Part shown: positions 1-64,000 of the stretch, in pieces
Numbering within the stretch: the stretch's first letter is position 1
How the letters are laid out: every line of letters starts with the position of its first letter
Assembly: GCA_951828515.1 (NCBI GenBank)
Contig: OX639992.1
Location: 1,054,001 to 1,118,000 of the forward strand
Direction: 5' to 3'
DNA from: an uncultured Poribacteria bacterium
GTDB lineage: Bacteria; Poribacteria; WGA-4E; WGA-3G
Length of the DNA stretch: 64,000 nt
Made by a program: the position numbers and the translations under genes
The notes under the pieces: model-generated
The model's database searches: none
What the model was told of the DNA's origin: nothing
Seen by the model: only the letters and a program-made list of their open reading frames with translations

Positions 1-2
1 GT

Positions 3-1001
3 GGCACGCTTTTTTTTCTGTTGTGCACATTCGCTGGGTTATTCCTAAGTTTTTTGTGGGGTGGTACTCAAGATATAAAGCAAGTTTTTCGCGAGATGCA
101 GGTTGAGATGCTGCTGGGCGCGTGTCTGTGTATGTTCGTGGATTGGGTGTTCGGCGCACTCCGATTCCATATTTTTATTCGAAAAGTCAAACCGGACATT
201 AGGTTCTGGGACAGTCTTCGTGCAAACTTAGCGACACTCTGTGTTTCCTGTATTACACCGTTCCAGACGGGCGGAGTGGGACATCTCTATATCTACAGCC
301 GGGCAGGCGTGCCGCTGTCAGCGGCAATAACATCAGGTATCATCTGTTTTCTCGCCACTCTAACTGCGCTCATGTTCTTCGCGAGTAGTATTGCCTGGTT
401 AGATCCTCCTTTTTTACCGAAAGGAGCTACCTGGGTGAGCCTGTTCAGTTGTGTGACGTTCGGCTTGGCATTTACGGGATTTTTGTTACTGCTTTTCAAG
501 CCGGAGCTTGTGTTCCGTTTTTTTCATTGGCTCAGTAATGTTGCACAGCGAAGGTTCACTCGCCTCGCCCCTATCCTCGAACGTGCTACTTTGAAAGTCG
601 AAGAACTTGTTAGTGAACATAAATCCTTTGCGGTAATGTTCTTGCGGGACCATAAATGGACGTGTGCATTCAGCGTGCTTTTAACCTGCGGTTTCTTCGG
701 AGCACGAATCATTGGGAGTTACATAGTCATGAAAGCACTCAACGGGGATGCGACCCTATGGGAACTCGGTGTTGTTGGGTTGCTCCTAAATTTCGTTGTG
801 CTCTTCGCGCCAAGCCCTGGTGCAAGTGGGGTCGCAGAGGTTCTAACCGTCGGGTTGATGGAGAATCTGATTCTCAAAGAATTGATACCTCTCTACGTGT
901 TGTTGACGCGATTTTTTGCTATTTATTGTGCTGTTGTCGTTGGCGGTGTTGTCATTAGTTCACAATTAGCAAAGGATTTTAGAAAGCGCAAAAAGACATA
1001 A
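3..1001 (+). CDS. Lysylphosphatidylglycerol synthase/UPF0104-type flippase-like membrane protein (5' partial)
   Basis: The reading frame is open to the left edge, so the true start lies upstream of the window; the first in-frame start inside is TTG at 21. The product is a multi-pass membrane protein with many hydrophobic segments and short basic loops such as RHFHIFIRKVK-like stretches near residue 50, ending in a basic tail (RKRKKT). The pattern GVVGLLLNFVVLFAPSPGASGVAE near the C-terminus is characteristic of the lysylphosphatidylglycerol synthase transmembrane/UPF0104 family, which includes MprF-type flippase domains. There is no cytoplasmic synthase domain after the membrane part, so lipid transport or an unknown membrane role is more likely than aminoacyl-lipid synthesis. 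Confidence 0.75.
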   Translation, partial: GTLFFLLCTFAGLFLSFLWGGTQDIKQVFREMQVEMLLGACLCMFVDWVFGALRFHIFIRKVKPDIRFWDSLRANLATLCVSCITPFQTGGVGHLYIYSRAGVPLSAAITSGIICFLATLTALMFFASSIAWLDPPFLPKGATWVSLFSCVTFGLAFTGFLLLLFKPELVFRFFHWLSNVAQRRFTRLAPILERATLKVEELVSEHKSFAVMFLRDHKWTCAFSVLLTCGFFGARIIGSYIVMKALNGDATLWELGVVGLLLNFVVLFAPSPGASGVAEVLTVGLMENLILKELIPLYVLLTRFFAIYCAVVVGGVVISSQLAKDFRKRKKT

Positions 1002-1203
1002 CGAAAAACATTGGAAGAGTCTTCAGCCATGCGGTTTCCGATAGTCAATTGTGCCTGTCTTTATTTTCGTCAAGGTTCGTCAGACACTATTGTGGAACGA
1101 TGCGCAAAAATCCGATTATTAGAAAAAAGTTCAAAGGAGTGTCCGTTGTCTATTCCTTAACGGGACTTTAAGCCTTTTATCATCTCTTTTTACGGATTGG
1201 AAA
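1002..1203. other. Intergenic DNA left of the TnpB element
   Basis: I see no supportable gene between the flippase-like gene and the left hairpin of the IS200/IS605-type element. The stretch is AT-rich. The left boundary of the mobile element should lie close to its right end. Confidence 0.4.
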
Positions 1204-1277
1204 CCCCCGAATTCATTCGGGGGAGGAAAATCTGCCCTCGTATGTGAGGCCACAGCGTTTTTTTTTTGAAAAAACAC

Positions 1278-1306
1278 TTGACACTCTCAGCAAAATGTGT
1301 TTTAAT
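1278..1306 (+). promoter_or_regulatory. Sigma70-type promoter of tnpB
   Basis: TTGACA (1278-1283) and TTTAAT (1301-1306) are separated by 17 bp, inside the element and about 100 bp before the tnpB start. Confidence 0.6.
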
Positions 1307-1320
1307 ATATGTATCACGTT

Positions 1321-1361
1321 GGCAGACATTATCAGCGTTACCGCTTGGTAACGTGTCTGCC
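1321..1361 (+). promoter_or_regulatory. Nested hairpin in the tnpB 5' leader
   Basis: GGCAGACA (1321-1328) pairs with TGTCTGCC (1354-1361). Inside it CGTTACC (1336-1342) pairs with GGTAACG (1347-1353) around a GCTT loop. The two stems stack directly on the 3' side. It lies between the promoter and the start codon, so it would be transcribed; a regulatory role is inference. Confidence 0.5.
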
Positions 1362-1403
1362 TACCCACTGATAAGGGGTTAAAGGCGTGATACGTGAAAA
1401 ATC

Positions 1404-2630
1404 ATGAAAATGACATTCAAGTTCCGTGGGAAGCCTACGAAAACAGAGGAACGTTGGCTTTTTTCGGAGTTCCGCCATCAGAAGCAGTTGCAGAACTACA
1501 TGCTCCAAATGCGGCATCAGATGTGGGACTATGGTCGTAAGTCTGTGTCGATGTATGACCAGATTAACCATCTCAAGGACCTTCGTGCGGCGACCTCGCA
1601 CTATTCGGAACATCCGCAGGATATGCAGGTGTCTACCATCAAACGCGTCAACGCGGCACATGAACATTTTCAACGCCGCTGTCGCGAAGGTGCAGAGAAA
1701 AAAGGGTATCCGCGTTACAAGTCTTCTGTTCGTTCTCTGTCTTGGAGTCTGCGCAAACACAAAGTTAAGGATAAAGCGACAGGCACATTTAGACGAGTCC
1801 GTCAGCACCCTATCCGTGAAACAGGCACACGGTACAACCGATTGAAAGTGCCGAAACTCGGTGAAATCAAAATCAGAATGCACCGTCGGCTCATCGGAGA
1901 CCCGAAAGAGGTCACGTTGAAAAAGACGGCACGCGGCTGGTATGTCTTTATCGTTTGCGAGGTGCCGGATACGGTCCCTTGTGTTCCCAAATCTGCTTGT
2001 GGTGTGGATGTTGGGACGCACACTTTTCTGACGACCTCTGCCGGTGAAACCGAAGAGAATCCGCGCTTTTATCGTCAAGCGGAACGCAAACTCGTCAAAC
2101 TTCATCGCGACTTGTCTCGCAAGACGTATCAGAGTAAACGTTGGTATAAGGCAAAGGACGCATTGGCAAAGCAGGCAGATATTGTGGCGTGTCAACGTCT
2201 TGACTTTCTCGCGAAAACAGCGTATAAACTTTTTCACCACAAAGATTTCGATGCCGTTGTTGCCGAGAAACTCAAGTCCAGCAATATGGTCAAGAACAGA
2301 CACCTTGCGAAGTCTATTTCTGACGCGTCTTGGGGTATGTTCTTTGAGTGGTGCAGTTGGGTAGCAAAACGCGATGGCAAACATTTCCATCAAGTGCCAC
2401 CCCACCATACGAGTCAAACCTGTTCGGAATGCTGTCAGAAATCGCCTGTGAAACTGAAGTTGTCCGAGCGTCTGTTCCATTGTAAATCCTGTGGTTTGAA
2501 ACTTGACCGCGACCACAACGCGGCTTTAAATATCTTACACAGGGCGGCTTGCGCCCTTCGTGGAGAGGTCTGGGATACCATCCTCTATGAAACGAGAAAC
2601 CCGTTGTTGCAACAGGCTTGCTGGAGCTAA
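1404..2630 (+). CDS. tnpB: TnpB, RNA-guided RuvC-type nuclease of an IS200/IS605 element
   Basis: 408 residues, normal length for TnpB. All parts of the RuvC nuclease are visible: GVDVGTHT with Asp202, VAEKL with Glu288, and DRDHNAALNI with Asp370. A C-terminal zinc finger is intact (Cys340/Cys343 and Cys360/Cys363). The N-terminal part is basic and begins with the wedge-like segment usual for the family. TnpB proteins use a right-end-derived omegaRNA to cut DNA next to a short target-adjacent motif and so maintain their element in the genome. No frameshift or stop is seen, so this copy is probably functional. A long antisense open frame exists but is a shadow. Confidence 0.92.
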   Translation: MKMTFKFRGKPTKTEERWLFSEFRHQKQLQNYMLQMRHQMWDYGRKSVSMYDQINHLKDLRAATSHYSEHPQDMQVSTIKRVNAAHEHFQRRCREGAEKKGYPRYKSSVRSLSWSLRKHKVKDKATGTFRRVRQHPIRETGTRYNRLKVPKLGEIKIRMHRRLIGDPKEVTLKKTARGWYVFIVCEVPDTVPCVPKSACGVDVGTHTFLTTSAGETEENPRFYRQAERKLVKLHRDLSRKTYQSKRWYKAKDALAKQADIVACQRLDFLAKTAYKLFHHKDFDAVVAEKLKSSNMVKNRHLAKSISDASWGMFFEWCSWVAKRDGKHFHQVPPHHTSQTCSECCQKSPVKLKLSERLFHCKSCGLKLDRDHNAALNILHRAACALRGEVWDTILYETRNPLLQQACWS

Positions 2631-2665
2631 ACGCTCTTTCGCAAGCCCCCGACTTCAGTCGGGGG
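2520..2665 (+). ncRNA. Probable omegaRNA (right-end RNA) region of the TnpB element
   Basis: In this family the guide scaffold is made from the 3' end of tnpB and the right end of the element, with the guide reading into flanking DNA. The region here contains the last tnpB codons, several complementary GC-rich segments, and the terminal hairpin 2646-2665. The boundaries are approximate and rest on family knowledge. The guide would begin just downstream of the right end, near 2670. Confidence 0.45.
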
Positions 2666-2744
2666 TACTTGACATTTGTCAGAAACCGATTTTGACAACG
2701 GAAAGATCGGCGCAAAAACTTAACCATTAAAAAGAAGGAAAATT

Positions 2745-3662
2745 ATGGCAACCACTTATGAGAAAATTGAACCCGCAACAACGAAACTCGGTTGGATCGG
2801 TACCGGCGTAATGGGACGATGGATGTGTCAACATCTGATGGACCTCGGATATGGAATGACGGTCTATAACCGGACAAAGTCAAAGGCTGACCCCTTACTG
2901 GAAGCAGGTGCGACATGGGCAGATTCACCGGGTGAAGTTGCATCCGCCTCCGATATTATTTTCACGATTGTTGGGTTTCCACCCGATGTTCGTGAAGTTT
3001 ACCTCGGCGCCAACGGTATTTTAAAGGGCGCGAAATCCGGAAGCATCATCGTTGATATGACGACGACAGAACCCTCTCTTGCCCAAGAAATCTATGCCGC
3101 CGCGCAAGCACAGGATGTTTCATCAATCGATGCCCCTGTCTCAGGTGGCGATGTTGGGGCGCGAGAGGCACGGCTTTCTATCATGGTCGGAGGCGATGAG
3201 GCGGCTGTGGAAGCCGTTATGCCGCTCTTCGAGGCGATGGGCGGAAACATCGTTCATCAAGGGGGCGCGGGTGCTGGACAACACACCAAAATGTGCAATC
3301 AGATCACGATTTCGGGTACAATGATCGGGGTCTGCGAAGGGCTAATCTACGGCTACAGAGCCGGGTTGGATTTGGAGACGATGCTGTCCTCGATTAGCGG
3401 CGGGGCTGCTGCTTGTTGGTCTCTGGACAATTTAGCACCACGGCTTCTCCAGCGGAACTTCGATCCTGGGTTCTTTGTGGAACATTTTATCAAAGATATG
3501 AGTATCGCCTTGGACGAGGCACGCAAAATGAACCTAAGTCTGCCTGGGCTCGCGTTGGTGCATCAACTTTACACAGCAGTACAGGCACAAGGGCATGGCA
3601 GGTTAGGTACACAGGCACTGATGTTGGCGTTGGAGCAGATGTCTGGTGTGGAAGTCAGTTAA
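2745..3662 (+). CDS. NAD(P)-dependent oxidoreductase, 3-hydroxyisobutyrate/tartronate-semialdehyde reductase family
   Basis: 305 residues, the full family length. The N-terminal Rossmann motif [13 protein letters not shown] (residues about 20-32) is followed by YNRTKSK, which contacts [17 protein letters not shown] is the substrate-binding signature of beta-hydroxyacid dehydrogenases, and the catalytic lysine lies in [11 protein letters not shown]. An AAGAAGGAAAATT ribosome site precedes the ATG. The family reduces or oxidises 3-hydroxyacids such as 3-hydroxyisobutyrate, tartronate semialdehyde or 6-phosphogluconate-like substrates. The exact substrate cannot be read from the sequence. It stands alone between tnpB and the convergent dnaN. 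Confidence 0.85.
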
Positions 3663-3687
3663 AGGTGAGTTCATTGTAAGAATGCCC

Positions 3688-3719
3688 TCGCTGGTGTGGT
3701 CCGAAACCGCACCAGCGAA
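3688..3719. repeat. Hairpin repeat between convergent genes
   Basis: GCTGGTGTGGT and ACCGCACCAGC form a near-perfect stem around a CCGAA loop, between the ends of the oxidoreductase gene and dnaN. It belongs to the CGGTT/AACCG class of dispersed hairpins seen elsewhere in the window (31641, 32059, 52890). It could act as a bidirectional transcription stop, although no T-run follows. Confidence 0.5.
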
Positions 3720-3750
3720 GCACAAGCATAATAAGCAACTTACAACCCTC

Positions 3751-4863
3751 TTATACTGAAGCAGGATCTAAGCGCATAGGCATTATGAGGGAGACGTAAT
3801 TTTCATCATCTACCGGTTTAATAAGAACAGGGTTCAATTCCCCTGAGAATTCCACTGCCAGCGACTCCGTTTCGATATGAGACAATGCCTCTATCAATAA
3901 CCGAGCGTCGAAACCAATCCTTGCATTTCCAGTGCTCGACTCCACAGGCAGCGTTTCGTGCGCTTCCCCTAATTCTGGGGTCCTCGCGGAGACTTGAACT
4001 TGTTCTGAATCGATTTCTAAGCAGATCGAATAATTCTTCGGATTTGACAGCAGAGCGACCCGCCGCGTCGCACTTAAAATTCTATCTTTTGAAACGACGG
4101 CTTTGCCTTCGGTCGACTCGGGGATGATTTTCTCATATTTCGGATAATCTCCCTCCACAAGTCGCGTCGTTAAGGTGGCGTTCCCATCGGTAAAGAGAAT
4201 TTGGTTCTCAAATACTGAAATGCTGACTTCACCAGCATCGACGAAGGTTCGGGCAATCTCGCGAACGGCTTTCAACGGGACGATGAATCCGTTGGCTTCA
4301 CCCGGCGTGGTGAACGGTTCGCAGCGTGCCAAGGCAAGACGTTTGCCATCCGTAGCAACTACCTCAGTCCCATGCTCAAGAAAATTGAAATAGAGCCCAT
4401 TTAGAAAGTAACGAACTTCTTCTGTAGATGCAGCGAACTCTGTTTTCTGAAGGACATCGCGCAATGTCTCTCCACCAATCTTTAATGCTTCCCCTTCAAC
4501 TGACGGGAGTTGTGGGAATTCTTCATCGGGCAGTCCGATGATTTTGTAGACCCCTTCTCCACAGGTAATCTCAACCCGGTCATTTGCTGTTGTTGCTAAG
4601 TGTATCGGTTTATCCGCAGGCAACTCCTTGACAATATCCCCTAACTTCTTAGCGGAGACAGTGATTGCCCCCTCCTCTGTGATTGTACCTTCAACTGTCA
4701 TTCTAATGCCGACTTCCAGATCCGTTGCCATGCATTCAATACTGCCCCCGGTGGCATTGATGAGGACATTTGAGAGAATTGGTAAGGTAGTGCGTCCACT
4801 TGCGACCCCTTGCAGCACCTGTAAGGAGTCCAAGAGATCATCCCTTTCAAACGTTAATTCCAT
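3751..4863 (-). CDS. dnaN: DNA polymerase III beta sliding clamp
   Basis: 370 residues, typical of DnaN. Three repeated clamp domains are recognisable, beginning MELTFERDDLLDSLQVLQGVASGRTTLPILSNVLI, with FDARLLIEAL and the characteristic C-terminal LIMPMRL at the hydrophobic pocket that binds clamp partners. A strong AGGAAGGAGAT ribosome site lies just upstream of the ATG. The clamp encircles DNA and tethers replicative polymerase and repair enzymes. No dnaA, recF or gyrB lies next to it here, so the classic origin cluster is not conserved at this locus. It is convergent with the oxidoreductase gene. Confidence 0.97.
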   Translation of the reverse strand: MELTFERDDLLDSLQVLQGVASGRTTLPILSNVLINATGGSIECMATDLEVGIRMTVEGTITEEGAITVSAKKLGDIVKELPADKPIHLATTANDRVEITCGEGVYKIIGLPDEEFPQLPSVEGEALKIGGETLRDVLQKTEFAASTEEVRYFLNGLYFNFLEHGTEVVATDGKRLALARCEPFTTPGEANGFIVPLKAVREIARTFVDAGEVSISVFENQILFTDGNATLTTRLVEGDYPKYEKIIPESTEGKAVVSKDRILSATRRVALLSNPKNYSICLEIDSEQVQVSARTPELGEAHETLPVESSTGNARIGFDARLLIEALSHIETESLAVEFSGELNPVLIKPVDDENYVSLIMPMRLDPASV

Positions 4864-5097
4864 TCTAAGATCTCCTTCCTAAGTTATGAACTGAAAAAAA
4901 AATACACGTAAAAGTCAATAGTTTTTTCTGGTAGATATTGGAACTTATACACTATGATAGACCGAATTCTCTATTTTTGCGTAAGTCCTAAATTAAATAA
5001 CGAAACCCAAGCCCGTAATGAAATGGAGGGCGACTCTAAAGCGAAAAGTCTAAAGTATCAAAAACCGAAACTTACCCGCAAGGAAAAATTAAAAGCC
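4864..5097. other. Intergenic region upstream of dnaN with an uncertain small ORF
   Basis: AT-rich DNA that must hold the dnaN promoter on the minus strand; I could not assign it confidently. On the plus strand it holds most of one small open frame, described separately. Confidence 0.35.
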
Positions 5098-5160
5098 TTG
5101 ACAAACTCCTATATTCAGTATAACATATTTGGCGAATATAACAAAGGAAAATTTGCTTAA
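5023..5160 (+). CDS. Possible small peptide with a RiPP-leader-like motif (doubtful gene)
   Basis: From ATG 5023 the frame encodes 45 residues; an alternative start is at 4954. It contains YQKPKLTRKEKLKALT, which fits the YxxPxLxxxGxxxxxT pattern of lasso-type RiPP leaders except that Glu replaces the Gly. The segment after it holds SYIQYNIFGEYNK. Against it: there is no clear ribosome site, no maturation enzyme nearby, and the DNA encoding the LT part is itself a good promoter (TTGACA at 5098). I treat it as a candidate only. Confidence 0.22.
   Translation: MEGDSKAKSLKYQKPKLTRKEKLKALTNSYIQYNIFGEYNKGKFA
5098..5126 (+). promoter_or_regulatory. Promoter for the DUF6785-type gene
   Basis: TTGACA at 5098-5103 and TAACAT at 5121-5126, 17 bp apart. 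The next convincing gene starts at 5340, which would leave a 5' leader of about 200 nt. Confidence 0.5.
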
Positions 5161-5339
5161 ACACGGGTTCGCACTTTGCGCTTTTCGATAGAGCCGATCA
5201 CTCTACAATGCCCTGTCCACTCTGCAGTTCAAGTTCTCCTAACCAAGATATATATTAGAGCGATTGAGTTTCGCGGTGTCACGGTCGAAAGATCGAGGCG
5301 AGAAGAAAACGAAATCGCTGCCCTGCTTCTCCTGAGAAT

Positions 5340-7271
5340 ATGCACTCTACAGACTCACACGCCTCGCAGACAATCGCGAAACGAGCAGTACTGATTGGTA
5401 CTGTCTTAATTATCGCTAATAGTTACTGGATAGCCTATGTCGAAATGATTTGGCATACCGCGCATCTGACAACAGTCGCAATGTCAGTCAATGTCATGTT
5501 CGGCATTATAGCGATGACGTTTCTGAACATGATCGTGCGGCGCATCTTTCCACGCGTCGCCCTACAGCCTCGTGATCTACTTGTCGTTTTTAGTATGCTT
5601 GCTGTAGGCAGTGCTTTTTCAGGACATGATTGTATTCCACGCTTAATGGGACTCATCCCGTACGCGTTCCGTTTCGCTACACCCGAAAATGATTGGGAGG
5701 CACTGCTCTTTCATTACCTGCCCGAATGGCTTGTGGTGAAAGATCCAAAAGCCGTCAACGATTTCTATGAAGGTGGGGTCAATTTTTTTACGGAGGGTTA
5801 TTTTCAGTATTGGATTGTACCGATTCTCTCTTGGTCGGTGGTTATTTTTCTGTTAATGCTAATCTTTTTATGCTTGACTTCTATCGTTCGCAAGCAGTGG
5901 ATAGAAAATGAGAAACTCGCCTATCCGATTATCCAGATTCCGCTTGAGATTACCACCAACCGACGTATCTTCACAAATCGCTTGCTCTGGCTCGGTTTCG
6001 GAATCGCCATGGGCATCAACTTACTTAATGGGTTACAGTTCTTCTACCCGGTTCTCCCAGAGGTTCCTGTGCGGAAATACAACCTTAACGTCTACTTTAC
6101 GCAGAAACCGTGGATTGCCATGGGCAGTACGCCGCTCAGGTTTCATCCGTACATAATTGGTTTCTCGTTCATTTTACCTCTGGATTTGGCGTTTTCGTGT
6201 ACTTTTTTTTATATGCTGAAGAAAGTACAGTTGCTATTTGGAAGTGCTGTAGGCATTTCAGCATTGCCGGGCTATCCGTTTTTAGGTGAACAAGGGGCAG
6301 GGGCATTACTCGCATTGCTTGCGATTGCCTGTTGGCATGCGCGAAAACATTTTGCATCTGTGTGGGCGCAGGTAATTCGACCCGATCAGGCTACCTCACG
6401 AACAGAGGCAATCTCGCATCGCAGTGCCATTGTTACGTTAGGTATATGTCTACTTTTATTAGCTGTCTTCTGTGTCCGTAGTGGAATGACGCTATGGGCG
6501 TTTGCAATTTTTATCGCAGTCTATCTAATGATTGTGGTCGGTTTAACCCGGATGCGTGCGGAATTAGGACCACCAATCCATGCTATCGGGTATCTAACAC
6601 CGCAATACATGATAATTTCACTGCTTGGCACGCGACGCCTGCGGGCAGGCAATCTAACAATGCTCTCATTGATGAATTGGTTAAGTGGGGCAAGTTATGC
6701 TTCCTTTCGAACACATCCGATGCCAGATCAACTGGAGGCGTTTAAACTCGCAGAGCGCACCGGTATCCGAAACCGAACGATGTTCGGCGTGTTGGTCATT
6801 GCCAGTCTTGTCGGTATCCTATCGAGTCTGATTCTCTATCCGTATGCGATTTACAGTGAGGGGGTGGCTGCCGGTTCGGAGCAAATTCATGCCGGTGGCG
6901 CGGATACATACAACTTTCTTTCTTCGTGGTTAGTGAACCCGAAGCCAACGGATTGGCTGGCGACCTCGGTGCTCGGATTAGCCTTCGCAGCGAATGTGGG
7001 TATCATCTTTCTGCGTTCACGTTTTGTGTGGTGTCCGTTGCATCCAGCGGGGTATGTTATCGGCGTTGCTCCGGGGACAACCGATGTCATCTGGTTTCCG
7101 CTGTTTCTGGCGATGGTCGCAAAGTGGGTTATTTTGCGACACGGTGGTATCAACGCATATCGAAAAGCGATACCGTTCTTCATCGGGTTGGTGTTAGGTG
7201 AGGCATTAATGGGATGTTTTTGGCCCCTGTTAAGCCTTGTGTTGAGATCAGCCGTGTATAGTTGGATTTAA
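5340..7271 (+). CDS. DUF6785-type multi-pass membrane protein (OPT-transporter-like)
   Basis: 643 residues with about a dozen hydrophobic helices starting near residue 17. Recognisable segments are ALQPRDLLVVFSML, AFSGHDCIPRLMG, KQWIENEKLAYPIIQIPLE and a conserved-looking central stretch containing GPPIHAIGYLTPQYMI and FRTHPMPDQLEAFKLAE. These match my recollection of the DUF6785/DUF6784 proteins common in Poribacteria and Planctomycetes, which resemble oligopeptide transporters. The substrate is unknown. It is a single-gene unit with its own promoter and long leader, upstream of the ABC exporter cluster but separated from it by another promoter. Confidence 0.65.
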   Translation: MHSTDSHASQTIAKRAVLIGTVLIIANSYWIAYVEMIWHTAHLTTVAMSVNVMFGIIAMTFLNMIVRRIFPRVALQPRDLLVVFSMLAVGSAFSGHDCIPRLMGLIPYAFRFATPENDWEALLFHYLPEWLVVKDPKAVNDFYEGGVNFFTEGYFQYWIVPILSWSVVIFLLMLIFLCLTSIVRKQWIENEKLAYPIIQIPLEITTNRRIFTNRLLWLGFGIAMGINLLNGLQFFYPVLPEVPVRKYNLNVYFTQKPWIAMGSTPLRFHPYIIGFSFILPLDLAFSCTFFYMLKKVQLLFGSAVGISALPGYPFLGEQGAGALLALLAIACWHARKHFASVWAQVIRPDQATSRTEAISHRSAIVTLGICLLLLAVFCVRSGMTLWAFAIFIAVYLMIVVGLTRMRAELGPPIHAIGYLTPQYMIISLLGTRRLRAGNLTMLSLMNWLSGASYASFRTHPMPDQLEAFKLAERTGIRNRTMFGVLVIASLVGILSSLILYPYAIYSEGVAAGSEQIHAGGADTYNFLSSWLVNPKPTDWLATSVLGLAFAANVGIIFLRSRFVWCPLHPAGYVIGVAPGTTDVIWFPLFLAMVAKWVILRHGGINAYRKAIPFFIGLVLGEALMGCFWPLLSLVLRSAVYSWI

Positions 7272-7314
7272 TTTGCCTTGCCTGAATTATTCCGATTTTT
7301 AATATCAATTTTCC

Positions 7315-7343
7315 TTGACATTCGGCAAATTCTATGCTATCAT
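7315..7343 (+). promoter_or_regulatory. Promoter of the Gld-type ABC exporter cluster
   Basis: TTGACA (7315-7320) and TATCAT (7338-7343) with a 17-bp spacer, about 75 bp upstream of the ATPase gene. Confidence 0.6.
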
Positions 7344-7420
7344 TTTAATTAATATATCCTATCTTTGAGGCACGTCGAGAGGTATTTCTTCTCGCCGACT
7401 GCCAGTTACTTTTGAATAAT

Positions 7421-8359
7421 ATGATCGAAGTTAGAGAACTCACAAAATCGTATGGGGCGACAGTTGCTGTTGACCAAGTTTCATTTGATGCACATGCTGG
7501 TGAGGTGTTAGGCCTTCTCGGTCCGAACGGTGCAGGAAAGACGACCACGATGCGTATTCTTACCTGTTATCTTTCTGCTGATGCGGGGAGTGCCACCGTT
7601 GCCGGATATGATGTATTCGAGGAATCCGTTGAAGTCAGGAAACAAATTGGCTATTTACCTGAAAGTGCTCCACTGTATGCCGACATGGGAGTCATTGAAT
7701 ACCTCAACTTCATGACGCAGGTGCGGAACCTCCCAAAAAGCCAGCGGAAAGACCGGACTCGCGCGGTTATCGACATCTGTGGGCTTGAGGACGTTATCCA
7801 AAAAGACATCGGTGAACTCTCAAAAGGCTATCGCCAACGTGTCGGTTTGGCGCAAAGCCTCATCCACGATCCACCTATCCTGATTTTAGATGAACCTACC
7901 TCTGGGTTAGACCCGAGCCAAATCATTGAAATCCGCAACCTCATCAAAAACATCGGGCAGGAGAAACTGGTACTCTTCAGTACACACATTTTGCCCGAAG
8001 TCTCTGCTACCTGTAGCCGAATCCTGATCATCAATAACGGAAAGATTGTCGCAAACGGGACACCGGAAGAACTTTCGAGTCAGGCGGAGGGCGAGGAGAT
8101 TGTCCATATCGCCATCCGAGGTTCACAGGATGCAATTGAGGCACAACTCAACGAATTGGAGTTTGTCTCGCAGTGGAACCGTGTTGACACGGATAATGGC
8201 ATCGTCGGTTATCAAATCCATGCCTCTCAGGGGAGCGATGCGGCTGAGTCTCTTTTTCACGTTGTTGTGAAGAACGGGTGGAGTCTCACTGAACTCCGTC
8301 AAGAATCCGTGGACTTGGAGGATGTTTTCCTGAATTTGACAGACAAGGAGCAGGCATAA
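7421..8359 (+). CDS. ABC transporter ATP-binding protein, GldA/CcmA-like
   Basis: 312 residues from ATG 7421; a TTG at 7412 would add three. The nucleotide-binding domain is complete: Walker A GPNGAGKTT, Q-loop in IGYLPESAPLY, signature LSKGYRQRVGLAQ, Walker B ILILDEPTSGLD and switch His in STHILPE. The C-terminal 90 residues are the regulatory tail typical of ABC-2 exporters (DUF4162-like). It powers an ABC-2 exporter with the permease at 8575. Together with the GldG-like and DUF4340 proteins downstream this forms the widespread Gld-like cluster, found also in non-gliding bacteria where the cargo is unknown. Confidence 0.93.
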   Translation: MIEVRELTKSYGATVAVDQVSFDAHAGEVLGLLGPNGAGKTTTMRILTCYLSADAGSATVAGYDVFEESVEVRKQIGYLPESAPLYADMGVIEYLNFMTQVRNLPKSQRKDRTRAVIDICGLEDVIQKDIGELSKGYRQRVGLAQSLIHDPPILILDEPTSGLDPSQIIEIRNLIKNIGQEKLVLFSTHILPEVSATCSRILIINNGKIVANGTPEELSSQAEGEEIVHIAIRGSQDAIEAQLNELEFVSQWNRVDTDNGIVGYQIHASQGSDAAESLFHVVVKNGWSLTELRQESVDLEDVFLNLTDKEQA

Positions 8360-8574
8360 TAGTAGTAAAGCCTTTTCGGATGTAGAGAGGGAACCGTTAT
8401 AGGTTTCCCAAAAGGTTTGAACCACCCCGGTTTCCATACTCGTTGACAGTCGTATGATCCCTTTGAAGCCAAACCTGGTTTTCGTACCCGTTAACAATTC
8501 AATATCAACTTGGACCAAAACCGATGGTATGCCCAACGGGTAAATCGTTGTGATGGTCCGATAGTTAAAAAATT

Positions 8575-9291
8575 ATGACGAACATTACAGCTATCCTCAA
8601 AAAGGAATTTAGAAGTTATTTCAACTCGCCTATCGCGTATATTTTCATCACATTCTTCCTCGGCATTTCTGCCTGGCTTTTCTTCCGAGGGTTTTTTCTG
8701 ATTAACCAAGCTGAGATGCGCGGTTTTTTTGGATTGATGCCGTGGATTTTCCTGTTTTTCATCCCCGCTGTTACGATGAAGCTTTGGGCTGAAGAGAAGA
8801 AGCTCGGCACCGTGGAAATCCTGATGACGCTACCTATTCGAGATTACGAAGTTGTCATCGGGAAATACTTAGCCAGCTTTGCCTTACTGACGGTAACAGT
8901 GTTACTCTCACTCGTTCTTCCGCTTTCGGTCATATACTTGGGGAATCCAGATGGTGGAACCCTCATCGGAGGATACATCGGACTCCTGCTGATGGGTGGG
9001 GCATATATAGCAGTCGGGCTTTTCGCTTCAACGTTGACTGAGAATCAGATTGTCGCCTTTATTCTCGGAATTACTGCCTGTTTTGTGTTACTTATCATCG
9101 GTGAGGACATTGTGCTTTTCAATGCCCCGAATTGGTTATTCCCGATTTTCAGTTATCTGGGTCTCGGCGCACATTATAGCAGTATTCTTCGAGGGGTCCT
9201 TGATTCCCGCGATATTATCTACTATCTGTCGCTCATCGGTTTTTTTCTCTATCTAAGCACATTGTCGGTTGAAAGCCGCAAATGGCGTTAA
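8575..9291 (+). CDS. ABC-2 type permease, GldF-like
   Basis: 238 residues with six hydrophobic helices. It begins ITAILKKEFRSYFNSPIAYIFI, the characteristic N-terminus of GldF/NosY-like permeases in which an amphipathic segment precedes the first membrane helix. WAEEKKLGTVEILMTLPIRDYEVVIGKYLAS is the conserved cytoplasmic coupling region. It partners the ATPase at 7421, but a 215-bp gap with a small GGGAACC/GGTTTCCC hairpin separates them. Its last codons overlap the next gene by 10 nt, which suggests translational coupling. Confidence 0.9.
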   Translation: MTNITAILKKEFRSYFNSPIAYIFITFFLGISAWLFFRGFFLINQAEMRGFFGLMPWIFLFFIPAVTMKLWAEEKKLGTVEILMTLPIRDYEVVIGKYLASFALLTVTVLLSLVLPLSVIYLGNPDGGTLIGGYIGLLLMGGAYIAVGLFASTLTENQIVAFILGITACFVLLIIGEDIVLFNAPNWLFPIFSYLGLGAHYSSILRGVLDSRDIIYYLSLIGFFLYLSTLSVESRKWR

Positions 9292-10949
9292 GAAAGGAGC
9301 AAGCTGTTTTGGTTAATAAACGAATCAAATACGGTGGCAACACCCTCGCTTTTGTAGCAATCATCTTCGGCATTCTCGTGCTGATTAATTTCTTGTCGAC
9401 GCGTCGCTTCATTCGCGCCGATCTCACCGAGGACAAGCGTTATACTATCTCAACAGCAACGAAAAATGTACTGAACACGTTGGACGATATTGTGACGATC
9501 ACCGTCTACTTTTCCACAAATCCGGCGGAAGTCGCGCAAATTCGGCGCGATGTCAGAGATGTATTGGACGAGTACAATGCATTCTCTAAAAGACTCCAGA
9601 TCGATTTTGTGAATCCTGCCGATTTCGATGATGGACAGAAACAGGAACTCCGTTTCAAGGGTATCCCAGAAGTCCAAATCAATGTCGTGAAAAAGGATAA
9701 AGCGGAAATTGCGAACGTCTATATGGGCATCTCTATCGGTTATAGCGGGAAAGAAGAGATCCTACCAGTTGTGCGATCAACCGCTAATTTGGAGTACGAG
9801 CTGACTTCCACTATCCTCAAAGTTACCACCAAAGTGGCAAAGACGGTAGGGTTTTTGACAGGACATGGTGAATTTGACATTAATAATCAAAACCATCAAC
9901 AGTTCCGCCAACTTTTGGATAAAAGTGCCCAAGGGCAATATAATCTCACTTCCGTGAGTCTGCAAGATGGAAAGGTTTCCGTTGACGATAGCGTCGCGAC
10001 GCTGGTTATCGCTGGCGTAAAGCAACCGTTGACGGAGCGTGATAAATACGAACTTGACCAGTTTATTATGCGTGGCGGTAGGGCGATTTTCTTGGTCGAT
10101 CCCATTCAGTTACAACCCGGTACATTACAAGGCGCACCGTTGAGCACCGGTCTGAACGACCTCTTGGAACACTACGGCGCAAAACTCGGAAACAATCTCT
10201 TGCTTGATGCCAGATTCCACGATACGGCGCGATTCCAACAAGGATTCATGACCGTTATTCAGCCCTATCCCTATTTTATTAAAATTGTAAAACCGAATTT
10301 CTCGACGGAACATAGCATCACCAACCAGTTGGAGGCGTTGACATTACCGTGGACGAGTTCTTTAGAGATGGTGACAAAAGACGGAATTACTGCAACGCCA
10401 TTGGCAAAGACGAGTGAAGCAGGACGGAGTATTCAAGGCTATTACAACCTAATGCCGAACGCTCCGATTCCACCCAATGCTGAGTCACAAGTCTATACGG
10501 TTGCTATCGCCTTGGAAGGCAAATTCAAGAGTTTCTATGCAGGTAAAGAGGTTCCACCGGTACCAACCCCAGCAGGTGCTGATCCTACAGAGGGAAGCGA
10601 GGCTCCTACCGCGGTGCCAGATACAGAGACACGAGTTACTAAAACTGAGAGCGAACAGACCCAAATTGTTGTGGTAGGCACGGCGCAATTTCTTACGCAA
10701 TTACGTCCCGATGGCGTTAACTTTTTCTTAAACACCGTGGACTGGCTGACTCTTGGTGATGCTCTTATCGGTATCCGTTCACACACCATCACGGATCGAC
10801 CCCTGCGTGAAGTTTCTGAGATTGAGAAAAACTTTATTAAGTACCTATGTATTGTGGGTGTTCCATTGATAGTTATTATCTTCGGACTCCTCCGATACTT
10901 CCTAAAAAGACGAGCGAAAAGGTTCGTAGAGACCTACGGATCTGTGTAA
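9282..10949 (+). CDS. GldG-like auxiliary protein of the ABC exporter
   Basis: 555 residues. One membrane helix near residues 20-40 is followed by a large extracytoplasmic domain (KRYTISTATKNVLNTLDDIVTITVYFS and FLTGHGEFD are typical of GldG/ABC_transp_aux), and a second helix near residues 520-540 is followed by a basic tail. A Pro/Thr/Glu-rich linker lies around residues 425-455. An alternative TTG start at 9309 has a good AAGGAG ribosome site 9 nt upstream; the ATG at 9282 lies inside the end of the permease gene. The protein is thought to act on the periplasmic side of the GldA/GldF-type transporter. Confidence 0.85.
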   Translation: MALRKEQAVLVNKRIKYGGNTLAFVAIIFGILVLINFLSTRRFIRADLTEDKRYTISTATKNVLNTLDDIVTITVYFSTNPAEVAQIRRDVRDVLDEYNAFSKRLQIDFVNPADFDDGQKQELRFKGIPEVQINVVKKDKAEIANVYMGISIGYSGKEEILPVVRSTANLEYELTSTILKVTTKVAKTVGFLTGHGEFDINNQNHQQFRQLLDKSAQGQYNLTSVSLQDGKVSVDDSVATLVIAGVKQPLTERDKYELDQFIMRGGRAIFLVDPIQLQPGTLQGAPLSTGLNDLLEHYGAKLGNNLLLDARFHDTARFQQGFMTVIQPYPYFIKIVKPNFSTEHSITNQLEALTLPWTSSLEMVTKDGITATPLAKTSEAGRSIQGYYNLMPNAPIPPNAESQVYTVAIALEGKFKSFYAGKEVPPVPTPAGADPTEGSEAPTAVPDTETRVTKTESEQTQIVVVGTAQFLTQLRPDGVNFFLNTVDWLTLGDALIGIRSHTITDRPLREVSEIEKNFIKYLCIVGVPLIVIIFGLLRYFLKRRAKRFVETYGSV

Positions 10950-10961
10950 CTCATCATAATT

Positions 10962-10982
10962 AGCGAGGTTCGGAAACCTCGC
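10962..10982. repeat. GCGAGGTT/AACCTCGC hairpin repeat, inverted orientation
   Basis: A GCGAGGTT stem with its AACCTCGC partner, the same core as the MITE-like elements at 12160, 52699 and 57327, but in the opposite orientation. The clear terminal repeats are missing here. The rest of the 237-bp gap to the next gene also holds a CCACTGCG/CGTAGTGG stem near 11140-11160. Confidence 0.6.
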
Positions 10983-11186
10983 CAGCGATGGGTTTAACGC
11001 TCTAATTGTCCTTAGGACGTAAACCTTAAGCAAAAGCCAGATTAACTTGTAAAGTCAATCTGCGCGGATATCCAATCGTTAAGAAGGGAAGGCGATCTTA
11101 GAGCGTTGCTGCGCTATGTCATTGGAATTAACCGAAAACCACTGCGAAACGTAGTGGAGCAGTGCTCAGATTCCATAGTTTAAAAG

Positions 11187-12152
11187 ATGAGAACGAAACA
11201 ACTCCTTATTTTAGGTGCTATATTTGTCGTTTTGGCAATCGTTATTCTGCTTTTCGAGAACCCTTTCGGGCAGAGCGAATATGAAAAGAAAGTTGAGACA
11301 GCAATGCCCCTGTTTCCGGACTTCAATGAGGAGCAGATTGTCAAAATAGAAATCACTGCCACTGGTGAAACCACAACGCTTTCAAAACAGAATGGCAGTT
11401 GGGTGGTAGCTTCTATGGACAACTATCCTGCGGATAGTGAAGGCGTAGCAGAATTGCTGGCCAAGGTGACCGAATTTAAGAATACACAGCGCGTCTCCAA
11501 TAACCCAGAAAAACAGGCGGAATTCGAGGTGGATAGCACCGGTGTCGAAGCGAAACTGATGGATGCAAACGATAAAGTGTTAGTGCATCTGTTTGTAGGG
11601 AAAACAACTCCGGGTTTTCTAAGCAGTTACGTCCGTCCTGCTAATTCCAACGATGTCTATGTAGCGCAAGGGTATCTCCAATCTGTCTTTAACAAGGACA
11701 CACGTACGTGGAAAGATCGGACTATCTTCAGTTTTAACAAAGGAATTGTCACACAGCTTAACATCATTTCATCAGAGGAGACGGTCGAACTGCGGCTCGA
11801 TGCAGAGGGTACATGGCATATGCTCAAGCCTGTAGTCGCTGTTGCTAAAACAACGGAGGTTGACACGCTTCTGACAACTTTCAGCGAGTTGGACACAGAC
11901 GATTTCGCTGAAGCGACGGATGAACTTGCTGAATACGGGTTAGACACACCCCAATCCACTATTTCCGCTATACTGAACGATGGCACAACCGCAACCCTGC
12001 ACGTCGGGAAAGAGGAGGAGGGTAAACTTTACGTCAAGCGTGACGACAAGGATACTGTCTTCAGGCTCTTCAAGTCGAATGTAGATAGTTTAATAAAGAA
12101 ATCCGATGCTCTCAAGGCTGAAGAACCACCCCCAGAAATTGAAACTGAATAG
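11187..12152 (+). CDS. DUF4340 domain protein of the Gld-type exporter cluster
   Basis: 321 residues. A single N-terminal signal-anchor (LLILGAIFVVLAIVILLF) is followed by two repeated DUF4340 modules in which short beta-rich stretches such as IVKIEITATGETTTLSK and QLNIISSEETVELRL alternate with segments such as TLHVGKEEEGKLYVK. The protein is predicted to be anchored in the membrane and exposed outside the cytoplasm. DUF4340 genes regularly follow gldG-like genes, as here. The 237-bp gap contains a hairpin repeat, so it may have separate transcription. The biochemical role is unknown. Confidence 0.85.
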   Translation: MRTKQLLILGAIFVVLAIVILLFENPFGQSEYEKKVETAMPLFPDFNEEQIVKIEITATGETTTLSKQNGSWVVASMDNYPADSEGVAELLAKVTEFKNTQRVSNNPEKQAEFEVDSTGVEAKLMDANDKVLVHLFVGKTTPGFLSSYVRPANSNDVYVAQGYLQSVFNKDTRTWKDRTIFSFNKGIVTQLNIISSEETVELRLDAEGTWHMLKPVVAVAKTTEVDTLLTTFSELDTDDFAEATDELAEYGLDTPQSTISAILNDGTTATLHVGKEEEGKLYVKRDDKDTVFRLFKSNVDSLIKKSDALKAEEPPPEIETE

Positions 12153-12159
12153 GTTTTTT

Positions 12160-12276
12160 ATGGTGAATTATGGAAATAAGTTTACATTTCAATAGACGCA
12201 AAAACCCGTCCACATCGCTGGCGAGGTTTCCGAACCTCGCCGTTAGAGTGTATAGGTAATTCTAAAATCTACCATA
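12160..12276. repeat. MITE-like element, copy A
   Basis: About 117 bp bounded by TATGGTGAA on the left and CTACCATA on the right, with the central hairpin GGCGAGGTT/AACCTCGCC at 12220-12241 followed by a GAGTGTA and TAATTCT tract. It shares this layout with 52699-52802 and 57327-57442. Confidence 0.6.
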
Positions 12277-12310
12277 GTATTGAGTTTCAGTTTCCCTTTA
12301 CGCCATTTAA

Positions 12311-12330
12311 CCGCAAGGTAAAATTAAAAA
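12311..12330 (+). repeat. Repeat-derived leader 20-mer (copy 1)
   Basis: CCGCAAGGTAAAATTAAAAA, upstream of the SIMPL gene. Nearly the same 20-mer occurs at 53086, and in reverse at 44717 and 48870. It carries an AAGG that could serve as a ribosome site. Confidence 0.6.
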
Positions 12331-12343
12331 AAGGAAATTTACC

Positions 12344-13081
12344 GTGAGGATATTAAAATTTTTATGTTTAGGGTTGAGCGCATTAATTGCCATAACGCTC
12401 ACTGGATGCGAACCACAAATCATAGGACCTTTACTTCAGTCACAGGAGAGTGGGAAAATCCACGTGACAGGAAGCGGTTCGGTCGTCAGTGAACCCGATA
12501 TAGCAACGCTGCATTTAGGTGTATCCGTTGAGAAAGAGACGGTCGCAGAGGCACGGGAGGCAGCCGCAGCCGCAATGACAGGGGTGATAGCCGCTCTGAA
12601 AGCCAATGACATCGCTGAAAACGATATTCGGACAGAAAGATTTAGCATCTACCCGCAGTACGATTACACGGATAATGGACGTGTCCTTCGTGGATATAGT
12701 GTGAACAACACCGTTAGTGCAAAGGTGCGGGAATTGGAGAATCTCAGTGACGTAATTGATGATGCCGCCGAAGCAGGTGGAGATATTGTCGTTGTGAACT
12801 CTATTCAATTTATGGTTGAAAATCCGACGCCACTGCAGGCACAGGCGCGTGCTTTAGCGGCAAAAGATGCGGCGGCGAAAGCGCAAACTTTGGCAGAAGC
12901 GAGTGGTGTTACGCTTGGAAAACCTATAACGATTACAGAGACGACCTCCGGAGGCCGTCCTCCGATCGCCTTTGCCAAGAGTGAGGAATTTGCCGCTGAT
13001 AGTGCCAGCAGTTCAACCCCTATTGAAGCCGGTGAACTCACCATCATTGTGAATATCACAGTGGTTTATGAGATTGAGTAA
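12344..13081 (+). CDS. SIMPL (DUF541) domain lipoprotein
   Basis: 245 residues from a GTG start with an AAAAGGAAA ribosome site. A lipoprotein signal peptide ends in the lipobox LTGC, so Cys22 would be lipidated and the protein anchored in a membrane. The rest is one SIMPL domain: GSVVSEPDIATLHLGVSVEKETVAEA, then RTERFSIYPQYDY and the C-terminal IVNITVVYEIE. SIMPL proteins such as E. coli YggE are envelope proteins linked to oxidative stress, but their molecular function is not settled. It lies downstream of the exporter cluster and is separated from it by a MITE-like element. Confidence 0.88.
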   Translation: MRILKFLCLGLSALIAITLTGCEPQIIGPLLQSQESGKIHVTGSGSVVSEPDIATLHLGVSVEKETVAEAREAAAAAMTGVIAALKANDIAENDIRTERFSIYPQYDYTDNGRVLRGYSVNNTVSAKVRELENLSDVIDDAAEAGGDIVVVNSIQFMVENPTPLQAQARALAAKDAAAKAQTLAEASGVTLGKPITITETTSGGRPPIAFAKSEEFAADSASSSTPIEAGELTIIVNITVVYEIE

Positions 13082-13102
13082 GATTTCCTCGAAAGCACTG
13101 TG

Positions 13103-13131
13103 GGGACAGGCTTGGAGCCTGTCCCTTGTTA
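13103..13131 (+). terminator. Hairpin terminator after the SIMPL gene
   Basis: GGGACAGGC (13103-13111) pairs with GCCTGTCCC (13117-13125) around TTGGA, followed by TTGTTATTT. It lies 20 bp after the stop codon and also faces the end of the convergent restriction gene. Confidence 0.6.
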
Positions 13132-13283
13132 TTTAATCACAGGAACCTTACACCATCCCTGTCCTTCTGTGAACTCTCGGACACTGAAACACCAGACAAC
13201 AATCCGCTTTTAGTGAAATCATCCCAGTATTACCAATATGATTACAAACCCATCACTTGAAAAATTCTATAAGGTGGTCTTTA

Positions 13284-14144
13284 TTAATCATCTACCAATA
13301 GATTCGTCTGAAAAATAAGGAATTTTCCATTAAAATGATGTTGGAGAACAAAAACTTCCATCTGTGAAAATAACTCTTCACATTCCATTTCCTGAAAGGC
13401 TATCTGCATCTTATCCTGATGTTGATGCTGCTCGGTATCACTATGACATGGCACAGCAAAACTCAGTGTGTTGTCACCAATTTGAGGATACTGATTCGGA
13501 TTCAAAATATTTGCGCCAGCCTTAACCTCGGTCATGATCCGAAAGCGCATCTTTACTGAAGCATCGTCCACGTTTCTCACTCTACTGAAGGTTTGCTGTT
13601 CGCTGAACAGTTCCAGCAATTTCTGTCTCATTGATACCGATAGAGTTTCACCAAGTTCGTTTAGTCTTTCTTCTAATGCTTGACCAAAAGATTCTGAAAT
13701 CAAGGTCGAAACAGGGACTGTCTCAAAAAACCTTCCGTGAGTCAAGCAGGCTTTCACGTTTGACTGTTTCCTACCACGAATCAGATAGAAAACTTGGCGA
13801 ATGGGTAAGGACAGTATATTATTACCTGCTTCTTGCATCTGTGTTCGGATCTTGTTTGCCTGCCCTTCGATTAACTTCCTAATATCCTTCTCACCTGTTG
13901 GAATTGTTGAATTGAAGGAAGCCACCGAGTATTTATCTTTGCTCTCCTTAAGCTCAATTAATTCCCCACCAGTAAATTGTTCATTATCGTTATTGAGTTT
14001 CATGGCTAAGTCGGGAAATTTACCATCACCGACACAAGAAAGCATTTGCTCATCAAACGGAAAACTTTCAAGTTTATTTTCCGAGAGAAGTTCCTCTTTT
14101 TTTTGGCACAAATCGGCGAAAAAATGATAAATTGAGTAAGTCAT
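13284..14144 (-). CDS. Type II restriction endonuclease (PD-ExK-like) paired with the adjacent methyltransferase
   Basis: 286 residues. A PD-(D/E)xK active site can be read: Pro44-Asp45 in GKFPDLAMKL, then Glu64-x-Lys66 in GGELIELKES. This nuclease geometry, with the gene starting exactly where the methyltransferase gene stops (TAA then ATG, no gap), makes it the restriction partner of that enzyme. The recognition site cannot be deduced. The N-terminal 30 residues are helical. It would cut unmodified incoming DNA in the cytoplasm. Translation is probably coupled to the methyltransferase. Confidence 0.75.
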   Translation of the reverse strand: MTYSIYHFFADLCQKKEELLSENKLESFPFDEQMLSCVGDGKFPDLAMKLNNDNEQFTGGELIELKESKDKYSVASFNSTIPTGEKDIRKLIEGQANKIRTQMQEAGNNILSLPIRQVFYLIRGRKQSNVKACLTHGRFFETVPVSTLISESFGQALEERLNELGETLSVSMRQKLLELFSEQQTFSRVRNVDDASVKMRFRIMTEVKAGANILNPNQYPQIGDNTLSFAVPCHSDTEQHQHQDKMQIAFQEMECEELFSQMEVFVLQHHFNGKFLIFQTNLLVDD

Positions 14145-15062
14145 TTATTGATTTGACTCAAGGAAAGCCATCTGTTTAGCAGTGGGTTCATCAGGAGATG
14201 CGAATTTCCTGCTTTGTCCGTGTTCTCCCCAAATTGCCTCTAAATCCGGCGTACATGCGTAATCCTTGAAAAAGCGCGAGACATCGTCTGATTTTCTCCA
14301 TTCGGTAAGTCTGTTTTGAATAAGCGTGATATTGTGGGAGTCGAGTTCAATTCCTATTGATTTTCTCTCTAATTGTTCAGCAACAACCAGTGTTGTTCCT
14401 GAGCCTGCGAACGGATCGAGAACAACATCGCCAGGGTTTGTGGAAGAGAGAATAATCCGAAGGAGGAGTTGAATAGGTGCCTGCTGCTTGTGCAAGCGAT
14501 TCCCCTCTGTGTCTCGTAGTGCTTCATCACCCGCAAAATAGCCAGAGGTCAACTCACGAATATCATCCCAGACATCGGTAACAAACATACCGTTTTCTCG
14601 GGCGTGTTTGTAATCTGCAGGCAGCGGTGGGTCGATACGTAGACGATGGAAGACACGCGGCGTTTTGCCTTTCGTCGCAAACGCGATGATCTGGTAATGC
14701 TTACCGAAACGTTTTGTCCCTGGCACCGCCGAAGTTTTCTTTTTCCAGATAATCAGGTTTTGAAAGGTCCATCCGGCATCGCGCAAGCATTGTAGAACAA
14801 ACTCTGTATTCTTCTCGCGCTGCATGAAATAGATTGCTCCACCCTCCGAAGTCAATGTATACAACTTTCCACAGATCTCACGCATCCACCCCCAATATTC
14901 CTCTGGGGGTAGGTTATCATCCCAGGCATTGTAAGCCTTATCCTGATTAAAGGGTGGATCAAGAAAGGAGAGATCTATTCTCGGCGCGAAGTCGCTCCGA
15001 GACAAGGCAGTTGTGCAACTCTCATGAAGTACAGTGCAGTTTTTTCCCAATGAATTGTCCAT
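14145..15062 (-). CDS. Site-specific DNA methyltransferase, beta class (N6-adenine or N4-cytosine)
   Basis: 305 residues. The catalytic DPPF (residues 35-38) lies before the AdoMet motif DPFAGSGT (216-223), the beta-class order. Asp-Pro-Pro-Phe indicates methylation of an exocyclic amino group, most often adenine N6. The central part holds the target-recognition region. The gene is the first large gene of a minus-strand restriction-modification unit, with a small acidic ORF 21 bp upstream and the endonuclease abutting its stop. The C-terminal tail after residue about 245 is less conserved. Confidence 0.9.
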   Translation of the reverse strand: MDNSLGKNCTVLHESCTTALSRSDFAPRIDLSFLDPPFNQDKAYNAWDDNLPPEEYWGWMREICGKLYTLTSEGGAIYFMQREKNTEFVLQCLRDAGWTFQNLIIWKKKTSAVPGTKRFGKHYQIIAFATKGKTPRVFHRLRIDPPLPADYKHARENGMFVTDVWDDIRELTSGYFAGDEALRDTEGNRLHKQQAPIQLLLRIILSSTNPGDVVLDPFAGSGTTLVVAEQLERKSIGIELDSHNITLIQNRLTEWRKSDDVSRFFKDYACTPDLEAIWGEHGQSRKFASPDEPTAKQMAFLESNQ

Positions 15063-15083
15063 AGTGTTGACACGTTCTCGCAG

Positions 15084-15287
15084 TTAGGATGAGTCCGAGT
15101 TCGTTTCCTCTGAAGGTTTGCCCCACGGCTCATTCTCTAAATCACGGACCGCAGCACCTAACTCACCCCAAAGATACTCGTCCCATAAATCCTCGGACAG
15201 CATTTCCAGTTGTCGGTGTCGGATGTAGTCACGAAACTGATCGCTTTTCGGATCATCTGATTCAGGGGTTTGTGTTTGTTCTTTCAT
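15084..15287 (-). CDS. Small acidic protein upstream of the restriction-modification genes
   Basis: 67 residues from ATG 15287 (a GTG at 15305 would add six). It is rich in Asp/Glu, ends EETNSDSS, and contains RDYIRHRQLEMLSEDLWDEYLWGELGAAVRDLENEPWG. I recognise no helix-turn-helix, so it does not look like a standard C (controller) protein. The 21-bp spacing to the methyltransferase implies one transcript. A role as an accessory or partner protein of the restriction system is possible but unsupported. Confidence 0.45.
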   Translation of the reverse strand: MKEQTQTPESDDPKSDQFRDYIRHRQLEMLSEDLWDEYLWGELGAAVRDLENEPWGKPSEETNSDSS

Positions 15288-15335
15288 AATGCGTATACTC
15301 TCCACACAGGTTGCGTTTCACTGCACCTGCAAGCC

Positions 15336-17030
15336 TCAGATCCTGATTAGTTTTCCAGCGAGACGACCGGTATGGTTATCGTTCTCAACGACAACTTTAC
15401 CGTTCACAAGGGTGTAGTCGTAACCTTGTGCTCGCTGCGTCCAACGTCCAGCACCAACTGGTAGGTCATACACAAATTCTGGGATTTCCATGCGGAGGTT
15501 TTCTGCATCAATCACATTGACATCGGCATAATACCCTGGCTTTAATAACCCGCGCTCAGGGATTCCAAAGGCTTCTGCGCCATCGGAAGTCAACCGACGA
15601 ACCGTTTCCTCCAAACTAAACACTTGTCGTTCGCTGTGCCAAAATGTCAGAGCATGCGTCGAGAGAGAGGCATCGCAGATTGCATTTACATGCGCGCCTG
15701 CATCACCGAGACCAAGGAGGGTGTCTCGGTAGCGCACGACTTCTTCGACATGTGCAAGATTATGATTGTTCGTTGCAAAGGCGAATAACTGTCGCCCACC
15801 AGTTTCGTAGAATAAGCGGACAATTGTCTCTATTGGGCGTTCGTTATTTTCATCGGCAATGTTGCATAGCAGGTTCTCCGGTTTGCGGACATATTCGCAC
15901 TCCGCGGGTCCGAAACGGTATAATATTTTACCGAGACGTTCATCGCTTTCTGCCGGAATATCCAAGAGACGTGCCTGTGTCTTTTCATCTTGGATTGCTG
16001 TCAACCGTTCAGGATAAGGGAGGCTGTATAATTCCCGCCACGCACTCGCGTCGCGAATCGGCATCCAATTGCAAAGTCCAACCATTACCGTGTTAACGCG
16101 GGAAGATACCATCGGACGCGCCTGTGCTCCCGCGGCTCGTTCTTCGTCAAGCCATCCCAGATATAGGGTCTGGATCGTCGGTACCGCTTCATGGGTGAAC
16201 GCACTGAAGATGACAGGACACCCGCTCTGCCGGTTCACCTCAGCGATACGGTGGATCTCTTTTCGTGTTTCTGGATACTCCGTTGTCGGATAGTCCTCAT
16301 ATTCCCCGAAACCGGGTGCCCATTGGAAAATTCCCTTGTTATGTCTTTCAATAGCTTGTGCAAGCGCGACAAGTTCATCAAGGTGTGCGAATGTGCCGGG
16401 AATCGGAATGCCTTCAGAAGTTTTGTGGGTAAGCGTTCGAGAGGTAGAGAATCCCAATGCTCCCGCCTCCATCGCTTCATCAACGGAGGCTTGCATTACC
16501 TTCATTTCGTCAGGAGTTGGGTTTCTGTCTCTTTTTAGACTCTCTTCACCCATTGCGTGGTAGCGTGTTGCCGCATGCCCAATCATACCGCAGACATTCA
16601 TACCCTTCGGACACGCATCCAACGCGTCGTAGTACTCCCCGAAGGTTTCCCAATTCCAACGCAGACTTGACATAATGCTTTCCGCAGGAATTCCTTCAAC
16701 ACTTTCGAGAACCTTTGCTAAAACCATGTGGTCGGCTTGCTTGACAGGTGCAAAACTTACACCGCAACTGCCGAGGACCAGTGTAGTGATGCCGTGCCAA
16801 CATGTCGGTGTACCGAGTGGATCCCACATGAACTGAGCATCCATGTGTGTATGCGTATCTATAAAGCCCGGTGTGACGAGTCTGTCCGTTGCATCAATTG
16901 TCTGGTACGCCGCATCCGGAACGTCGCCTACGCCTGTGATGTGTTCGCCGCTGATGGCAATGTCGGCTTTAAAACCAGGCGTACCTGTTCCATCGATAAC
17001 TGTTCCGTTGCGGATGACAAGATCATACAC
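15336..17030 (-). CDS. N-acyl-D-amino-acid deacylase (D-aminoacylase family amidohydrolase)
   Basis: 564 residues, usual for the family. The amidohydrolase metal motif HTHMD appears in LVTPGFIDTHTHMDAQFMWD (near residue 60), followed by GSCGVSFAP, the conserved active-site Cys region of D-aminoacylases, and GLGDAGAHVNAICDASLSTHALTFW near the C-terminus. The final beta-sandwich (GYYADVNVIDAENL, GKVVVENDNHTGRLAG) closes the metal-dependent hydrolase fold. It should release D-amino acids from N-acyl derivatives or act on related N-acylated compounds. It stands alone between the small restriction-unit ORF and the BFN gene. Confidence 0.9.
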   Translation of the reverse strand: MYDLVIRNGTVIDGTGTPGFKADIAISGEHITGVGDVPDAAYQTIDATDRLVTPGFIDTHTHMDAQFMWDPLGTPTCWHGITTLVLGSCGVSFAPVKQADHMVLAKVLESVEGIPAESIMSSLRWNWETFGEYYDALDACPKGMNVCGMIGHAATRYHAMGEESLKRDRNPTPDEMKVMQASVDEAMEAGALGFSTSRTLTHKTSEGIPIPGTFAHLDELVALAQAIERHNKGIFQWAPGFGEYEDYPTTEYPETRKEIHRIAEVNRQSGCPVIFSAFTHEAVPTIQTLYLGWLDEERAAGAQARPMVSSRVNTVMVGLCNWMPIRDASAWRELYSLPYPERLTAIQDEKTQARLLDIPAESDERLGKILYRFGPAECEYVRKPENLLCNIADENNERPIETIVRLFYETGGRQLFAFATNNHNLAHVEEVVRYRDTLLGLGDAGAHVNAICDASLSTHALTFWHSERQVFSLEETVRRLTSDGAEAFGIPERGLLKPGYYADVNVIDAENLRMEIPEFVYDLPVGAGRWTQRAQGYDYTLVNGKVVVENDNHTGRLAGKLIRI

Positions 17031-17095
17031 TGTTTCGCTCCTTTACCGAGTAGTACACTACTGAATTTGACGCGTCTCAGAACAGCCTTTTTGGA

Positions 17096-17605
17096 TTAGA
17101 CTGTATACTGTTTTAGCGTATCGTCGTCTAAATTCTCCAAGACATCTTTCGTATCAGGTTTTTGTCCCTTGTCGAGTTCCTGCTCAGAGAAGCCTTGTTC
17201 TGCAAGCACCTCTTCAACGACATAGATGGGGGCTTCGCAGCGAAGTGCGAGCGCGATCGCATCACTCGGACGACAATCAACGTCAATATTGTCCCCTTTC
17301 ACTTCCAATGTCACGTGTGCATAGAAAGTCCGTTCTTCAAAAGCGCGTACACACACGGCTGTAACTTTTGCCTCAAGGGTTTCAATCATAGTCTTGAGCA
17401 GGTCATGTGTCATCGGGCGCGGGAGTTGCATTTTCTCTATATGCATCTGGATAGCCGCCGCCTCCGATTCTCCGATCCAAATCAGCAATATCCGATTTGA
17501 ATCTTCTGCTTTCTCCTTCAGGACAACTATCGGGGCACCCGTGCCACGATCGATTGAGAGGAAATTAACTTTAACCTCGACTTTTGCTTGTTTTTCTTTT
17601 TCCAT
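17096..17605 (-). CDS. Bifunctional nuclease family protein (BFN/DUF151)
   Basis: 169 residues, a single BFN domain. Diagnostic stretches are RILLIWIGESEAAAIQMHIEK, RPMTHDLLKTMIE and DVDCRPSDAIALALRCEAPIYV, the last being the most conserved motif of the family. Members have been reported with DNase and RNase activity in plants and are widespread in bacteria, where the function is poorly known. A poly-Lys/Glu N-terminus (MEKEKQAKVEV) precedes the domain, and the acidic C-terminus (NLDDDTL) is typical. Confidence 0.88.
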   Translation of the reverse strand: MEKEKQAKVEVKVNFLSIDRGTGAPIVVLKEKAEDSNRILLIWIGESEAAAIQMHIEKMQLPRPMTHDLLKTMIETLEAKVTAVCVRAFEERTFYAHVTLEVKGDNIDVDCRPSDAIALALRCEAPIYVVEEVLAEQGFSEQELDKGQKPDTKDVLENLDDDTLKQYTV

Positions 17606-17682
17606 CTGTGCATCCTTTCATAATATTGGCTATCAGCAATCAGTGAAAGACGCAAGCGTTACAGAACGCCTCTTTTCTTTAC

Positions 17683-17735
17683 TGACCGCTGACTGCTGAT
17701 GGTTTCCGACTGCCATTCTTGCTGACTGCTATTCT
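17683..17735. repeat. 7-bp-period repeat tract (copy 1)
   Basis: Runs of GACCGCT/GACTGCT-like heptads in the gap between the flotillin and BFN genes. The same period and similar heptads recur at 19593, 19705, 21270, 21331, 50035 and 54565. Confidence 0.55.
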
Positions 17736-19570
17736 TCTGAATCCGATTGGGCCTCGACTGCCATGTTGGAAGTATAATCGCGAATAGTCTGTGCAATTCT
17801 TTCGGTATCTAAACCGCTGAAACCGACAATTTCCTTCAGTAGGGGCACTGCTGCACCGGCATTCACAATGGAACTGAGAATCCGGTTCATACCGTTGCTG
17901 CCATTACCATTACCACCGCCTCCGAGGTCAAGCACACGGATGCTTTCAATACGCTCCGCTGGTTTCATCAGTTCATTAGTTACTTCAGGTAGGGATTCCA
18001 CGAGTGCTAATATAGCATCGCTAACGAGAACTTTTGAATCCGCCTGATTTTTCGCAGCAATTGATGCCTCTTCGCCAGTGGCTTTTGCCTTCGCTTCAAC
18101 AAGGAACGCCTCGGCGAGAATTCTTTGTGCCTGTGCTTTGACTTCTGCCGCTTCAAGTTCCGCCTTAGCGGATTCTACAACAGAGTATGCTGCCGCGTCA
18201 GCAGCACGTTCTTTGGCGATTCGCTCCTCATCCGCTTCCTGTTCCGCGTGGATCAGAGCGATTTTGCTCCGCCGTTCCGCTTCCTCAACGGCTTCGGCGG
18301 TTAAGACACTCGCTTCAGCTTTCGCCTTATGAGCACTAACGTCCAAAAGTTCTATCAGTGCTGCCTCGCGCTCCTTTTCCTTCATTGAAACCTGAATTAC
18401 GTTCTCGGCTTGTGCCTCTTTTTCCTCGCGTTCTTTCTCAATAAGGACGATTCTACTGGAGATGCCAGCCTCTTCAACAGCACGCTGCTGCTCAATCTTG
18501 GCTCTTTCAACGGTGAGGTCCCGCTGGACCTGTGCTTCTTCAATCTGCTGTTCTTGCTGGACACGAGCGACTTCGACTGCTTGCTTTTGTGAAATCTCCG
18601 TTTCTTGGACTTGACGTTCCTGTTCAATCCGCGCGGTATCGAGCCGCTGCTTCTGTAGAATTTCCGTAGACTTCACGGCTTCTTCCTGCCTGATTCGCGC
18701 TTCCTCAACAGCTTGTTGTTGTTCAAATTTATGCGCTTCAATCTCCCGTTCCTGTTCCGCTTTGTTTGTAGCGATTGACTTACGCTGATCTTCCTGCGCG
18801 AACTCAAGACGTTTCGCAACTTCTAAGGCTTGCGTCTCCGTCTCCTCTTCGCGTTGTTTGATTTCCAGTTCGGCTTTGAGTCGGTTCTCTTCACGCTTCA
18901 CTTGGTTTTCGTGCTCGATCCGGGCGGTTTCAGTTTGTCTATCTTCAACCTCTTGTTTGATAGTCTGAATCGCAACGACATCAAAACGGTTGTTCTCGTC
19001 AAGGGCATCGAGCGGGGTCTGATCGAGGTTGGTGACAGCAACACTTTCTAACTTAAAACCATTCTGTTCGAGGTCATCCCGACATGCTTCCTGAACTTGG
19101 TCAGAGAACTGTTGGCGTTTTTCATGCAATTCCTGCAGATCCATAGTCGCAGCGACGCTTCGCAGAACACCGACAAGTTTACCTTCAAGGAGTTTATTAA
19201 CTTCGGAGGGCGTTAACGTTTTGTCGCCAAGACTCGCTACCGCTTTGAGTACATCTTGTTCGTGGGGTTCAATTTTGACATAGAACTCTGCTTCCAAATC
19301 AACCCGTAAACTGTCTTTTGTAATAAGCGCGGCTTGTCCTGTGCGTTCGACGGGAAGTTGGAGCGTATTCAGGGAAATCAGCTGGCTCGTGTTCGTTAGT
19401 GGATTGATGAGGCTACCACCAAAGACGGCACGCTTTTTACGTCCCCCAGAGATGACTAATGCCGAATCTGCTGGTGCTTTTTTGTAGAAAGAGCGATAAA
19501 CCAACAGGAAAATGACCAGTAAGGCAATCACGCTGCCGACAATAGTGATGAACAAATTCGCATCCAACAT
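17729..19570 (-). CDS. Flotillin / SPFH-domain membrane protein (YqiK-like)
   Basis: 613 residues. One N-terminal membrane helix (residues about 8-28) is followed by an SPFH/band-7 domain beginning near RKKRAVFGGS and ending near QTIKQEVEDRQ. About 250 residues of charged coiled coil rich in Glu, Gln, Lys and Arg then make up the flotillin domain, with many repeated EEAxIxxExAV-type heptads. A Gly/Asn-rich linker (GGGGNGNGSNG) lies near residue 560. Flotillins assemble into large oligomers at lipid microdomains. The neighbour at 19751 is the NfeD/YqiJ-type partner commonly encoded beside flotillins. The coiled coil is well preserved. Confidence 0.93.
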   Translation of the reverse strand: MLDANLFITIVGSVIALLVIFLLVYRSFYKKAPADSALVISGGRKKRAVFGGSLINPLTNTSQLISLNTLQLPVERTGQAALITKDSLRVDLEAEFYVKIEPHEQDVLKAVASLGDKTLTPSEVNKLLEGKLVGVLRSVAATMDLQELHEKRQQFSDQVQEACRDDLEQNGFKLESVAVTNLDQTPLDALDENNRFDVVAIQTIKQEVEDRQTETARIEHENQVKREENRLKAELEIKQREEETETQALEVAKRLEFAQEDQRKSIATNKAEQEREIEAHKFEQQQAVEEARIRQEEAVKSTEILQKQRLDTARIEQERQVQETEISQKQAVEVARVQQEQQIEEAQVQRDLTVERAKIEQQRAVEEAGISSRIVLIEKEREEKEAQAENVIQVSMKEKEREAALIELLDVSAHKAKAEASVLTAEAVEEAERRSKIALIHAEQEADEERIAKERAADAAAYSVVESAKAELEAAEVKAQAQRILAEAFLVEAKAKATGEEASIAAKNQADSKVLVSDAILALVESLPEVTNELMKPAERIESIRVLDLGGGGNGNGSNGMNRILSSIVNAGAAVPLLKEIVGFSGLDTERIAQTIRDYTSNMAVEAQSDSEE

Positions 19571-19592
19571 ATTTCAATTCTCCTTTTTTGAT

Positions 19593-19732
19593 GGCTGTCG
19601 GTTGTCAGTCGTCGGTTGTTGGTTAATGAGGTTATTTTCAACAATCTACCCAAACTTGTCCGCCAGAAAGATGTGAATTGTTATGCGGAGACCTCTTAAC
19701 TGAAAACCGATAACCGATAACCGATAACTAAT
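19593..19732. repeat. 7-bp-period repeat tracts (copies 2 and 3)
   Basis: 19593-19627 carries GGCTGTC/GGTTGTC/AGTCGTC heptads. 19705-19725 carries three exact AACCGAT heptads followed by AACTAAT. Both lie in the gap between the flotillin and NfeD-like genes. Confidence 0.7.
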
Positions 19733-19750
19733 ATAACTGACAACCACACA

Positions 19751-20452
19751 TTATCGCAATTCCATTTCGCTTTTTTTTACATCAAAGATTCGTTTTGTAC
19801 GATCGTAATTTATGAGAATGACAGTATCTCCTTTGACAGGAGTAGCTTCATCTGGTTCGGTACGACAACTGACAGTTAATTCCGGTCCGTCTGGAACTCG
19901 TACGCGAGCGGTACCAAAAGTGGTTGTAATCTGTCCGCTAATAACTCGCCCACTTAAACCGAGCAGATGAATATCGCTGATGGCTTTTTCGCTTTCTGGA
20001 AACAGTTTTGAAAGCCCGATGGAAATATACCGGGTTCCCAAGAAACAGCAGAAAAACGCAATAATACACGATATCCAAACCCGATGTGGATTCTCTGGGA
20101 TATTGAGAAACGCGTTCGCAATGAGTCCAGAAATTCCCCACGTCACAAATAGCGACATCAGCACAATCATCAAGGGGACCCTGCCGACGTTCAGAAACCC
20201 AAACATATCACCGAAAGCGGAACCGTGAGCACTTGTATGTACGTCCATATCAGCATCTACATCTGCGTCCACATCGAGATCAACATCGGCATCTATGTCA
20301 ATGTCAGCATCCATATCAACATCGGTATCCACATCGCCGAAGTCCATCGCACCTGTCGCAAGTCGAAAGAGTGCGAGTAGGAACACAATCGCTATGGGGG
20401 CTGTAAACCAGACATTATACGAAACGATGAGGTAATTCAGGAATTCTATCAT
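19751..20452 (-). CDS. NfeD/YqiJ-like membrane protein with an OB-fold C-terminus and an Asp-rich loop
   Basis: 233 residues. A membrane helix lies near residues 17-33. An acidic loop (about 39-70) has Asp at nearly every second position, alternating with Val, Ala, Ile, Met or Leu. Two more helices follow (about 92-115 and 127-147), then a soluble beta-rich domain of the DUF1449/NfeD OB type (GRVISGQITTTFGTARVRVPDGPE, KGDTVILINYD). Such proteins are the usual partners of flotillins. The Asp-rich loop is unusual and could bind divalent cations. It overlaps the upstream PH-like gene by 4 bp. Confidence 0.8.
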   Translation of the reverse strand: MIEFLNYLIVSYNVWFTAPIAIVFLLALFRLATGAMDFGDVDTDVDMDADIDIDADVDLDVDADVDADMDVHTSAHGSAFGDMFGFLNVGRVPLMIVLMSLFVTWGISGLIANAFLNIPENPHRVWISCIIAFFCCFLGTRYISIGLSKLFPESEKAISDIHLLGLSGRVISGQITTTFGTARVRVPDGPELTVSCRTEPDEATPVKGDTVILINYDRTKRIFDVKKSEMELR

Positions 20453-20856
20453 AGTATGCCGTTTTCTTCCCTGAGTTGCTCAGTGATGCACGCGTAGGCA
20501 TATTGTGCTGAACGGAAATTGATATTGTCGATCCAGTGGACATTGCGTACGACACTAATTTCAAGTTTTGCTTGACGGAGAAGTCGATGCTTGAAATGCC
20601 GGATTAGCTTAACACCGCGAATTTCCGTGAATAATAGATTACATCGAACATTCGCGTAAGAGAGAGTGAGACCGCCTATATATCGCTCATCTAAAACCAA
20701 CACTCGGTGCGTCGTGATAAAGACAAAGTCTGGACGCAGCAAACTGGAGCGACCGAGGACGCACAAGTGGACATGTTCATCCTCACCTATATGCGCTTGC
20801 ACAATCTTTTGGATGCGAGGTGGCATGTTCGCGAAGTCAGCCATGTTATTTTGCAA
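20449..20856 (-). CDS. Small PH-like (YokE-type) domain protein
   Basis: 135 residues. GEDEHVHLCVLG, then FVFITTHRVLVLDERYIGG and YANVRCNLLFTEIRGVKLIRHF, follows the strand pattern of bacterial PH domains: a turn with TxxRVLV and a basic strand near the middle. No signal peptide or membrane helix is seen, so it is probably cytoplasmic. It overlaps the NfeD-like gene by 4 bp and forms an operon with it and probably the flotillin. A role in attaching to that membrane complex is inference. ATG 20844 (M5) is an alternative start. Confidence 0.6.
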   Translation of the reverse strand: MQNNMADFANMPPRIQKIVQAHIGEDEHVHLCVLGRSSLLRPDFVFITTHRVLVLDERYIGGLTLSYANVRCNLLFTEIRGVKLIRHFKHRLLRQAKLEISVVRNVHWIDNINFRSAQYAYACITEQLREENGIL

Positions 20857-20896
20857 GCAATGTATTGCTGGTAAACACGGAATAACGCAGTAGAGA

Positions 20897-21247
20897 TGGA
20901 GGTGGCGGGAATCGAACCCGCGTCCGAAGGCATTTCAATAGAGGCTACTACATGCTTATCACAGGTTTTAAGATTCGCCTATCAGACTCCCCTGTGCAGG
21001 ATTCATAAGAGGCTATCTCAAAAAGTGGTTCGCGGCACACCCCTTGAGAAAGGGCGAGCGGCTAGCCCGTATTGCGGCGCTTTAGCTTCCCTGACGGGCA
21101 ACAGGTCGGCAAAGCGTAGCTACGTTAAGCAGCTAATGCTAATTCTTCATCAGCATTTATAAATGTTCCGCCTATTTAACGAGGCCTGCGGAGACCTCGG
21201 CATGCAACCTATATCTCATCTACCTTCGTCGAAACCTTTACACCCCC
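20897..21247 (-). ncRNA. ssrA: tmRNA (transfer-messenger RNA)
   Basis: The minus strand begins GGGGGTGTAAAGGTTTCGAC and ends with the T-arm GGTTCGATTCCCGCCACC. The 7-bp acceptor stem pairs 21241-21247 with 20898-20904 (one G-U), leaving A at 20897; the CCA end is not encoded. The resume codon is GGA at 21169-21167, preceded by AATAGGC as in other tmRNAs. The tag reads GTFINADEELALAA then TAA at 21127-21125. It rescues stalled ribosomes together with SmpB, whose gene lies 119 bp upstream on the same strand. Confidence 0.96.
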
Positions 21248-21269
21248 AAAATAGCAATGAGCGATCAGT

Positions 21270-21362
21270 AGTCAGCAGTCAGCAAAATAGCCGACAGCCG
21301 GTGGTTTCCGAGCGTCACAATATACTGGAAAACCGATGGCTGATGGCTGATAGCCGATAGCC
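21270..21362. repeat. 7-bp-period repeat tracts between smpB and ssrA
   Basis: Two AGTCAGC heptads at 21270-21283, then AACCGAT, GGCTGAT, GGCTGAT, AGCCGAT in register at 21331-21358. They occupy most of the spacer between the smpB stop and the tmRNA 5' end. Confidence 0.7.
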
Positions 21363-21365
21363 AAA

Positions 21366-21824
21366 TCAATTGTATGCCCGCAACTCACTCGCAGTCGCTT
21401 CACGCTCAATCTTGTCGCGTTTATCGTAGAGTTGCTTACCCATAGCAACGGCTAATTCCAGTTTCACCTTGCCGTTGCTAAAGTATGCGCGCGTCGGAAC
21501 AATAGTCATCCCTTTTGAACGGATTGAGCGTTCAAGTTTGGTGATTTCTCGCCGATGCAATAAGAGTTTCCGTTTCCGCTTCGGTTCGTGATTTGCGACA
21601 TTCCCATGTTCATAAGGACCGATGTGGGCATCGATCAGGAACACTTCTCCATCTATTATCTGTGCGTAACTATCTGTCAGGTTAAACCGTCCTGCACGAA
21701 TTGACTTCACTTCTGTGCCTTGCAGAACGATACCGGATTCATAGCGATCGCGCAGGTGATAGTCATACCGCGCTTTTCGATTCACAGTAATCACTGGAGT
21801 TGTGGAATTTTTGGCACTTTTCAT
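21366..21824 (-). CDS. smpB: SsrA-binding protein
   Basis: 152 residues from ATG 21824, matching the family length; the open frame runs 56 codons further upstream but that part is not SmpB-like. The OB-fold core is clear (NRKARYDYHLRDRYESGIVLQGTEVKSIRAGRFNLTDSYAQI, then GPYEHGNVANHEPKRKRKLLLHRREI), and the basic C-terminal tail KQLYDKRDKIEREATASEL enters the mRNA channel of stalled ribosomes. It works with the tmRNA encoded directly downstream. In many bacteria smpB and ssrA are adjacent in this way. Confidence 0.96.
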   Translation of the reverse strand: MKSAKNSTTPVITVNRKARYDYHLRDRYESGIVLQGTEVKSIRAGRFNLTDSYAQIIDGEVFLIDAHIGPYEHGNVANHEPKRKRKLLLHRREITKLERSIRSKGMTIVPTRAYFSNGKVKLELAVAMGKQLYDKRDKIEREATASELRAYN

Positions 21825-22117
21825 AGCGATGTTAAGTATAACATAGAATTGACTTGTATGCAAGGAAAACTTCAGGTTCGTTTTTCTTGATATGGATACA
21901 ACTATCGTCAAGACATACGCAGAAAACGGTAGGTGATCCAATAAAGTTGACCAAGACAATGCATTTGTCAAAAATATGAAGTTTTTTCGCAAAATAGGAT
22001 TTTAGTGGAAAACGGCACGCATATCTGATAAACTATACGAATAAGTACCATCTTGTTGGGGAAATCAAGGCGTTGTGCCTTGGTATACCCCGCAGAACTA
22101 AGGAAAGGAGTCTCTTG

Positions 22118-23407
22118 ATGCCAGAACTTTATGATACCCGGGCACCGAATCCGCCCTCACGTGCGATATTAATAGGAATAAAACTCCGAGATAACTCGAT
22201 GCACGAAACCGAAGAATCGCTACAAGAACTCCAGCAACTTGCAGAAACTGCTGGCATTGAGGTCGTCTGTGAGACGATTCAACCACGTAACGCGCCGAAT
22301 CCGACCTATTTCATTGGCGAAGGTAAGGTTGAAGAACTCAAGCCCCTCGTTGAAGAACTTGACGCGGACGCAATTATCTTTGACGAAGAGTTATCACCGG
22401 CACAAAATCGGAATCTTGAGAAGGCACTTGATGTCGCTACAATTGACCGGACAGGACTCATTCTCCAGGTTTTCGCGCAACGGGCACTCACCAAAGAAGC
22501 GCGCCTTCAAGTAGCATTGGCGCAACTCGAATATGCCCTTCCACGCCTCACTCGGATGTGGACGCACCTCTCACGACTCGCGACAGGTGGAGGCGGTGGC
22601 AGGCACCTCCGGGGTCCCGGCGAAACTCAGCTTGAAATGGACAGACGCTGGGTCCGTAGGAACATCGCACATGTTAGAAAAGCATTGGATGCCGTAGAAA
22701 AGCAACGTCATGTTCAACGGAGACGCCGATCCGAAAAAGTCAAAGTATCTCTCGTGGGATATACCAATGCAGGTAAATCAACACTATTTAACGTCCTGAC
22801 GGGCGAAACCGTTTTAGCTGAAGATAAATTGTTCGCAACTTTGGATTCTACCACACGGAAGTTGGATTTGCCGCAAAAGCAACAAATTCTATTGAGCGAT
22901 ACCGTCGGATTTATCAAGAAATTACCACACCAGTTAGTTGCCGCATTCAAGGCGACGCTCGAAGAAGTCTTAGAAGCAGATCTGTTGCTTCATGTTATTG
23001 ATGTGAGTCATCCGGAAGCGGAGGCGCAAATAGCCGCTGTGAACGTGGTGCTTGGAGAATTGGAGGCTACTGACATTCCGATGTTCATGGTTTTCAATAA
23101 AATTGATAGACTCAAAAGTGATGAGGAATTGCACATCTTACAGTGCCAATATCCCGATGCACTGCCTATTTCAGCGCAACGCGGCGACGGCATTCCAACG
23201 TTAATAGATGCTTTGGCACAGCGTTTTGCCGAACGTGGCACCGACATCTCTCTCTGTATTCCGTATACTGAAGGAAAGGCACTCGACTTACTGCATAAGC
23301 ACGGCATAGTACTTGATACTGAATACGCTGTGGAAGCCGTTCACGTCAAGGCTCGTTTGCCGAATCGCTACCTCAAATCGGTTGAGCAGTTTTTAGTTTC
23401 CTCCTAA
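22118..23407 (+). CDS. hflX: GTPase HflX
   Basis: 429 residues from ATG 22118, which has a strong GAAAGGAG ribosome site; the frame is open further upstream without a comparable site. The N-terminal HflX domain (ATIDRTGLILQVFAQRA and the Gly-rich loop GGGGGRHLRGPGETQLE) is followed by a TRAFAC GTPase domain: G1 GYTNAGKS, G3 DTVG, G4 NKID. HflX binds the 50S subunit and splits stalled or hibernating ribosomes under stress. Its position next to the tmRNA/smpB pair groups two ribosome-rescue functions, although on opposite strands. Confidence 0.95.
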   Translation: MPELYDTRAPNPPSRAILIGIKLRDNSMHETEESLQELQQLAETAGIEVVCETIQPRNAPNPTYFIGEGKVEELKPLVEELDADAIIFDEELSPAQNRNLEKALDVATIDRTGLILQVFAQRALTKEARLQVALAQLEYALPRLTRMWTHLSRLATGGGGGRHLRGPGETQLEMDRRWVRRNIAHVRKALDAVEKQRHVQRRRRSEKVKVSLVGYTNAGKSTLFNVLTGETVLAEDKLFATLDSTTRKLDLPQKQQILLSDTVGFIKKLPHQLVAAFKATLEEVLEADLLLHVIDVSHPEAEAQIAAVNVVLGELEATDIPMFMVFNKIDRLKSDEELHILQCQYPDALPISAQRGDGIPTLIDALAQRFAERGTDISLCIPYTEGKALDLLHKHGIVLDTEYAVEAVHVKARLPNRYLKSVEQFLVSS

Positions 23408-23421
23408 GAAGGGCGTTAACA

Positions 23422-23673
23422 ATGGGGTGGTTAGACCAGACTGACATCGGTCACGACTTGCAAATCTGTCCAGATTGTGACACGGAGTACGAAGTACTTG
23501 ATCAGTTTTTGGGGAGTCCGTCTGGAGATCGTGCGTTTAACAATCTTATTGATACCGTGTTCAACGACGTGTATTATGTCGCTATTCGGTGTCCACAATG
23601 TCTCGAAACTCGACACCTCTGCATACAATCTCTAACAGCCACGCAATTTCACATCGAAAAGGAGAAGAAATGA
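23422..23673 (+). CDS. Small zinc-ribbon-like protein
   Basis: 83 residues. Two CxxC pairs, CPDC near residue 16 and CPQC near residue 58, would form a zinc ribbon; the intervening segment is FLGSPSGDRAFNNLIDTVFNDVYYVAIR. It starts 14 bp after hflX stops, and its TGA overlaps the ATG of the isomerase gene (ATGA). This coupling is good evidence that it is a real gene. No family name came to mind. A nucleic-acid or protein-binding role is inference. Confidence 0.65.
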   Translation: MGWLDQTDIGHDLQICPDCDTEYEVLDQFLGSPSGDRAFNNLIDTVFNDVYYVAIRCPQCLETRHLCIQSLTATQFHIEKEKK

Positions 23674-24461
23674 AGATAGGCGTTACCCAAATTATTCTCG
23701 GAGGCATGTCCCTCAACGATACACTTGCCCTCTGTCAAGATGCTGGTTACGATGCCGTTGAACTCACTTTCGGTGAAGGACAAGACACCGACATCAATAT
23801 GAGCGATACGGAGTTACGCGGTATCGCCGCGAAGTGTGGAGACACAGGTATTGAAATCAGTAGTATCACGGCAGGCTACGCCGACCGAGGGAATTTACTC
23901 AGCTTGGATGCAACGCAACGCGAAAAAGGGACAGTCTCTCTCGCCCGCGGTTTGGAAGTCGCTGGGGCACTCGGTGTCGGTGGTATTTTACTGCATCCTG
24001 GACAACTCACTGTTGAGGGAACTTACCAACAGGTCTGGGATAATCTCGTTGGTGTGCTGAAAGATCTTGCACCTTCCGCGGAAACACACCAAGTCGCAAT
24101 CGGACTTGAAAATGTTTGGAATAAATTCCTACTCAGCCCAAAGGAGATGCGCGATATTGTAGACGAAGTAGATAGTGACTGGGTAGGTACCTATCTTGAC
24201 ACCGCAAATATGATGGCTTACGGCTATCCAGAACATTGGATCCGCGAGTTGGGACACCGTATCAAGCGGGTACACTTCAAGGATTTCTCCCGCAGCGCAC
24301 ACCAGTTTGTCAATCTCTTAGATGGCGACACAGATTGGCAGGTGGTTATGGAGGCGTTCCGTGCTATCGGTTACGACGGCTATGTCATTCACGAAGTCGG
24401 CGGGGACAGGGAAGCACAAATCGACCTCGCGAAGCGGATGCGTGAAATCGTCGCGATGTAA
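23670..24461 (+). CDS. Sugar phosphate isomerase/epimerase (AP endonuclease 2-like TIM barrel)
   Basis: 263 residues from ATG 23670 with AAAGGAG upstream; longer upstream frames are not needed. It has the xylose-isomerase-like TIM barrel: MKIGVTQIILGGMSLNDTLALCQDAGYDAVEL, IGLENVWNKFLLSP, the metal-site Asp in TYLDTANMMAYG, HRIKRVHFKDFSR and a final IHEVGGD. The Glu, Asp, His and Glu ligands of the family divalent-metal site are all present. Family members epimerise or isomerise keto-sugars or inositols. The Gfo/Idh enzymes elsewhere in the window are the usual kind of partner. Confidence 0.88.
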   Translation: MKIGVTQIILGGMSLNDTLALCQDAGYDAVELTFGEGQDTDINMSDTELRGIAAKCGDTGIEISSITAGYADRGNLLSLDATQREKGTVSLARGLEVAGALGVGGILLHPGQLTVEGTYQQVWDNLVGVLKDLAPSAETHQVAIGLENVWNKFLLSPKEMRDIVDEVDSDWVGTYLDTANMMAYGYPEHWIRELGHRIKRVHFKDFSRSAHQFVNLLDGDTDWQVVMEAFRAIGYDGYVIHEVGGDREAQIDLAKRMREIVAM

Positions 24462-24506
24462 CCAGAACAGAAAAAGGCGATGGCTTCATGAGAAACCATC
24501 GCCGCA

Positions 24507-24591
24507 TGCCGGAGGTCGGACTCGAACCGACATGGACCTAGGGCCCGCGGGATTTTGAGTCCCGTGCGTCTACCAATTTCACCACTCCGGC
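24507..24591 (-). tRNA. tRNA-Leu (anticodon CAA)
   Basis: 85 nt, with the long variable arm of a class II tRNA. The acceptor stem GCCGGAG pairs with CTCCGGC, the D-arm is GTGAAATTGGTAGAC, the anticodon stem CGGGA/TCCCG encloses CTCAAAA so the anticodon is CAA, and the T-arm is GTTCGAGTC. The terminal CCA is not encoded. Confidence 0.95.
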
Positions 24592-24668
24592 GACTCGACT
24601 ATTGGCAAGATATATTATACAATATTTTCGATGGAATGTCAAATTTGCGCCAAGCACCCTTAGGAATC

Positions 24669-25520
24669 ATGGCGAACGAACAACAGAATCTCCCCTCTCA
24701 AAACATATTCCAACGCTTCTTTATGGTCGCACAAGCACTTCTCGGTCAATTGCGCGAAGGTGGGACATGGCAGGCTTTATGGAATTGGGTGCTTTGGCGA
24801 ATGATGCCCAAGCGCCGACGCATTCTCAAACTCGTACGCGAACTCCAATCCCTTGATCCCGGTACCCCGACTGAAATGCGAACAGTCCGTGATGAAGTCT
24901 TCGCAAGAAGTTGTTTAGAACTGCAACGCATCGAAGATGCACAGATCCTTTTGAACATCCTAAAACATGTGCATCAACCGCTCGGGTTTGAGCAAATCTT
25001 TTTCGCCGCGATCTATCCGGTTTTAATCAAACGCGACATGGAGGCGATCCCGATTCTGACGGAAGCCAGGCATCGGCTTGATGTAGAAATTGGATACCTT
25101 GGACACAATGAGGATTATTTTTTTTGGATGTTTGAGATTGATGGTACAAAAAATCTCAGTCTCGACGCGCCGCTTGATCCAAGACTCGAAATGCGAGACG
25201 ATAAGCGCTACGTGGTCTATTCACTCGGTAGTGCAGGACTCGTTGATGCGGACTATGCCGAGTATGCGGGACAGTGGCTCCTCGACTCGCCGCGGTTAAC
25301 CATGGCACTTCGTTTGCTCTCCGTCGCGTATGCAGAACAGTGGATCCTTAACGCACGCGTCTACCTTTCACACATTCTCGCAGATTTGAAAAAAAGGAAT
25401 TATCAGGTTACAGCAACGGCAATACCCGATTTTGAACGGGTGCGGTTGTCACTTTTACGCCGTCTCTCCCTGGACCGGCTAAGAAAACGTCAATTTCTGT
25501 CCGAACGCCGAAATCGGTAA
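24669..25520 (+). CDS. Hypothetical protein, about 283 residues, unknown family
   Basis: The open frame extends upstream through the tRNA on the other strand, so I place the start at ATG 24669 (TAGGAATC upstream); ATG 24636 is possible. The protein is soluble and rich in Leu, Arg and Asp/Glu, with WMMPKRRRILKLVRELQSLDPGTP near residue 50 and repeated helical segments such as ARSCLELQRIEDAQILLNILKHV, which suggest an alpha-helical repeat fold. The C-terminus is strongly basic. Its last 113 bp overlap the end of the convergent peptidase gene. I do not recognise a family. Confidence 0.6.
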   Translation: MANEQQNLPSQNIFQRFFMVAQALLGQLREGGTWQALWNWVLWRMMPKRRRILKLVRELQSLDPGTPTEMRTVRDEVFARSCLELQRIEDAQILLNILKHVHQPLGFEQIFFAAIYPVLIKRDMEAIPILTEARHRLDVEIGYLGHNEDYFFWMFEIDGTKNLSLDAPLDPRLEMRDDKRYVVYSLGSAGLVDADYAEYAGQWLLDSPRLTMALRLLSVAYAEQWILNARVYLSHILADLKKRNYQVTATAIPDFERVRLSLLRRLSLDRLRKRQFLSERRNR

Positions 25521-26598
25521 GGTAGATCCCCGGCTCAATCGAGAAACAGATCCCCGAAATCAACGCACGCGCATCGCGCGTCTCTAAGTTGTCTAAATTC
25601 ACACCGTTCCCATGGATAACGGTACCGATGTTGTGTCCTGTGCGGTGAATAAAGAACTCACCGTATCCTTTTTCGGTAATGTATGCTCGGACACAATCGT
25701 CCACTTCATAGCCGTGAATCGGTTCATCAACAGCCCATTTCTCACGGATGAACCGCACCGCTCTATCCCGTGCTTCCTTGACAATATCGAAAATTTCAAC
25801 ATATCTCGCCGGGACCGTTTTATCCGCATAAGCCACCCATGTCGTATCTGCAAAGACAGCATCTGGCTCTTTCTGTTTTGCCCACAAATCGATTAAGATA
25901 AAGTCCCCTGTTTTAATTTCTTGAGTGTCTGTTGAAGTAGGGGCATAATGCGGGTCGCTGCTCTTCGCGTTCGCAGCAACGATAGGTGGGTGATCCGTAA
26001 CTAAATTCATCTCATCAAATTGTCCGAGAATCTCTTGCTGAACGTCATATTCCGTAATTGTTTTCCCATCACGCAGTTGTGAACCGATCCACGCGAAGGC
26101 ATAGTCTTTCGCCTGCAGCACTGAACGTGCGGAAGCCTGATGTCCTGTTGCCTGTGTCTCATTCAGACGCGCTTCCATCCGCTGTGCGAGTTCCGCAGAC
26201 GTGTGTACCTCAACTCCCATCGAACGAATCCACTCCAAGGTACCGGCATCTACCCGTGAAATATAAGGGATCTCGGCGTTTGGCGAATACTCCATGGCAA
26301 CGGTTTTAACGCCAGCAAGTAAGGCGCGGATGGCTTCGTTGAGTTCTTCCCAACCAGCGTAAAGCGCGACGGTTCCTTGGACACCGACGAAGTTAGAAGT
26401 TTCGATCTTATGGACCAGCCATCGCGGTTCGCCGTGTGCTGGAATCAGGCAGAACCAGCGGCGTGTGATATGTGCCTCTGCCAAGCCTGCCACGTTCTGT
26501 GCAATCGGGTTTATCCCACGGAAATCGTATAGGAGCCATCCATCTAATCCCAACACCGCCAGTTCAGCTTGAATCTCTTTTATTTTCATATCGGTCAA
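25408..26598 (-). CDS. M24-family Xaa-Pro peptidase-like protein
   Basis: 396 residues if translation starts at TTG 26598, which has AGAGG five bases upstream; ATG 26589 lacks a well-placed ribosome site. The pita-bread fold is visible with its metal ligands: Asp in ILIDLWAK, Asp in FADTTWVAY, His in HRTGHNIGTVIHG, Glu in SIEPGIYL and Glu in RTEIDVFL. The N-terminal 130 residues form the creatinase-like domain. It should remove N-terminal residues next to proline, or be a related creatinase-like hydrolase. It runs convergently into the gene at 24669 with a 113-bp overlap. Confidence 0.88.
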   Translation of the reverse strand: MTDMKIKEIQAELAVLGLDGWLLYDFRGINPIAQNVAGLAEAHITRRWFCLIPAHGEPRWLVHKIETSNFVGVQGTVALYAGWEELNEAIRALLAGVKTVAMEYSPNAEIPYISRVDAGTLEWIRSMGVEVHTSAELAQRMEARLNETQATGHQASARSVLQAKDYAFAWIGSQLRDGKTITEYDVQQEILGQFDEMNLVTDHPPIVAANAKSSDPHYAPTSTDTQEIKTGDFILIDLWAKQKEPDAVFADTTWVAYADKTVPARYVEIFDIVKEARDRAVRFIREKWAVDEPIHGYEVDDCVRAYITEKGYGEFFIHRTGHNIGTVIHGNGVNLDNLETRDARALISGICFSIEPGIYLTDFGVRTEIDVFLAGPGRDGVKVTTAPVQNRVLPLL

Positions 26599-26684
26599 AG
26601 TTTCCTCTTTCTCTTAGGACATTGTGTTCTCTTGTAGGAGGGATCTCCGAATCCCGACTCCTTTGAGGCACGTATAAGATAAAC

Positions 26685-29600
26685 CTACCGAAAAACCTCA
26701 TCAAGCCGCCAAACAAGTTTAAGCGCATCCGTCCAGCCTGTTTTGGCAAACATATCCAATAGGTTCAATAGATCCTCCAAAGCTTCACCGTCACGCACTT
26801 CCTTTCGGTGGTCCGCAAGAACAATTTCGACAAATTCAACGATATCCCTCACTGCAATGGAATCAAGATTATAGCCGAACCGTTCGCTTGATTTTACAAC
26901 TCCCGCTGCTAAATGCAAAACCTCTTTGGGATTACAACTGAGAAAACTCGTTAGAACTTGCATAAAATAGTGTGCTGTCGGGGCGAACATTATACCGTAC
27001 TCTTCCTCTTGAGCGAAATCAATAACCTGTTCCATCAACGGTTTGACCTCATCGTAGAAGCGACAGCGCAACCCCGGTGGAATTTTATTTGCTGATTCCT
27101 CGCCTTGATTTCTTTCGTATGCCACCGTAAAGTAAAGGCGCGTTACCACTTCATCAATGACCTCGTAGATGTCTCGTAACTTTCTCTGAGCTTCCTCGTT
27201 GCTATGCTCCTTAAGTGTTGGATACAACTTCTTGAGTTCACTGGCAACTACACTAATTATCCTGTTTACCCATAATGTTCCCTGCTCAATCCTTTCATAC
27301 CGATCAGGTGTCTCAAGATTTGCTGGGATAACATAATCGTCCATAATCTGGGACACGACATGAGACAAAGGGTTAGCAAATCGGATTGGATCCTTGAAAA
27401 ACGTATCTTCAATTGTTTTTGATGCCCACGAATTCTGACGAACGATTATCAACCACACCAACAAAGCGATGAACGAATCTGATGGCTCTAATCCTTCTGT
27501 AGGTGGCGGTGTGTGCTTCAGTAGTCTTGCCATAATGCGGGTCGTTTTGTCTTCATTCTCTTTTTCTCTTGCGACTACCTGAGTCAACGTATTATAGAGA
27601 TACTTTTGCACGACGCGATTCCGTTCACTTACTGCTCTATCGTCTATAATGCGCCAGAATGCTTCAGGTGCTTTGTTATAAACTCGGAACAACTCCATCG
27701 TCGTTATCATGCGAACAGACGGTACTGGATCATTCGCGAGGGTTTCGATTGCATCTAACATTTCCGTATCAGATTGGTGAAACGCGAGTCTGAGTAGTCC
27801 GGCCGCTGTTTCATGTCGTGGACATGGAGAATAACTTGGAAAGTCAAATTGCTCATCATATTCAGGATTTGATTTCGGATTTTCATGTTTCGCTGCATCC
27901 AGAAGTACTTGACGGCAAAAAGCAAACGACTTACTTTCAAGATTATTAGCAACTCGCCCGAGGATTGCCACACAAGCAGTCAACTTATGCCAGAGTGGAT
28001 CAAGTATCTCTTTATCGGCTTCTGTATTACTCTTTATAACAGTGTATACCTCTTGTAAATGAGGTAAAATCAACTCGATGGCTTCTTCAGTTGGTACACC
28101 ATTCATCCAGTCTGAACTGAATCCATTTAAACGCTTGAAAAAGCGTTGCAATTCTTGATTTTCAGACTTAGTTGTATCAACACCTTGTCTTTGGAGATGT
28201 TCCTCTTCAGTATATTCTGACCAAGTGGCAGGCCCAAAGCTGACCAATGGTCGATTCTCCGGGACATCGTTCTCACGCGCCATTTCCTCTCGAATTTTCT
28301 TCGCCACATCAGTACGTAACAGATTCTGTGGGATCTGTGCAAGAAGTTGATTTCTTTCCCTTTCAAGGAGTTTATCGCGTTTTTCGTCGGTTGTTTCTGT
28401 AGGATATGCCAAGATGCTCTTCTCAATCTGATAAAGTTGGTCTGACGTAAACTCAGACGCAGCGGCTTTTAAAAACAGACCGAGTTCGTAGAAGGCTTCG
28501 GAATGCCTTTGTATTGGTTCTGCCATGCAAAGTTCAAAAAGACGTGGCGCGAAAACTTTGGGAAACTGTGCGGCTGTCTTCAAAAGTCGTTTCCAGAAGA
28601 ATGCAACCCAAACCTCATCACGGAAAACATCAAGGATTAAATCAAGACGTGAATCTTCCGACATCGCCAACTTTTCGATGAACTCAAACAGCGGGACTGC
28701 CATTTCAATTGGTTCATCAGAAGAATTTCGTGCATCCCATATATAACTACCGTCTTCCATAAAGCATACGGTTTTTCCACGAAAATTAAAAGTCTCTATC
28801 ATATCCTTGAGTGCCACACCTTCTTTAATATATCGGACAATATATTCTCTAATGATGAAGACGTTCAAACTTCGGATTACTGCTTGTGTGGCAGATAATG
28901 GTGCTGCTCGAAGAAAATTGGCGAAATGCTTTATCAATCGGTATTCGCACATTCTGTAATCCTGACGACGAGTACTCGTCATAGGTAAAACACTACTACT
29001 ACCGAAGTTCGTCTTTACATCACTGTATTCATCGTGCCTAAACACCGTGTAATAGATTGAAGTGACAAACTTAGGGTCGTAACGCCAAATCTTGTTGATA
29101 TGCTCAGGTAGCCACGATAGAAACTTTATGGGGAAATTCTCTTCTTTCGTCAGTTCAAGAATTTTTTCAAGGAGGGCACGTGATTCTTCCACATTCGTGT
29201 GATATGTTTTAGCAACAAGAGGCACCGCCCAACGACCACCAAAGCGATTGTACCAATCATCTTCGTTTGTTCCTCTTTCCTGCCATACCCACTTCAACAG
29301 TCGCCGTCCAATCCGCCCACAAGCTTCTATGATAGATGTTTCGGTCTTTGGTGCTCGCTCAAGAATATCTGAGGTGAGGTTTGCTACCTCCCAAGCAAAG
29401 TTGACGTGCAAGTGTAGCGAAACCTTATCGAAAAAATCGATCCAAAGTGCGTCACGCTTAATTTGCAGCGTTTGAAGTGCTTGCAAGAGTCGTGCTATTG
29501 CTTCATTTGGGATTTCTTTCTCTTCATCGTTCCTCAGTTTCTCAAAAAGTGGCGTTAACTGATTGATTTTGTGTGCTTCATTTGCGATAACACTTGTTGG

Positions 29601-31355
29601 AACCAAGCGCGCCACGAGGCGCAAAGGCACAGATTGATCTTTTTGCAAAATATGCCAGAAGGCACACCAGAAACTGGCAGAATCATAATACCAAAGACGC
29701 GTGAAAAAGTAGGTGAGGCTTGGTCGGAGGAAAAGTGGACGTGACTCATCCTCAAGAATAAAATCCTCGAGGTGTTGAGGTTCATCATCAATGAGCAGGA
29801 TGCTAATTGCATAGTCAAAAAGGATATTATGAGAAAAAGCAATCCGTTGTCCGGTTGAAGATACCCTTGCCAAAATTTCATCACTTTGAAGTTTGTCCCA
29901 AACGGTCCTTCTTACTGGTTTATCAAGGTCCACATCGTCATAAATGTCATACATCCTGACGGTCAATGAACGTTTCTGAACCATCTGATCTGCGATTCGT
30001 TGCAGGACAAACTCGCTAACTTCATTTTCAATTCGTTGTTGCCAAAACCGATCCAGTAGCTGGACTTCAGAACGAATCTGACTTAAAGCGGTCAAATCCA
30101 TATCCGATAGGTTCCTTAGAATCTTTTCCAATAACCAAAGATTAAACGGCTTTGCAAGGATCGTTTTAAAGTCGTCAGAGCCATCGTCATAAACAGATTT
30201 CGGACATCCAATTTGACCGAATGCCTGTAGAATCTCGTTCTCATCGAACGGCGGAATTGTGAAATAGCGACATGAAATGTCTTTGCTCTGGTATTGAGTT
30301 AGATCTGCCTCATCAAGATTACCAAACAAATCTAAGAGCTCTTGAGATTTCGTTGCATCAAAGGTTCTTACTGTAACAATTATATTCCACGACTCGTTGA
30401 GCTCATGAATTGCACGCCGAATTAGGTTTAGAAAGTGTCTACGTGTATTTTCGTCTCGAGCAGCATCGAAGGCATCAAATAGTAAAATTGCTTTCTTGTC
30501 TGGAACAGAAATGGCTTTCAATTTTTCAATCAGATCGCCTTTGTATGATAATTCGCTTTGCAAGTCTTCGAGAGTACCCTTCCCGAGTTGATCAATGGGC
30601 AAGAGTAAGTGAGGTATTTCGTCAGATTTGAGGCGTTGGTGGATTTCATTCAATAGGTAAGTTTTCCCGACCCCCGGACTCCCGATAACGACCCCGTTTC
30701 CTCGTGAGGCGAAGTCCTGCAAATCATTGCGTAATTCCTTTCGATTAATTTTTATCGTTCCGGATTCTTCTTCCCACAAGCTATTAACCTGCTCTAACCA
30801 CTCCAATATATCTTGCGACTCATCATTGTTCTGTTTGTCACCGTTCCCGAAATGCTGTTCAAGTATATTTTCTACTTTGCGTGCTCTTTCCAACGGAAAC
30901 CCTGAGATTTCTCTAAGTAGGTTTTGGTAATCACGTATATCATTTTCCTTATCAAAAGTGAATTTACCATCTATTATTTTATCAAGTCTCTTGCTCTGAT
31001 ATCTGCTTTGTTTTTCTGTCAGAATATAGATGACCAGATGATCGTATTCTTTGTACAATTCGTGAGCAACAAATTTTTCTAAAGTCTGCTTTACTTTGCC
31101 GGAACTGGGTGTTGACGTAATTTGATATGCTGTTCTTGTTTCTTTATCTCCTAAGTCTATTGCTGGTGCATTAGTATCTTCCACATTCAAATTTTTCAAC
31201 TCTGTATGCCCATAGATTTCCGAAAACAATGGAATTAGCACATCCTCAGATATACGATTGATGTCTGTTCTACTCATTGCTGTCGCCCCTTTAATCTGGA
31301 CTACAAACCTTGACATCAATTCATTGATTCTATCTTGAGTTTTTTTCAAATTCAT
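26685..31355 (-). CDS. SMEK-STAND NTPase, large predicted anti-phage defence protein
   Basis: 1556 residues from ATG 31355 (ATG 31397 would add 14). Residues 1-155 match the SMEK-type N-terminal domain: MSRFVVQIKGATAMSRTDIN, NAPAIDLGDKE, YQITSTPSSGK. Residues 220-480 are a STAND P-loop NTPase with Walker A GSPGVGKT (225-232), Walker B LLFDAFD (291-297) and a sensor-like TVRTFD. The remaining thousand residues are largely helical and probably sense the target. This three-part plan (effector, NTPase, sensor) is that of Avs/NACHT-like defence proteins. Acting against phage is inference. Codon use looks continuous and no frameshift is seen. Confidence 0.8.
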   Translation of the reverse strand: MNLKKTQDRINELMSRFVVQIKGATAMSRTDINRISEDVLIPLFSEIYGHTELKNLNVEDTNAPAIDLGDKETRTAYQITSTPSSGKVKQTLEKFVAHELYKEYDHLVIYILTEKQSRYQSKRLDKIIDGKFTFDKENDIRDYQNLLREISGFPLERARKVENILEQHFGNGDKQNNDESQDILEWLEQVNSLWEEESGTIKINRKELRNDLQDFASRGNGVVIGSPGVGKTYLLNEIHQRLKSDEIPHLLLPIDQLGKGTLEDLQSELSYKGDLIEKLKAISVPDKKAILLFDAFDAARDENTRRHFLNLIRRAIHELNESWNIIVTVRTFDATKSQELLDLFGNLDEADLTQYQSKDISCRYFTIPPFDENEILQAFGQIGCPKSVYDDGSDDFKTILAKPFNLWLLEKILRNLSDMDLTALSQIRSEVQLLDRFWQQRIENEVSEFVLQRIADQMVQKRSLTVRMYDIYDDVDLDKPVRRTVWDKLQSDEILARVSSTGQRIAFSHNILFDYAISILLIDDEPQHLEDFILEDESRPLFLRPSLTYFFTRLWYYDSASFWCAFWHILQKDQSVPLRLVARLVPTSVIANEAHKINQLTPLFEKLRNDEEKEIPNEAIARLLQALQTLQIKRDALWIDFFDKVSLHLHVNFAWEVANLTSDILERAPKTETSIIEACGRIGRRLLKWVWQERGTNEDDWYNRFGGRWAVPLVAKTYHTNVEESRALLEKILELTKEENFPIKFLSWLPEHINKIWRYDPKFVTSIYYTVFRHDEYSDVKTNFGSSSVLPMTSTRRQDYRMCEYRLIKHFANFLRAAPLSATQAVIRSLNVFIIREYIVRYIKEGVALKDMIETFNFRGKTVCFMEDGSYIWDARNSSDEPIEMAVPLFEFIEKLAMSEDSRLDLILDVFRDEVWVAFFWKRLLKTAAQFPKVFAPRLFELCMAEPIQRHSEAFYELGLFLKAAASEFTSDQLYQIEKSILAYPTETTDEKRDKLLERERNQLLAQIPQNLLRTDVAKKIREEMARENDVPENRPLVSFGPATWSEYTEEEHLQRQGVDTTKSENQELQRFFKRLNGFSSDWMNGVPTEEAIELILPHLQEVYTVIKSNTEADKEILDPLWHKLTACVAILGRVANNLESKSFAFCRQVLLDAAKHENPKSNPEYDEQFDFPSYSPCPRHETAAGLLRLAFHQSDTEMLDAIETLANDPVPSVRMITTMELFRVYNKAPEAFWRIIDDRAVSERNRVVQKYLYNTLTQVVAREKENEDKTTRIMARLLKHTPPPTEGLEPSDSFIALLVWLIIVRQNSWASKTIEDTFFKDPIRFANPLSHVVSQIMDDYVIPANLETPDRYERIEQGTLWVNRIISVVASELKKLYPTLKEHSNEEAQRKLRDIYEVIDEVVTRLYFTVAYERNQGEESANKIPPGLRCRFYDEVKPLMEQVIDFAQEEEYGIMFAPTAHYFMQVLTSFLSCNPKEVLHLAAGVVKSSERFGYNLDSIAVRDIVEFVEIVLADHRKEVRDGEALEDLLNLLDMFAKTGWTDALKLVWRLDEVFR

Positions 31356-31509
31356 TGAAGTAATACCTTTGTATAACAGATTCAAGTGCCTTGGCATATA
31401 GTAACGCTACGCGAGCACACAGAAAATTCTTCTAATAGGGCTTCATGACAATTAACCTTAACAAATAATAGCACATTTAATGGGGGAAATCAAGGCAAAT
31501 CAAGACGAT

Positions 31510-31590
31510 ATAAACATACCGCCCCTACGGGGCTAAAGCGGATGGGAAGGACGTTTTTCTATAAACATTTCGTCCCTATGGGACTAAAGA
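31510..31590. repeat. CCCCTACGGGG hairpin dimer (copy 1)
   Basis: Two similar 30-bp units, 31510-31539 and 31561-31590, each starting TATAAACAT and ending CTAAAG, with a GCCCCTACGGGGC-type palindrome inside. They are 21 bp apart. Similar paired units occur at 61658-61735 and 62351-62455. Confidence 0.65.
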
Positions 31591-31640
31591 CAGTAAAACA
31601 AATGTTCTTGAGATTCAGATGGGGATAATTACGGGATTCG

Positions 31641-32078
31641 GTACGGTTAGGAAACCGCACCATAGGTGTCAATTTAAGAAAAATATGTCCGTGGCAGCGT
31701 AGGTTGGGTAGAACGGATTCCATCAAATCCCGAAAAAGTCATAAAAAAATGAAGTCTCGCCAGACACGCTATATCCATCAGATACCGAGTGAAACCCAAC
31801 GCATTTGTTGTGAAGTTCACAGGATTCTAACGCTATAAAGTTGGGTTTCCCTATGGTCTTGAGAGTATAGCAGCGTCTATCAGATTTCAGGTGTGTTTGG
31901 AACACCGATGTTCACCTTCTCAAGACCGTTCAACCCAACCTACGGGCGCCCTGTCCTTGGGTTATGCCCGGTGCGGTTAGGAATGCAGATCGCATTTGGG
32001 CGAGTACGCCGCAAAACCGAACCTACCGGGCGAGGGGACCCCTAAATTGACACCTATGGTACGGTTAGGAAACCGCAC
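31641..32078. repeat. Nested inverted-repeat element between two defence genes
   Basis: An identical 20-bp sequence starting GTACGGTTAGG lies at both ends (31641-31660 and 32059-32078) in direct orientation. Just inside, ACCATAGGTGTCAATTTA (31659-31676) is matched by its exact reverse complement at 32043-32060. A second inverted pair of 18 bp with one mismatch lies at 31699-31716 and 31926-31943 (GTAGGTTGGGT type). No ORF of note lies inside. It looks like a non-autonomous element, possibly one inserted into another. Confidence 0.6.
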
Positions 32079-32123
32079 CTACCGGGTTCTGATGGTTTGG
32101 TTACGGAAACCCACGGCGTGTGC

Positions 32124-35100
32124 CTACGACTTTATCTCCAACGCCGGCAGTTTGCTAACAATATCCACCGTCCCCAAACTCACCGTAATTACCTTCCCAA
32201 CCAACTTGACGATGTACTGCGGGTCGTCCGAACGGTTCGGATCGTTGACAATGCCGCTCCGTTTGTCGGTTTTGACGCGATATTGATCTACTATCCATTC
32301 CAAGGCGGAACGGGTACCGAGCCGATAGTCAAACACCTTTAGCGGAATGTTCCCAAGGGTTAGAAAGTCGTTGTAGATGAGGGAGGACTTGTCTTTTGAG
32401 AGTTTCATTTTTTCCACACGCCAATTGAGTGGGACATCTGGATTTTGGATAAACTTCAGTTTATCGTATTCGGGTTGGGATTCGTAATCAACGTGGAGAT
32501 CTGCTAAACGCTTGCCTGCCTCTGCAAATCCCCAGAAGTCTTGCGCAAACGGGATATGCGGCAGATCGCGTTTAAGATTCGCCTCGTACTTCTCGCGATA
32601 GTTAGGATGATGCAAGAGTCCGTAATTATAGTGGAAGATGTCCCACTTGGTGAGGGTGTCGTCTCGGTAGTGCGTACGGAAGTGCGCTAATGACCAATCG
32701 GTGATGTTTTCGCGGCGGTTTGTGCCATCTTCGTCGTAGGTATAGAACGGGAAGCATTGGGTTCCATCCATAGAAGTAATTGTCAAATTCGGAATTACAT
32801 TTGTTAAATAGCACCAAAAATCAGTACGTCCTCCAATACTCGGAACACAAATTACTTGATTTTCTTGTTCGGTTGCAGATATAGGGAAGATGGAAGGAAA
32901 TACATAAACTCTCTGATTCATCAACCTGTCAAAGTAAAGGTTTGATTTTGTAAATGGACGATACAGAGATGCTCTCACCTTTTCTTGGGAAAAATCAGTC
33001 ATTCTTCCACTTTTCAGTTCCTGTTTCAACCTATCGGTCCACTTGATTTTCTCGTCATCAGAGATTGCAAAATCATCAACCTTTGCCTTTCGATTTTTTC
33101 GCCGTTCCCATTTGAACACTTCTGAGTTGTAGGTCTCAATCATCCTACTCATGTTTTCAGCGAGGACATTTTGGTCAAAATTGTAAGCCCAGGCATCGCG
33201 GTTCGTGCTGACACCGAGACTGTAATTGTTAAAAATTACATCCATCGCCTCACTTTTGTTCGCTTTTGCCTCCTTACTCCCCATTGGTATAAAGGTTTCA
33301 AACTCAGCGTGGAGACCTTCAGTAAGCCATGTATATCGCTTGTCGGGTGTTATCTGCTGCCATTCAACATTTTGGTAATGTTGCTGTGAATTGAGATAGT
33401 GAAACTTCTCCTCTTTGCGCCAAAGCGCATCAACATGAGCGTAGAAAATTTCGGGGTTTTTTGGCACTGATTCTGTTGGGCATTTCTTGATGAAAAAATT
33501 GATACTCACCCCAACCTGAATTCCAAACACATTGTGTGTTGTCCCTGAAAGTTTCGGATTCTTACGGACATTCCCGCCCAGATCCAAAATGTAGATAGCG
33601 TCGAAATCCTCTGCAAGATGTTTCCGCATACCATCAAACGCTACGCCGTCAAGAAACCCGTTATTTGTAACAAAAGCCACAACGCCTTCCTCTCCAATCC
33701 TCTCCGATGCCCACCGAATCGCCTTGACATACGGATCGGAGAGTTTGTTTTTTAGGGTTGCTTTGGAATCATTTGCGTATGTATCCTTAATCGACTTATC
33801 CATTGCCTTATACTTCCGGTTTTTGTTGTTGTCGTTTTCGTTGACTTGTCCCATATTGTAGGGTGGATTGCCGATAACCACGAACATCGGAGTCTCTTTT
33901 TGTTTTTCAACCCGCTCGGTATTAGCAGGGGTGAATAGATGCAGCTGTCGTTCCTCTGGTATCTGAAACGTATCTACCAGACAGATACCTTCATAAGGAG
34001 CGTACCGGTTCGTTGCGGTGTAAAACTGCTGTTCAATATTCAGGTTAGCGATATAGTAGGGCAGGAGCATTACCTCGTTGCACTGGAGTTCCGGCGGATC
34101 AGCGGTGTATTTTCGTTCCAGTGAGATGGGATCGAGTTCCTGCATAATACGGACGATAAAGTTACCGGTGCCGACAAACGGATCAATGATATACACGCCG
34201 CTATCGGACATCGAGCGGTTAAACTCGGTCTGCAAGATGTGTTCAACGCTTTTCACCATAAAATCAACGATGGGTTGCGGTGTGTAAACGATACCGTGTG
34301 TATCGGCAACCTTGACGGAGAATCCCTGAAAGAACTGCTCGTAGACGGTATTGAGAAAACTCTGTTTCTCTGAGAAATCGGTAATTGTCGCGGCGGTTTG
34401 CTCAATCGCAACGTAGAACGGATCTAAAATTCGGAGAAATTGATCGCGGTTCAGGGCATGTTCGGTGAGCACATCAATGACTTTCTCAATTTCACGGGCA
34501 ATGATATTTCGGCGTGTGAAATCCCGGTTCCTGAAAACGGTGGCAAAGATACGTTCGGTGAGGAGGTGTTGAATGAGCATCTCCTCTATGGCGGCGACAG
34601 AGAGATTCGGATTAATCGAAGCTTGACATTGCTGATGAAAACTGGTAAATGCTTCTTGAAAGTGTGGATTGTTTTGGCGTTCTGTCTCGATTAACGCCGC
34701 CAATTTGTCACCCAGTTCCGGCACCGTGTCTTTGAATTCAGAGACAGCAGTATGCCATGCCGAGATGTTCTCCTCTTGGTAGGTAAAAAAGGCTTGCAGA
34801 ACGTGGACGAGGTTTCTCGGCTCGCTGATGTCGAGGTCGAGTTGGAGTCGTCCGTGCTGATAGAGAAGCACATGGGTCGGGGATTGGACGACGATATTTT
34901 TCGATGGGTAGCCTGCAGCGAATTTCTTATTTGCCTCGGCGTGAAGGTCGTCCTGCGTGTCTTTTGCCTCCCAGTAACCGTGTGGTAAACCGAAGGCATC
35001 GACGACTTCACCATCAGGCGTTATCCGTCTCTTCTCTGGCGTGTACTGCGCCTTTTCACAGAGGAGCGTGAGATCGGATTGGTGGCAGTAGTGCTGTAGG

Positions 35101-35222
35101 AGATTTTGGAACGCAGCGCGGACGGTGCCTTCGTTTTCTACACCGTGTTGGGCGTATTTTTCGAGTTCAGTGTAATATGTTTTGATGGGCTTATGCGTAG
35201 GTTTGATATTGAAATCTGGCAT
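32124..35222 (-). CDS. Single-chain type ISP/IIG-like restriction-modification enzyme
   Basis: 1032 residues. An N-terminal PD-(D/E)xK nuclease is suggested by Asp75 followed by Glu85-x-Lys87 in GLPHGYWEAKD. A helical linker leads to an N6-adenine methyltransferase with motif I DPFVGTGNF (347-355) and catalytic NPPY (452-455). The last 400 residues are the target-recognition domain. It resembles the methylase-specificity half of type ISP enzymes such as LlaBIII but lacks the SF2 helicase motor, so one chain of this size fits a type IIG/IIL-like enzyme better. It lies directly upstream of the SMEK-STAND gene on the same strand. Confidence 0.8.
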   Translation of the reverse strand: MPDFNIKPTHKPIKTYYTELEKYAQHGVENEGTVRAAFQNLLQHYCHQSDLTLLCEKAQYTPEKRRITPDGEVVDAFGLPHGYWEAKDTQDDLHAEANKKFAAGYPSKNIVVQSPTHVLLYQHGRLQLDLDISEPRNLVHVLQAFFTYQEENISAWHTAVSEFKDTVPELGDKLAALIETERQNNPHFQEAFTSFHQQCQASINPNLSVAAIEEMLIQHLLTERIFATVFRNRDFTRRNIIAREIEKVIDVLTEHALNRDQFLRILDPFYVAIEQTAATITDFSEKQSFLNTVYEQFFQGFSVKVADTHGIVYTPQPIVDFMVKSVEHILQTEFNRSMSDSGVYIIDPFVGTGNFIVRIMQELDPISLERKYTADPPELQCNEVMLLPYYIANLNIEQQFYTATNRYAPYEGICLVDTFQIPEERQLHLFTPANTERVEKQKETPMFVVIGNPPYNMGQVNENDNNKNRKYKAMDKSIKDTYANDSKATLKNKLSDPYVKAIRWASERIGEEGVVAFVTNNGFLDGVAFDGMRKHLAEDFDAIYILDLGGNVRKNPKLSGTTHNVFGIQVGVSINFFIKKCPTESVPKNPEIFYAHVDALWRKEEKFHYLNSQQHYQNVEWQQITPDKRYTWLTEGLHAEFETFIPMGSKEAKANKSEAMDVIFNNYSLGVSTNRDAWAYNFDQNVLAENMSRMIETYNSEVFKWERRKNRKAKVDDFAISDDEKIKWTDRLKQELKSGRMTDFSQEKVRASLYRPFTKSNLYFDRLMNQRVYVFPSIFPISATEQENQVICVPSIGGRTDFWCYLTNVIPNLTITSMDGTQCFPFYTYDEDGTNRRENITDWSLAHFRTHYRDDTLTKWDIFHYNYGLLHHPNYREKYEANLKRDLPHIPFAQDFWGFAEAGKRLADLHVDYESQPEYDKLKFIQNPDVPLNWRVEKMKLSKDKSSLIYNDFLTLGNIPLKVFDYRLGTRSALEWIVDQYRVKTDKRSGIVNDPNRSDDPQYIVKLVGKVITVSLGTVDIVSKLPALEIKS

Positions 35223-35708
35223 CTATTTTCTCCGGACATTGTCTATGGACCAAATGATGCCAAATTATACAGGGGTGAAGGTAGGATTGCAAGGGAAATT
35301 TTGTTGTATGGGGCATTTATGATGGAATCTACAATCGGTTGAAAACTGGGGTAGACGAGGATACAATCCTCGCCAGCGGCAGGGGACCTTGGTTATGGTC
35401 TAAATATAAGATTGGGCAGGCGCGAAGCCTGCCCATATAATGTGTTTTTTGATAATGAATGAATTTTAACAAACACGTTTCATTACCCGTGATTGTTGGT
35501 ATTAAGCGGTATTGAAGTGCTGTCCAGATTTAGTTGTATCTGGAAAATTTGACAAGCACGCTCACCCAAAAGATGGAAAGTACTATCAGGAAATTCATTG
35601 GATTTTCCTTTCTCGGTTTCTCGAGATTTTTTATGTTTCTATAAAATATGATGACATATCCTTGTAATACGTTATCTCTGTGAAAAGGTGACAAAAATTT
35701 GTAAAATA
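35223..35708. other. Intergenic region with a hairpin and a small peptide candidate
   Basis: Divergent spacer of nearly 600 bp with no large gene. It holds the hairpin GGGCAGGC/GCCTGCCC (35414-35434) of the dispersed-repeat class and the 22-residue membrane peptide candidate at 35530. The promoter of the gene at 35805 begins at 35709. Confidence 0.45.
35530..35598 (-). CDS. Candidate 22-residue single-helix membrane peptide
   Basis: The peptide MNFLIVLSIFWVSVLVKFSR plus two residues is one hydrophobic helix with a short basic end. The ATG at 35598 follows a GAAAGGA ribosome site about 8 nt away. It is too short for most gene callers. Small hydrophobic peptides of this kind can be type I toxins or membrane-complex subunits, but there is no supporting antisense RNA evidence here. 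Confidence 0.35.
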   Translation of the reverse strand: MNFLIVLSIFWVSVLVKFSRYN

Positions 35709-35737
35709 TTGACATTGAGGCGTTCACACCGTATAAT
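35709..35737 (+). promoter_or_regulatory. Consensus sigma70 promoter
   Basis: TTGACA (35709-35714), 17 bp, TATAAT (35732-35737): a full match to the consensus. It drives the gene at 35805 and probably the genes following it. Confidence 0.8.
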
Positions 35738-35804
35738 ATCGCTTAAATTAACATGGAGATGCCTTCATCTGAAAAACGGGAATCGATCATCTAATGACCA
35801 GCCC

Positions 35805-36149
35805 ATGAATCCATCCGAAACACAGAAACACTCTCAAGAATACTTAGAGCGGTGCCGACACCCTGAGATTCAAGCACTCCAGCCCAGAGCAGAAAACACC
35901 GAAGGTATATGGATACCAACCTCCGAGCAACTGCAACAGATCTTAAAGCAGAAACTCCCATATCCAGACAGGTCTGTTTTTTACCAGACCACAAATGGTT
36001 GGGAATACGAGACCTATTTTCGCGAATGGGCAGCCGATTACGGCACCTATATTGATACACACCGACAATTTGTTGGAACCGATCCAGAGACCGTGCTTTT
36101 GCAGGTATTAATGGCACTCCTTGGTATCGGAGAACGATGGATGGTGTGA
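35805..36149 (+). CDS. Hypothetical protein, 114 residues
   Basis: Start placed at ATG 35805; the frame is open further upstream into the promoter, so that part is not translated. A tiny frame, MEMPSSEKRESII, lies just before it (35753-35794) and could be a leader peptide. The sequence contains WIPTSEQLQQILKQKLPYPDRSVFYQTTNGWEYETYFREWAADYGTYID, soluble and aromatic-rich. I do not recognise it. It is the first gene after a consensus promoter and precedes the transducer-like gene at 36196. Confidence 0.5.
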   Translation: MNPSETQKHSQEYLERCRHPEIQALQPRAENTEGIWIPTSEQLQQILKQKLPYPDRSVFYQTTNGWEYETYFREWAADYGTYIDTHRQFVGTDPETVLLQVLMALLGIGERWMV

Positions 36150-36195
36150 TTTGTATGGCTAAGTTTGCAACAGAGACAAAAGAGAGGATAATACA

Positions 36196-36906
36196 ATGAC
36201 ATTTGAAACCTTAATGAAGACAATTAATAATTATGGAGAGGCAGGTCTTGTTGATCTGAACACGCTAACCGCGCTGCTGAATAATGCATTTGGGGATTGG
36301 CTGGCTTCACAAGGTATAAGCCGGGTTGACATGGTGGCTCCCAGGTATTTGTGGTTCACCGTGCAAGGCGAATTAAAACAAACACACGCAGTGCCGGGCA
36401 TTAAATTATATGACCGGTTTTTTGTGGTTGACAGAAGGGAAGTCCACGAAAATCCAGAGGCGATAGCAGATGCCCTTACATGCTATAGTTCTGATGGCGA
36501 TGGTGCTTATGTTTGGGTCGTTCCGGATGGCTACATGGCGGCGTTAACCCCAGCGGAACAGGAATGGGAAGCGCACGGCGGCGGATATTTTTCGCATGAA
36601 TCTATATGTATCTCCAATACCGCCGATAGAGGGACGTGTTGTCTACTTGAAGTGCTTTATGAGGATCCCGCGTTAAAAAACGTCTCTTGTGAATTTGAAG
36701 TGCCAGCGCACCGTTCCGTGCATTATCGGCTGGATATGCTCAAGACTGAAAACGGTGATCCACTCATCGTCAAAGATGCCCCTGTGAGTTACAAAATCAC
36801 AAGCCGCGACACACGGGTGGTTGTTCAAGGGTCGCGAATCTTAACGAGCGGTGAAAACAGCACATTTGCGAGTTTTGGCACGGTCATGGCATGGTGTCCG
36901 CAATAG
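36196..36906 (+). CDS. Sensory rhodopsin transducer (ASRT/PF07100-like) family protein
   Basis: 236 residues. From about residue 108 the pattern YVWVVPDGYM, FSHESICISNTADRGTCCLLEVLYEDP, FEVPAHRSVHYRLDML, RVVVQGSRI and TFASFGTVMAW follows the Anabaena sensory rhodopsin transducer beta-sandwich family. The N-terminal 100 residues (LNTLTALLNNAFGDWLASQGI, APRYLWFTVQGELKQ) are an extra domain I do not recognise. No rhodopsin gene is in the window. Most bacterial members sit away from rhodopsins, and sugar-related roles have been suggested for them. An AGAGGATA ribosome site precedes the ATG. Confidence 0.65.
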   Translation: MTFETLMKTINNYGEAGLVDLNTLTALLNNAFGDWLASQGISRVDMVAPRYLWFTVQGELKQTHAVPGIKLYDRFFVVDRREVHENPEAIADALTCYSSDGDGAYVWVVPDGYMAALTPAEQEWEAHGGGYFSHESICISNTADRGTCCLLEVLYEDPALKNVSCEFEVPAHRSVHYRLDMLKTENGDPLIVKDAPVSYKITSRDTRVVVQGSRILTSGENSTFASFGTVMAWCPQ

Positions 36907-37025
36907 TTGTCGGAAAGAGAGATAGCCCCCTGCCCGATACTTATAGTCTGACAATTCACAACTATTCCTTGACTTTTTTCACGTCTCCACGTAAAATTTT
37001 AACGTTGCTGAAAAGGAGGAAAACT

Positions 37026-37394
37026 ATGGACGTGCGAGATCATTTTGACTTTATTGATGAGACGAGCATTCGCATCAAGGGGCATCGTGTTTATGTTGAC
37101 GAAGTGTTAGAACAACGTTTACAGGGCAAAGAACCTGAAGAAATCCTACGTCATTTTCCAAAACTGCCCTTAGAGAAAATCTATGCTACACTCCTCTACT
37201 ATGAGGCGAACAAAACAGAGGTCGAGGCTTACTTGGAACGGGTGAAGCAAAAGAAAAAAAGGTTAGATCAGGAGTGGCGGCAAACTCAGGGACCGACGTT
37301 AGTACTCGTTGAGGAGAGAGAACGCCTGCGAAAAGCGCGGGAAAAACGGATTGCTGCGGGGGAGTTTGACCCGATCTGGGATGAACCTGCATGA
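37026..37394 (+). CDS. DUF433 antitoxin-like protein
   Basis: 122 residues from ATG 37026, preceded by a strong AAAAGGAGGAAAACT ribosome site; the longer upstream frame has no comparable site. The DUF433 core reads IRIKGHRVYVDEVLEQRLQGKEPEEILRHFPKLPLEKIYATLLYYEANKTEVEAYLERV. A basic helix-rich tail follows. DUF433 genes are typically paired with DUF5615 PIN-like genes as toxin-antitoxin systems, and here the toxin gene overlaps the end by 4 bp (ATGA). Confidence 0.85.
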   Translation: MDVRDHFDFIDETSIRIKGHRVYVDEVLEQRLQGKEPEEILRHFPKLPLEKIYATLLYYEANKTEVEAYLERVKQKKKRLDQEWRQTQGPTLVLVEERERLRKAREKRIAAGEFDPIWDEPA

Positions 37395-37747
37395 AACCGC
37401 GGTTTCTTTTAGACGAACATCTCAAACGGGCGATTCAGGAACAACTCCCTGAAATGCACATTAGCCGCATTGGAGACGAAGGCACGCCTCCCTTTGGAAC
37501 ACCTGATCCGAATATTTTGGCGTGGGTTGAGCATAACAACTATGTCCTTGTTACTAACAACCGAACCACAATGCCTAAACACCTTACTGAGCATTTGCAG
37601 TCCGGCAGACATGTCCCCGGAATTCTTTGCTTCCCACAGCGTACCCCAATTGGCACCTATATCATGGAGCTCCGTGGGATTTGGAGCACTTTCGCGCCTG
37701 AGCAATATCGAGATGTGATACGATATTTCCCGCAAGGACAGAGGTAA
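37391..37747 (+). CDS. DUF5615 PIN-like toxin
   Basis: 118 residues. The N-terminal LLDEHLKRAIQEQL carries the first conserved Asp of PIN-like nucleases, followed by GTPDPNILAWVEHNNYVLVTNNRTTMPKHL, in which Asp and Asn/Thr residues form the metal site. It is predicted to be an RNA-cleaving toxin held inactive by DUF433. It overlaps the first antitoxin gene by 4 bp and is followed 2 bp later by a second one. Confidence 0.82.
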   Translation: MKPRFLLDEHLKRAIQEQLPEMHISRIGDEGTPPFGTPDPNILAWVEHNNYVLVTNNRTTMPKHLTEHLQSGRHVPGILCFPQRTPIGTYIMELRGIWSTFAPEQYRDVIRYFPQGQR

Positions 37748-37749
37748 AG

Positions 37750-38100
37750 ATGGAACTGCGAGACTACTTCGACTTCAATAGCGAAATTGATATACGCATT
37801 AAAGGACATCGCATTGCTATTCAACATATATTGAACAAGTATCGACAAGGCATGGGAACTGATGAACTACTCCATCGTTTCCCGACTTTGTCCATGGAAA
37901 AAATCTACGCGACTATTCTCTATTACCTTGCCAACAAGGACGAGGTAGAGGCTTACCTTGAGCGCGAGAAACTTATGGATGAAGAGGCGGGAAAACTCAT
38001 AGAAGCGTATGGCAGAACTCCTACGTTGATTAATTGGGAGCAACGTTTGGAAGAAGCTCGACAAAGATTAATTGCTGAAGGGAAGTACCCCTTAACGTAA
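37750..38100 (+). CDS. Second DUF433 antitoxin-like protein
   Basis: 116 residues, paralogous to the protein at 37026: IRIKGHRIAIQHILNKYRQGMGTDELLHRFPTLSMEKIYATILYYLANKDEVEAYLER lines up with it along the whole core. It begins 2 bp after the toxin stop and is the last gene of the unit. No second toxin follows; the YibE/F gene is convergent. It could be a duplicated antitoxin that protects against another toxin, or the remains of a second pair. Confidence 0.8.
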   Translation: MELRDYFDFNSEIDIRIKGHRIAIQHILNKYRQGMGTDELLHRFPTLSMEKIYATILYYLANKDEVEAYLEREKLMDEEAGKLIEAYGRTPTLINWEQRLEEARQRLIAEGKYPLT

Positions 38101-38120
38101 CTTGCCGTTACGACGACATC

Positions 38121-40733
38121 TTACGCCTTCTGCTTTGGGTTCCAGAACGCGCAAATCACTGCCGTAATCGGGATCGCAAGGACCAGTCCCAGTGTACCGG
38201 CGAGCAGGCGGACAATCTCCGCGGATACGACACCGATGCTTAACAATTGTGGGGGTGGTGATTTGAAAAAATCCAGATTCGGTGCCGCAATTGTAACCAC
38301 GAGTAGCAACTCCACGCCGAGATAAGCGAAAACCAACGTATTCACCATTGTACCGAGAATGTCCGTTCCAACGTTCAAACCCGAAGCGATGAGCCGCCAG
38401 GTCGGCATGTTCGGATTTGCCTTACGAATTTCCTCCATACTTGATGCCACCTCGATCGCTCCGTCAACAGCGACACCCAATACACCCATCAGCATCCCTG
38501 CCAAGAGGATCTGCACAAAATCGAACGGTGGCGTGCGCGTCGCCTCTACGATGTCCGCTGAAATCGCGTTCTCTAACCCAGAAAAATGGAGGTGCTGCTG
38601 CGCAAACAGGACGATGAGACCCGCAACTAAGATGCCACCCATCGTTCCAAGTACCGCTGAAAAGGTTTTCCGACTCGGGCCGATCACAAATACCAGCGAC
38701 ACAAACGCCACAACGCCGGAAGTCAGCGTTACGATGAACACTGCATTCGCACCACCCGAAATCAGCGGCAGCATGAAGAAGTAGATGACCCCGGCGGAGA
38801 TCAGCATGGCACACGCTGTACGGATTCCCTCGATCCTGCCTACGAGGATAATTAAGAGGAGCATCCCACCCACTATCCAGATCAGGAATCGGTCTCTACC
38901 GTAATCTTGCACGATGTTGACGAGGCCAACCTGTTCAGGGTTCCCAGCAACACGACAGAGAATAACATCTCCCGGTTCCGCAGGAATACTCAGCAACGGC
39001 ATATTGTGGTTCACGATGTTTCGTAACACCAAGCGTCTGCCTTTGTACATCCCGCTCAACATCTCCACTTCGAGGATATGATGTTCGATTTTCGAATCAT
39101 AGACATTGAGGACGTTTTTCTCTCCATCCTCTACTGCCCGGATACTATACGTTTGCTCGTATTTCGTATCCGAAAGGAGCCAGCGACTGTCCTTCCACGG
39201 TTTAACCGAAACCGTGAGTTCGTCCGAAAGCGGGATTTTATGGCTCCTGAACGCCTCACGTAAAGCCGCAGGCACAACACTATTGTCCAGATCACTTACC
39301 GCACTACTGTCAATCTCAAAAAGGAGATTCCCACTGGATTCAAGCAATCGAACGACTTTGCCCTTCGCGTATTCCGATTTATTAATAGTGTTTCCGTCTG
39401 CATCCCGTTGTTCCAAAACCGTTGCAGAGAGTTCATGGGTGCGGTAATACAGAAAAATTGTGCCGATCAGAACGATAGCCATCGCAATAGGGACAGCGAT
39501 TCGGGCTTTACTACGCGGCGGGTCGGCGCGGAATAATTCCTCCAATTCTTCCTCGGATGGTAGATCCTCGTGGATTTCGGATGTGGCTACCTGCGTGTAC
39601 TGGGTAAGAAAGCCAGCAACCGATGCCGCAATTGGAACCGTGAGCACCAGACCAATAGTTCCCACGACGGCTTGGACAATCGCAACCGATGTGGTTTCAT
39701 CGTTGACGAGACGGAGAAATGGATAGAGGATACCGACTTCAGGGAAATCAATACGTGGTAGTAACATCGTCATCATGTGCGCGCCGAGGTAGGCAAAGAT
39801 GAGCGTATCCGCCATTGTTCCCATAATATCCCTGCCCACATTTAACCCAGCACGGATCGCTTGTGGGACGGTAATGTTCGGGTTCACCTGCTTGACTTCG
39901 TGGACGCTTGAGGAGATAGACATACTCACATCCATCATCGCTCCGACAGCACCCAAGATAATGCCTGCAGACAGGATACCTGTGAAGTTCCAGTGATGCG
40001 AGGCGGGGGTTCGCCACAACGCGATGCCGAGTTCAAGGAAACCGAACTCTTGCGCCAACCCAGTCAATGCCATTGCATGTTGACTGAGGATTGATAAGAT
40101 GCCAACAGCCGCTAAACCCCCAAGCGTTCCAAGCACGCCGGAAATTACTTTGAAACTAAATCCGGTGATGAGGAAGAAGGTCGCGAACGTGAGTAAAGTG
40201 GCAACTAAAAGCGCAACTGCGATCGGATTGTAACCACTGATGGTCAGTGGCACCAGCAGGTAAAGCACGGTGAAAGCGGTAACAAACAGGGTCAAAATCG
40301 CGCGGACCCCTTTCATGCCGGCGACAAGTATCATCAAGATCCCTAACGCCCCAGCCAGATAAAGCAGAAACGGCGTTCGGAAGTACTCACGCAGCGAGAC
40401 AGTCTCAATTTTTGGACGCGTTGGGTCTCGGAGCGGGATGTCAAGGAACAGCACATCCCCTTTGTGTAATACTCGATCTCCGAAAGCACGTCCCGTCCAA
40501 ATGTTGTTGACTTGAACAGTCTCGCCTCGGAACTGACCGGAGAGAATACGGACGGACAAAACCTGATCGGCTTCATCGCTTGTATCTATGTGAATAACGC
40601 GCCCTAAGCAGACTAATACCTGCAAGGCACCGTCGTGCGTCACCTCCGCGAACCGATAGAGTTTTACGTGCAACGCCGCGACGCTCAATAGGATGAGCAA
40701 GATTGTGATGATTTTGATGTTTCTTTCTCGCAT
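38121..40733 (-). CDS. Tandem-duplicated YibE/F-family membrane protein
   Basis: 870 residues, about twice the usual YibE/F length. Two copies of the membrane domain are visible at roughly residues 130-395 and 615-865; both contain GLNVGxDIxGTMxxTLxFAYLG and a preceding VTxPxxxxxA-like row of helices. An extracytoplasmic region separates them. Each half starts with a beta-rich segment that ends in RGETVQVNN or RRLVLRN. Bacillus YibE/F is reported as a transport-like protein whose function is not well established. The fusion of two copies is the odd feature. It converges with the antitoxin array. Confidence 0.8.
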   Translation of the reverse strand: MRERNIKIITILLILLSVAALHVKLYRFAEVTHDGALQVLVCLGRVIHIDTSDEADQVLSVRILSGQFRGETVQVNNIWTGRAFGDRVLHKGDVLFLDIPLRDPTRPKIETVSLREYFRTPFLLYLAGALGILMILVAGMKGVRAILTLFVTAFTVLYLLVPLTISGYNPIAVALLVATLLTFATFFLITGFSFKVISGVLGTLGGLAAVGILSILSQHAMALTGLAQEFGFLELGIALWRTPASHHWNFTGILSAGIILGAVGAMMDVSMSISSSVHEVKQVNPNITVPQAIRAGLNVGRDIMGTMADTLIFAYLGAHMMTMLLPRIDFPEVGILYPFLRLVNDETTSVAIVQAVVGTIGLVLTVPIAASVAGFLTQYTQVATSEIHEDLPSEEELEELFRADPPRSKARIAVPIAMAIVLIGTIFLYYRTHELSATVLEQRDADGNTINKSEYAKGKVVRLLESSGNLLFEIDSSAVSDLDNSVVPAALREAFRSHKIPLSDELTVSVKPWKDSRWLLSDTKYEQTYSIRAVEDGEKNVLNVYDSKIEHHILEVEMLSGMYKGRRLVLRNIVNHNMPLLSIPAEPGDVILCRVAGNPEQVGLVNIVQDYGRDRFLIWIVGGMLLLIILVGRIEGIRTACAMLISAGVIYFFMLPLISGGANAVFIVTLTSGVVAFVSLVFVIGPSRKTFSAVLGTMGGILVAGLIVLFAQQHLHFSGLENAISADIVEATRTPPFDFVQILLAGMLMGVLGVAVDGAIEVASSMEEIRKANPNMPTWRLIASGLNVGTDILGTMVNTLVFAYLGVELLLVVTIAAPNLDFFKSPPPQLLSIGVVSAEIVRLLAGTLGLVLAIPITAVICAFWNPKQKA

Positions 40734-40773
40734 GTTTTGTTTTTCTTAGGACTTACGCAGCGTCTTGTAGAGC

Positions 40774-41130
40774 TCATTCCGAAAATGTGACACGTCTATA
40801 AATATGACGTAGAAGGAGTTCGCATTCAATTGAAAGGACAGGTGCCACATCGTCAAGCTTTTGAAATTCGGTTGCTTGCCATTGGCTTTCTTGCCGGAGA
40901 TGATGTTCCACATGCATCCGACTTTGCGAAATCAGAATGTATTCTTTCAACGATGCAATCTGCTGGTAACGTGTAAATTTCTCTCGCCGATCGTATGCTG
41001 CGGTTGAAGGTGAAAGCACCTCTATGATAACGGTCGGATTGAGCAGTGTATCAAAAACATCGCGTTCCCAATTAATATATTCTCCTGGGGGCAGATATGT
41101 CCGTGCTATAGGCGTTGACATGTGTGCCAC
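40774..41130 (-). pseudogene. Uma2-family nuclease with a large internal deletion
   Basis: 118 residues. The first 21 residues (ARTYLPPGEYINWER) line up with the start of the intact Uma2 protein at 58781, but the next residues are DVFDTLLNPTVIIEVLSPSTAAYDRREKF, which correspond to about position 105 there. About 80 residues, with the Asp of the PDVSVV motif, are missing in frame. The remaining VEVLSPST and KF/Y parts are kept. It is probably inactive. Its frame is still open, so the loss may be recent. It lies between yibE/F and uvrC. Confidence 0.7.
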
Positions 41131-41319
41131 CTCTGTTTTGTATTCCCAAAAATTTGTAAATCAAATCGCGCGGCCTCATGACTCCTTCTTTGCAAATAGT
41201 ATGCCAACGAGAAACACTACGGTCCGCTAACCCGGGTATTGAAACTGCCCATATCCGTGCATCGGATCGAACAAATTGCCCGCATTCGTGCAGTCCAACC
41301 CCCATAGCAAGCGAGTAGA

Positions 41320-43245
41320 TCAAAGATGCTTCCGAATGTTCTCAGCGACGCTGCGTGGGATCCCCTTCACAGAGAGTAATCCATCCAAGCTCGCTTCTCG
41401 GATCGCTTCGATTGAACCGAAATGCTGGAGCAGTGCCTGTTTCCGCTTCGGACCGAGGTTCGGAATCTCGTCAAGCACCGATACACTCAGCGATTTCTGA
41501 CGGAGTCGCCGGTGATACGTAACCGCAAACCGGTGCGCTTCATCCCGCAACCGTTGGATCATGTGTAAGGTCGGGTTATCCTCTCGCAGCACAATCGGTT
41601 CCGATTTACCGGGGACGAAAATTTCTTCAATTCGCTTTGCAAGTGCAATCAACGGAATATCAGGGAGCCGAGATGACGCGTCTTTTGAAGAGCAAGTTTT
41701 GCCTTGCAAGCTGCGGCAAAAGTTCATAGCCGCTTGTGCCGCGCTCAGTTGCCCTTTTCCACCATCAATCAGCATCAAATCTGGCAGCGTATTAAATTTT
41801 TCATCGTCTGCAAGGGCACGGCGGAAACGACGGGTGATAATCTCTTGCATCATCGCGAAATCGTTCTGCCCTTTAACTGAACGGATCTTGAACCGACGGT
41901 ATTCATTTGAAGCCGGTTTTCCGTCTTCCAAGACCACCATCGATCCAACCGCAAACCTGTCGCCGAGATTGGAAATATCGTACGCCTCAATGCGTCGGAG
42001 CGGATGTTTTAACCCAAGCAACTCTTGTAGTTCGACGAGTGCTGGTTCCACACCACTACTATAAACCACGTTCTGTTCACGTTGCGTCAGAAGAATCTCG
42101 GCGTTTTTCGTTGCCAAAATTTGAAGCTTTCTGAGTCTACCTGCCCTTGGGACATGCAACCCAACACGGTTTCCCTGTTTCTCGCTAAGCCAATTTTCAA
42201 TGAGTTCCATCGACGCAATCGGCACCGGTAAAACAACCGTTTTTGGCACAAAAACAGCGTTTTGATAATACTGTGAGATGAAAGCACTTAGCGCGGTGGT
42301 AAGCGATTCTGGGTCCGCATCGTTGAGATAGTAATGTTCACGTTCCAGTAGCTTACCATCTCGTACGCGCAGAAGTTGCACGCACGCAATATCAGTCTTT
42401 GCCGCAATACCGATGACATCCTCATCTGCGGCGGAAACACTATCCATATTCTGTGTTGTAATCGCCTGTTGAACGTCTTTAAGTGTATCCCGATACTTCG
42501 CAGCCGTCTCAAAGTCGAGTGCCTCCGCTGCGGCTTGCATCTGCTCCGTTAGTTCTTTGACCACCGCATCTGTATTTCCGCTTAAGAACTGACACACTTT
42601 CTGTACGATCTCATTGTAGTCTGGTACATCGATTTTATCTGCACAAGGACCCGGGCAGCGTCCAATGTGATAATCGAGGCAGACCCGATACCTATTCCCT
42701 ACTTCCGAGAGCGGTAGGGTACAGGTACGAATAGGAAACAATTTCGTCAACTGTTTGAGTGTCTGGCGGGTTGAACGAACATGGACAAACGGTCCGAAAT
42801 ATCGCGTCCCGTCGTTCTCGGCTTTACGCGTAATGTGGATACGGGGGAAGGGTTCATTGACAGTCACGCGTAAATACGGATAGCGTTTATCGTCTTTCAG
42901 TTTCACGTTGTAGCGTGGCTGATGCGCCTTAATTAGGTTGTTTTCTAAAATCAGTGCTTCTACTTCGGTCTCTGTAACGATATAATCGACCTCTGTAACA
43001 TACCGCATCATCTGTGAGGTCAGGGCGTGTGCAGACTTTTCACGACTTCCGACAGCGTGTTTTGGCTTGCCAGCTTCGCCAAAATAGGAACGTACTCGAG
43101 TACGCAAGCGGATCGCTTTTCCGACATAGATGACAGTACCATCAGAGGCTTTCATCAGATAAACCCCTGGTACATTCGGAAGCGACTGCCACAATTCAGG
43201 CAGTGCCTGCGCTTTTCTGGCGTTTTCATGTTCTTCTGGCTTCAT
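41320..43245 (-). CDS. uvrC: UvrABC nucleotide excision repair subunit C
   Basis: 641 residues, full length. The GIY-YIG domain starts at PNVPGVYLMKASDGTVIYVGKA (residues about 25-47). A UVR motif follows near residue 220 (LTEQMQAAAEALDFETAAKYRDTL). The C-terminal RNase H-like nuclease carries the DGGKGQLSAA stretch, and the tandem HhH motif closes the protein (IPNLGPKRKQALLQHFGSIEAI and DGLLSVKGIPRSVAENI). UvrC makes both incisions around a DNA lesion. Its start overlaps the end of trmB by 20 bp. Confidence 0.97.
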   Translation of the reverse strand: MKPEEHENARKAQALPELWQSLPNVPGVYLMKASDGTVIYVGKAIRLRTRVRSYFGEAGKPKHAVGSREKSAHALTSQMMRYVTEVDYIVTETEVEALILENNLIKAHQPRYNVKLKDDKRYPYLRVTVNEPFPRIHITRKAENDGTRYFGPFVHVRSTRQTLKQLTKLFPIRTCTLPLSEVGNRYRVCLDYHIGRCPGPCADKIDVPDYNEIVQKVCQFLSGNTDAVVKELTEQMQAAAEALDFETAAKYRDTLKDVQQAITTQNMDSVSAADEDVIGIAAKTDIACVQLLRVRDGKLLEREHYYLNDADPESLTTALSAFISQYYQNAVFVPKTVVLPVPIASMELIENWLSEKQGNRVGLHVPRAGRLRKLQILATKNAEILLTQREQNVVYSSGVEPALVELQELLGLKHPLRRIEAYDISNLGDRFAVGSMVVLEDGKPASNEYRRFKIRSVKGQNDFAMMQEIITRRFRRALADDEKFNTLPDLMLIDGGKGQLSAAQAAMNFCRSLQGKTCSSKDASSRLPDIPLIALAKRIEEIFVPGKSEPIVLREDNPTLHMIQRLRDEAHRFAVTYHRRLRQKSLSVSVLDEIPNLGPKRKQALLQHFGSIEAIREASLDGLLSVKGIPRSVAENIRKHL

Positions 43246-43945
43246 TTTTTAATCTCTCATAAACCGCTCGATAGATATCTCTGCCTTCCAAAACATACTT
43301 CATTTCGAAGTTGGTTGCGATATCCTGATCTGGACTGAGGTCTGCCTCGACAGGACGCAACGCTGGTAAATCAGCGAGACGCTCCTGAATCTCTTGGAAA
43401 TATTCCGCATAGTCTGTGGCAATATAAAGCCGACCGCCATTCGGATTGAGTGTGCGTGTCAGGGCAAGGAGAAAGTCTTGATTCCGAAAAATCCGTCGTT
43501 TCCGTTGCCGTTTTTTGGGCCATGGGTCAGGAAAGTAAATATGATATGCCTGAACAGATCCAGCAGGCACATACTGTGTTAAGAAGTAGTTCGCATCTGT
43601 CCACGCAAGACGGACATTTGAGAATGTCCCTGACGCTCTATCTACACCGAAATGTCGCATGTACTTTTCAAACCGGTCTTGCGTCAATGCGATGTACTTC
43701 TGTGCCCGTTCAATACCAATATAGTTAACCGCTGGATGCCGCTTTGATGCTTCAAGCAGAAAACGCCCTTTCCCGGATCCAATCTCTATTTCTACCGGAT
43801 ATAGATTCCCGAAAAACGCCTCCCAATCAATCGGCACAGGAAACTCACCTAACGGCACAGCGCGCACTGTCACGATATCGATTATTTGCGAGTGGACAGT
43901 TGTATTCTGGTAGTAAAGGTCGTTGTAGTCGGGATTTTCACGCAT
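43226..43945 (-). CDS. trmB: tRNA (guanine-N7-)-methyltransferase
   Basis: 239 residues. The AdoMet motif EIGSGKGRFLLEASKRHP is followed by YIGIERAQKYIALT and the TrmB signature YHIYFPDPWPKKRQRKRRIF. It methylates G46 of tRNA variable loops. The reading frame overlaps uvrC by 20 bp, and the SDR gene on the same strand starts a little upstream, so a small operon of SDR, trmB and uvrC is likely. Confidence 0.96.
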   Translation of the reverse strand: MRENPDYNDLYYQNTTVHSQIIDIVTVRAVPLGEFPVPIDWEAFFGNLYPVEIEIGSGKGRFLLEASKRHPAVNYIGIERAQKYIALTQDRFEKYMRHFGVDRASGTFSNVRLAWTDANYFLTQYVPAGSVQAYHIYFPDPWPKKRQRKRRIFRNQDFLLALTRTLNPNGGRLYIATDYAEYFQEIQERLADLPALRPVEADLSPDQDIATNFEMKYVLEGRDIYRAVYERLKNEARRT

Positions 43946-43957
43946 GGCTCACCCGGC

Positions 43958-44716
43958 TTACGATTCGGACAAAAATTTGTGGAGATGCGTTTTAACCAAA
44001 TTGTCCTGCGGTTGATACCCCAATACCTCAACAGCGCCGCTTATGTCGAGATAACTCTGCTGATACCCATCAGAATTTGCTGACCGTCCGTACGTAATCA
44101 GATATTTGACCGGTCCTTCGTAATCTACAGCCAACCCAAAGAGTTGCACACAATCTCGTGGTGTCAGCAACGTGCTACAGTGCCGTATCCCGCTCGGTTC
44201 GTACGTGCCGCTGAAAGTCCCGATGCGGAAGCTAATGAATCGCATATCGTGTGCATCAACGAGATACCGTCCCGCGATCTCTGCCATTCCCTTCATTGCA
44301 CCATACCAGCTATCGGGACGAAATTGGTCGCCTGTTGAGAACCGAGGTGGAGAATTCAGTCGCTCATTCCATCCTGAAACATGATTTGTGCTCGCATATA
44401 CAATCTTCTGAACACCACCCTCTCGTGCGGCTTCAAATAGATTCATCGACGCGCCGATGTCGCTGACTTCACCACTCACCTTTCCAAGCGAATCTTGGCG
44501 TATATACGCCAGATGCACCAACACGTCTTGATCGTGACACAATTCTTGCATCGCCGCGTAGTCCCGAATATCTGCCTGCACCACGCGCGAATTTGCCCCT
44601 GTGATCGGATTAATATCCATCAACGTCAACGTGTAGATATCCTGTTTTTCCCATGCTTGCCAGAGCGCGGTGCCGACTGTGCCAGCCGCACCCGTAATAA
44701 GTACCCGTTGTTTCAT
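43958..44716 (-). CDS. NAD-dependent epimerase/dehydratase, uronate-dehydrogenase-like
   Basis: 252 residues, short-chain-dehydrogenase fold. GAAGTVGTALW at residues 8-18 is the NAD-binding motif. The YxxxK catalytic pair is in YGAMKGMAE, and the substrate loop YASTNHVSGW matches uronate dehydrogenases (SSNH). It probably oxidises galacturonate or glucuronate to an aldaro-lactone, but close homologues have mixed substrates. The start codon follows directly on the repeat-derived leader at 44717-44736. It precedes trmB by 12 bp. Confidence 0.8.
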   Translation of the reverse strand: MKQRVLITGAAGTVGTALWQAWEKQDIYTLTLMDINPITGANSRVVQADIRDYAAMQELCHDQDVLVHLAYIRQDSLGKVSGEVSDIGASMNLFEAAREGGVQKIVYASTNHVSGWNERLNSPPRFSTGDQFRPDSWYGAMKGMAEIAGRYLVDAHDMRFISFRIGTFSGTYEPSGIRHCSTLLTPRDCVQLFGLAVDYEGPVKYLITYGRSANSDGYQQSYLDISGAVEVLGYQPQDNLVKTHLHKFLSES

Positions 44717-44736
44717 TTTTTAATTATTCCTTGCGG
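44717..44736 (-). repeat. Repeat-derived leader 20-mer (copy 2) at the SDR start
   Basis: On the minus strand CCGCAAGGAATAATTAAAAA ends right at the ATG of the SDR gene. Its AAGG lies about 12 nt from the start. The following 80 bp also resemble 48890-48960. Confidence 0.65.
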
Positions 44737-44857
44737 TTCGGTCAGGTGGGTTTCAAATTTGACAGGTTTCCTTTCCGTATATCCGCTCTCCATTCCATTA
44801 CGAGCTACGCGTTTTGTTCTATAGAGAAAGGAGACCTGCATGAATACGAACTTTCCA

Positions 44858-47584
44858 TCAGAACGACACGCCGTTTTCAGATTCCAATGCCGCCATAATA
44901 TCAGCGTGCACCGCTGTCGGATCCGCCACCGGTTGTACGTAGAACCGGTCAATCGCCTGGCCACCTAAGCCTGAACACTTACACATCTCAACGTTCAATC
45001 CGAGTTGTGCTAAGATACCGCTGAAGTAGTGGAGGAATCCGACTTTTTCTTCACCGACGACGACAATTTCTGAATAGTTCCGAGCCGTCTCGACACTCAC
45101 ATCGTCAACTTGCCAAGTTTCAGTGAGATTGACGTAATGTCTCTCAAAAACCTGTTCAAGTGTCACCTCCTCTGCAAGGAGGCTACGGATGTCAAAATCG
45201 AGATCCCGTTTGAGCTCCTCATCGAGGGGCATCGGTTCGCCTCGATGATGCGGCGGCTGATGGACAAGCCGATAGATTTCAAGTTCAATGTTGGTATCCT
45301 GTTTCGTGTAAACGCGCGCGTCGCGGACATCTATACCGTTAGCAAAAAAGAGACCACTCACCGTGTGTAACTTTCCAATGCGGCTCGGACTACAGAGATG
45401 CAGTTCAGTAAAACCGGGTCGATCGACAAATTGAATAATCCCTGTGCTTGGTGTTGCTACTGTTTCTGTAGACGCAGTTTCGGCTTGCGCTGTCATTTGT
45501 ATGTGCATGGCGATCTCTTCAGGAGAGACACTGATACGGTAGGAAACCGGCATGTGGTGAAGAAATTGTTGGAACTCTTCAACAGGTGCGAAAGCACCCC
45601 ACTGTGTTTCTTCCTGTCCAACAAAGCGGGTCCGAGATACCTCGTACAAACTCTTCAAATTGTGTTTAACAACATGACTGAAGTTCTGTGAACCGTTCGC
45701 TTTGGAATCGCAGTAAGTGAGTAGATACAGAGCCGTCAAACGCTCTAACGAGTTAACCTTCTTACAAAATTCGGAGATTGTGCTTTCATCCCAATGATGA
45801 TAGCGTGCCAAATCTATCATTGCCAGGTGTTCTCGAATGAGAAAGCAAATATCATCCGTCTGTTGTGAGTTGAACCCAAATTCAGGCGCGATGTGTTCTG
45901 CTTTTTCTGCACCGGTCACCGGATGCTTTGGATCCGGTTTATCTATGTCGTGAAGGAAAAGTGCCATATAAAGTGGCGCAGAATCTGAAAGTGAGCGAAA
46001 CGCCGTGTTGAGATCCTCTAATTCAGAGGTCGGAGATGGCGATATGGGCGAACCGAAACCGCCGCCACCACCACCAAATGGACTACTCGGTTCCGTTCGG
46101 CGAATTGCATCGAGATGCCCAATCGCAACGAGTGTATGTTTCCCCACTGTATACGGATCAAGGCTTCGCTCGCTCCGGGTCATCATCGCCTTTTCAAAAA
46201 GTTCCCCACCTTTACCGAGATGCGATAGGATATTGAGCCGGTGTAGGCGTGTTAGGGTCTTTTCTACATCCCCCGGTATATTTATCAATTCTGCCATTCG
46301 GTTCCGGAAAGAAGCCCAATCAAACGCGTGAACATACCGAGATATGAATGTAGAAAGGGACGCGTCGATTTCGAAGTCGTACTGCTGGAAATAGGTAAAT
46401 AGCGTAAAAAGCTCATTGGCATCAAGTTCACCAAAGTTATTATCGATGCAATACAGAATTTCTGTCCGCACCGCAAGCACATCCGAGATAGGGATACCAT
46501 TCGCCAACATCTTCCGAATCAGAAGTTCCGCTTTGAAATGCAGATATTTTGCCATCGCATAATACTCAGCCATGAACTCATAACGTCCCTCATCGGTTTC
46601 ATCTAAGAAACCGAGGACCTGAGCGATCCGTGTTTGAAGCACATCATCTTTCTCGGGATGATAGCTGAGGTCATCATGCGGTGCATCGGCGAGAACATGG
46701 AGAAGATTCCGTACCTTGAACATAAAATCAAGGGACGGAATGAGTTGTCCCTCATCGTAGCGTTCATAGAGCTCAGGGATTGAAGTGAAATCTCGGAGAC
46801 CGCATATCCAAAGTGCATACTGGAGTGTACGGAGTCCACCCCTTCCTGTTTTCACATTCGGTTGATTGAGATAAATTGTATCCTCAGACGCTTCAAAAGA
46901 ATCTGCTTTTGATTTCAGCAGATCCAACACAAGCGAAATATCCGATTTTCCAGAGTGTATCTCTTTCCGAAAATCCTCGGTCAACGACACATCCCCAGCG
47001 ATAAACCGCATATCGATCAACGCAGTCATATCCTGATAGTTCCATTGGGTTATATCCGTCAAAGGACGATAGATAAAACTGAACTCAAACCCCGGAATCA
47101 CGGCGTGGAGACTGTCGAAAAAATCATAAAACCATCGGATAAGTTCAAGGGTGCTCTCATCGTAAATATCCTCTAAGTCCACAGAGGACGTGTAAATAAC
47201 GTCCACGTCCGAAAAATAGCAAAGTTCATTTCTGCCGTAACTGCCGACGCCATAGAGGGCGACATCCGGTCTCCATGCCTCAAATTCTGCTTCTAAGTCG
47301 TCTGCCTTAAAGTCTGGAAGTAGCTTCAACACCTCGATCTGCTTTTGGTATTCGTCCCGAATTTGAAAAGAGGATACCTCGTAAACCTTCTGAATAACTG
47401 CATCCCACATCTCCGCGTGAACCTTGCAAGCCGCAAACCCATTTTCGCCTTTCAAGATACGGGCTTTTAATTGTTCCCGCTCCTCTTGAATGAAAGCAGT
47501 TAACTGTTTCTGCAAGTCTTCAAAAGGCGCATTCAAGTCTGGTACATAGCGATTGAGTCGTTTTTTGATCTGTCCGGTTTCCAT
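44858..47584 (-). CDS. glnD: GlnD-type bifunctional uridylyltransferase/uridylyl-removing enzyme
   Basis: 908 residues, the size of GlnD. The nucleotidyltransferase motif GSYGRNELCYFSDVDVIY (near residue 115) is followed by a helical middle part, an HD domain (GKHTLVAIGHLDAI, LFLHDIDKP) and two C-terminal ACT domains (RPGFTELHLCSPSRIGKLHTVSGLFF and NYSEIVVVGEEKVGFLHYFSG). GlnD senses glutamine and modifies PII. A Gly/Ser/Pro-rich insertion (SPFGGGGGGFGSPISPSPTS) interrupts the HD region near residue 505. No glnB is in the window. Confidence 0.9.
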   Translation of the reverse strand: METGQIKKRLNRYVPDLNAPFEDLQKQLTAFIQEEREQLKARILKGENGFAACKVHAEMWDAVIQKVYEVSSFQIRDEYQKQIEVLKLLPDFKADDLEAEFEAWRPDVALYGVGSYGRNELCYFSDVDVIYTSSVDLEDIYDESTLELIRWFYDFFDSLHAVIPGFEFSFIYRPLTDITQWNYQDMTALIDMRFIAGDVSLTEDFRKEIHSGKSDISLVLDLLKSKADSFEASEDTIYLNQPNVKTGRGGLRTLQYALWICGLRDFTSIPELYERYDEGQLIPSLDFMFKVRNLLHVLADAPHDDLSYHPEKDDVLQTRIAQVLGFLDETDEGRYEFMAEYYAMAKYLHFKAELLIRKMLANGIPISDVLAVRTEILYCIDNNFGELDANELFTLFTYFQQYDFEIDASLSTFISRYVHAFDWASFRNRMAELINIPGDVEKTLTRLHRLNILSHLGKGGELFEKAMMTRSERSLDPYTVGKHTLVAIGHLDAIRRTEPSSPFGGGGGGFGSPISPSPTSELEDLNTAFRSLSDSAPLYMALFLHDIDKPDPKHPVTGAEKAEHIAPEFGFNSQQTDDICFLIREHLAMIDLARYHHWDESTISEFCKKVNSLERLTALYLLTYCDSKANGSQNFSHVVKHNLKSLYEVSRTRFVGQEETQWGAFAPVEEFQQFLHHMPVSYRISVSPEEIAMHIQMTAQAETASTETVATPSTGIIQFVDRPGFTELHLCSPSRIGKLHTVSGLFFANGIDVRDARVYTKQDTNIELEIYRLVHQPPHHRGEPMPLDEELKRDLDFDIRSLLAEEVTLEQVFERHYVNLTETWQVDDVSVETARNYSEIVVVGEEKVGFLHYFSGILAQLGLNVEMCKCSGLGGQAIDRFYVQPVADPTAVHADIMAALESENGVSF

Positions 47585-47761
47585 TTTCCTCGCACCTCCA
47601 ATGTATCAGAGCAATCCAATTGTTGCAGAGTCCTCTTGAAATCACCGAGTGAATATAAATTCTCAATATGCCTAATTATACGCCAAACACCGAAAAAAAA
47701 CAAGCGCGTTTTTGGTATTACCTTTTCTCACGAGGGCACTTCCCGATTGTCGGTTTTTTCC

Positions 47762-47790
47762 TTGACACACTTTTTGAGTGTTGATAGCAT
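47762..47790 (+). promoter_or_regulatory. Promoter of the first Gfo/Idh/MocA gene
   Basis: TTGACA (47762-47767) and TAGCAT (47785-47790) with 17 bp between them. The gene starts at 47812 with AGGGAG in front of the ATG. Confidence 0.6.
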
Positions 47791-47811
47791 ACGCGATCAG
47801 GGAGCCTAAAA

Positions 47812-48876
47812 ATGAATGACATCAAATATCGTGTAGCCATCATCGGATGTGGACGGATGGGGCAAAACTACGCGGAAGCATACACCACTTATCCCGACAC
47901 AGAAATCGTCGCAATCGCCGATGCCAATGTGCAACGGCGAGATGTTCTCGGTGCCCGTTTTGACGTTTCAGCTCTTTATCCAGATGTGGAAGCGTTATTA
48001 CGGGACATTGTGCCTGACATCGCAGTGGTCGTCACACCCACGAAATACATGAAAGATGTGGTGATCGCGTGTGCTGAAGCTGGAGTCAAAGGGATCTCCA
48101 CTGAGAAACCGATTGCCGCGTGTCTACAAGATGCCGATGCAATGGTTGAAATATGTACTGCGCGCGGTGTCGTCTTCGCTGGAGGTAACCTGCAGCGGGC
48201 AATGAATGAAGTCCAAGAAGCGGCATCTCGGCTACACAATGGCGAATTAGGCGAAATCAGAGGCGCGAGTGTTCACGGGTTCGGTGGTGAAATCTCTGGT
48301 GGCGGATGCCAACACATCTCCGTACTCCGTCTGTTCACCAATGCTGAGGTTGAGGAGGTAGTCGCATGGGGAACCCCGCCTGAAGCATTAGAAGCAGAAA
48401 CCGATGAAGGTTTAATCATCAACGGACGCTTTCAGCTTACAAATAAGTTGGAATGTAGTGTTTTCGGAACCCCCACATCTTGCCGAGGTGTGGATGTTTG
48501 GACGGATGAATGCCTCGTCCGATGGGATTGGAATCCACCTGAAATTTTCAAGGGGTACGACCCGCACGGCAATCGCGCCCGCATTGACCCCAACTACAGT
48601 CCGTATCCGTGGAGTGAATTCAGTTACCTCACAGGCTCCATTCGCTCCTTCTTAGCGGCTGTTGATGGTAAAGGACACCCGTGGATTACAGGCACGGATC
48701 TCCGACAAGCGTTGGAGGTTGCGATCGCCGCAAAACTTTCTGCAACTCGAAACAGCACCCCCATCAAACTTCCGCTTGAGGACAGATCTTTGACGCTGTA
48801 TCCACGTCCGTATCGGTGGATCGGAGGGGATGCAACTGGCAAACCTCAGAGTGTCACGGAAGCGACAGGTTTTTAA
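47812..48876 (+). CDS. Gfo/Idh/MocA-family oxidoreductase
   Basis: 354 residues. The Rossmann motif IIGCGRMGQNYAEAY (residues 10-24) is followed by the family EKP motif in GISTEKPIAACLQDAD, whose Lys is catalytic, and GGNLQRAMNEVQEA near residue 125. The C-terminal sheet domain is complete. These enzymes oxidise or reduce sugars and inositols with NAD(P). The substrate is not recognisable. It has its own promoter. The stop codon falls within a repeat of the CCGCAAGG type. Confidence 0.88.
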   Translation: MNDIKYRVAIIGCGRMGQNYAEAYTTYPDTEIVAIADANVQRRDVLGARFDVSALYPDVEALLRDIVPDIAVVVTPTKYMKDVVIACAEAGVKGISTEKPIAACLQDADAMVEICTARGVVFAGGNLQRAMNEVQEAASRLHNGELGEIRGASVHGFGGEISGGGCQHISVLRLFTNAEVEEVVAWGTPPEALEAETDEGLIINGRFQLTNKLECSVFGTPTSCRGVDVWTDECLVRWDWNPPEIFKGYDPHGNRARIDPNYSPYPWSEFSYLTGSIRSFLAAVDGKGHPWITGTDLRQALEVAIAAKLSATRNSTPIKLPLEDRSLTLYPRPYRWIGGDATGKPQSVTEATGF

Positions 48877-48889
48877 TTATTCCTTGCGG
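48870..48889 (-). repeat. Repeat-derived leader 20-mer (copy 3), inverted
   Basis: TTTTTAATTATTCCTTGCGG, identical to 44717-44736, overlapping the stop of the Gfo/Idh gene. On the plus strand nothing starts here, so this copy has no leader role. About 80 bp of flanking sequence resembles the region upstream of the SDR gene. Confidence 0.6.
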
Positions 48890-49110
48890 AGTCATGAAGG
48901 GCATTTGAACTGTTGCGTGTGTTCCCTCTATCCGTCCTCCATTACATTACGGACTACTATCGTATCAATGTTGAGTTTGAGGGTAGGTTCGTAGTCGTGC
49001 GATTCATCGCACGTTCCAAACGGGCAATTATGAAAGGTTTCTTTAATTGTAGGGGCAGGTCTTGTGCCTGCCCAAAACACTTACTTCTATAAAAAAGGGA
49101 GGGACCACCA

Positions 49111-49899
49111 ATGAACGAAGATCAAAAATACCTATTCGATTTGACTGGATACCTCATCATCGAGAACGCTTTGACGGTAGATGAAGTCGCCGAGTGCAAT
49201 GCTGCCATCGATCATCACATTGAAGGACTTAGGGAACGCGATACCTCTCTGGCAGGCGGCTCGACAGCACTCTCTGGCACCGCACACCGGATGGATATGG
49301 GTGGCATGCTCGCTTGGGAGAAACCTTGGTGTGAACCGTTCCGAAATTTGCTCGTCCATCCCGAAGTTAAGCCCTGCCTCGAAGAGATTTTAGGCAAACA
49401 ATATCGACTCGATCACGGTCCGGGATTAATCGCTATGGAAAAAGACACGGAAGGTGGCACTTTGCACGGTGGTGGGATTGAGCGTCCCAATTTCTCCGAA
49501 GCCTACTTCTTCAAATATGGACGCATCTATACAGGTTTGACTGTCATTGAATACATGCTCGCTGACGAGGGACCCGGCGATGGAGGCTTAGCCATCATAC
49601 CCGGAAGCCACAAGGCAAATCTTCCCTGTCCGAGCAGTATGAAACGGTATGAGCAATATCAAAATCAGGTGCTTGAAGTCAATGCGAAGGCAGGCGATGC
49701 TGTGATTTTTACCGAAACCTTGACACACGGCACGCTCCCGTGGACAGGCAGCCATCAGCGACGCGCACTGCTCTATAAATTCAGTCCTGGATTCCAGTCT
49801 TATGGCATCGGAGCACATCAGATTACGTATCCCGATTACATTGAGGATATGTCCCCTGATCAGCGAGAAGTCATGGAAGCACCCCATATCCGACACTAA
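49111..49899 (+). CDS. Phytanoyl-CoA dioxygenase (PhyH) family protein with an HxG metal motif
   Basis: 262 residues. The PhyH jelly-roll reads DLTGYLIIENALTVDEV at the start, GGLAIIPGSHKAN in the middle and AGDAVIFTETLTHGTLPWTGSHQRRALLYKF at the end. The likely metal ligands are His119 and His206, 87 residues apart, but position 121 is Gly instead of the usual Asp/Glu (LHGG). Arg217 or Arg218 would bind 2-oxoglutarate. A missing carboxylate is the hallmark of iron halogenases such as SyrB2, but LHGG is also found in many environmental PhyH proteins. The ATG follows AGGGAGGGACCACCA. Confidence 0.85.
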   Translation: MNEDQKYLFDLTGYLIIENALTVDEVAECNAAIDHHIEGLRERDTSLAGGSTALSGTAHRMDMGGMLAWEKPWCEPFRNLLVHPEVKPCLEEILGKQYRLDHGPGLIAMEKDTEGGTLHGGGIERPNFSEAYFFKYGRIYTGLTVIEYMLADEGPGDGGLAIIPGSHKANLPCPSSMKRYEQYQNQVLEVNAKAGDAVIFTETLTHGTLPWTGSHQRRALLYKFSPGFQSYGIGAHQITYPDYIEDMSPDQREVMEAPHIRH

Positions 49900-50034
49900 G
49901 GAAAAAGGCAGTTAGCAATCGGTATTACGGTTGGAAGATAAGAAGGGAAGGCTGGAAGAGAAGAGTGGAAGAATGGGTTCCCCTTTCAATCTTCCACTTT
50001 TCCAACCTTCCGGGTTTCTTTTATTCTCTCTTGT

Positions 50035-50068
50035 AACTGAGAACCGATAACTGATGACTGAGAACCAT
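50035..50068. repeat. 7-bp-period repeat tract upstream of a Gfo/Idh gene
   Basis: AACTGAG, AACCGAT, AACTGAT, GACTGAG, AACC in register, ending 16 bp before the start at 50084. Confidence 0.65.
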
Positions 50069-50083
50069 TTGAAGGAGAAAATG

Positions 50084-51031
50084 ATGTCGAAACTACGAGT
50101 TGCTGTCATCGGCTGCGGCGGCAGGGGCCGCGGTCACATGAAAATCCTTTCGGAATTTGACGATACGGACCTCGTTGCCGTTTGTGATCCAATCGAAGCC
50201 GCACGCGACAACGCCGCCGATATGTTCAACGTCTCAGCACGGTACGAAAGCATTGAGGCGTTGTTAGACAACGAAACCTTAGACGCTATTTTTGTTGCGA
50301 CACCCGCACATCTCAATGGCGAGGCGGCACTCCCCTGTTTTGAGCGCGGTGTTCATACCCTTTTGGAGAAACCGCCGGGTATGAGTGTCGCAGAAACAGT
50401 CGCTTTACGGACTGCGGCAGAACGGACAGGTGCGAAAGGGATGGTGGGCTGGAACCGCCGTTTTCACCCGATCATCGTCGAAGCGAAACGCCAAGTTACC
50501 GCACGCGGTCCTGTAACACAGATCGTTGGCGAATTCCACAAGAGCATCACCCGATTGGCACAAGGCAACAGATTTCCAGAACACTTGATGGACAACATGT
50601 TCTTGGAGACACCGATTCATGCCCTTGATGCGATCCGCGCTATTGCAGAAGCGGATGTCCAAGAAGTCCATAGTGTCGTCCAGCGGACAATCTCAGATTA
50701 CAAAGATGTCCACGCCGCACTTATTCTGTTTGATAACGGGTGTGTTGCCCAGCATATCGCAAATTACACGACGGACGCGCGCCTTGAACGCTATGAGATT
50801 CACGGTAGAGACATCTCTGCTTATCTCGAAGGGGTCTCCCGCGGAACCGTTTTCTGCGATGGCACGCAACACGATATTACCGAAGCAGGTACCGGCGGTA
50901 CTGTGGAGCAGAACAGGTATTTCTTGGATTGTGTTAAATCCGATACGCCGGTTTCGTTCCCTGCCGCGAATCTTGACGAGGCTGTTAAAACCATGGAACT
51001 CGCCGAAGCAATCCTTGGCGGATTGCGCTGA
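50084..51031 (+). CDS. Gfo/Idh/MocA-family oxidoreductase
   Basis: 315 residues from ATG 50084; GAAGGAG lies six bases upstream, a better spacing than for the ATG at 50081. The Rossmann motif AVIGCGGRGRGHMKIL is followed by LLEKPPGMSVAET (catalytic Lys in EKP) and GWNRRFHPIIVEAKR. The C-terminal domain ends LAEAILGGLR. It heads a three-gene set with two PhyH genes, separated only by a 90-bp repeat region, so the oxidoreductase and oxygenases probably act in the same catabolic route. Confidence 0.88.
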   Translation: MSKLRVAVIGCGGRGRGHMKILSEFDDTDLVAVCDPIEAARDNAADMFNVSARYESIEALLDNETLDAIFVATPAHLNGEAALPCFERGVHTLLEKPPGMSVAETVALRTAAERTGAKGMVGWNRRFHPIIVEAKRQVTARGPVTQIVGEFHKSITRLAQGNRFPEHLMDNMFLETPIHALDAIRAIAEADVQEVHSVVQRTISDYKDVHAALILFDNGCVAQHIANYTTDARLERYEIHGRDISAYLEGVSRGTVFCDGTQHDITEAGTGGTVEQNRYFLDCVKSDTPVSFPAANLDEAVKTMELAEAILGGLR

Positions 51032-51032
51032 G

Positions 51033-51108
51033 GTAGTAGGCACTCTCCGTGTGCCGTAAACAGACGACTTCTGCGAAGTAGTAGGCACTCTCCGTGTGCC
51101 GTAAACAG
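51033..51108. repeat. Two direct 31-bp hairpin repeats
   Basis: 51033-51063 and 51078-51108 are identical 31-bp copies; each begins GTAGTAGGCAC and contains a GGCAC/GTGCC stem. They fill the gap between the Gfo/Idh gene and the first PhyH gene. Confidence 0.7.
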
Positions 51109-51121
51109 TAAAGGGAAAACG

Positions 51122-51946
51122 ATGGCAACATTAGACGAACACTTTGAAGCCTATAAAACTGAGGGTTTCACGATCTTTGAGAAGGTTTTTGACGAACCCC
51201 AGATGCAAAATTGGCGGGAGAAGCACCAAGAACTCTCCGCAGCCAACGACGGGCAAATGTGGTTCGGAAATACGCTTGAATTGGCACCCGAACTGATGTG
51301 GCCCGCTGTCTCACATCCGACAATCCTTGAATTTATAGAAAAGGTGATGGGTCCCTTTGTGCAATTAGACAACCTCACACTCGCCGCGTTTGCGTCAATT
51401 GAGAAGGAGAAAGCAGAAGGCAGAGTTTCTGGCTGGCACCGCGATCGTTGGGCACACGTTCCATACACCGATGCCTATCATCGCCCAAACGCCATCAACG
51501 CTATATCTTATTTGCAGGACTTAACGCATGAATACGGACCCCTCCGTGTCATTGTCGGTTCGCATCGAAAACCGATCACCATGGAAGATTCACAACGGAG
51601 TGTCCCGCATCCCGACGAAACACTTGTCCACATGAAAGCCGGTGATGTTGTTATCACGCATAACGGGCTTATTCACTCCGGTACACCGAATACTTCTGGA
51701 AACTTACGCTATTTCTTCAGCATCTATTATAACCTGACGTGGCTGAAGTACACCGATCATCACACGGGTCCGCATACCCAAAAGTTGTTGGAAACTGCGA
51801 AAGCCACGAATAACCATCAGCACATGCGGCTTCTTGGTGTAGACGATCAACTCCAACCCCGATGCAATTCCGGTTTCCTCCGCTCCGACGAAGAACGTTG
51901 GGAAGAGTGGGCAACTGCTGACCGAGATGCAATTAAGGAGGTATAA
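51122..51946 (+). CDS. Phytanoyl-CoA dioxygenase (PhyH) family protein
   Basis: 274 residues. It has the canonical metal set: HxD in SGWHRDRWAHVP, a distal His in THNGLIHSGTPNTSG, and Arg in NLRYFFSIYY for 2-oxoglutarate. It begins FEAYKTEGFTIFEKVFDEPQMQNW. The product is a non-heme Fe(II)/2-oxoglutarate oxygenase that probably hydroxylates a small organic substrate. It is followed after 3 bp by another PhyH gene, so the two are translated from one message. Confidence 0.88.
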   Translation: MATLDEHFEAYKTEGFTIFEKVFDEPQMQNWREKHQELSAANDGQMWFGNTLELAPELMWPAVSHPTILEFIEKVMGPFVQLDNLTLAAFASIEKEKAEGRVSGWHRDRWAHVPYTDAYHRPNAINAISYLQDLTHEYGPLRVIVGSHRKPITMEDSQRSVPHPDETLVHMKAGDVVITHNGLIHSGTPNTSGNLRYFFSIYYNLTWLKYTDHHTGPHTQKLLETAKATNNHQHMRLLGVDDQLQPRCNSGFLRSDEERWEEWATADRDAIKEV

Positions 51947-51949
51947 CCG

Positions 51950-52696
51950 ATGGCAAATCCAAGTGTAGTGCCACCAACACTCAACGTTGAACTGGATCAC
52001 CAACTGCAACAGGAAGTCAATTTCTTTCTCAATTGGGGCTATCTCGTTGTTGACAACGCCGCAACGCCGGAGCAGATTGAATCCCTAAGAGAGGCACTCG
52101 ATGAAAGTTACGAGCGTAACGATAAGAGTCAATTCATTGGTGAACTGTTGGAGGAGGACGATCGGTTCGCATTCCTGTTAGACAACCCACCCGTCCTAAA
52201 GCGGATGGAAGCGATATTAGGCACCTGTGTGCAGCTCCACAGTGCGACAGCACGTATTACCGAACCCGGAACGCCAGATCAGCATTGGCATCGGGATGGT
52301 CCCTGGCCCGTCGCCCCAAACGGAACACCTTACGGAAGTCTCCCCGCACAGATTAACTGTGGTTATTATCTCGACGAAGTTACCGATGAAAACGGTCCCA
52401 CGGTTATCCAACCCGGCAGCCATAGAGCACCTTTCCGTCCACCGCCTACTCCTGTTGAATTGCCCGATGAAAAACGGGTACTCGTATCCCCCGGACAAGC
52501 GGTTATGTTCGACGGATGGACATGGCATCGGGGTGCCGCTAACAATTCGGCACAATGTCGACGCGTCTGCCTGATGTGCTACCAGAACGCGTGGATGAAA
52601 TCTCGTGAACCCTTCGATGGTCCTCGCGTCACGAAACTCCGAGAAGAGGGCACACCGCAACAGCAGCTTTTACTCGGCGCAATCCCAAAATGGTAA
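51950..52696 (+). CDS. Phytanoyl-CoA dioxygenase (PhyH) family protein
   Basis: 248 residues. HxD is in QHWHRDGPWPVA, the distal His in GWTWHRGAANNS, and the Arg in QCRRVCLMCYQ. The N-terminus FFLNWGYLVVDNAATPEQIESLREALDESY is typical. It starts 3 bp after the previous PhyH gene with AAGGAGG overlapping the end of that gene. The pair and the oxidoreductase at 50084 form one likely operon. A MITE-like repeat follows directly after the stop. Confidence 0.88.
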   Translation: MANPSVVPPTLNVELDHQLQQEVNFFLNWGYLVVDNAATPEQIESLREALDESYERNDKSQFIGELLEEDDRFAFLLDNPPVLKRMEAILGTCVQLHSATARITEPGTPDQHWHRDGPWPVAPNGTPYGSLPAQINCGYYLDEVTDENGPTVIQPGSHRAPFRPPPTPVELPDEKRVLVSPGQAVMFDGWTWHRGAANNSAQCRRVCLMCYQNAWMKSREPFDGPRVTKLREEGTPQQQLLLGAIPKW

Positions 52697-52698
52697 TA

Positions 52699-52802
52699 TA
52701 TGGTAAACCAGAAAAATAAGCAGACATTCTCGCCTCCCCGGGTAGGCGAGGTTTCTAACCTCGCCGGTCCAGAGTGTACAATTAATTCTAAAGTTTACCA
52801 TA
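52699..52802. repeat. MITE-like element, copy B
   Basis: 104 bp with perfect 10-bp terminal inverted repeats, TATGGTAAAC and GTTTACCATA. The hairpin GGCGAGGTT/AACCTCGCC lies at 52745-52765, followed by GAGTGTA and TAATTCT. It is the clearest copy. Confidence 0.75.
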
Positions 52803-53085
52803 GTTAACTGTGAGAATCAGAGACACGGAAACTATATTGTAGCATAATCTGTATGAAGTTTAAATGAATATTTCGGTGATTCTATGTTCCCTCAGACCCG
52901 GTAGGTGCGGTTTGCAACCGCACCGGATCTCATTAGGAAATTACCGAATTAAATTCTTAATTTTCATTTAGATTGTGCAGCTCTAACGAGACGATGGTAG
53001 CCTGCAACAACGGCGCGGGGTTTTTGCTTGGGCGTTTCTTCAACTCGAACACGGAAACCGTCAAGTTACAAGTTCCGTTACTTAT
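52803..53085. other. Intergenic region with dispersed hairpins
   Basis: No gene is supported. It holds a GGTGCGGTT/AACCGCACC hairpin near 52898-52921, of the same class as the ones at 31641 and 32059. Confidence 0.4.
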
Positions 53086-53105
53086 CCGCAAGGTATAATT
53101 AAAAA
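53086..53105 (+). repeat. Repeat-derived leader 20-mer (copy 4) at the sulfatase start
   Basis: CCGCAAGGTATAATTAAAAA ends exactly at the ATG of the sulfatase-like gene (53106), as at 44717 for the SDR gene. The AAGG is the only ribosome-site-like sequence here. Confidence 0.65.
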
Positions 53106-54560
53106 ATGAATCTCGCTTATATTGTTATTGATACACTCCGTTACGACTACATCGGCGCAAATGGAAACGGCTGGATAGAGACACCCAACATCGATCGATT
53201 TGCCTCCGAAGCCTTGGCATTCGACTACGCTTTCTGCGCCAGTTTCCCAACGATTCCTTATCGGACCGATGTTATCACTGGGCAATACGGCGCGCCCATC
53301 CACCCGTGGAAACCGCTTCGTCACGAACGCCAAACCTTGCCGTGGACGCTCGCAGGAAATGGCTACGCGACGCAACTCATTCATGATACACCACACCTTG
53401 TCAATGGGGGACATAACTTCGACTGGCCCTTCCACGCATGGACGTTCGTTCGCGGTGCTGAGGTCGATAGGGATTGGATTAGCGATACCGTAGTATGGCC
53501 CGATAACTGGACGCGTCAACCCCTCTTTGATTGTGTGGATGACAAAGCCGCTGAATCGGGGATGCTCCGCAGCTACGCACGCGCGAACAGAAACCGAAAG
53601 AAACCTGAAGATTGGAACTGCGCGAGACTCTTCAACACCGCTGCACAATTCCTCAAAGACAACGCCAAGCGAGACAATTTCTTTCTCTGGGTAGACTGTT
53701 TCGATCCACACGAACCTTGGGACGCGCCGCTTGAATTCATGAAAAAATACGATACCCGTCCCGGTTACGACGGACGCGTTGACCCGCGCAGTCTCGGCGC
53801 ACGGGGTAATGCGAAACTCTCAGATGAAGCGAAGCAACACATCAAAGCGCAATACGCCGCGAAACTCACATGGATGGACCACTGCTTCGGACAATTCCTT
53901 GACGCACTTGAATCTACAGGGCTTGACAAGAATACCGCTGTTATCTTAACGGGCGACCACGGCACGAATGTCGGTGAACGCGGTAAGTTTGGCAAAGGGC
54001 AACCCGTCCGTCAACAGGAGGCGCATGTCCCGCTCTTTATTCGACACCCGGATGGAGACACAAGGAGAAGCAACGTCATCGTTCAACCGCAAGACTTCTT
54101 CCCGACAATTCTCAATATCTTAGGCGAAGCACGTCCCGACGGTATTCAGGGACACGACATCTTAACCCCAGCCCGCAACGGAGAAGCCGGGGCAAGGCAG
54201 CTTGCGCTCTCAGGTGGAAGTATTGAACGGTGGGAAAACAGCACAGAGAACCCAAATCTCAATCTCTTCACTGTCTTTGATCGTGAGTGGAGTTTGGAGG
54301 TCGGTACGAAACCTGAGAATTCAAAACTCGTCCGACTCGGTGGGTTAGACGACGTTGCGAACGAACACCCGGATGTCGTTGCCAGACTGCACGCCGCCGC
54401 TATTGATGAAATCGAACGCCGCGGCACCGATCCCGCACTTATGGCATGGCTTCGGAGTGGCGGTGAGGACACTTTCCCTGCTGATGCGCATTACTGGAAT
54501 GGCTACCCTGGACCCGCAGGTTATCGCCCATATTTCGGGAAACTCTACACCGGCGAATAA
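53106..54560 (+). CDS. Sulfatase / alkaline-phosphatase-superfamily hydrolase with Thr at the nucleophile position
   Basis: 484 residues. The superfamily pattern is intact: N-terminal IVIDTLRYDYIG with the metal Asp9, ETPNIDRFA, then CASFPTIPYRTDVITG where the formylglycine Cys/Ser (CxPxR) is Thr49, ILTGDHGTNVGERGKFGKG with the metal Asp-His, and SFDPHEPW-like CFDPHEPWDAP. With Thr instead of Cys/Ser, formylglycine cannot form; Thr is the nucleophile in nucleotide pyrophosphatase/phosphodiesterase relatives. It may hydrolyse a phosphate or phosphonate ester instead of a sulfate ester. No signal peptide is seen, so it appears cytoplasmic. Confidence 0.8.
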   Translation: MNLAYIVIDTLRYDYIGANGNGWIETPNIDRFASEALAFDYAFCASFPTIPYRTDVITGQYGAPIHPWKPLRHERQTLPWTLAGNGYATQLIHDTPHLVNGGHNFDWPFHAWTFVRGAEVDRDWISDTVVWPDNWTRQPLFDCVDDKAAESGMLRSYARANRNRKKPEDWNCARLFNTAAQFLKDNAKRDNFFLWVDCFDPHEPWDAPLEFMKKYDTRPGYDGRVDPRSLGARGNAKLSDEAKQHIKAQYAAKLTWMDHCFGQFLDALESTGLDKNTAVILTGDHGTNVGERGKFGKGQPVRQQEAHVPLFIRHPDGDTRRSNVIVQPQDFFPTILNILGEARPDGIQGHDILTPARNGEAGARQLALSGGSIERWENSTENPNLNLFTVFDREWSLEVGTKPENSKLVRLGGLDDVANEHPDVVARLHAAAIDEIERRGTDPALMAWLRSGGEDTFPADAHYWNGYPGPAGYRPYFGKLYTGE

Positions 54561-54564
54561 TGGC

Positions 54565-54578
54565 AGTCAGCAGTCAGT
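54565..54578. repeat. 7-bp-period repeat tract after the sulfatase-like gene
   Basis: AGTCAGC and AGTCAGT heptads in register just downstream of the stop codon. Confidence 0.5.
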
Positions 54579-54755
54579 TGCTGTCAAGGGCGCGGTTTCA
54601 TGAAGGACGGCTTCAGGGACATTTAGCTCTTCTGTAGGAGGGAACTCCGATTCCCGACTTCTTACTTTCAATAGGCTTGACAACGGTTCGAAGTTTTGAT
54701 AACTTATTAACTCATGACAAACTGAGGAAAAGTCAACCCTCTAAGGAATTCCGTG

Positions 54756-54986
54756 ATGAAGAAATCAAACCTCCAGCAGCAGGCAGTGATGTTAATCGAG
54801 CGACTTCCGACCGAAAAACTCAGAGCCGCTATCGATTATATGAATTATCTCTATGACAAGGAAGCGTGGGAAGCAACACACGAATTAACGAGTAACGCAG
54901 AAATTGTGAAAAGTTTAGAGCGTGCGGAGGCCGATGAAAAAGCCGGTAGACTCAAAAGTTGGAACGATGTTAGACGCGACGTTTAA
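54756..54986 (+). CDS. Orphan antitoxin-like small protein
   Basis: 76 residues from ATG 54756 (AAGGAATT upstream; a GTG at 54753 is an alternative). LIERLPTEKLRAAIDYMNYLYDKEAWEATHEL resembles addiction-module antitoxin components of the RelB/ParE-associated type. A short acidic C-terminus (KSLERAEADEKAGRLKSWNDVRRDV) follows. No toxin gene lies on either side, so it stands alone. Confidence 0.5.
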   Translation: MKKSNLQQQAVMLIERLPTEKLRAAIDYMNYLYDKEAWEATHELTSNAEIVKSLERAEADEKAGRLKSWNDVRRDV

Positions 54987-55077
54987 AGTGCAGCTCACAG
55001 ACAGATGAATAATCCGCTCAGAAGTTTTGAACTCGAATTTTTAACCCATTGGTGTATTACCTTTATAGGAGAAAAAC

Positions 55078-56127
55078 ATGCCACGCACATACAAAGCCTG
55101 TCTCATCGGATGCGGACGGATGGGCGCGACCATTGACGACGAAGTCGAAGGCAGAGCCGATAGTTTTATTTGGCAACCCTTCTCACACGCAGCCGCCGCT
55201 GTCGCCTGCGAACGAACAGACCTCGTCGCAGTCTCAGATGTCTTTGCTGAGAAAGCCGAAGCCATCAGACAACGCTACGGAGCCGAGCGCGCCTATACAG
55301 ATTACCAAGAGATGATCGAAAAAGAGAAACCCGACATCGTCTGTATCGCCACGCGTCCCGGTCCACACGCCGACATGACTGTCTTTGCCGCCGAAAATGG
55401 GGTCAAGGGCATCTATTGTGAAAAACCGCTCTGCTGTGCCATGGAAGAAGCAGACATCATGGTAGACATCGTTCAGAAGCACGGTGTCAAATTCAACTAC
55501 GGCACGCAGCGTCGCTACATGCCGATCTATCGGAAAGTGCGTGAGCTCGTGGATGCTGGCGAAATCGGCGATGTTTTATGCTCCATTGCCCAATACGGAG
55601 CCGGTTCTGCGCTCTGGGGATTAACCCATGCCGCCGATATGCTCCTCTTCCTCGCGGGTGACCCGGAGGTTGACTTCGTGACGGGCGCGATTATATGCAA
55701 AGATTCAGATTGGGATGGCAACCGTCTCAACGTTGACCCCGGTATCGCCTGTGGCTACATCCGTTATTCCAACGGAGTCCACGGCTATAACACCGCAGGC
55801 ACCGGACCCGAATATGAGGTCTGCGGCACCGCCGGTAAGATCCGTATACAAAACAATAGTAGAGAAATCCAATTCAGAAAAAAAGACGGAACCTTCTTTG
55901 AAGAAGTACCGTTCCCAGAGACATCCAGAGCGACAGGCACTGTCATGGGCATCACCGACATCGCCGAAGCACTCGACGAAGACCGGGAGACGAAAGGACC
56001 CGTCCACCTCGCGCGTCGGAGTATAGAAACGCTTATGGGCATGATCGAATCGCATCGGCTTGGTGGCAAGCACATCTCACTTCCCATGGAGAATCGATCT
56101 CTCTACGTTACCAGAGACAACTGGTAG
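55078..56127 (+). CDS. Gfo/Idh/MocA-family oxidoreductase
   Basis: 349 residues. LIGCGRMGATIDDEVEGRAD (residues 9-28) is the nucleotide-binding start; GVKGIYCEKPLCCAMEEAD holds the EKP catalytic motif and FNYGTQRRYMPIY follows. The middle contains QYGAGSALWGLTHAADMLLFLAGDPE. It has an AGGAGAAAAAC ribosome site. The substrate is unknown. A tandem array of four hairpin units separates its end from the MoxR gene. Confidence 0.88.
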   Translation: MPRTYKACLIGCGRMGATIDDEVEGRADSFIWQPFSHAAAAVACERTDLVAVSDVFAEKAEAIRQRYGAERAYTDYQEMIEKEKPDIVCIATRPGPHADMTVFAAENGVKGIYCEKPLCCAMEEADIMVDIVQKHGVKFNYGTQRRYMPIYRKVRELVDAGEIGDVLCSIAQYGAGSALWGLTHAADMLLFLAGDPEVDFVTGAIICKDSDWDGNRLNVDPGIACGYIRYSNGVHGYNTAGTGPEYEVCGTAGKIRIQNNSREIQFRKKDGTFFEEVPFPETSRATGTVMGITDIAEALDEDRETKGPVHLARRSIETLMGMIESHRLGGKHISLPMENRSLYVTRDNW

Positions 56128-56142
56128 AGTCCCGTGATCACC

Positions 56143-56270
56143 AAATTAACTGCTGGCGAGGTTTCTAACCTCGCAAATTAACTGCTGGCGAGGTTTCTAA
56201 CCTCGCAAATTAACTGCTGGCGAGGTTTCTAACCTCGCAAATTAACTGCTGGCGAGGTTTCTAACCTCGC
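56143..56270. repeat. Four perfect tandem copies of a 32-bp hairpin unit
   Basis: Units 56143-56174, 56175-56206, 56207-56238 and 56239-56270 are identical and contiguous. Each contains the GCGAGGTTTCTAACCTCGC palindrome preceded by AAATTAACTGCTG. The array ends 9 bp before the moxR ATG, so it occupies the whole upstream leader. The hairpin is the same as in the MITE-like elements. Confidence 0.85.
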
Positions 56271-56279
56271 CTAAAAAAC

Positions 56280-57266
56280 ATGAACTTAGAAACCCAAATC
56301 CAGCAATTCCGAGAAACCTTCTATAACGTCAAAGCCGAAGTCCAAAAACGCATTGTCGGTCAAGACGCAATTATTGAAGGCGTGCTTTTCTGTCTACTCG
56401 CCAACGGACACGCTCTCTTGGAGGGGATCCCCGGTTTAGGGAAAACGCAACTGATTTATACGCTCAGTGAAGCACTCGATCTCTCCTTCAAGCGCATCCA
56501 ATTCACACCGGACATGATGCCCTCCGACATCACAGGTACAACACTCCTTATTGAGGATGAACACGGCAGAAGGCAGTTTGAATTCCAGCAGGGACCCATT
56601 TTTTCTCAACTCATCCTCGCCGACGAGATCAACCGTGCCACACCGCGCACCCAATCCGCGCTCCTCGAAGCGATGCAAGAGCGCACCGTCACCGTCGGAC
56701 GCACCAGCCACAAGTTAGAAGAACCGTTTTGTGTTCTCGCCACACAGAACCCATTGGAAATGGAAGGCACCTACCCACTTCCAGAGGCGCAACTCGATCG
56801 GTTCCTATTCAAACTCCTGATTGACTTTCCAAGTGAAGATGAGATCGTCGAAATCCTGCGCCGCACCACATCCGGTACCGAGATTACTATCGACAAGGTG
56901 ACGGATGCCGAGACGCTCAACGAGATGCGCCGGCTCGTGCCACAGGTCATCATCGCGGAGCATGTTGAACGCCACATTATCCGACTCGTCCGTGGTACGC
57001 ACCCCGATTCCGAGGACGCGCCAGAGACCGTCAAACGTTACGTCCACCTCGGTGCCGGTATTCGGAGTGTCCAAGCGATAGCTCTCACCGCCAAAATCAA
57101 TGCCCTCCTTGATGAACGTTACAACGTCGCTTTTTCGGATATTGATGCCGTGTTGCTCCCCGCCCTCCGTCACCGTATCCTTCTCAACTTCGAGGGGCAA
57201 GGCGAAGGAATTGAACCCGATGCCATTGTCAACGAAGTCCGGAACACTATAACTCCAGCCCCTTAG
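56280..57266 (+). CDS. MoxR-family AAA+ ATPase
   Basis: 328 residues. AAA+ core: Walker A GIPGLGKTQ (residues about 48-56), Walker B LILADEINRATPRTQSALLEAM, sensor 1 VLATQNPLEMEGTYPLPEAQLDRF and the C-terminal lid. MoxR ATPases act as chaperone-like remodelling enzymes and usually precede a DUF58/VWA gene. Nothing of that kind follows here: the next gene is fic, 293 bp away. No classic ribosome site lies before the ATG. Confidence 0.9.
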   Translation: MNLETQIQQFRETFYNVKAEVQKRIVGQDAIIEGVLFCLLANGHALLEGIPGLGKTQLIYTLSEALDLSFKRIQFTPDMMPSDITGTTLLIEDEHGRRQFEFQQGPIFSQLILADEINRATPRTQSALLEAMQERTVTVGRTSHKLEEPFCVLATQNPLEMEGTYPLPEAQLDRFLFKLLIDFPSEDEIVEILRRTTSGTEITIDKVTDAETLNEMRRLVPQVIIAEHVERHIIRLVRGTHPDSEDAPETVKRYVHLGAGIRSVQAIALTAKINALLDERYNVAFSDIDAVLLPALRHRILLNFEGQGEGIEPDAIVNEVRNTITPAP

Positions 57267-57326
57267 TACCCCTCGTGTCTCTTTTCGGGCTGTTGACGAA
57301 GTTCCGACCTCATACCTCTGATAATA

Positions 57327-57442
57327 TATAGTAAATCCTGAAAATACTTGGACACTTTAGAAAACACAAAACCCGTTCGCTGGCGAGGTTTCCGAACCTC
57401 GCCACATTAGAGCGTGTAAACTTAATTGTGGGATTTACTATA
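57327..57442. repeat. MITE-like element, copy C
   Basis: 116 bp with 12-bp terminal inverted repeats TATAGTAAATCC and GGATTTACTATA, and the GGCGAGGTTTCCGAACCTCGCC hairpin at 57382-57403. Confidence 0.75.
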
Positions 57443-57560
57443 ATATTTGTGATTGCCAAAAACAGGCGAAAATGATAATATAATATTTGTGATTGTCAAA
57501 AACAGGCGAAAATGATAATGAGGAAATTGCGATTGCCAAAAACAGATGGAAATGATAGTA
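57441..57560. repeat. Three tandem 40-bp repeats leading into the fic gene
   Basis: 57441-57480, 57481-57520 and 57521-57560. The first two differ at two positions, the third more. They carry a TGTGATTGCCAAAAACAG core. The third ends at the A of the ATG at 57560. Confidence 0.8.
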
Positions 57561-58701
57561 TGAAAAACTTCATAGCGGGTAAATACAGACAACAACGAGA
57601 ATATAAAAACGAGAATATAAAAGTTTTACGCCTTCTCACATAAACTATCCTTTTGTCTGGGAAAATCCACAGATAAATCTTCTTGTTGAAGACGCGGCAA
57701 GACTTTTGGGAGAACTCAACGCCTATGCTGAACTTCGTCCAGATGTTAATCTCTCCATTCCAATGAGCATCGCGAAAGAAGCAACATACTCCAACCAAAT
57801 TGAAGGCACAAAAACTGAATTTGATGAAGCCATTTTACCGCAAAGAGAGATTAGTCCAGGGAGACGAGATGATTGGCAGGAAGTCCAGAATTACATTGAA
57901 GCGGTGAACTTCGCGATAACCAAACTGTCCGAACTTCCGCTTTGTATACGACTCCTAAAGGAGGCGCACAAGATATTGCTCTCTGATGTTCGCGGACAAC
58001 ACAAAGCCCCCGGAGAAATTCGCAAAACTCAGAATTGGATCGGCGGTTCATCGCCTTCTGATGCATTTTTTGTGCCGCCATCAGCGGAGGAGGTTCCGGA
58101 TCTTTTAAGCGACTTGGAAAAATTTTGGCACAACCAATCACTACAGATTCCAGAACTGATTAAAATTGCGATTACACACTACCAGTTTGAAACCATCCAT
58201 CCTCTTCTGGACGGCAATGGACGGTGCGGAAGACTATTAATCGTTTTGCAACTCATCGACGCGCAGGTACTGAGCAAACCTTTCCTTTACATGTCCACGT
58301 TTTTTGAGAAACACAGAAACTCATACTATGATTCGCTTTCTATGGTCCGCAAATCAAATGATTTAGAGCAGTGGATTACATTTTTTTTAAACGGAATAGT
58401 TGAAACCACCCAAGATGGGATTAAGACATTCAAAGGGATTCTCGAACTTCAGCGAGAATATGAGACCAACATATTAACTCTCGGCTCTCGAGCGAAAAAC
58501 GCGCAAAAACTGTTGCGTTTTATGTACGCTACACCGATTGTTAACGCGAGATCGGTTGAAAAGGAGCTAGAGATGAGTTTTTCAAGCGCGAACCGTCTCC
58601 TAAAATCCTTGACAGCACTCGGTGTGCTGAAGGAAACTACAGGGCATTCCCGCAACCGACTCTTCGTCTTGGAGGAATACCTGAACCTCTTTAGAAGTTA
58701 G
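57560..58701 (+). pseudogene. Fic-domain AMP-transferase gene frameshifted by a 14-bp tandem duplication
   Basis: From ATG 57560 the N-terminal MKNFIAGKYRQQREYKN fits a Fic/DUF4172-type start, but translation ends at TAA after 27 codons. Two nearly identical 14-bp units (57596-57609 and 57610-57623) cause it: removing one gives REYKSFTPSHINYPFVWENPQ, the expected continuation, and joins the frame at 57607-58701. The Fic motif HPLLDGNGRCGRLL and the inhibitory SNQIEG helix are intact, and a winged-helix C-terminus follows. Recent mutation, phase variation or assembly error are all possible. Confidence 0.8.
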
Positions 58702-58721
58702 CAGATTTCTCACAAAAAACC

Positions 58722-58750
58722 TTGACATCCCCATATTGCTACGCTATAAT
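58722..58750 (+). promoter_or_regulatory. Consensus sigma70 promoter of the Uma2 gene
   Basis: TTGACA (58722-58727) and TATAAT (58745-58750), 17 bp apart: a perfect consensus. The gene start is 30 bp downstream. Confidence 0.85.
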
Positions 58751-58780
58751 AGAATCACCAGCAAATTTCGGGAGGGAATC

Positions 58781-59371
58781 ATGGCAACAAGAGCGGCGCA
58801 AACATATCTCACGCCCGAGGAATACATCACTTTAGAACGCAAGGCAATTCCTGACGCTGATACAGTCAGAAGTGAATACATAAGCGGTGAAATAATTGCT
58901 ATGTCTGGAGCAAGTTTCGCGCACAATCTAATTACTTACAATATCTCCGGTGAATTCCGCACTCGCCTGAGAGGCAGTGGATGCCTTGCATTCGCTAATA
59001 AGATGCGGGTGAGTATTCCGTCAGTAAATTCTTATTTTTATCCTGATGTCAGTGTCGTCTGCGAAGAACCTCGCTTTCAAGACGATGTTTTTGACACACT
59101 CCTCAATCCGATTGTTATCGTAGAGGTGCTTTCTCCCTCAACAGAGGCTTATGACAGAGGCGACAAATTCGCACACTACCGACAACTTACATCCTTGCAA
59201 GAATACATTCTCGTTTCCCAAGACAAGGTGCGCGTTGATCATTATGTCCGACACGCAGCGCAGTGGATTCTCACTGATTTTCAAGAACTTGAGCAGCAAC
59301 TCCCACTTACTTCCATCCAATGCGAATTACCTCTACAAGAGATATACGAAAGCGTTCCATTCCCTGAGTAG
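58781..59371 (+). CDS. Uma2-family PD-(D/E)xK endonuclease-like protein
   Basis: 196 residues from ATG 58781 with a GGGAGGG ribosome site; upstream frames run through the promoter and are not used. DUF820/Uma2 features: YLTPEEYITLERKAIPDADTVRSEYISGEIIAMSGAS, then Asp in YPDVSVVCEEPRF, VEVLSPSTEAYDRGDKFAHYRQL and LVSQDKVRVDHYVR. All catalytic positions are kept, unlike the deleted paralogue at 40774. The family is widespread and its function is poorly known. A consensus promoter lies directly upstream. Confidence 0.85.
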   Translation: MATRAAQTYLTPEEYITLERKAIPDADTVRSEYISGEIIAMSGASFAHNLITYNISGEFRTRLRGSGCLAFANKMRVSIPSVNSYFYPDVSVVCEEPRFQDDVFDTLLNPIVIVEVLSPSTEAYDRGDKFAHYRQLTSLQEYILVSQDKVRVDHYVRHAAQWILTDFQELEQQLPLTSIQCELPLQEIYESVPFPE

Positions 59372-59448
59372 CACCAATACCTAAAGACCACGCCCTTCCC
59401 TACTGGTGAGATTTTTCAACCCCGTCTCTGTGCATACAAAATTTTTTC

Positions 59449-59477
59449 TTGACATCACCAGCACAATTTTGTTACAC
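59449..59477 (+). promoter_or_regulatory. Promoter of the broken methyltransferase gene
   Basis: TTGACA (59449-59454) and TTACAC (59472-59477), 17 bp apart. It lies 50 bp before the ATG at 59526. Confidence 0.55.
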
Positions 59478-59525
59478 TCAAAGAACAACCCAAACTTTCA
59501 CTTCAGAGAACGAGATCGGAAAAAT

Positions 59526-61100
59526 ATGCAAGAATCCTTACAAAAACTGCAAAATCTCCTCCAACAACTCTTCCGCGCAGATGCCGCGGACCTCGACTTT
59601 GGTATCTATCGCATCATCAATTATCGGCGCGACCAAATTCAAAACTTCATTGATGAGGAACTTCCCGCTATTGTTAACAAGACACTTGAAGCAAACACTG
59701 AGACGGAATCGGCACGGGAACGCATAACCGAACTTGAAAATCAAGTCCGAGAATTAGGTGGAAATCTCGGAGAAGAAATGTTGGACGCTGATTGAAACCT
59801 CATCAACGAAGCCTATAGAGAAAGGCCCCTTATCCAACAATATCTTGAAGCGAGAGAACAACTCGGTTCTCCACAATCCCAAGACCAACGCGCAGATACC
59901 GTTTTTAATCACCTCTACACTTTTTTCTCACGCTATTATGAAAACGGAGATTTCATTCCACGTAGACGCTATTCCCAAACTGAACGCTACGCTGTTCCAT
60001 ACAATGGTGAAGAAGTCTACCTCCACTGGGAAAACCGAGACCAGTATTACGTCAAGAGGGGTGAGCACTTCTCCACTTACCGTTTCAAATCTCAAGACAT
60101 CACCGTCACCTTTGACTTACGCGATGTAGATGTTGAAAAAGACAACAATCTCATCAATGCCGACTACACCGAACCCCTCTCCGTCGATTTCCTGAAAGAA
60201 AATCCGAATCTCGTTTTGGATACCTGTCACTTTGATTCTAATTTTACAGGTCGTCTCTTGTCAAATTTTGAGGATTTGGATAAAGAAACAGACGGTTTGT
60301 TAATTCATGGTGAGAACTTTCAAGGAGTAAATCTACTGACCGAAAAATACCGAGAATCCGTAAAAACAATTTACATTGACCCACCTTACAATACGGGTGG
60401 AACTGATTTTGTTTACAAAGACTCTTATCAACATTCGAGTTGGTTTTCCTTCATAGCAGATCGAATTGCAGTTTCACACGAATTGCTATTCCAAGGAGGG
60501 GCGATCTTTATATCAATTGATGATAATGAAGTGCATCACTTACGGATGTTAATGAATGAGATTTTTGGGGAATCGAACTTTAATGCGCAATTCTTTTGGA
60601 TGCGGACCGCTACTCCCCCAAGTCTATCAAAAACTGTTCGCAGAAAAATGGAACCCCTCATCTGCTATAGGAAATCGAGAAGACTGGATCTCTTTGGTGG
60701 ACTGACAGAAGGGGGGGATATGCCGTTACTTAATGAAGCAAATATCACTCGTCAACTTGAATTTTCAAAAGACGCATTTTGCCGGGTAAACCTTCCAGAT
60801 GGTATTTATAAACCACACAATTATGGCAGAATTAGACTTATTGAAGAAGTAGAGGTAAAAGATGGGCGATTTCTAAATAATCTGATTATGGAAGGCAGAT
60901 TTAAATGGGTTCAAGAAACTGTTCAAAGCGAAATTGAAGCTGGGACTCTTTTCTATATAAAGAGTGATAAATTTTCTATCCGTTACGAAAGAAATGAGAA
61001 AAAACGTGTGAAAGTTCCCTCAAATCTAATTACGCAGAAAGAATGCCAAGTAGGAACTAATGAAGAGGCAAACACAGAACTAGTAGTCTGTCACATCTAA
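59526..61100 (+). pseudogene. Adenine-specific DNA methyltransferase gene with an in-frame TGA and a 3' truncation
   Basis: From ATG 59526 the frame is continuous through 61100 except for one TGA at 59793-59795, in LDAD-stop-NLINEAYRE; a GGA to TGA change would explain it. After the stop the same frame gives a type III-like methyltransferase with DPPYNTGGTDFVYKD (catalytic motif). It then ends abruptly after EANTEL, where the AdoMet-binding half should follow. An IS630 remnant begins there. So it carries both a nonsense mutation and an insertion or deletion. No restriction partner survives. Confidence 0.75.
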
Positions 61101-61590
61101 ACTGCTGGGTATAGCGTTTTAAGTTTGATGCGTGCGTCATCAGTTGTAAACTGCCATTGGAGAGTCGCACGTTGCTGATTTCTTCGGTCTTGCCACGTCT
61201 GGATCTCATGTTTTAAGGTGGCTTGATCGGCGATCCGCCTACAAAGACCCTGCCGAGAGAGCACGGAAAGTTCACTCTCGGCGATGTTCAACCAACTCCC
61301 GTGCTTCGGAGTGTAGTGAAACTCTAACTTTTCAGCAATACGCCGGGCTTCATCGGGAGGAAACGCTTTATACAACGAAGCTGGCTTATGCGTATTGAGA
61401 TTGTCGCAAACCAACAGGATCTTTTCGGCATCTCGGAAATGAACATCCACGAGGTCTCGACAGATGTGCGCAAAATCAAGGCTTGTTCGTTGATCCGTGA
61501 CTTCAACATGCCCAAACCCCTGAAGGGGTGCGAAAATCATAAACAGATTGCTGACGCCATTGCGCTTGTATTCAGAATCATATCGACTGG
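61097..61590 (-). pseudogene. IS630-family transposase remnant (C-terminal half)
   Basis: Only about 160 residues of transposase remain: RYDSEYKRNGVSNLFMIFAPLQGFGHVEV, LLVCDNLNTHKP (second Asp of the DDE triad) and YTPKHGSWLNIAESEL (Glu). The first Asp and the DNA-binding part are missing. The frame continues upstream to 61714 through unrelated repeat sequence. It breaks the methyltransferase gene on its left. It could be part of the insertion that truncated that gene. Confidence 0.75.
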
Positions 61591-61657
61591 AGCGAGGGAA
61601 TTTCTTCCGCGTGAATCTGTGTAATCCGCGATTCAGATAATTATAACGAAAGCTTCT

Positions 61658-61735
61658 GGCACATGCCACCCCTACGGGGTTAAAGAGAGGAAGGGTACAA
61701 GTTTCTATAGACATATCGTCCCTACGGGACTAAAG
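61658..61735. repeat. CCCCTACGGGG hairpin dimer (copy 2)
   Basis: Two units at 61658-61685 and 61706-61735, 20 bp apart, like those at 31510-31590. Confidence 0.6.
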
Positions 61736-61805
61736 GACGGAAAACTAAACATCCTGCCTTACCACTGGATTCAAATCGTTTCTGAAATGTTCATCCCGTG
61801 TCCAT

Positions 61806-61968
61806 TCAAAGTGGTTTTCCGAAACACAGAACATACCCGTCATGGTCCTTGAGCTCAAACGCTCGGAGACCGTCATCCGTGTCTGTGAGGGGTTCGTGAA
61901 ATTCTAATCCACGTGACTGATACTCAGCAAACAATGCGTCCGGCTCAGAATCGCATTCTTTAAGTTGT
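61806..61968 (-). pseudogene. VOC (glyoxalase/dioxygenase superfamily) protein remnant
   Basis: The minus strand reads LKECDSEPDALFAEYQSRGL then EFHEPLTDTDDGLRAFELKD and HDGYVLCFGKPL, then stop at 61806. This is the C-terminal strand and metal-Glu end of a VOC-fold protein. No start or N-terminal half is present. It lies in the scar region between direct repeats. Confidence 0.65.
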
Positions 61969-62029
61969 TATTCATGAAGTGTTGACACATGCCGAGTACG
62001 ATGCATGAAACAGAAGGAGGTCACAAACA

Positions 62030-62149
62030 ATGTCAACTGGAATGCAAACGCCACAGAATATATTGTCAACGTTCACACCTTTTGGGCCACCCGTCTTAAT
62101 GACTATAGACATGTTGCTCCGCTGGAGCAAGGGAATTTCTTCCGCGTGA
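62030..62149 (+). pseudogene. 5' stub of a gene fused to repeat sequence
   Basis: ATG 62030 has a very strong AGAAGGAGGTCACAAACA ribosome site. It encodes MSTGMQTPQNILSTFTPF and 21 more residues, then runs into the 55-bp repeat and stops at 62147. The strong ribosome site implies a once-functional gene whose body has been lost. I do not recognise the family. Confidence 0.5.
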
Positions 62150-62182
62150 ATCTGTGTAATTCGCGATTCAGATAATTAAAAC

Positions 62183-62334
62183 AGGACTTACGCAACATTG
62201 GCTTCCATGCCAAGATTGAGGGGATATTCCCGAAGAAAGCGCAATAATGCACGTCGCATTTGGGCGAGTACGCCGCAGAATTGCGCTACTACGAACCAAA
62301 GACTGCGCGACAATGGGTCAACTGCGTAAGTCCT
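62183..62334. repeat. MITE-like element with AGGACTTACGCA ends
   Basis: 152 bp bounded by perfect 12-bp inverted repeats AGGACTTACGCA (62183-62194) and TGCGTAAGTCCT (62323-62334). A single end of the same type, AGGACTTACGCAG, lies at 40749. The internal GCATTTGGGCGAGTACGCCG also occurs near 31993, in the nested element. No ORF lies inside. Confidence 0.7.
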
Positions 62335-62350
62335 ATAAAATTAACATCTC

Positions 62351-62455
62351 TATACACATTTCGCCCCTACGGGGCTAAAAACAGCGGAGGATTCGCGTTC
62401 CTATAAACATGCTGAAGAAATACTCAAGCAAATAAACCCCACGGGGCTGAAGAAT
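62351..62455. repeat. CCCCTACGGGG hairpin dimer (copy 3, degraded)
   Basis: A unit at 62351-62380, then a TATAAACAT start at 62402 and a CCCCACGGGGCTGAAG end near 62436-62451. Confidence 0.5.
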
Positions 62456-62457
62456 GG

Positions 62458-62667
62458 ATGAGTCTTGATTTTGTTAACACTGGTAGTAGTAAAGCGGAAG
62501 CCTCACGCACCGACAACGTCTCTCGGACCTGCATCTATAACTGGATCCCTATGCGTCAGATGGTTAATAAAATGCCAAAGAAAAATGTCAATGCCTTTGA
62601 TACCGCTAAAGATGTTCGCCTTTGTATGAAAAAAGTAAAGGGGCGCGGTGAGAGACCGCGCCCCTGA
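62458..62667 (+). pseudogene. Possible N-terminal remnant of a transposase (helix-turn-helix)
   Basis: The open frame contains SSKAEASRTDNVSRTCIYNW, which resembles the helix-turn-helix at the start of IS630-type transposases. The rest is short and shows no catalytic part. It overlaps the terminator hairpin at its end. Confidence 0.3.
62628..62665 (-). terminator. Rho-independent terminator of the LRR gene
   Basis: AGGGGCGCGGT and ACCGCGCCCCT form an 11-bp stem (62639-62665) around GAGAG. On the minus strand it is followed by TTTACTTTTTTC. It lies 35 bp after the stop of the gene at 62700. Confidence 0.8.
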
Positions 62668-62699
62668 GAAATCGCTATTAGAAGATCGCTCCTACAGTG

Positions 62700-64000
62700 T
62701 TACTGCAAGATGACCATCTTCCGCAGAAGGGAGATATTTCCCGCCTGTAGTTGATAGAAATAGATACCACTCGCCACGCGCTCACCGACATTATTTTTGC
62801 CATCCCAATACGCTGCACGACTCCGGCTCGTGTAGTAGCCTTCGCGCTGATGTCCGAGTTCCAACCGGCGCACGACGCTGCCACGCATATCATATATCGT
62901 AATTTTGACATCACTCGTATTTGATAACTGATAGGGTATCCACGTCTCTGGGTTGAATGGGTTTGGATAGTTCGCCGAGAGCGTCGTTTCGCTGGGGACT
63001 TCGTCGACAGGGGTCATTCTCGGTGCCGCATTTCCCAACGCATTTATGACCGTGAGAGGCAAATCCGTGGATTTGACGAATTCATAACCACTAATTAATG
63101 GTAAGGGTAACGTTTCGATATCGACCAAGACAGCACCCGTCGTGCCGGGCGTGCGTGTCACAGTGAAGGTCTCGCTTTCGATCTTGCCAACGGGTATCGT
63201 GATACTATCAGTTCCACCCGTGATGCTCCCGTTGACAACGCTGATCGACAATGCCATATTAAACGGAGCACCGGTAGGTACTGTTGCCTTGAACTGACCT
63301 TCTTCAATCTGTTTAAGTGACACCGTCAGCGGTAGCGGGTTAACAGTATTGCCAGATAGGTCAAGAATCAATAGGGAGGTGAGCCCCTCAAAGATACCAT
63401 CCGGCACGGAACTCAAATCGTTATTCTGCAGATAGAGCGTATTCAGGGAGGTGAGCCCCTCAAAGATACCATCCGGCACGGAACTCAAATCGTTATTCTG
63501 CAGATAGAGCGTATTCAGGGAGGTGAGCCCCTTAAAAATACCATCCGGCACCGAAATTAAATCGTTATTCTGCAGGTCGAGCTGCTCCAGAGCGGTGAGG
63601 TCATCAAAAATACCCGACGGTAAACTGCTCAAATCGTTGCGCGCCAGGTAGAGCTGCTCCAGAGCAGTGAGGTCATCAAAAATACCCGACGGCAAACTGC
63701 TCAAATCGTTGCGCGCCAGGTAGAGCTGCTCCAGAGCGGTGAGGTCATCAAAAATACCCGACGGTAAACTGCTTAAATCGTTATTGCTCAGCCAGAGACG
63801 CGTCAGGGAGGTGAGGTCATCAAAAATACCCGACGGTAAACTGCTCAAATCATTACCGTACAGGTCGAGCTGCTCCAAAGAGGTGAGGTCATCAAAAATA
63901 CCCGACGGTAAACTGCTTAAATCGTTATTGCTCAGCCAGAGACGCGTCAGGGAGGTGAGGTCATCAAAAATACCCGCCGACAAAGAACCCAAATCGTTGT
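62700..64000 (-). CDS. Leucine-rich-repeat protein with a FlgD/T9SS-like C-terminal domain (5' partial)
   Basis: The frame is open to the right edge, so the N-terminus is missing. At least nine LRR units of about 24 residues read LSSLPSGIFDDLTSLTRLWL-like, with the consensus LPxGIFDDLTxLxxLxLxxN. A Calx-beta-like segment follows (IPVGKIESETFTVTRTPGTTG). The last 90 residues, NYPNPFNPETWIPYQL to SGIYFYQLQAGN, are the FlgD-like fold found in secretion-sorting domains of FCB-group bacteria. It is therefore likely exported and attached to the cell surface. The DNA repeats are about 72 bp and near-identical. Confidence 0.9.
   Translation of the reverse strand, partial: NDLGSLSAGIFDDLTSLTRLWLSNNDLSSLPSGIFDDLTSLEQLDLYGNDLSSLPSGIFDDLTSLTRLWLSNNDLSSLPSGIFDDLTALEQLYLARNDLSSLPSGIFDDLTALEQLYLARNDLSSLPSGIFDDLTALEQLDLQNNDLISVPDGIFKGLTSLNTLYLQNNDLSSVPDGIFEGLTSLNTLYLQNNDLSSVPDGIFEGLTSLLILDLSGNTVNPLPLTVSLKQIEEGQFKATVPTGAPFNMALSISVVNGSITGGTDSITIPVGKIESETFTVTRTPGTTGAVLVDIETLPLPLISGYEFVKSTDLPLTVINALGNAAPRMTPVDEVPSETTLSANYPNPFNPETWIPYQLSNTSDVKITIYDMRGSVVRRLELGHQREGYYTSRSRAAYWDGKNNVGERVASGIYFYQLQAGNISLLRKMVILQ

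Follow-up and report, generated by a model that had tools for sequence, protein, structure and literature searches.

The fic gene in the window, i.e., the whole 64,000-nucleotide stretch of an uncultured Poribacteria genome analysed here, is probably a recently inactivated SoFic gene for a self-toxic anti-phage AMPylase, lying behind a conserved array via which the protein would repress fic. A frameshift, a MITE in the promoter region and a substitution in the catalytic motif are present in this gene and absent elsewhere among the genes compared, and the array with its 40-bp period is conserved upstream of fic across phyla. A 14-bp duplication near codon 15 would have placed the catalytic frame beyond the reach of the normal start, the MITE would have split the outermost operator and displaced upstream promoter sequence, and the change from HPF to HPL in the catalytic motif would have accompanied the loss. 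The features of the locus are listed below in order of position.

57319 to 57325, plus strand: outermost half-site TGATAAT, split from its partner by the MITE (upstream comparison)
57329 to 57440, no strand assigned: 112-bp MITE (TAGTAAATCC terminal inverted repeats) occupying a TA site in the fic promoter region (comparison with the sister genome G012)
57439 to 57561, plus strand: 40-bp direct repeats, 3.1 copies up to the start codon, read as a putative tandem operator array (TRF, ortholog alignment)
57452 to 57458, minus strand: half-site ATTGCCA (upstream comparison, as for the half-sites that follow)
57473 to 57479, plus strand: half-site TGATAAT
57492 to 57498, minus strand: half-site ATTGTCA
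57513 to 57519, plus strand: half-site TGATAAT
57532 to 57538, minus strand: half-site ATTGCCA
57553 to 57559, plus strand: degenerate half-site TGATAGT immediately before the ATG
57560 to 57643, plus strand: frame cut short at 27 codons, opening at the normal fic ATG, which is also the gene start in orthologs
57594 to 57622, plus strand: frame-shifting 14-bp tandem duplication (AACGAGAATATAAA, 2.1 copies; TRF), absent in all orthologs
57607 to 58701, plus strand: remaining open SoFic frame with Fic_N, Fic and C-terminal winged helix (ORF and profile matches)
57790 to 57807, plus strand: class II inhibitory motif SNQIEG, intact (sequence)
58198 to 58233, plus strand: Fic motif HPLLDGNGRCGR, in which codon 58204-58206 encodes L where 104 of 104 homologs have F
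58579 to 58608, plus strand: FSSANRLLKS, candidate recognition helix within the C-terminal winged helix (alignment to SoFic 3eqx)

The source genome is a single 5.85 Mb contig, estimated to be 95.1% complete with 3.2% contamination, and holds a single Fic gene of the SoFic-like sort. An ortholog search over 60 relatives yielded 25 same-genus loci with roughly 70-97% protein identity, and named GTDB loci span other phyla at 55-67% identity to the window fic. All homolog loci were picked by similarity to the window fic and are not independent of one another. Their start codons were set by a simple rule; two loci with no assignable start codon (L102 and L104) stand outside the start-region reading, and an ambiguous stretch in G003 was set aside. 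The copy number of the 14-bp unit was surveyed in the 25 same-genus loci and 80 further loci, the two sets partly overlapping. As a null for repeats, each upstream sequence was shuffled (dinucleotide shuffles for palindromes).

The protein encoded by the open frame matches the PADLOC SoFic profile PDLC03963 over profile positions 36-359 of 361 (E 2.3e-106). Against the NCBIfam SoFic equivalog NF046030 it scores 163 bits where the cut-off is 550, and it is therefore named SoFic-like here and not an equivalog. Among solved structures, its best relatives found by phmmer are Shewanella SoFic proteins (PDB 3eqx, 3.5e-38), with an alignment over residues 2-328 that runs through the C-terminal domain; by this alignment, the window protein appears to carry the SoFic C-terminal winged helix. 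The SNQIEG motif agrees with the class II Fic inhibitory motif [S/T]xxxE[G/N] and lies N-terminal to the Fic core. The catalytic motif HPFx[D/E]GNGRxxR reads HPL at its start, and this F167L substitution is private to the source genome. An earlier reading of the sequence had taken both elements as intact, which holds for the inhibitory helix and does not quite hold for the Fic motif. With SoFic/Sofic proteins such as S. oneidensis SoFic and EcSofic of E. coli H397, the window protein shares the full-length profile and structure match, the inhibitory motif, the Fic motif apart from the changed F, and the C-terminal winged helix, and it differs from them in its frame-shifted gene, its HPL and its low equivalog score. 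From work on other members, SoFic is described as a single-protein anti-phage system and abortive-infection toxin that is self-toxic; the wild type is toxic despite its inhibitory helix, and the toxicity of EcSofic requires dimerisation (PMC12249575). The earlier suspicion that the gene is potentially toxic is in keeping with this SoFic-type assignment.

Three copies of a 40-bp repeat had been described as ending at the fic start codon, which TRF and the ortholog alignment confirm. The array alternates TGATAAT-N12-ATTGTCA and ATTGTCA-N14-TGATAAT, and each unit is an imperfect palindrome. From 57452 onwards, successive half-sites start 21 and 19 bp apart in alternation (57452, 57473, 57492, 57513, 57532 and 57553), i.e., about two helical turns. 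The array passes through both the promoter and the 5' leader of the gene. The repeats are old, being present in the aligned ortholog upstream regions. Direct 9-mers at a lag of exactly 40 occur in 24 of 34 Poribacteria upstream regions (1.8 in the shuffle null) and in 39 of 56 loci from other phyla (null 1.2), and in these same regions no other direct lag is prominent to the same degree. A perfect 10/10 palindrome is found in 34 of the 90 regions, against 0.9% of dinucleotide shuffles. The letters of the half-sites vary by lineage, e.g., TGACAATAT, TTGAGATAT, CTTTACATAT and TGAAAATAT, and the spacing is constant. In some orthologs, a TTGACA-N17-TATAAT sequence runs into the array. Long in-frame upstream stretches in some orthologs were considered as an N-terminal extension and are read instead as stop-free repeats. 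SoFic-like genes that are only about 41% identical have inverted arrays with a different core, CGTTAATAA; a second, more distant SoFic-like gene of Poribacteria (L027-L030) has its arrays with this core. Among the eight distant SoFic-like upstream regions read, the lag is 41 in L030 and 51-52 in L159 and L029, and the array is absent in L162. A search across the source genome gave no further copy of the array, which is found at fic only.

Self-repression through the winged helix is the most likely role of this array, because both a ATGATAAT box and the architecture are common to the window locus and CccR of Yersinia pseudotuberculosis. CccR is a class II Fic protein with a C-terminal HTH, a plan shared by the window protein, and acts both as a T6SS effector and as an autorepressor. 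It represses its own promoter via AGATAATCAT-N26-ATGATAATCT, as demonstrated by footprint, gel shift and reporter (PMC9755527). Its palindromic boxes lie near the -35 and -10 elements, and its half-site ATGATAATCT is nearly identical to that of the window array, with ATGATAAT in common. The window fic likewise has palindromic boxes in its promoter, although CccR has two boxes 26 bp apart, where the window has half-sites that alternate in a tandem array of 40-bp period. A further class II Fic protein, CbFic2 of Coxiella burnetii, has a C-terminal HTH that binds DNA and induces dimers; it binds random DNA, and its cognate operator is undefined in that work, according to which SoFic DNA binding was not demonstrated as of 2023 (PMC10628234). 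In the accessible portion of the 2025 Sofic paper, mentions of a promoter or operator concern the expression vector (PMC12249575), and no published SoFic operator was found in the part of the literature covered.

By analogy with CccR, the array may be an autoregulatory operator common to many SoFic genes. On balance, it seems that SoFic AMPylases of many phyla repress themselves: the winged helix would bind a tandem 40-bp array at the start codon of its gene, which would hold the toxin at a low level and allow its release in the course of infection once array or dimer is perturbed. In this reading, half-sites vary by lineage under a 40-bp geometry that is kept. For the window gene, this would mean that the protein, bound to the array as a dimer through its C-terminal winged helix, represses fic and limits the toxin until the cell is infected. 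Co-variation between half-sites and recognition helices was marginal, at about 0.05 in two partial Mantel versions, and no claim of co-variation is made because the values reach only this level. The repeats could alternatively be sites for another regulator or tandem duplications with no function, in line with the imperfect palindromes of the window copies; this is unlikely, given that the lag stays at exactly 40 bp across unrelated phyla despite different half-sites, that the array is restricted to fic in the source genome, and that CccR offers a precedent.

It is within this putative operator that the MITE is inserted. The insert begins with TAGTAAATCC and finishes with GGATTTACTA, has TA on each flank against one TA in G012, and its flanks are contiguous in that genome. 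Among the orthologs compared, only the source genome has the MITE at fic, where it separates the outermost half-site (57319) from its partner (57452); the pair is close together in the sister genome. Because the MITE sits between these half-sites, any former upstream -35 element is now distant. Its family counts at least 43 copies in the source genome and was found in 23 of 23 same-genus genomes tested. It resembles bacterial MITEs with TA targets in its 112-bp length, terminal inverted repeats, target site and many copies, and departs from them in that no transposase with matching ends turned up among this genome's DDE_3 genes. An origin from the IS630-type (DDE_3) elements of the genome was considered and rejected, matching ends being absent at the copies checked. 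At 56142-56270, upstream of moxR, a 32-bp unit (CAAATTAACTGCTGGCGAGGTTTCTAACCTCG) stands four times in perfect tandem, and the unit contains a GGCGAGGTT/AACCTCG hairpin that is almost identical to the one at the centre of the MITE.

The 14-bp tandem duplication that the sequence-only reading held responsible for breaking the fic frame is indeed present, with 100% match between its copies by TRF. The frame from ATG 57560 ends after 27 codons at TAA 57641-57643, and the Fic frame is open downstream, its earliest usual start codon being TTG 57706, which opens 331 codons. Perfect tandem duplications with a period of at least 8 in the window are limited to this one, a short 8-mer pair and the 32-bp array, and none with a period above 10 arose when the window was resampled 20 times under a first-order Markov model. 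The duplication most likely arose by replication slippage. One unit and an in-frame ATG are found in 25 of 25 same-genus orthologs, and the other-phyla homologs with a readable start have one unit and an open in-frame start. In the closest ortholog, that of G012 (L004; 97% protein identity, and 95.8% DNA identity across a stretch spanning the junction), the aligned start region differs from the window only by missing the second unit. The duplication is private and derived, since every relative read has a single unit.

The sequence-only reading had proposed a phase-variable gene, in which gain and loss of the 14-bp unit by slippage would toggle a toxic defence gene within the population, and had treated the 40-bp repeats as background. 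A unit length that is not a multiple of three, two perfect tandem copies, a remaining Fic frame free of stops, the toxicity of the gene in relatives and the physical possibility of reversal by slippage are all compatible with this. Phase-variable tracts usually vary in copy number among relatives, with several values. In the comparison of sister genomes that had been suggested as a check, the sole difference is one against two copies, two being seen in the source genome only and a second unit in none of the 25 same-genus orthologs or the other-phyla homologs read. The proposal is without support because repeat number is invariant among relatives, and the MITE and F167L indicate loss; it is considered very unlikely. 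Nor do the 40-bp repeats belong to a switch; they form a conserved operator-like array. The private duplication, the promoter MITE and the motif substitution together fit inactivation better than a switch.

An assembly or consensus error, by which the duplication would not exist in the organism, is highly improbable. The completeness and contamination estimates, and the fact that the named relatives are metagenome assemblies, leave some room for it; set against this, assembly into one contig points to long reads, for which a clean tandem copy of 14 bp would be an unusual error, and neighbours such as moxR read through. That the protein is still made is very improbable: a -1 shift at T AAA AAC (57604-57610) would lead into the stop-free Fic frame, and the frame from TTG 57706 retains the inhibitory and catalytic motifs, but the heptamer does not fit the X XXY YYZ pattern, a canonical -1 slippery heptamer being absent, and a protein begun at the TTG would lack some 44 residues of the N-terminus. 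The missing part takes in the region of the SoFic/CccR dimerisation helix, and EcSofic toxicity requires dimerisation (PMC12249575).

Under the preferred reading of a recent inactivation, a costly toxic defence gene would have been lost, perhaps once its control had been upset by the MITE. Little decay is visible in the remaining residues of the window Fic, which points to a loss that is either very recent or incomplete. Nonsynonymous to synonymous codon changes number 6:9 on the window branch and 2:11 on that of the sister; relaxed selection is not significant by these counts (Fisher p = 0.22). Eleven window-branch codon changes relative to the sister fall close together, within 22 winged-helix codons (58543-58608; open-frame codons 280-301), a pattern suggestive of a recombination tract. 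Independent breaks are found in other Poribacteria, namely, a fic frameshift in G011 (L026, about 1500-1531) and a nonsense remnant with an in-frame stop in G022 (L156, 103-288) that adjoins the same moxR; a fragment at a contig end in G016 (L157) was left out of the pseudogene count. A close fic ortholog is missing from about nine congeners. In these Poribacteria, fic is a gene that is frequently lost.

Downstream of fic, a type III methyltransferase gene lies in several pieces at 59406-61714, with frames of 129 and 294 aa that match MTase_III, and the pieces end at a minus-strand DDE_3 (IS630-type) transposase gene. With fic frame-shifted and the methyltransferase in pieces, two nearby defence genes look broken. 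Further on, at 62700-63998, a leucine-rich-repeat protein is encoded with near-identical tandem units of 72 bp and 144 bp.

A broken fic alone looks ordinary, as one more lost defence gene, and the interest appears to lie in an operator geometry for toxin self-repression that crosses phyla. How SoFic is restrained before infection is the question on which the conserved 40-bp array bears, and the recurrence of this geometry in many phyla makes SoFic self-repression directly testable. With a MITE in its putative operator as well, the broken window copy offers a clear natural case of the loss of a costly defence gene.
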